Positions 1 to 17,847 of a DNA stretch of 17,847 nt are shown here, one piece after another (position 1 is the stretch's first letter; the number at the start of each line of letters is the position of its first letter). Location: assembly GCA_023255835.1 (NCBI GenBank), contig JAGDVW010000008.1:10327-28173 (forward strand), written 5' to 3'. The notes beneath the pieces are model-generated. The model made no database searches. It was not told the DNA's origin and worked only from the letters and a program-made list of their open reading frames with translations. The stretch is from Candidatus Acetothermia bacterium (GTDB taxonomy: Bacteria > Bipolaricaulota > Bipolaricaulia > Bipolaricaulales > Bipolaricaulaceae). The translations under genes were made by a program, and so were the position numbers.

Positions 1-1
1 G

Positions 2-406
2 GAGATCTTCGTCCAAACTAGGGCCACCGAGGAAGTCCAGGACATCACCGCCGCGGTGGATGCGGCCATCCGGGAGCTCGGCCTCGCCGATGGCCTGGTC
101 CTCCTTTTTTGTCCGCACACCACCGCCGCCCTCACCGTGAACGAGAACGCTGATCCCGACGTGCGCGAGGATTTTCGGCGCGCTTTTGCCCAGATGATCC
201 CCAAGATCTCCTTTTCCCACACTGAGGGCAATTCCCCGGCCCATGTGCGAGCCGCCCTTTTGGGGCCTTCCCTCCTGCTCCCGGTGGAAGGGGGAAGACT
301 AGCCCTGGGGACCTGGCAGGGCGTTTATTTTTGTGAGTTCGACGGGCCGCGGCGCCGCCGGGTTTGGGTCTACGCCCTGGTTGAGGCAGATGCGACCAAA
401 AGCTAG
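2..406 (+). CDS. YjbQ/UPF0047 family protein, 5' end missing
   Basis: The reading frame is already open at base 2, so the start lies outside the window; 134 residues and the TAG stop are visible. The protein matches the YjbQ (UPF0047) family through the segment PHTTAALTVNENADPDV, the later HTEGNSPAH, and the C-terminal LGTWQGVYFCEFDGPRRRR, which together form the family's conserved trimeric core with its conserved histidines. Family members are small (about 130-140 residues), so probably only a few N-terminal residues are lost. Some members are reported to have secondary thiamine-phosphate synthase activity, but the physiological role is uncertain. An internal GTG at 56 is in frame but falls inside conserved sequence and is unlikely to be the start. 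The 3' end doubles as a promoter for the downstream tRNA genes. Confidence 0.9.
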   Translation, partial: EIFVQTRATEEVQDITAAVDAAIRELGLADGLVLLFCPHTTAALTVNENADPDVREDFRRAFAQMIPKISFSHTEGNSPAHVRAALLGPSLLLPVEGGRLALGTWQGVYFCEFDGPRRRRVWVYALVEADATKS

Positions 407-409
407 AAT
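381..409 (+). promoter_or_regulatory. Sigma70-type promoter of the tRNA-tuf operon, inside the end of yjbQ
   Basis: A -35 box TTGAGG (381-386) and a -10 box TAGAAT (404-409, five of six consensus bases) are separated by exactly 17 bases. The first three bases of the -10 box are the TAG stop codon of the YjbQ-family gene. The box ends 10 bases before the mature 5' end of tRNA-Thr(UGU), so initiation would leave a tRNA leader of only a few bases. This is the best promoter match in the window and probably drives the tRNA genes and tuf. It is inferred from sequence only. Confidence 0.65.
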
Positions 410-419
410 GAACGCGCTG

Positions 420-492
420 GCCAGTGTAGCTCAAGGGGTAGAGCATCCGCCTTGTAAGCGGAAGGTTGCCCGTTCGAGTCGGGCCACTGGCT
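420..492 (+). tRNA. tRNA-Thr (anticodon UGU)
   Basis: The gene folds as a full cloverleaf. The 7-bp acceptor GCCAGTG (420-426) pairs with CACTGGC (485-491), followed by discriminator T at 492. The anticodon loop CTTGTAA (451-457) carries TGT at 453-455 on a stem TCCGC/GCGGA. The T loop is TTCGAGT on a GCCCG/CGGGC stem. The anticodon reads ACA and ACG threonine codons. The 3' CCA is not encoded. It corresponds in position to thrU at the head of the E. coli tufB operon. Confidence 0.97.
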
Positions 493-500
493 CATGTCAC

Positions 501-576
501 CCCAAAGGACCGCAGGGTCCTTTGGGACCCCAAGCCAAAAACCTTGGGGTCCCCAGCTGGCGAAAGCCAGCTGGGG
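501..576 (+). other. Three contiguous perfect hairpins in the tRNA-Thr/tRNA-Tyr spacer
   Basis: Hairpin 1 has the 11-bp stem CCCAAAGGACC (501-511) with 516-526 and loop GCAG. Hairpin 2 has the 8-bp stem ACCCCAAG (527-534) with 543-550 and an 8-base loop. Hairpin 3 has the 11-bp stem CCCCAGCTGGC (551-561) with 566-576 and the GNRA tetraloop GAAA. There are no unpaired bases between them. Hairpin 2 can also extend to 11 bp (524-534 with 543-553) by taking three bases from each neighbour, so the three compete. No T-run follows any of them, which argues against intrinsic terminators. The role is unknown; a precursor-tRNA processing or stability element is possible. Confidence 0.85.
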
Positions 577-581
577 TGTAG

Positions 582-668
582 GGAGGGGTAGCGAAGCGGC
601 CAAACGCACCAGGCTGTAAACCTGGCGGCCTTGGGCCTTCGGGGGTTCGAATCCCTCCCCCTCCACCA
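582..668 (+). tRNA. tRNA-Tyr (anticodon GUA), CCA encoded
   Basis: This is a class II tRNA with a long variable arm. The acceptor GGAGGGG (582-588) pairs with CCCCTCC (658-664), followed by discriminator A (665) and an encoded CCA (666-668). The anticodon loop CTGTAAA (614-620) shows GTA at 616-618 on a CCAGG/CCTGG stem. The variable arm falls at about 626-640, and the T loop is TTCGAAT. It occupies the position of tyrU in the E. coli tufB operon. It starts five bases after the triple hairpin. Confidence 0.97.
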
Positions 669-669
669 C

Positions 670-699
670 TTGCGTTGGCCCAAACTGGTCGGGTAGACT
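670..699 (+). promoter_or_regulatory. Possible secondary promoter before tRNA-Thr(GGU)
   Basis: TTGCGT (670-675) and TAGACT (694-699) are separated by 18 bases, with the -10-like box ending 10 bases before the mature tRNA 5' end. That distance is the same as for the stronger promoter at 381-409. The match to consensus is modest (three and four of six), so the case rests on geometry and on the recurrence of TAGACT upstream of the MFS gene. It could give tuf its own promoter. Confidence 0.35.
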
Positions 700-709
700 C
701 AGAAGCTGG

Positions 710-782
710 GCCCGTGTAGCTCAGTCGGTAGAGCGTCCCGCTGGTAATGGGAAGGTCGCCGGTTCGATTCCGGCCGCGGGCT
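710..782 (+). tRNA. tRNA-Thr (anticodon GGU)
   Basis: The acceptor GCCCGTG (710-716) pairs with CGCGGGC (775-781, one G-U pair), with discriminator T at 782. The anticodon loop CTGGTAA (741-747) has GGT at 743-745, reading ACC and ACU. The T loop is TTCGATT. No CCA is encoded. It sits directly upstream of tuf, as thrT does in E. coli, and the 31-base gap to the tuf start carries only the tuf ribosome-binding site. Confidence 0.97.
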
Positions 783-813
783 CCCTAAGGTCCTAAATTC
801 AAGGAGGTTGGGA

Positions 814-2031
814 ATGGCCACGAAAGAGCAGTTTGTCCGAACTAAACCGCATATCAACGTGGGGACCATCGGTCACATCGACCATGGTAAGACCACCTTG
901 ACCTCGGCCATCACAAAAGTGCTGGCCTGGAAGGGCTTGGCCCGTTTCCGTTCTTATGAAGAAGTGGCTAAAGCCGACGCCAAGCTCTTCCGCCGCGACG
1001 AGACCAAAATCCTCACCGTGAACGTGGCCCACGTGGAGTACGAGACGGAGAAGCGCCACTATGCCCACATCGACTGCCCTGGCCACCACGACTACATCAA
1101 GAACATGATCATCGGCGCGGCCCAGATGGACGGGGCGATCTTGGTGGTCTCCGCCGTGGACGGGCCCATGCCGCAGACCCGCGAACACGTCCTTTTGGCC
1201 CGCCAGGTGAACGTCCCGGCCATCGTGGTCTTCCTCAACAAGGTGGACCTCGTGGACGATCCGGAGCTTTTGGACCTTGTGGAGATGGAGATCCGGGATC
1301 TCCTCACGAAGTACGAATTCCCCGGGGACGAGGTCCCGGTCATCCGCGGTTCGGCCCTGAAAGCTCTTCAGGCCAATTCCATCGACGATCCGGCGGTGAA
1401 GCCGATCCTCGAGCTCCTCGATGCCCTCGATAACTACATCCCGCTTCCCAAGCGCGAGGAGGATAAACCATTCCTCATGCCCATCGAGGACATCTTCTCC
1501 ATCAAGGGACGGGGCACGGTGGTCACCGGCCGGGTGGAGCGCGGCAGGCTCCGGCCGGGCGATGAGGTGGAGATCGTGGGCCTCACCGATGAGATCAAGC
1601 GCACCGTGGCCACCTCCATCGAGATGTTCAACAAGGTCCTGGACGAGGCCGTGGCCGGGGACAACATCGGGGTGCTCCTCCGCGGCATCGAAAAGGACGA
1701 GGTGGAGCGCGGCCAGGTCCTCGCTGCTCCCGGCTCCATCACCCCCCACACGGAGTTCCTGGCCCAGGTCTACGTCCTCTCCAAGGAGGAGGGCGGCCGC
1801 CACACCCCCTTCTTCACCGGCTACAAACCCCAGTTCTACTTCCGCACCACCGACGTGACCGGCGAGATCGTCCTTCCCGAAGGGGTGGAGATGGTCATGC
1901 CTGGCGACAACGTGGATAACCTGCGCTGCAAGCTCATCAAACACGTGGCGTTGGAGGAGGGCCAGCGGTTCGCCATCCGCGAGGGCGGGAAGACCGTGGG
2001 CGCCGGAGTGGTCACGAAGATCCTCAAGTAA
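814..2031 (+). CDS. tuf: Translation elongation factor Tu
   Basis: EF-Tu is the GTPase that delivers aminoacyl-tRNA to the ribosomal A site. The product is 405 residues, a normal length. The ATG at 814 is chosen because AAGGAGG (801-807) lies six bases upstream and the protein then begins [13 protein letters not shown] as in the family. The P-loop GHIDHGKT is at residues 20-27, DCPGH at 87-91 (His91 matches catalytic His84 of E. coli) and NKVD at 142-145. Domains II and III are canonical, including [19 protein letters not shown] and GGRHTPFF. Switch I (about residues 50-70) is atypical: the near-universal RGITI is replaced by KILTV inside a loop about four residues longer. The magnesium-binding Thr is kept (Thr68). 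His92 replaces the usual Ala after the catalytic His. It lies between tRNA-Thr and rpmG. Confidence 0.97.
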
Positions 2032-2033
2032 AC

Positions 2034-2195
2034 ATGGCCAAAAAAGAGAACGTCCTCATCGTGGCTTTGGCCTGTTCCCAGTGCGGGCGGTATAATTACT
2101 ATACCCGCAAAAACCGGCAAAAGACCCGGCAAAAGTTGGCATTCCGCAAGTACTGCAAGTGGTGCCGGAAGCACACGGAGCACAAGGAGGTATGA
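2034..2195 (+). CDS. rpmG: Ribosomal protein L33 (bL33)
   Basis: This 53-residue ORF begins two bases after the tuf stop and reads MAKKENVLIVALACSQCG onward. It has two CxxC pairs (Cys14/Cys17 and Cys41/Cys44), making it the zinc-ribbon form of bL33, a small basic protein of the large subunit near the E site. The basic stretch TRKNRQKTRQK and the C-terminal YCKWCRKHTEH are typical. No clear ribosome-binding site precedes the ATG, so translation is probably coupled to tuf termination. The tuf-rpmG-tRNA-Trp-secE-nusG order is common in bacteria, which supports the call. Confidence 0.93.
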   Translation: MAKKENVLIVALACSQCGRYNYYTRKNRQKTRQKLAFRKYCKWCRKHTEHKEV

Positions 2196-2197
2196 GG

Positions 2198-2215
2198 CCC
2201 GAGGGCTTCCTCGGG
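2198..2215 (+). other. Short perfect hairpin between rpmG and tRNA-Trp
   Basis: CCCGAGG (2198-2204) and CCTCGGG (2209-2215) form a perfect 7-bp GC-rich stem with the 4-base loop GCTT. It starts two bases after the rpmG stop and ends eight bases before tRNA-Trp. No T-run follows. Like the hairpins at 501-576 it lies just upstream of a tRNA, so a processing or 3'-end stability role for the tuf-rpmG message is plausible but unproven. Confidence 0.6.
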
Positions 2216-2223
2216 TTGGGCAC

Positions 2224-2299
2224 AGGCCCGTAGCTCAAGTGGCAGAGCGGCGGACTCCAAATCCGCAGGTTGGGGGTTCGAGTCCTCCCGGGCCTGCCA
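2224..2299 (+). tRNA. tRNA-Trp (anticodon CCA), CCA encoded
   Basis: The acceptor AGGCCCG (2224-2230) pairs with CGGGCCT (2289-2295), with discriminator G (2296) and an encoded 3' CCA (2297-2299). The anticodon loop CTCCAAA (2255-2261) has CCA at 2257-2259 on a GCGGA/TCCGC stem. The T loop is TTCGAGT. The gene sits between rpmG and secE, a location seen in several phyla. The last A of its CCA is also the first base of the secE ribosome-binding site AAGGAGG. Confidence 0.97.
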
Positions 2300-2309
2300 A
2301 GGAGGAAGG

Positions 2310-2504
2310 ATGTCGGTTTGGAAAAGGGTGCAGGAGTATTTCAGGTCCGTGCGGGCCGAGGTGAGCCGGGTGAGCTGGCCCTCGCGCCGGGAAATCGTGA
2401 CCTTCACCGCTCTTGTGATCATCCTCACCTTGGCCTTGGGGATTTACCTCGGCCTGGTGGACGTGGTGCTCCAGCACCTCCTCCGGCTCCTGGTCACCAA
2501 GTGA
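2310..2504 (+). CDS. secE: Preprotein translocase subunit SecE
   Basis: This 64-residue inner-membrane protein clamps and stabilises SecY in the Sec translocon. It has the short one-helix architecture of most bacteria rather than the three-helix E. coli form. An amphipathic N-terminal segment (residues 1-28) contains the conserved RAEVSRVSWPSRRE, and one membrane helix spans about residues 29-60. The ATG at 2310 follows AAGGAGG at 2299-2305. The next gene, nusG, starts seven bases after the stop, which is the classic secE-nusG pair. Confidence 0.95.
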   Translation: MSVWKRVQEYFRSVRAEVSRVSWPSRREIVTFTALVIILTLALGIYLGLVDVVLQHLLRLLVTK

Positions 2505-2511
2505 TCCGGCG

Positions 2512-3612
2512 ATGCAGCGCAAACGTTGGTACGCCATCCAAACCCATACTGGGTCCGAACTGCGCCTGAAGGAGGAATTGGAGGAGCGGGTGCGCCGGCT
2601 CGGCTGGGAAAAGTATTTCGAGCCCATCAGGGTCGGCGACCGCGAGGAGCTCTTCTTCGTCCCAGTGGAAGAAGTGGTCACCTCCCGCTCTGTGCGGGGC
2701 AGGACCACCGATTATCGTGTTCCCTACGAATACGATCTCCTTGTGGCCAACAACACCCGCATCCAGCGGGGCGAGCTCTTGGCCCGCAAGCCCCCGCGGC
2801 ACCTCCCCGAGGCCGCCGAGGTTTTGTCCGTAGAACCTTATTGGCGGATCACCGTGGAAACTCCGAATCACACGGAGAAAGCTTATCTTGTGCCGCAGAG
2901 CAAAATTTTGCGCCGGGATGTGCGGGTGGGAAGCCGGGTGCGGCCCGGCCTCCCCATGACCGTCGACGCCGATGAGCGCTACTCCTTCGACCAGCAGGGC
3001 GAGATCGTGGCCCGGGAGAAGGTGAAGAAGGTGACCGTGCGCTACGAGTCCGGAAAAGAGGAGGAGCTGATCGTGCCCGAGGCCCTTCTCCCCCCGCGGG
3101 TGCGGGTGGGAGCAAAACTCCCTGCGGGAGCGGAAATCGAACAGGAACATAAAATCTACGCCGGGGCCTCCGGGCTCGTGAAGGTGCGGGAGTACAAGGA
3201 TAAGCGCGTGGTCACGATCCAGCGGATCGAGAAGCGCCGGCTCATTCCGGGCTATGTCTTCGCCAAGATGGGATTGGATGAGGAGCAGATGCGGGAGCTC
3301 GTGCGGGGGCTGGAGCGGGCGGCCCGCTTCGTGGGAAGCCGTACCGCTCCCGTGCCCATCGATGGCCCGGAGGCCACGGTCCTCGGCCGCCTCACCGGCG
3401 GGGTAGCTGCGCCCACGCCCGAGGGCAAGCCCAAGGTGGAGGTGGGGTTCGAGGTGGGCGAGGTGGTACAGATCGTGGAGGGTCCGTTCGCTGATTTCAC
3501 CGGCGAGATAAAGGAGATCGACAAGGAGGCCGAGGAGGCCGTGGTGATGGTGCGGATCTTCGGCCGGGAGACCCCGGTCCGCATAAGCCTCAGCGGGATC
3601 GAGAAGATCTAA
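2512..3612 (+). CDS. nusG: Transcription elongation/antitermination factor NusG with large inserted domain
   Basis: NusG binds RNA polymerase across its cleft and couples it to ribosomes or Rho. At 366 residues it is about twice the usual 180. The N-terminal NGN domain starts at residues 1-57 ([13 protein letters not shown]) and resumes at about 239 with [12 protein letters not shown]. The C-terminal KOW domain covers about 311-366 ([15 protein letters not shown], then FGRETPV). Between lie about 180 extra residues that read as three related repeats of roughly 45-55 residues (about 79-130, 137-191, 197-238), each with a V-x(2)-G-x(4)-G-x(2)-like opening followed by beta-rich sequence. Thermotoga and Aquifex NusG carry an insertion at the same place. 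No strong ribosome-binding site is seen, so coupling to secE is likely. Confidence 0.95.
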
Positions 3613-3622
3613 GGAGGAAGGG

Positions 3623-4051
3623 ATGCCCAAACAGGTGGTGGCCAAGATCAAGCTACAAATTCCTGCTGGGCAGGCCAACCCCGCCCCGCCGGTGGGACCG
3701 GCCCTGGGCGCCCACAAGGTCAACATCATGGAGTTCTGCAAGCGCTTCAATGAGGCCACGAAGAACGAGGAGCCCGGGACCCTGATCCCGGTGGAGATCA
3801 CCGTCTACGACGATCGCTCCTTCGATTTCGTCCTCAAACAGCCGCCGGTTTCGGTGCTCCTAAAAAGGGCCGCGGGGATCGAGAAGGGCTCGGCCGAGCC
3901 CAACCGGATCAAGGTGGGCAAGGTCACCATGGAGCAGATCCGCCGCATCGCCGAAAAGAAGATGCCGGACCTCAACACCGATGATCTTGAGGCCGCGATC
4001 CGCATGGTCTTGGGGACGGCCCGCAACATGGGGATCGAGGTGGTGCCATGA
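3623..4051 (+). CDS. rplK: Ribosomal protein L11 (uL11)
   Basis: This 142-residue protein is full length. It binds the GTPase-associated region of 23S rRNA at the stalk base, where elongation factors and RelA act. The N-terminal domain has the proline-rich [11 protein letters not shown] at residues 19-29, the thiostrepton-sensitive hinge side. The C-terminal rRNA-binding domain ends with the conserved segment [13 protein letters not shown]. The start is fixed by AAGGAGG (3611-3617), which overlaps the nusG TAA stop. The gap to nusG is only 10 bases, so there is no room for the L1-binding leader seen upstream of rplK in other bacteria. Its stop overlaps the rplA ATG. Confidence 0.97.
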
Positions 4052-4755
4052 AGCACAGCAAACGGTACCTTCAGACGGTGGCCCTGGTGGAGAGGGAGCG
4101 GGTCTATCCCGTGCGGGAGGCCATTTCCCTCCTCAAACGCACGGCCACCGCGAAGTTCCCGGAGACGGCGGAGGCCGCGTTCAAATTGGGGATAAACCCA
4201 AGCCAGCATCAGATCCGCGGGACCTGCGTCCTCCCCCACGGCACGGGGAAAACCGTGCGGGTTTTGGTTTTCGCCAAAGGGGAAAAGATCCGGGAGGCCG
4301 AGGCCGCGGGCGCCGATTACGTGGGCGGTGAGGATTTGGCCGAAAAAATCCTGAAGGAAGGGTGGCTGGAGTTCGATCGGGTGGTGGCCACGCCCGACAT
4401 GATGCCCCTGGTGGGGAAACTCGGGAAGATCCTGGGGCCGCGGGGCCTCATGCCCTCCCCGAAAACGGGCACGGTGACCCAGGAGGTGGCCCAGGTGGTG
4501 AGGGAGCTAAAGGCGGGGATGATCGAGTTTCGGGCCGACCGCTACGGCATCGTCCACGCTGTTTTTGGAAAAACCACTTTCACCGAGGACCAGCTCTATG
4601 AGAACCTCTTGGCCCTGACCAAGGCCATCCTGGAGCGCAAACCCGAAGGGGTACGCGGTCGGTACGTGCAGCGGGTTTCCATCTCCGCCACCATGGGGCC
4701 GGGGATCCGTGTGGATGAGCGCGAGCTCCTCGCCGCGGCCGCGCAGATCCGCTGA
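4048..4755 (+). CDS. rplA: Ribosomal protein L1 (uL1)
   Basis: This 235-residue protein forms the mobile L1 stalk that helps tRNA leave the E site, and in many bacteria it represses its own operon by binding mRNA. Diagnostic segments are [24 protein letters not shown], the strongly conserved [20 protein letters not shown], and the C-terminal [13 protein letters not shown]. Length and sequence are normal. The ATG overlaps the rplK stop as ATGA (4048-4051), so translation is coupled. The following gene rplJ starts 10 bases after the stop. Confidence 0.97.
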
Positions 4756-4765
4756 GGAGGGGAAA

Positions 4766-5296
4766 ATGCCCAAGCCCGAAAAAATCGCAACCGTGGAGGA
4801 ATTGCAGGAGAAGTTTTCCCGGTCCCAAGCGTTGGTGGTCATGGGCTTCCAAGGGATCCCCGCGGCGGAGATGACCGCCTTGCGCCGGGAGGTGCGCAAG
4901 CGCGGCGTGGAAATAAAGGTGGTGAAGAACACCCTCGCTCGGCTGGCCGCGGAGAGGGCAGGGATCGCGGAACTCGGGGAGTTCCTGCGGGGACCGAATT
5001 TGGTCATCATCGGCCGGGACGATCCCACCGTTCCCTTCAAAGTGGCCCTGGAATTCGTCCAGAAATATCCCAACTTCTTCCGGGTCCGGGGCGGGGTGTT
5101 CTCCGGGGAGGTCGTCCCCGCGGAGCAGGTCCAGTGGTACGCCACCCTTCCCTCCCGGGAGGAGCTCCTGGGGAGGCTGGCCGGGGCCATGGTTGGGCCC
5201 GTGCGCGGCCTGGTGTTCGCCCTCTCTGGGATCCTCCGGAAGCTGGTGGTGGCCTTGAGCGAGGTGCAGAAAACAAAAGAGAGGGGTGAACAATGA
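4766..5296 (+). CDS. rplJ: Ribosomal protein L10 (uL10)
   Basis: L10 anchors the L7/L12 dimers to the ribosomal stalk base. The 176-residue protein starts at the ATG at 4766, preceded by GAGGAGGGG that overlaps the rplA stop. The frame stays open further upstream, but that part lies inside rplA and lacks family similarity. The N-terminal rRNA- and L11-binding domain includes [12 protein letters not shown], and the C-terminal helix [16 protein letters not shown] binds L12 dimers. The 10-base gap to rplA leaves no space for the L10 leader hairpin that regulates rplJL elsewhere. The stop overlaps the rplL start. Confidence 0.95.
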
Positions 5297-5676
5297 CGAA
5301 GGAAGAGATCATCCAGGCGATCGAGGGGATGACGGTTAAGGAGCTGGCGGAGCTGGTGAAGGCTCTGGAGGAGAGGTTTGGGGTTTCCGCTCAGGTGGCC
5401 GCTCCGGTGGCGGTGGCCGTGGCCCCGCAGCCCGGTGCCGCCGCGCCTGCAGCTGCTCCGGAGAAGACCACCTTCGACGTGGTCATCACCAACGCCGGCC
5501 AGCAAAAGATCCAGCTCATCAAGGTGGTGAAGGACATCACCGGAAAAGGCCTCAAGGAATGCAAGGATCTTGTGGATAACGTGCCGGCTGTGGTGAAATC
5601 CGGGGTCTCCAAAGAGGAGGCCGAGGAGATCAAGAAGAAGCTGGAGGCGGCCGGGGCGGAGGTTCAGCTCAAGTGA
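5293..5676 (+). CDS. rplL: Ribosomal protein L7/L12 (bL12)
   Basis: This 127-residue multicopy stalk protein recruits the translational GTPases. It shows the N-terminal dimerisation helices (residues 1-31), an Ala/Pro/Val-rich hinge (about 33-57), and the globular C-terminal domain with KTTFDVVI and the factor-binding helix [19 protein letters not shown]. The ATG overlaps the rplJ stop as ATGA, and a purine-rich GAGAGGGG lies upstream. Its own stop shares one base with the rpoB start (TGATG), unlike E. coli, where a long spacer with an attenuator and an RNase III site separates rplL from rpoB. Confidence 0.97.
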
Positions 5677-8600
5677 TGGGGACGCGCCGCTTTTATAGCC
5701 GGGTTCGGCCCCGCCTGGAGCCGCCCGACTTCATTGTCCATCAACTGCAGTCCTACGAGCGGTTCCTGCGGGAGGGGATCCCCCAGGTTTTCGCGGAGGT
5801 GAGCCCCATCCGTGCTCCCGGCCGCGAGGATCTCTATTTGGAGCTGGTGGATCCCTATTTGGGCGAGCCCCGCTACGACGAGTGGGAGTGCCGGGATCGT
5901 GACCTGACCTACGCCGCTCCCCTCAAGGCCACCGGCCGCCTCTACGCCGAGGGGAAGCTCCGCCAGGAAGCCGAGCTGTATTTGGCGGACATCCCCCTCA
6001 TGACCCCCAGGGGCACCTTCATCATCAACGGCACGGAAAACGTGATCGTGAGCGAGCTTGTGCGCTCGCCCGGCCTCTACATCACCCAAGATGAGCCCCA
6101 TCTTTTCCGGGCCCATTTCCTCCCTGAACAAGGGGCGTGGCTGGAGATCGAGCTTGATGTGCGCAAGTGGACGCTTCGGGCCCGGTTGGATCGGCGGGCT
6201 ACCGTTCCCGTCACCACTTATCTCCGCGCCCTGGGCCTGGATACGTCCGACATCGTCACCCGCTACTCCGTGGTGGTGCCCGTGGAATCTTTGGACGAGC
6301 TTTTTGAAAAATGGAAGGCCGTGATCCTTGCCGAGTCCATCCCCGCCGGGGATGAGGTGTGGTCGGTGGGCGAGGAGCTCACGCCTCAGCGCGTGAAAAT
6401 TCTGAATCGGCTGGGGCGGGCTCAGGTGCGGGTGGCCCACCCGGCGATCGCCCGCTCCTTCCAGGAGGAGAAGGTGGCCTCCCGGGAGGAAGCAATTCGT
6501 CTCATCTACTCGAAATTCCGCTCCGGGGAGCGGGTGCCCCTTTCCCAGGCTGAGGAGTACATCCAGCGCTTCTATTTCCGGCCGGATACCTACCACCTCA
6601 CCCCCGTGGGCCGGTTCAAGATCAACCGCAAGCTCGGTCTCAACCGGGAGGAGACCTTCCTCACCCCGGAGGACATCTTCGCCGCCCTTCACCTCCTTTT
6701 GCGGGCGCCTGAAGATCCTTCCCTCCTCGATGAGCCGGACCACTTGGCCAACAAACGCGTGCGGATGGCGGGCGAGCAGGCCCAGGCCGCCCTGCGGGAG
6801 GGCCTGGTGCGCATGGCCCGCGTGGCCGAGGACAAACTCATCCACATCGAGCTAGAGGAGAAGGACCTCATCCGCCGCATCGTCTCCACCCGCACCATCC
6901 AAGCCGCCCTAAACAGCCTCTTTTACACGGGGAGGCTCTCCCAATTCCTCGAGCAGACCAACCCCCTCTCTGAACTCACCCACAAACGCCGGCTTTCTGC
7001 CCTAGGGAACGTTGCTCCCGCCGCAAAAAGGGCCAAGGTGGAGATCCGCGACGTCCATCCCTCCCACTACGCCCGCATTTGCCCCATCGAGACGCCCGAG
7101 GGCCAAAATGTGGGCCTCATCACCTCCATGGCCGTTTACGCCCGGGTCAACGAGTACGGCTTTTTGGAGGCGCCCTACGCCGTGGTCAAAGACGGGCGCA
7201 TCACCGGCGAGATCCGTTACCTCATGGCCGACGAGGAGGAGCGCTACAAGATCGCCCCGGCCACGGTGGAGGTGGACGAAGAGGGGCGGATCCTCGGGGA
7301 AAAGGTCCTTGTCCGCACGGGAAGCGAGGAATTCCGCTACGTTTCCCCCAAAGAGGTGGATTTCGTGGAGGTTTCCCCCAACATGATCCTCGGGGTCTCC
7401 GCAGCCCTCATCCCCTTCCTCGAGCACGATGACGCCAACCGGGCCCTGATGGGGGCGAACATGCAGCGCCAGGCCGTGGCTCTCCTCAGGCCCCAGGCCC
7501 CCATCGTGGGCACGGGACTTGAAGCCAAAGCGGCCCGCGATTCCGGGGCCGTGGTCGTCGCCGAAGAGGACGGAACCGTGGTCTACGTGGACGCCCAAAA
7601 GATCGTGGTCAAAGGGAAGAAGGGCCAGAAAACCTATCGGTTGAGGACTTTTGAGCGCTCAAACCAGGATACCGTGATCCACCAGCGGCCCCTTGTGCGC
7701 AAGGGCGATAAGGTCAAAAAGGGCGATGTCCTCGCGGACTCCCAATTCTCCGAGGGCGGGGAATTGGCCCTCGGCACAAACCTCCTCGTGGCTTTCCTCC
7801 CCTTCGAGGGCTTCAACTACGAGGATGCTATCGTGGTCTCCGAGCGCTTAGTGCGGGAAAACATCATGGACTCCATCCACATCCAGGAGTTTGAGGTGCG
7901 CGCCGAGGACACGAAGCTCGGCCCGGAGGAGATCACCGCGGACATCCCCAACCTTCCCCGCTCGGCCATGCGTAATTTGGATGAGCACGGGATTGTCCGT
8001 GTGGGAACGGAGGTGCGGACGGGCGACATTTTGGTAGGGAAGATCACGCCCAAAGGGGAAAGCGAGCCCACGCCGGAGGAGCGCATCTTCCTTTCGATCT
8101 TCGGGGAGCGCATGCGCAATTTCAAGAACACGTCCTTGCGCATGCCGCCCATCACCGGGTCGGCCACGGTGATCCGGGTGAAGAGGCTTTCCCGGGCCGC
8201 AGGCGACGAGCTCGAGGCCGGGGTGAACGAGCTTGTGAAGGTTTATGTGGCGCAAAGGCGCCGCATCGCCGTAGGCGATAAGCTCGCCGGCCGGCACGGA
8301 AACAAAGGGGTCATCTCCGCCATCCTCCCGGTGGAGGACATGCCCTTCCTCCCCGATGGAACCCCCATCGACGTGATCTTGAACCCCTTGGGGGTCCCCT
8401 CCCGGATGAACTTGGGGCAGATCTTCGAAACCAACCTCGGTTGGCTTGCGTATTTGCGCGGGGAGAAGGTGGCCTCGCCCCCGTTCGACGGGGCGAAGGA
8501 GGAGGAGATCCTAAAAGAGCTGACCGAGGAGCTCAAAAAGCGCGGGCTTTCCGACGGTTCCCGCGCGGACGGGAAGGTGATCCTCCGCGATGGCCGAACA

Positions 8601-9002
8601 GGGGAACCCTTCGAGTCGCCGGTGACCGTGGGGGTCATGTACCTCCTCAAGCTCGAGCACATCGCCGCCGACAAGATCCACGCCCGCTCCACCGGGCCTT
8701 ACGCCCTCATCACCCAGCAGCCTTTGGGCGGCCGGGCCCACTTCGGCGGCCAGCGCCTGGGCGAAATGGAGGTCTGGGCCCTGGAGGCTTATGGCGCGGC
8801 CTCCCTCCTCCAGGAGATGCTCACCCTCAAAAGCGACGACGTGCGGGGCCGGGTGGCCTTGTACAAGGCCATCCTCCGGGGCGAGGACTTCCCCCGGCCG
8901 GGGATCCCCGAATCCTTCCGGGTGCTGTGGCAGGAACTCCGCTGCCTTGGCCTCTCCCTCAAGGCCTATGACAAAAGCGGCCGGGAATTGGATATCATTT
9001 AG
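5676..9002 (+). CDS. rpoB: DNA-directed RNA polymerase subunit beta
   Basis: This is the 1108-residue beta subunit, close to the Thermus length and complete to the conserved C-terminus (GEMEVWALEAYGAA). The ATG at 5676 overlaps the rplL stop; a GTG one codon earlier is also possible. Catalytic-core motifs are intact, including EGFNYEDAIVVSERLV (about 710-725) and GDKLAGRHGNKG with Lys869 and Lys877 (E. coli Lys1065/1073). The rifampicin region (about 417-444) is largely canonical but has Glu426 for Asp516 and Arg420 for Gln510 (E. coli numbering). The adjacent fork loop 2 (445-455) is abnormal: NVAPAAKRAKV replaces PGGLTRERAGF, keeping only the Arg equivalent to Arg542 and the following Ala. 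Further changes are Ala in HPSHYARICP and RAHF in place of KAQF. rpoC does not follow; a Nudix gene starts five bases after the stop. Confidence 0.97.
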   Translation: MGTRRFYSRVRPRLEPPDFIVHQLQSYERFLREGIPQVFAEVSPIRAPGREDLYLELVDPYLGEPRYDEWECRDRDLTYAAPLKATGRLYAEGKLRQEAELYLADIPLMTPRGTFIINGTENVIVSELVRSPGLYITQDEPHLFRAHFLPEQGAWLEIELDVRKWTLRARLDRRATVPVTTYLRALGLDTSDIVTRYSVVVPVESLDELFEKWKAVILAESIPAGDEVWSVGEELTPQRVKILNRLGRAQVRVAHPAIARSFQEEKVASREEAIRLIYSKFRSGERVPLSQAEEYIQRFYFRPDTYHLTPVGRFKINRKLGLNREETFLTPEDIFAALHLLLRAPEDPSLLDEPDHLANKRVRMAGEQAQAALREGLVRMARVAEDKLIHIELEEKDLIRRIVSTRTIQAALNSLFYTGRLSQFLEQTNPLSELTHKRRLSALGNVAPAAKRAKVEIRDVHPSHYARICPIETPEGQNVGLITSMAVYARVNEYGFLEAPYAVVKDGRITGEIRYLMADEEERYKIAPATVEVDEEGRILGEKVLVRTGSEEFRYVSPKEVDFVEVSPNMILGVSAALIPFLEHDDANRALMGANMQRQAVALLRPQAPIVGTGLEAKAARDSGAVVVAEEDGTVVYVDAQKIVVKGKKGQKTYRLRTFERSNQDTVIHQRPLVRKGDKVKKGDVLADSQFSEGGELALGTNLLVAFLPFEGFNYEDAIVVSERLVRENIMDSIHIQEFEVRAEDTKLGPEEITADIPNLPRSAMRNLDEHGIVRVGTEVRTGDILVGKITPKGESEPTPEERIFLSIFGERMRNFKNTSLRMPPITGSATVIRVKRLSRAAGDELEAGVNELVKVYVAQRRRIAVGDKLAGRHGNKGVISAILPVEDMPFLPDGTPIDVILNPLGVPSRMNLGQIFETNLGWLAYLRGEKVASPPFDGAKEEEILKELTEELKKRGLSDGSRADGKVILRDGRTGEPFESPVTVGVMYLLKLEHIAADKIHARSTGPYALITQQPLGGRAHFGGQRLGEMEVWALEAYGAASLLQEMLTLKSDDVRGRVALYKAILRGEDFPRPGIPESFRVLWQELRCLGLSLKAYDKSGRELDII

Positions 9003-9007
9003 TTCCC

Positions 9008-9445
9008 ATGGAGGAGCGAGCCGCTGGCCTGATCCTATTTCGGGAAAACTCCGGGCGGCGCGAGTACCTTCTCATTAAAAACCGGCACGGCGGACACTGG
9101 GGATTCCCCAAGGGCCACCTGGAACCGGGGGAGGACGAGCTCCAGGCGGCCTTGCGGGAAACCGCCGAGGAAGTGCACGTGAATCAAGTCCAAGTCCTTC
9201 CAGGCTTCCGCACCGTCGTCCGCTACACCTTTCCCAGGCAGAACGAGCTCGTGGAAAAGGAGGTCGTCCTCTTTTTGGCGCGGACGGAGGAGAAGGGCAA
9301 GCCCTTTCGGAAGGAAGTGGACGAGATGGCTTGGCTTCCTTTTGCGGAGGCCTTGCAGCGCATAACTTTTCCCGAGCAGCGGGAGGCCCTGCGCCAAGCG
9401 GAGGAGTGGCTTGGCACGCATTGGGCTGCCCTCCAAAGTCATTGA
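9008..9445 (+). CDS. Nudix hydrolase, Ap4A-hydrolase-like
   Basis: This 145-residue Nudix protein has the Nudix box at residues 36-58: Gly36, Glu42, Arg50-Glu51 and Glu54-Glu55, which bind divalent metal. The box ends VHV where the consensus has xGU, so the usual Gly is His57. The preceding HGGHWGFPKGHLEPGE resembles asymmetric bis(5'-nucleosyl)-tetraphosphatases, which remove alarmone-like dinucleotides such as Ap4A. The substrate is inferred from that resemblance only. The ATG lies five bases after the rpoB stop, so the gene is almost certainly in the rpoB operon. Its stop region overlaps the convergent antiporter gene by seven bases. Confidence 0.85.
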   Translation: MEERAAGLILFRENSGRREYLLIKNRHGGHWGFPKGHLEPGEDELQAALRETAEEVHVNQVQVLPGFRTVVRYTFPRQNELVEKEVVLFLARTEEKGKPFRKEVDEMAWLPFAEALQRITFPEQREALRQAEEWLGTHWAALQSH

Positions 9446-10653
9446 ATCTCGCCGGCACGTTCCAAGGCGAGTTTTGCCACGAAGGGACCGACAAGCTCGT
9501 GGATCACCGTAGCCCCAATGGCCACGTTCACCAAAATATCGGCAAAGGAGGCGAGCTCTGGGATTCCCCTCATGGAGAGGGCTAACCCAATGACAATTCC
9601 ACCCTGAGGGATCAGGCCCAAACCAGTATAGCGGCGCACAGAAGGAGGGGCCCGCCCCAAAGTCGCCCCGAGATACGCTCCGCTTAGTTTCCCCCCAGTG
9701 CGCAGGGCTACGAAAAGCAAAACCAGCGGAAAATGCTTGATCAGCACAGCGAAATCCAAGTACAAACCGCTCAGGGTGAAGAAGAGGAGGAACACCAGGG
9801 GTTCCACGCTTCTTTCCAAAAGCTGGAAGATGCGGGGACGCAGGCGACGGGCGTTGACCAAGGTCATCCCGCTGGTCATGGTCACAAGAAGGGCATCCAG
9901 TTTCAGCAGCGTCCCCAGCCCAAAACCCAGAAGGAGAACAGCCACGATCAAGGCAATCTGAATCCCATCCTCACTCCTTCCCAAAAGTTTTGCCACCCCC
10001 TGGTAAATGAGACCGATCCCCACTCCCAGGGCCAGGGAGCTGAGTATCCCGATGAATGGCTGAAAGAAGGCGAAGAGGCTCGTGGCGGAGCGGGTCGCCA
10101 AAATTATGGCCACCGCTGTGGCCACGCTGAAATTGATGATCGCCAAAGCATCATCAAAGGCGGCTGCACCCATAATGCTGAAGGAGACCATCCCCCTTGC
10201 CCGGTACTGATGCATCACCGCCAAGGTCGCCGAAGGGTCGGTGGGGGTGGCCAGGGCCCCCATGAGCAGGGCCAAGGGCAGGGCCGCGGCAAAGCTATTT
10301 GCCCCTGGTACGCGCAAAAGGAAAGGCAAAACCAACAAACCTCCGGTTAGGACCGCCAAAGCTGCGATCTCCGCCTCGCCCAGGGCCAGGAAAACCATCG
10401 CTTTTCCTAATTCCTTCAAAGCCCGAAAAGATAGCGTCCCACCAACCTCGAAGGTGATGATCGCCAAGGCCGCGTTCACCACCACGTTGGTCCCCGAAAG
10501 GAAGGCCGCGGGGATGACCCCACTGATTTTTGGGCTCAGAACGATCCCAGCGACTAGATACCCCGCTACCCGGGGGAACCTGAACCGATGGGCGATTTCT
10601 CCGAGCAGAAGTCCCAAACCCAAAAGTAAACTTATCGCGAGTAGCTGGTCCAT
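9439..10653 (-). CDS. CPA2-type cation:proton antiporter
   Basis: This 404-residue integral membrane protein has about 12-13 hydrophobic segments along nearly its whole length. The ion-binding motifs of Kef/NapA-like antiporters are visible: ATPTDPSATLAV with Asp139, and AAFDDALAI with Asp167-Asp168. The double Asp marks the electrogenic CPA2 type rather than CPA1 (Asn-Asp). A glycine-rich segment QGGIVIGLALSMRG lies near the C-terminus. No C-terminal nucleotide-binding (RCK/TrkA-N) domain is present. It probably exchanges Na+ or K+ for H+ across the inner membrane. The ATG at 10653 is preferred over TTG at 10680 because a promoter -10 box overlaps the TTG. The gene is divergent from the ArsB/NhaD-like permease. 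Confidence 0.88.
   Translation of the reverse strand: MDQLLAISLLLGLGLLLGEIAHRFRFPRVAGYLVAGIVLSPKISGVIPAAFLSGTNVVVNAALAIITFEVGGTLSFRALKELGKAMVFLALGEAEIAALAVLTGGLLVLPFLLRVPGANSFAAALPLALLMGALATPTDPSATLAVMHQYRARGMVSFSIMGAAAFDDALAIINFSVATAVAIILATRSATSLFAFFQPFIGILSSLALGVGIGLIYQGVAKLLGRSEDGIQIALIVAVLLLGFGLGTLLKLDALLVTMTSGMTLVNARRLRPRIFQLLERSVEPLVFLLFFTLSGLYLDFAVLIKHFPLVLLFVALRTGGKLSGAYLGATLGRAPPSVRRYTGLGLIPQGGIVIGLALSMRGIPELASFADILVNVAIGATVIHELVGPFVAKLALERAGEIQ
9448..9475 (+). terminator. Possible intrinsic terminator of the rpoB-Nudix operon
   Basis: CTCGCC (9448-9453) pairs with GGCGAG (9466-9471) across a 12-base loop and is followed at once by TTTT (9472-9475). It begins two bases after the Nudix stop, where a terminator is needed. 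The sequence also encodes the C-terminus of the minus-strand antiporter, so it would be a terminator embedded in an antisense gene. The stem is short (6 bp) and the T-run is only four bases. Confidence 0.4.
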
Positions 10654-10679
10654 AGAAGATGGCTCGGAATTTGTGCCCA

Positions 10680-10708
10680 ATGATAACCGGCCAGAAGATC
10701 CTCTCCAA
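10680..10708 (-). promoter_or_regulatory. Promoter of the antiporter gene
   Basis: On the minus strand, TTGGAG (10708-10703) and TATCAT (10685-10680, five of six consensus bases) are 17 bases apart. Transcription would start near 10673, downstream of the TTG at 10680, leaving about 20 bases of leader before the ATG at 10653. This supports the ATG as the start. The -35 box is weak. Confidence 0.45.
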
Positions 10709-10776
10709 TGCGCTTGAACAAGTCGGCCCGAAAGGCCCTAAGCCCGGAAAATCGGCCCCTTTGAAATCACGGCTTT

Positions 10777-10805
10777 TTGAGGGGGTGGAAGACCTGGAAT
10801 AAACT
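10777..10805 (+). promoter_or_regulatory. Promoter of the ArsB/NhaD-like permease gene
   Basis: TTGAGG (10777-10782) and TAAACT (10800-10805) are 17 bases apart, and the -35 box is identical to that of the tRNA operon promoter at 381-386. The -10 box ends 10 bases before the ATG at 10816, so the mRNA would have almost no 5' leader, in line with the absence of a ribosome-binding site there. Confidence 0.45.
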
Positions 10806-10815
10806 TGAGTTTGTT

Positions 10816-12114
10816 ATGTCGACAACGGCGACCATTGCTTCCGGAGCAATTTTCGCCGCCACTTACGCCCTCATCTTCACAGAAAAAGTGCACCGCACCG
10901 TGGCTGCCCTGGCCGGCGCGGTGGGCATGATCATCGTGGGGCAGGCCTTGGGGTTTTTCTCTTGGGAGGAGGCGATCTCCGCCATCGACTTCAACACCAT
11001 CGCCCTCCTTTTGGGGATGATGATCATCGTTGGCTTGGTTGGACAAACCGGCTTTTTTGAGTATCTCGCGATGTTAGCTGCGCGGACCACCCGCGGCCGG
11101 CCCTGGGCCCTTTTCGCTGCCCTCTCGGTCCTGGCAGGGTTGGTCTCCAGCATGCTGGATAACGTTACCACCATGGTGATGATCGCCCCCATCACCTTTT
11201 CCGTAGCCGAGATTCTGGAAATAGATCCAACCCCCACCATCCTCGGAGAGATCATCTTTTCGAACTTTGGGGGCACCGCCACCCTCATCGGTGACCCGCC
11301 AAACATCCTGATTGGTTCCGCCGCCGGTTTTTCTTTCATGGACTTTTTGGTCTATTTGGCCCCCATCGTCGTCGCCGTCTCTGGTCTTTGTTTATTTTTG
11401 CTGCGCTTTGTGTTCCGCCGGGAATTCGCGCATACCCCTAAAAACATAGAAGCCCTGGCCAACCTGGAACCAGGAAAAGCCATCACCGACCGCCGTCGCT
11501 TCAGGGCGATGCTGGGCGTTCTTTCATCTGTGGTGGTTCTTTATTTTGTTCACGATTATTTGGGGCTAAAGCCGGGGCTCGTGGCCCTGGTGGGCGCGAC
11601 CTTGGCCCTTTTGGCCCTCCGCCCAAAGATGTCGGAGGCGCTGGCCGCGGTGGAGTGGGAGGTCCTCCTCTTCTTCGCCGGCCTTTTCATCGTGATTCGG
11701 GGGATCGAGGTCTCCGGATTGTTGGAATGGTTGATGACCCCGGTCAGAGGGGTGGTCTCAGGGGGCGAGTTTTTCGCCGCACTGGTGATGCTGTGGATCG
11801 GCGCCATCCTTTCCTCCTTCGGGGGAAGCGTGCCCGTGACCATGGCCCTCATCCCCATAGGGCAGGCCCTCATCAGGTTGGGAAATTTTGGGCCGAGCAT
11901 TTGGTGGGGCCTGGCCCTGGGGGTGGGGCTTGGCGCCAACGGGACTCTGATCGGCGGCGCGGCCAATGTGGTCGGCGCCTCCTTGCTCGCCCGGAGCCAC
12001 GGCTCCATAACATTTCGGGATTGGCTACGAAAATGCAGCCCTGTAGCGATCATTTCCTGGGTTTTGGCCTCCCTTTTCCTCTGGGTCTTCATGGCCATAG
12101 GATTGATCCGGTGA
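10816..12114 (+). CDS. ArsB/NhaD-like permease (ion transporter superfamily)
   Basis: This 432-residue polytopic membrane protein has roughly 11-12 hydrophobic segments. It belongs to the ArsB/NhaD/P-protein branch of the ion transporter (IT) superfamily, recognised by SMLDNVTTMVMIAPIT (residues 112-127) and GGTATLIGDPPNILIGSAAG (152-171). The second half repeats the pattern in GANGTLIGGAANVVGASLL, the inverted repeat typical of the fold. Members transport arsenite, Na+/H+ or anions; the substrate cannot be told from sequence, and no arsR or arsA neighbour is present. The ATG at 10816 is preferred over a TTG at 10777, which overlaps the promoter. The next gene starts four bases after its stop, so the two are probably co-transcribed. 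Confidence 0.87.
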   Translation: MSTTATIASGAIFAATYALIFTEKVHRTVAALAGAVGMIIVGQALGFFSWEEAISAIDFNTIALLLGMMIIVGLVGQTGFFEYLAMLAARTTRGRPWALFAALSVLAGLVSSMLDNVTTMVMIAPITFSVAEILEIDPTPTILGEIIFSNFGGTATLIGDPPNILIGSAAGFSFMDFLVYLAPIVVAVSGLCLFLLRFVFRREFAHTPKNIEALANLEPGKAITDRRRFRAMLGVLSSVVVLYFVHDYLGLKPGLVALVGATLALLALRPKMSEALAAVEWEVLLFFAGLFIVIRGIEVSGLLEWLMTPVRGVVSGGEFFAALVMLWIGAILSSFGGSVPVTMALIPIGQALIRLGNFGPSIWWGLALGVGLGANGTLIGGAANVVGASLLARSHGSITFRDWLRKCSPVAIISWVLASLFLWVFMAIGLIR

Positions 12115-12118
12115 ACCC

Positions 12119-13000
12119 ATGCGGCCGATAGAGATTCATCCCAATGTTTTTCTCGTGGATATTGGGCATTTTGGCGAGCCCGGCCTGGGCGGGGCTTACA
12201 TCCTCCTTGCGGAAGAGGTGGCCCTGGTGGATGCCGGCACCTCCCTGGCCAAAGATCGGGTGCTTGGGGGGCTCAGGGAGCTGGGGATCAGGAAAGACCA
12301 GGTCAAATGGATCTTTCTCACCCACATACATCTGGACCACGCCGGTGGGGCTGGAGCCCTGGTTTCGGAGCTGCCAAACGCCACGGTGGTGGTGCACCCA
12401 CGAGGGCTCAAGCACCTTGTGGATCCAAGTAAACTCGTGGCCTCCACGAAGAGCGCCGTGGGCGAGCGCTTCCGGTTCTATGGCGAGGCCGTCCCCATAC
12501 CTGAAGAGCGCCTCCATCCCGCAACCGATGGCGAGACTTTCACATTGGGCTCACTCCAACTTCAAGCCATCGATTCGCCGGGACACGCTCCCCACCATTT
12601 GTGTTTTTTCGCGCCCGAAGGGGGTTGGCTTTTCACCGGCGACGCCGTGGGCCTCTACATCAAAGGCCGCCTTCTTCCCACCACGGTCCCGCCCAGTTTC
12701 GACCTCGGGGCCTCTTTGGCCACCCTGAGCCGCTTGGAGTCCCTGGCCCCAAAACTCCTCCTTTTCACCCATTTCGGCCCCGGGGAACCGGGCCTGATCC
12801 AGGAATACCGAAAGCTCCTCCTCTCCTGGGTGGAGCGGGTAAGGAGATACAAGGATCTCCCCGAGGAAGAAGCTGTGGCCAGGATCATCGCCGAGCTTGA
12901 GGAGGAGGACTGGCCAGTGGGGCCGGGCGTCTCCGGCGATTGGGCCATGTCCGTGCGCGGCGTCCTCCAGTACCTGCACCGCGAGGAGGCCAGCGGTTGA
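12119..13000 (+). CDS. Metallo-beta-lactamase-fold hydrolase
   Basis: This 293-residue soluble protein has the metallo-beta-lactamase metal site: THIHLDHAGG with His69, His71, Asp73 and His74, then SPGHAPHHL, FTGDAVG and the late FTHFGP. These supply the ligands for a two-metal centre, as in the glyoxalase II-like group. A C-terminal helical tail (about residues 225-290) resembles those of uncharacterised MBL hydrolases. The substrate is unknown. The gene starts four bases after the permease stop and its last codons overlap the priA start, so it forms an operon with both. The frame upstream of the ATG belongs to the permease gene, which makes this start likely. Confidence 0.88.
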   Translation: MRPIEIHPNVFLVDIGHFGEPGLGGAYILLAEEVALVDAGTSLAKDRVLGGLRELGIRKDQVKWIFLTHIHLDHAGGAGALVSELPNATVVVHPRGLKHLVDPSKLVASTKSAVGERFRFYGEAVPIPEERLHPATDGETFTLGSLQLQAIDSPGHAPHHLCFFAPEGGWLFTGDAVGLYIKGRLLPTTVPPSFDLGASLATLSRLESLAPKLLLFTHFGPGEPGLIQEYRKLLLSWVERVRRYKDLPEEEAVARIIAELEEEDWPVGPGVSGDWAMSVRGVLQYLHREEASG

Positions 13001-14880
13001 TCGCCCTCGTCCTCCTCCCCGTCCCCGGAACAACCGGCTTCGACTACCAGATTCCGGAGGGGATGGAGATAAAACCTGGGGAGTGGGTTGAGGTCCGCTT
13101 CGGCAAACGCCTGCTCCTTGGGGTTGTCCGGGAAATCCGGGAGAGGACGGAACATCCTGGCCCGCTTCAGAAGATCATCCGCTCGCTGGGCCCCGCCTTC
13201 CCTCCGCAGTTTTTCCCCTTCCTAAAGCTGCTGAGCGACGAGGCCTGCACCTCTTTGGGCATGACCATCGCCCATGTCATTCCCAAGCCAGTGGCATCGC
13301 GGCCCCGGGCTCCTCGCTTGCCCTTCACCTACGTCGAGCCCGAAAGACTGGTGGAATTGACTCCGGAGCAGCTGGCCGCGGTGAATTCGGCCACGGAATC
13401 CCTGGGAAAAGGTCAAAGATTTTTGCTCTTTGGCCCTCCAGCCTCGGGAAAGACCGAGGTGTACCTTTCGATAGCCCGCGCTGCCCTGGAAGCCGGCCGG
13501 GAAGCGATCCTTCTTGAGCCCGAGATCTCCCTCCTTCCTCAGCTTTGGGCCCGCGCAGGCCGCGCCCTCCCCTTTCCTCCCGCGGTCTATCACGGGGAGC
13601 TTCCCCCGGGCGAGCGCTTCTCCCTTTGGACCAAGGCCATGAAAGGGGAAATAAAATGCGCCCTGGGAACGCGTTCGGCCGTATTCCTCCCCTTCCCAAA
13701 CCTCGGGGCGATCGTGGTGGACGAGGAGGGGGAGCCCGGGTACAAGGAGGAGCGCGCCCCCCACTACCATGCGCGAAGGCTGGCTGAAAGGCGGGCGGAG
13801 GAAGGCGCGGTGGTGATCCTCGGCTCCGCCTCCCCCGCAGTGGAGACTTTCTTTCGCGCGGAGCAAGGCAAAATTCAACTCCTTCGCCTTTCCCAACGCG
13901 TGGCCGGAGAGGCGCCGGAGGTCAGGGTGGCGCAAAAAGCACCGCAGGAGGTCATCGGTTCAGAACTGCGCGAGGCCATGGCCCGCCATCTGGAGGATGG
14001 AGGCCAAGTCCTCCTCTTTTTGAACCGCCTTGGTTACTTCACCGGCGCTTCCTGCCGCCGCTGCGGGGAAATCCTGCGCTGCCCGGATTGCGAGGTGGCC
14101 CTGGTCTTTCACCTTGCGGAGAAGAGCTTCCGTTGCCCGGCCTGCGGCCGAAGCTTTCCCGATCCAGCTTGCCGTCGCTGCGGTGGAACCAGATTCCACC
14201 TGTTTGGCGCGGGAACAGAACGAGTGGAACACGAGGCAAAAAAGCTCTTCCCCGAGGCCCGGGTGGCCCGCCTGGACGAGGAAACCGCCTGCGAACGGGA
14301 TCGCATCCTCTCCGCCCTGGCTAAAAAGGAGCTGGACATCATCGTAGGGGCACAAATGATCGGAAAGGGTTTGGATTTTCCCGGAATAACGCTGGTGGGG
14401 GTGATCGACGCTGACCAGCTCCTGGCCATGCCCACTTTTTATGCGGCGGAAAGGACCTTTCAACTTGTGCTCGCCGCCATCGGCCGGGCTGGAAGGGGGG
14501 GAAAACCCGGGGAGGTCATCATCCAAACGAACATGGCCGATCACTACGCCATCTCCTCTGCTATCCGCCAGGATTATCAAAGCTTCTATCAAGAGGAGCT
14601 AAAATTCCGAAAAATTTTGCGCTACCCGCCTTTTTCCAGATTGGTACGCATCCTTTTGAGCGGGAAGCGCGCGGAAAAACAGGCGGAGAAAATGGCGGGG
14701 GTTTTGAAGGATTCAGGCCTGGAGGTCTTGGGGCCAGCCAAACTTCATCCCCTGCGGGGCGAGCCCCGTTCCCAGCTCCTTGTGCGCGGGGGAGAAGATG
14801 TGCCTCTATTGGTCAAAAAAGCCCTGGGGAAAATCCCCCAAAACGTCCGCGTCGAACCGGACCCCTTCTGGCTCGGCTAA
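12997..14880 (+). CDS. priA: Primosomal protein N' (replication restart helicase PriA)
   Basis: PriA recognises stalled forks and reloads the replisome. The TTG at 12997 is chosen because AGGAGG (12984-12989) lies seven bases upstream and TTGA overlaps the previous stop; the product is 627 residues. An N-terminal 3'-end-binding beta domain (residues 1-60) is followed by Walker A GPPASGKT (146-153). The DEAH-type box is DEEG (242-245) instead of DEEH. Eight cysteines in four pairs form two zinc sites (CRRCGEILRCPDC, then CPAC and CRRC). Late helicase motifs include GAQMIGKGLDFPGITLVGVIDAD and GRAGRG. Walker A lies about 80 residues earlier than in E. coli PriA, so the winged-helix domain appears to be missing or minimal. 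The gene ends in a 4-base convergent overlap with the RsmF C-terminal ORF. Confidence 0.93.
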   Translation: MIALVLLPVPGTTGFDYQIPEGMEIKPGEWVEVRFGKRLLLGVVREIRERTEHPGPLQKIIRSLGPAFPPQFFPFLKLLSDEACTSLGMTIAHVIPKPVASRPRAPRLPFTYVEPERLVELTPEQLAAVNSATESLGKGQRFLLFGPPASGKTEVYLSIARAALEAGREAILLEPEISLLPQLWARAGRALPFPPAVYHGELPPGERFSLWTKAMKGEIKCALGTRSAVFLPFPNLGAIVVDEEGEPGYKEERAPHYHARRLAERRAEEGAVVILGSASPAVETFFRAEQGKIQLLRLSQRVAGEAPEVRVAQKAPQEVIGSELREAMARHLEDGGQVLLFLNRLGYFTGASCRRCGEILRCPDCEVALVFHLAEKSFRCPACGRSFPDPACRRCGGTRFHLFGAGTERVEHEAKKLFPEARVARLDEETACERDRILSALAKKELDIIVGAQMIGKGLDFPGITLVGVIDADQLLAMPTFYAAERTFQLVLAAIGRAGRGGKPGEVIIQTNMADHYAISSAIRQDYQSFYQEELKFRKILRYPPFSRLVRILLSGKRAEKQAEKMAGVLKDSGLEVLGPAKLHPLRGEPRSQLLVRGGEDVPLLVKKALGKIPQNVRVEPDPFWLG

Positions 14881-15338
14881 ATCAACCTTTGAGCTCTCTC
14901 TTCATAAGCGAGGGCGATGAGGAGCTCCTGCCTTCGCCCAAGGGGGATTTGGCAGCGAAGGTTTTCTCCCCGCACCTCCCCGCAGCCGAGCACCTCCCCT
15001 TCAAAACAAAGGGCCACATACCCCTGGGGAAGCCCGGGTTTTCTCAAAGTTCGCCCCAAAAGAAGTTCCTTCAACTCCTCTTTTGAGAGCTCCACCCGCC
15101 GCCTCCGTACCCGCGCCCCCAAAACCATGAGCCCAAAACTCGTGGGCTTTAAACCATGGGGTTGAACGCGAATCAATCTCACGCCCACCGCGTGAACGCG
15201 CACATTTTCGGGGATCTCCAAAGCGGTGGTAAGCCAAAAGGCCTCGTGCCGAAACACAAGGCGTCCAGGCAATTCCTCTACGCCAAATTCGCGCAAAAGT
15301 TTCTTCACCTCTTCAGAAAATTCGGCGGAGTACGGCAA
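14877..15338 (-). CDS. RsmF-type PUA-like RNA-binding domain as a separate ORF
   Basis: The 153-residue product resembles the C-terminal RNA-binding domain that normally follows the catalytic domain in RsmF/NOL1-NOP2-Sun rRNA methyltransferases: VGVRLIRVQPHGLKPTSFGL, VELSKEELKELLLG and GYVALCFEGEVLGCGEV. It overlaps the 3' end of the methyltransferase ORF by 26 bases in another frame. The TTG at 15338 is proposed as start because a G-rich AAGGGGGG lies just upstream. Alternatives are a GTG further in, or no independent start at all if the two ORFs are halves of one gene broken by a frameshift. The frame is open upstream to 15419, but that part lies inside the methyltransferase gene. Confidence 0.7.
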   Translation of the reverse strand: MPYSAEFSEEVKKLLREFGVEELPGRLVFRHEAFWLTTALEIPENVRVHAVGVRLIRVQPHGLKPTSFGLMVLGARVRRRRVELSKEELKELLLGRTLRKPGLPQGYVALCFEGEVLGCGEVRGENLRCQIPLGRRQELLIALAYEERAQRLI

Positions 15339-16233
15339 TGAACCCCCCTTCGGAGTCAAAGTGATGCGGGTAGATCCGCACAGCCCCCTGCATCTCCTGG
15401 CCATATTCAGCTTTTTCAAAGCGAACCAGCCCTCGAGCGTGGGGGACCGGCGGCTCCCAAGGGACTAGCTCCGCCAAGCCCAGCTCCAGAACATGCCTCA
15501 CTACCCCCTCATTCTCCTCCGGGGCGATGGTGCAAGTGGAGTAAACCACAATCCCCCCAGGTTTTACGAGTTCCAAAGCCCGCACCAAAAGCCTCTTTTG
15601 GAGGGCGCTCAAACGTTGAATCGTCAAAAGGGAAGCCCCTTTTCTCAGGTGAGGAAAGCGCCGGGCCACACCTTCCCCCGAACAGGGCGCATCTACCAGC
15701 ACCCGATCGAATTCCACAACTTTTGGGAATTCTTCTCCCGGGCACTCCGTGACCACAACACACTTGATCCCCAAACGATAGACGTTGGCCAAAAGGGCCT
15801 GGATCCTTTTGGCCGAGGAATCGTTGGCCACAAGGAGGCCCTGATCCTCCATGTATTGGGCGATCTGCGTGGTTTTCCCACCCGGCGCTGCACACAGGTC
15901 CAAAACGCGTTCCCCAGGCCTTGGACCCAAGGCCTTCGCGGGCAAAAGTTGCGTCGCTTCCTGAACGTAATAGTAGCCAAGCCAGTGTTCCAAAGTGTTG
16001 CCAATGGGAGCCTCCCCCTCCACCAAAAAGCATGTTTCATCCCACGAAAGCGGCCGCAAACGAAACCCTTTGGCCTCAAGCCGCCGTTTTAAGGTCGCGG
16101 GTTCGATCCGAAGGGTGTTCGTGCGGATCACCGTGGGAAGTGGCCGCACCAGGGCCGCCAAGAAGTCCTCCCATTCCGGGATGATCGTACGGTAGCGCTC
16201 CATCCAGATAAGCTTAGCCCGATCCCTGGCCAA
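15313..16233 (-). CDS. RsmF-like 16S rRNA m5C methyltransferase, catalytic part
   Basis: This 306-residue protein has the NOL1/NOP2/Sun catalytic domain. The SAM-binding motif VLDLCAAPGGKT is at residues 110-121, DAPCSGEG at 181-188 (Cys184), and YSTCTIAPEENE at 231-242 (Cys234); the two cysteines act in cytosine-C5 methylation. The N-terminal MERYRTII and PLPTVIRTNTLR match RsmF-type enzymes, which usually run to about 450 residues with a C-terminal PUA-like domain. Here the ORF stops right after the catalytic domain, and that domain continues in another frame. The TTG at 16233 fits the family N-terminus; ATG at 16203 is the alternative, and neither has a clear ribosome-binding site. It is divergent from the MFS gene. 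Confidence 0.9.
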   Translation of the reverse strand: MARDRAKLIWMERYRTIIPEWEDFLAALVRPLPTVIRTNTLRIEPATLKRRLEAKGFRLRPLSWDETCFLVEGEAPIGNTLEHWLGYYYVQEATQLLPAKALGPRPGERVLDLCAAPGGKTTQIAQYMEDQGLLVANDSSAKRIQALLANVYRLGIKCVVVTECPGEEFPKVVEFDRVLVDAPCSGEGVARRFPHLRKGASLLTIQRLSALQKRLLVRALELVKPGGIVVYSTCTIAPEENEGVVRHVLELGLAELVPWEPPVPHARGLVRFEKAEYGQEMQGAVRIYPHHFDSEGGFIAVLRRIF

Positions 16234-16254
16234 ACCAAGTTCTTAACCCAAATC

Positions 16255-16283
16255 TTGCCCCCCTAAGCTAGCGGAGTTAGACT
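16255..16283 (+). promoter_or_regulatory. Promoter of the MFS transporter gene
   Basis: TTGCCC (16255-16260) and TAGACT (16278-16283) are 17 bases apart. The -10 box is identical to the one before tRNA-Thr(GGU). It ends nine bases before the ATG at 16293, so the transcript would be nearly leaderless; no ribosome-binding site is seen close to that ATG. An imperfect inverted repeat CTAAG...CTTAG (about 16263-16286) overlaps it and could be an operator. Confidence 0.4.
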
Positions 16284-16292
16284 TAGCGCCTC

Positions 16293-17480
16293 ATGGCGCT
16301 TAAGAAAATCCCCAGGAACGTCTGGGCCGCAAGCCTCACGAGCTTCCTCATGGATATCTCCTCCGAAACGGTGCTCAACTTGATCCCCCTCTTTTTGGCC
16401 AACGTCCTCGGCGCAGGTGGGACGGTGATCGGCGCGGTGGAGGGCGTGGCCGAGTCCGTGGCCTCCCTTTTGCGGGTGGCCTCCGGTTATATCTCCGATC
16501 GCCTCCGCCATCGCAAGTGGCTTGCGGTTTTGGGCTACGGGATTTCTGCACTTTGCAAGCCCTTCTTTTATTTTGCCAGCAATTGGTGGCATGTGGCCTT
16601 GGCCCGCTGGGCCGATCGGGTGGGGAAAGGGATCCGCACCGCTCCCCGCGATGCCCTCGTGGCCGACTCCATCGACGCGGCCAACCGGGGCCTGGCCTTC
16701 GGCCTCCACCGGGCCGCGGATACCGCCGGCGCCTTCCTCGGGATCCTCGCCGCCCTTTTGGCCGTGTACTTCACCCAGGGCGCAAGCGTAAACCTCCGGG
16801 CTACAACCTTCCGCACCATCGTCCTAGTGAGCCTCGTCCCCGCCTTTTTGGCGGTGATCTCTTTAGCTTCTTTGGCCAAGGAGCCCAAAAGAGTTGAAAA
16901 ACAAAGCCAAAGCCAACTCCGCCTCTCCGGGCTTGGCCGCTCTTTTCCCGTTTTCCTTTTCTTGGTCGGACTTTTTGAGCTCGGCAATTCCGCGGACGCT
17001 TTCCTAGTTTTGCGGGCACAGAACCTTGGGGCTAATGTCCTCGGCATCCTCGGGATGCTCGCCCTCTTCAACCTCGTTTATTCCCTTATTTCCACCCCAG
17101 CTGGCGCCCTCTCCGACCGGGTTCCCCGGAAAACCTTGATCCTCGGGGGCTGGCTCTTTTATGCCCTGGTTTATCTTGGGATCGGGCTCGCCAAGGCAAG
17201 CTGGGCCATGTGGGTGATCTACGCAGCCTATGGGGTTTATTACGGGGTGGCCTATGGGACGGCGCGGGCCCTCGTGGCCGATCTCGTTCCTCCGGAGCTT
17301 CGGGGCACGGCCTACGGCGCCTACGCCACGGTGGTGGGAGCCATGGCCTTCCCCGCCTCCCTCATCGCCGGCATCCTTTGGGATAAATGCGGCCCTTCCG
17401 CCCCTTTCTTCTTCGGTAGCTCCCTCGCTTTCCTTTCCGCTACAGGCTTGGCCCTTTGGCGCCCTAAAACCGGAGAGTAA
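16293..17480 (+). CDS. MFS transporter
   Basis: This 395-residue inner-membrane protein has about 12 hydrophobic segments in two halves split by a charged loop near residues 192-212. It matches a bacterial MFS subgroup through MDISSETVLNLIPLF (residues 20-34), GAVEGVAESVASLLRVASG (48-66), the motif-A-like loop GYISDRLRHRK (65-75) and DRVGKGIRTAPRDALVADS (108-126). A second motif-A copy, GALSDRVPRK, begins the second half. Related proteins are annotated as drug or unknown-solute efflux pumps; the substrate cannot be predicted. Start and length fit the family. It is divergent from the rsmF-like gene and probably has its own promoter. Confidence 0.9.
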   Translation: MALKKIPRNVWAASLTSFLMDISSETVLNLIPLFLANVLGAGGTVIGAVEGVAESVASLLRVASGYISDRLRHRKWLAVLGYGISALCKPFFYFASNWWHVALARWADRVGKGIRTAPRDALVADSIDAANRGLAFGLHRAADTAGAFLGILAALLAVYFTQGASVNLRATTFRTIVLVSLVPAFLAVISLASLAKEPKRVEKQSQSQLRLSGLGRSFPVFLFLVGLFELGNSADAFLVLRAQNLGANVLGILGMLALFNLVYSLISTPAGALSDRVPRKTLILGGWLFYALVYLGIGLAKASWAMWVIYAAYGVYYGVAYGTARALVADLVPPELRGTAYGAYATVVGAMAFPASLIAGILWDKCGPSAPFFFGSSLAFLSATGLALWRPKTGE

Positions 17481-17497
17481 TAAGGATTACCGACTTC

Positions 17498-17522
17498 CGT
17501 CCGCTCCTCAATTAACCGGACG
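17498..17522 (+). other. Inverted repeat between the MFS gene and the secreted-protein gene
   Basis: CGTCCG (17498-17503) and CGGACG (17517-17522) form a perfect 6-bp inverted repeat around a 13-base AT-rich centre, 18 bases after the MFS stop. No T-run follows, so it is a poor intrinsic terminator. It could stabilise the MFS transcript or act as an operator for the next gene, or be chance. Confidence 0.3.
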
Positions 17523-17584
17523 CTGATCCAGCCGGAACTCCTGGCCTCTTTCGCCGTTTCCCCTTTTGGTAGCGTGAGGGGGCC

Positions 17585-17847
17585 ATGAGATGGAAAGGCT
17601 TTTTACCCCTTTTGGCCTTGGTTTCCTTTGCGGTCTGGGCCAATCATCCGCCGCGGGCCCAAAGCCAGGTTCTCTATACCCGCCCAAATGAGCCAGTTGA
17701 AGTAGTGCTCATCGCTGAGGACGCCGATGGAGAGCCTCTGGAATTCGAGATCCTGGGCGGGCCGGAGTGCGGGAAGCTTATGGGAAGCGGCTCCATCCTC
17801 ACCTACATCCCAAAACCCGGTTTCGAAGGCCGCGATCGCTTTTCCTA
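17585..17847 (+). CDS. Secreted protein with bacterial Ig-like domain, 3' end missing
   Basis: Eighty-seven codons are visible and the frame is open at the window end. The N-terminus MRWKGFLPLLALVSFAVWA is a clear signal peptide (basic start, hydrophobic core), with cleavage likely between residues 19 and 28. The following sequence, with AEDADGEPLEFEILGGPECG and then YIPKPGFEGRDRFS, follows the pattern of cadherin-like bacterial Ig domains (DADGDPL, GPxxG, Y-x-P-x(2)-G-[FY]-x-G-x-D-x-F). Such domains come in tandem in large surface or secreted proteins, so a long repetitive gene probably extends to the right. The ATG at 17585 has GAGGGG five to nine bases upstream. Function is unknown. Confidence 0.8.
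   Translation, partial: MRWKGFLPLLALVSFAVWANHPPRAQSQVLYTRPNEPVEVVLIAEDADGEPLEFEILGGPECGKLMGSGSILTYIPKPGFEGRDRFS

Follow-up and report, generated by a model that had tools for sequence, protein, structure and literature searches.

Fork loop 2 and the CRE pocket of the beta subunit

According to a 2025 review, bacteria strongly conserve fork loop 2 of the RNA polymerase beta subunit (E. coli residues about 534 to 546), and its Arg540 is indispensable for unwinding (PMC12288462). Another review assigns Arg151, Ile445, Asp446, Arg451, Leu538 and Val547 to the CRE pocket for non-template +2G (PMC10911233). Asp446 and Trp183 are described as CRE-pocket residues, Trp183 unstacks the non-template +1 base, and CRE contacts influence pausing and start-site choice (PMC5101437). 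In a paused E. coli complex Arg542 contacts the +1 pair, and R542A cuts elemental and consensus pausing about twofold (PMC6336406). D446A is reported to raise consensus pausing and hampers early RNA extension (PMC5902446). Yeast RNA polymerase I has a pocket in A135 in which fork loop 2 and loop B, through basic residues, hold a flipped +2 base (PMC6435322); this is a different enzyme and would be an analogy of principle only.

The window (the whole stretch of DNA that was analysed, 17,847 nucleotides) carries rpoB for the RNA polymerase beta subunit at 5673..9002 on the forward strand, as identified from its open frame, Pfam and alignments to solved structures. The gene is complete, with an open frame of 1109 codons and a GTG start at 5673, and six RNA_pol_Rpb2 Pfam families score over cut-off in its product, which places it in bacterial RpoB. 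Genes for NusG, L11, L1, L10 and L7/L12 lie 5' of it. The 1.16 Mb draft assembly (83% complete) has one rpoB match only; the possibility that the gene is a paralogue was rejected on this count, and within that assembly it is the single vegetative rpoB copy, located in a ribosomal-protein operon. A preliminary description of this DNA had taken the gene to be intact, part of the ribosomal operon and probably the source of the main beta subunit, and these results agree with it.

Fork loop 2 lies within an 18-residue spacer between HKRR and RDV (LSALGNVAPAAKRAKVEI; 6993..7046, forward strand), established by reading the codons and comparing spacers. The loop itself, NVAPAAKRAKV (7008..7040, forward strand), corresponds to E. 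coli beta 535-545 and occupies the same site as the canonical loop, between THKRRLSALG and RDVHPSHY. It aligns without gaps to PGGLSRERAGF and PGGLTRERAGF in two solved RpoB alignments. The preliminary description had reported NVAPAAKRAKV where bacteria have PGGLTRERAGF, and the codons bear this out; its residue numbers (445-455) were one too low, the loop being residues 446-456 when counted from the GTG at 5673. Like the canonical loop, the window loop keeps Arg542 (Arg453, 7029..7031), the residue of the +1 contact, as well as Ala543 and Glu546. Unlike the canonical loop, it lacks the Pro-Gly-Gly-Leu tip, with Ala448 and Pro449 in the place of Gly-Leu, and has lost the basic residue at 540 (Ala451 for Arg540, 7023..7025). 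Two basic residues are gained, Lys452 for Glu541 (7026..7028) and Lys455 for Gly544 (7035..7037), all on the forward strand.

In the CRE pocket, the window equivalents of Arg151, Ile445, Asp446, Arg451, Leu538, Val547 and Trp183 are Arg131, Pro355, Asp356, Lys361, Pro449, Ile458 and Trp156, respectively. Relative to the pocket of other bacteria, the window thus keeps Arg151, Asp446 (6738..6740) and Trp183 (6138..6140) and differs by I445P (6735..6737), R451K (6753..6755), L538P (7017..7019) and V547I; the coordinates are on the forward strand, and the assignments come from alignment. For recognition of +2G, Asp446 and Trp183 are present and the walls at Ile445, Arg451, Leu538 and Val547 are replaced. 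The loss at 540, the basic gains at 541 and 544, and the pocket changes at 445 and 451 are additions to the preliminary description; among the losses in the loop that at 540 is the most telling, and among linked changes those at 445 and 451 stand out most clearly.

Distribution in Bipolaricaulota and other bacteria

The phylum name Bipolaricaulota rests on the nearest named relative, a Candidatus Bipolaricaulota gene (L132) that stands at 87% to the window over the 78-residue fork region, against 74% or less for the other 79 loci. The phylum sample comprised 100 genomes of one class, of which 98 had an rpoB match and 95 had one covering the fork loop; with L132, which is possibly the same species as one of them, 96 loops were available. 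A readable loop was lacking in G017, G036 and G069, where partial rpoB matches stop short of it, and in G075 and G093, which had no match. None of the 96 loops is canonical. They comprise 30 different spacers, the commonest being LNALGGGLTKRRAKIEV (22 of 96), and the HKRR-to-RDV spacer measures 17 residues in 64, 16 in 25, 18 in five and 19 in two.

The residues within these loops follow a pattern. Position 540 is Lys in 49 genes, Ala in 39, Gln in six and Arg in two, and its loss is independent of gap placement because twelve Ala540 loops equal Lys540 loops in length. Position 541 is basic throughout (Arg in 80, Lys in 16), and 93 of the 96 loops have Lys at 544. All 96 retain Arg542 and 95 retain Ala543, so the survival of both residues that had been noted for the window extends to the phylum; Glu546 is also kept, and Leu538 is retained in 54 loops. 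Every phylum loop carries a net charge of +3 to +5 over residues 535-545. In the pocket, Arg451 is Lys in 96 of 96 genes, and the Ile445 position is Lys in 73, Thr in 13, Pro in eight and Arg in two. Asp446 is retained in 96 of 96 and Trp183 in all 91 genes with a letter there (five have gaps), and Arg151 is replaced by Ile in four of 91 with a letter. As judged from alignment, the changes of the phylum cluster on a known functional site, the CRE pocket.

Length changes of the loop were read by parsimony, by eye, on a FastTree phylogeny of RpoB from which the loop had been excluded. In our reading, a spacer of 17 residues was probably ancestral in the phylum and appears to have lost one residue in a 27-tip subclade of the family to which the window belongs, giving 16; five of the eight members of the window's genus, the window included, would then have gone from 16 to 18. 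Separate changes from 17 to 16 in three genomes of another family (f6) and from 17 to 19 in two genomes are read in the same way. Because of these changes on the RpoB tree, the 18 residues of the window would be a secondary regain, two residues added after two shortenings, rather than an inherited length. Among the eight RpoB proteins of the genus, the loop holds the sole indel between residues 26 and 1104; codons 446-447 (window 7008..7013, forward strand) are missing in three of the eight, and the tips read NVAPAA, TVAAAA, GVAAAA and SPAA. Two other genomes of the genus (L002, L004) have a loop identical to that of the window.

The outside sample consisted of 204 rpoB genes, 79 in a named set and 81 and 44 in two further sets, five of the 44 (L372, L377, L384, L386 and L410) being read by eye; the sets are unevenly spread, may share species, and in the named set are biased to query-like sequences. 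Seven outside genomes had no rpoB match (G100, G141, G147, G154, G365, G373 and G411), the first four of them with no match to the rpoB family model either. The spacer is 18 residues long in 203 of the 204 genes, the exception being L291 of genome G223 with 15. Judged from match coordinates with a check by eye, the 78-residue region has no net gap in 279 of the 282 outside genomes that matched. The other three are G189 (L283), in which the spacer has 18 residues and the extra one comes downstream of it, and G223 and G292, which belong to one class and are true exceptions. Among the bacteria sampled, fork loop 2 hardly varies in length, and two lineages were found to break this rule. The claim that length is conserved is correct against the bacterial norm of 18; it fails within the clade, where the spacer varies from 16 to 19 and the window's 18 is read as a regain of two residues. 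A comparison across phyla, which the preliminary description had proposed, places the variant in one clade.

The class of G223 was then sampled because it was exceptional (class loci L291, L298-L303 and L304-L326, outside the 204 except L291); 31 of its 35 genomes matched and 30 were read. Seven have spacers of 15 residues (VVAVVREKKRAGFEV type), a subgroup without GEGG at the tip, and 23 have 19 (GEGGVKERKRAGFEV type). Like Bipolaricaulota, this class has an independent change of fork loop 2 length, R451K and a basic residue at 541; unlike them, it has a basic residue at 540, Ile445 and, mostly, Gly544, and its short form is the one without GEGG. Its rpoB and rpoC are mostly one frame of about 2500 codons. 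The Campylobacterota-type loop GEGGLVKERAGF (L145, L157 and L175; L220 has the same loop) resembles the phylum in Lys540 and Arg445, and once in Lys451, and differs in its length of 18 and in retaining Gly-Gly-Leu and Glu541.

Single positions also separate the phylum from other bacteria. Every one of the 204 outside genes has Arg or Lys at position 540 (202 aligned, L384 and L386 by eye), and position 541 is Glu or Asp in most. At 445, 189 of 202 have Ile or Val, and seven of 202 have Lys in place of Arg451. The net charge of 535-545 ranges from -1 to +3 outside (+1 in 136 of 159, +3 in seven). Of the 210 columns around the loop, 61 reach 90% conservation or more across 81 outside genomes, and five of these 61 are lost in the phylum: 354 (D444E), 361 (R451K), 416 (F505L), 451 (R540) and 467 (G556). 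An earlier scan against the 79 named sequences had given 41 phylum-lost columns and was superseded by the 81-genome sample, the named set being rich in Proteobacteria.

The Bipolaricaulota loop is, by these comparisons, a real, phylum-wide variant of a core enzyme element that is linked to the CRE pocket. Among the titles and abstract openings listed by searches of open-licence papers, none concerns natural fork loop 2 variants of Bipolaricaulota, a weak indication that the variant is undescribed. Position 540 is Ala or Gln in 45 of 96 phylum genes, against the described indispensability of Arg540, and the phylum offers a natural experiment that can tell the needed fork-loop contacts from the others.

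Co-variation with residue 451 and possible explanations

Coupling between the pocket and the loop was tested outside the phylum, with four ways of flagging departing loops. Among 160 outside genes, no other of the 59 conserved columns is associated as strongly with a basic residue at 544 as Arg451, and columns 359 and 354, in the same segment, rank second and third. In the 81-genome set alone, Arg451 is first of 41 both for basic 544 and for a non-canonical core; when loops were flagged by a residue other than Arg at 542, column 422 came first and column 361 (Arg451) second. A follow-up set of 42 aligned genes had been picked as weaker matches before their letters were seen, and its single R451K occurs in the same gene as its single basic 544 (L404); neither change is seen in L384 and L386, which were read by eye. 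For all outside genes combined, discovery set included, 544 is basic in five of seven R451K genes and in three of 194 Arg451 genes (Fisher p 4e-7), a value that ignores kinship and draws on few lineages, with one gapped gene set aside, L265 and L285 sharing a family and L230 and L404 looking alike. The class of G223 is a counter-case, as it has R451K and yet keeps Ile445 and mostly Gly544. A 451-544 contact was not readable in an AlphaFold2 model of isolated beta built with 31 phylum sequences, in which pLDDT is below 50 at residues 422-488.

Our main reading, to which we give a probability of about 0.5, is that fork loop 2 and the CRE pocket were remodelled jointly in the main RNA polymerase of the phylum in a way that would alter pausing or start-site choice. 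The Pro-Gly-Gly-Leu tip is shortened and variable, 540 is mostly Lys, Ala or Gln, and 541 and 544 now carry basic residues. The loop and the pocket probably touch and may have evolved together. Because Arg542, Asp446 and Trp183 are kept, a working loop and pocket are expected; because 445, 451, 538, 540, 541 and 544 are changed, the holding of the non-template +2 base would be altered, with weaker base-specific and stronger charge-based contacts. The tip is not the driver everywhere, since 54 of 96 phylum loops keep Leu538. The enzyme would then differ from those of E. coli and Thermus in its preference for G at non-template +2. Through this, the lifetime of open complexes, consensus pausing and the choice of start sites could all change; pausing that depends on Arg542 is expected to continue. 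The preliminary description, from the window alone, had suggested that strand separation, pausing or inhibitor binding may be affected, and such an effect is plausible. Cells of this phylum may transcribe DNA and pause on it in ways that differ from textbook bacteria.

A wider generalization, which we put forward tentatively and would not bet on, is that +2-base sensing is set by a co-evolving module made up of fork loop 2 and the CRE pocket, which was re-tuned in Bipolaricaulota and, to a lesser degree, in a few other lineages. If so, the phylum would offer a natural RNA polymerase with altered or absent +2G recognition and a different pausing and start-site code. Whether the loop and the pocket are linked in pausing and in the choice of start site becomes testable, and the variant matters for inhibitors that have fork loop 2 in their binding sites.

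Relaxed constraint is a possible but doubtful alternative. Under it, Pro535 was lost, Arg540 became dispensable and the tip drifted harmlessly, leaving Arg542, Asp446 and Trp183 alone to carry function. Variation of the tip even inside the genus fits this, as does the replacement of Arg542 in 17 of 202 outside genes, which indicates that single fork-loop contacts can be lost. Among 1102 overlapping 7-residue windows of the genus RpoB proteins, ten are less conserved than residues 446-452. Drift does not account well for a pattern that is held across the phylum, with basic 541, Lys544, Lys451 and the charge of +3 to +5 invariant or nearly so, nor for the recurrence of the 451 and 544 changes together outside it. 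An error of sequencing, assembly or reading frame might be suspected in a window that comes from a single draft genome of limited completeness, and it is refuted by the identical loop in two other genomes, the 96 of 96 non-canonical loops and rpoB matches without internal stops; the absence of a frameshift had been correctly recognized at the outset.

Two selective explanations were also weighed against joint remodelling of loop and pocket. Escape from a natural RNA polymerase inhibitor of the rifamycin or streptolydigin type, whose site includes fork loop 2, is improbable. It would fit the altered rifamycin region of the phylum (window 6933-6953, forward strand, from the 210-column comparison), in which Q510R occurs in 95 of 96 genes, M515L and D516E in all 96 and S531N in 30, the window itself keeping Ser531. 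It would also fit the frequent loss of Arg540, which according to a preprint lines the pocket and contacts rifamycin B (PMC13404664), and the description of fork loop 2 as part of the streptolydigin site (PMC5101437). Against this, the usual residue at 510, 515 and 516 is found in only 71, 65 and 71 of 81 outside genomes, so these positions vary elsewhere too. To our knowledge, CRE-pocket residues 445 and 451 belong to neither the rifamycin nor the streptolydigin site, and we counted this against inhibitor escape. Electrostatic adaptation to heat or salt, in which added positive charge near the downstream DNA would hold the duplex and the bubble edge, is very improbable. The high loop charge and Lys445 in 73 of 96 phylum genes are consistent with it, but the canonical loop of an outside gene that we take from its sequence to be Thermus-like (L263) speaks against it. 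In its favor, literature titles and abstract openings place the phylum in geothermal and hypersaline sites.

The rpoC gene and the neighborhood of rpoB

In rpoC, bridge-helix Leu783 is replaced in 36 of 36 phylum genes (Thr in 28, Ala in six, Asn in two; L126-L131 and L062-L091), and residues 779-783 are described as the bridge-helix hinge (PMC4029172). Residue 783 is Leu in 59 of 59 named outside genes. In a wider sample, it is Gln, Ser or Gly in six of 28 outside genomes, two of them with canonical and four with departing fork loops; fork loops depart in four of six genomes without Leu783 and in five of 22 with it (p 0.06). Because residue 783 is also changed in these six genomes, it was not counted as a specific partner; there may be a weak link of bridge-helix 783 to fork loop 2. 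Ser793Ala marks one family of the phylum (f1; 22 of 22 f1 rows and none of the 14 others) and was dropped as a specific partner, as 793 is Ala in many outside genomes with canonical loops. The trigger-loop segment is essentially canonical, with one phylum row reading MRTHH and one MKTFH; few outside loci reached that far. Of the two places in which the preliminary description had proposed to look for compensating change in rpoC, the bridge helix shows a change that is not specific, and the trigger-loop segment shows essentially none.

Several other features of the locus were observed. A NUDIX gene (window 9003-9445) directly follows rpoB, and rpoC does not appear to be adjacent. In all 39 phylum genomes for which rpoC was matched, the two genes are apart: they lie on different contigs in 37 and, on the same contig, about 669 kb apart in G011 and 500 kb apart in G021. 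RpoB residues about 196-258 (window 6258-6446) are not covered where the protein aligns to the two best solved beta subunits, and among the RpoB proteins of the genus conservation is lowest in 7-residue windows that start at residues 189-206. NusG (window 2512-3612) has 366 amino acids and an extra domain, NusG_add. It matches the solved NusG chain 2xhc_A, presumably from Thermotoga maritima, along nearly its full length. Genes for tRNA-Thr(TGT), tRNA-Tyr and tRNA-Thr(GGT) lie at window 420-785, before tuf, and a tRNA-Trp gene lies at 2224-2299, before secE.
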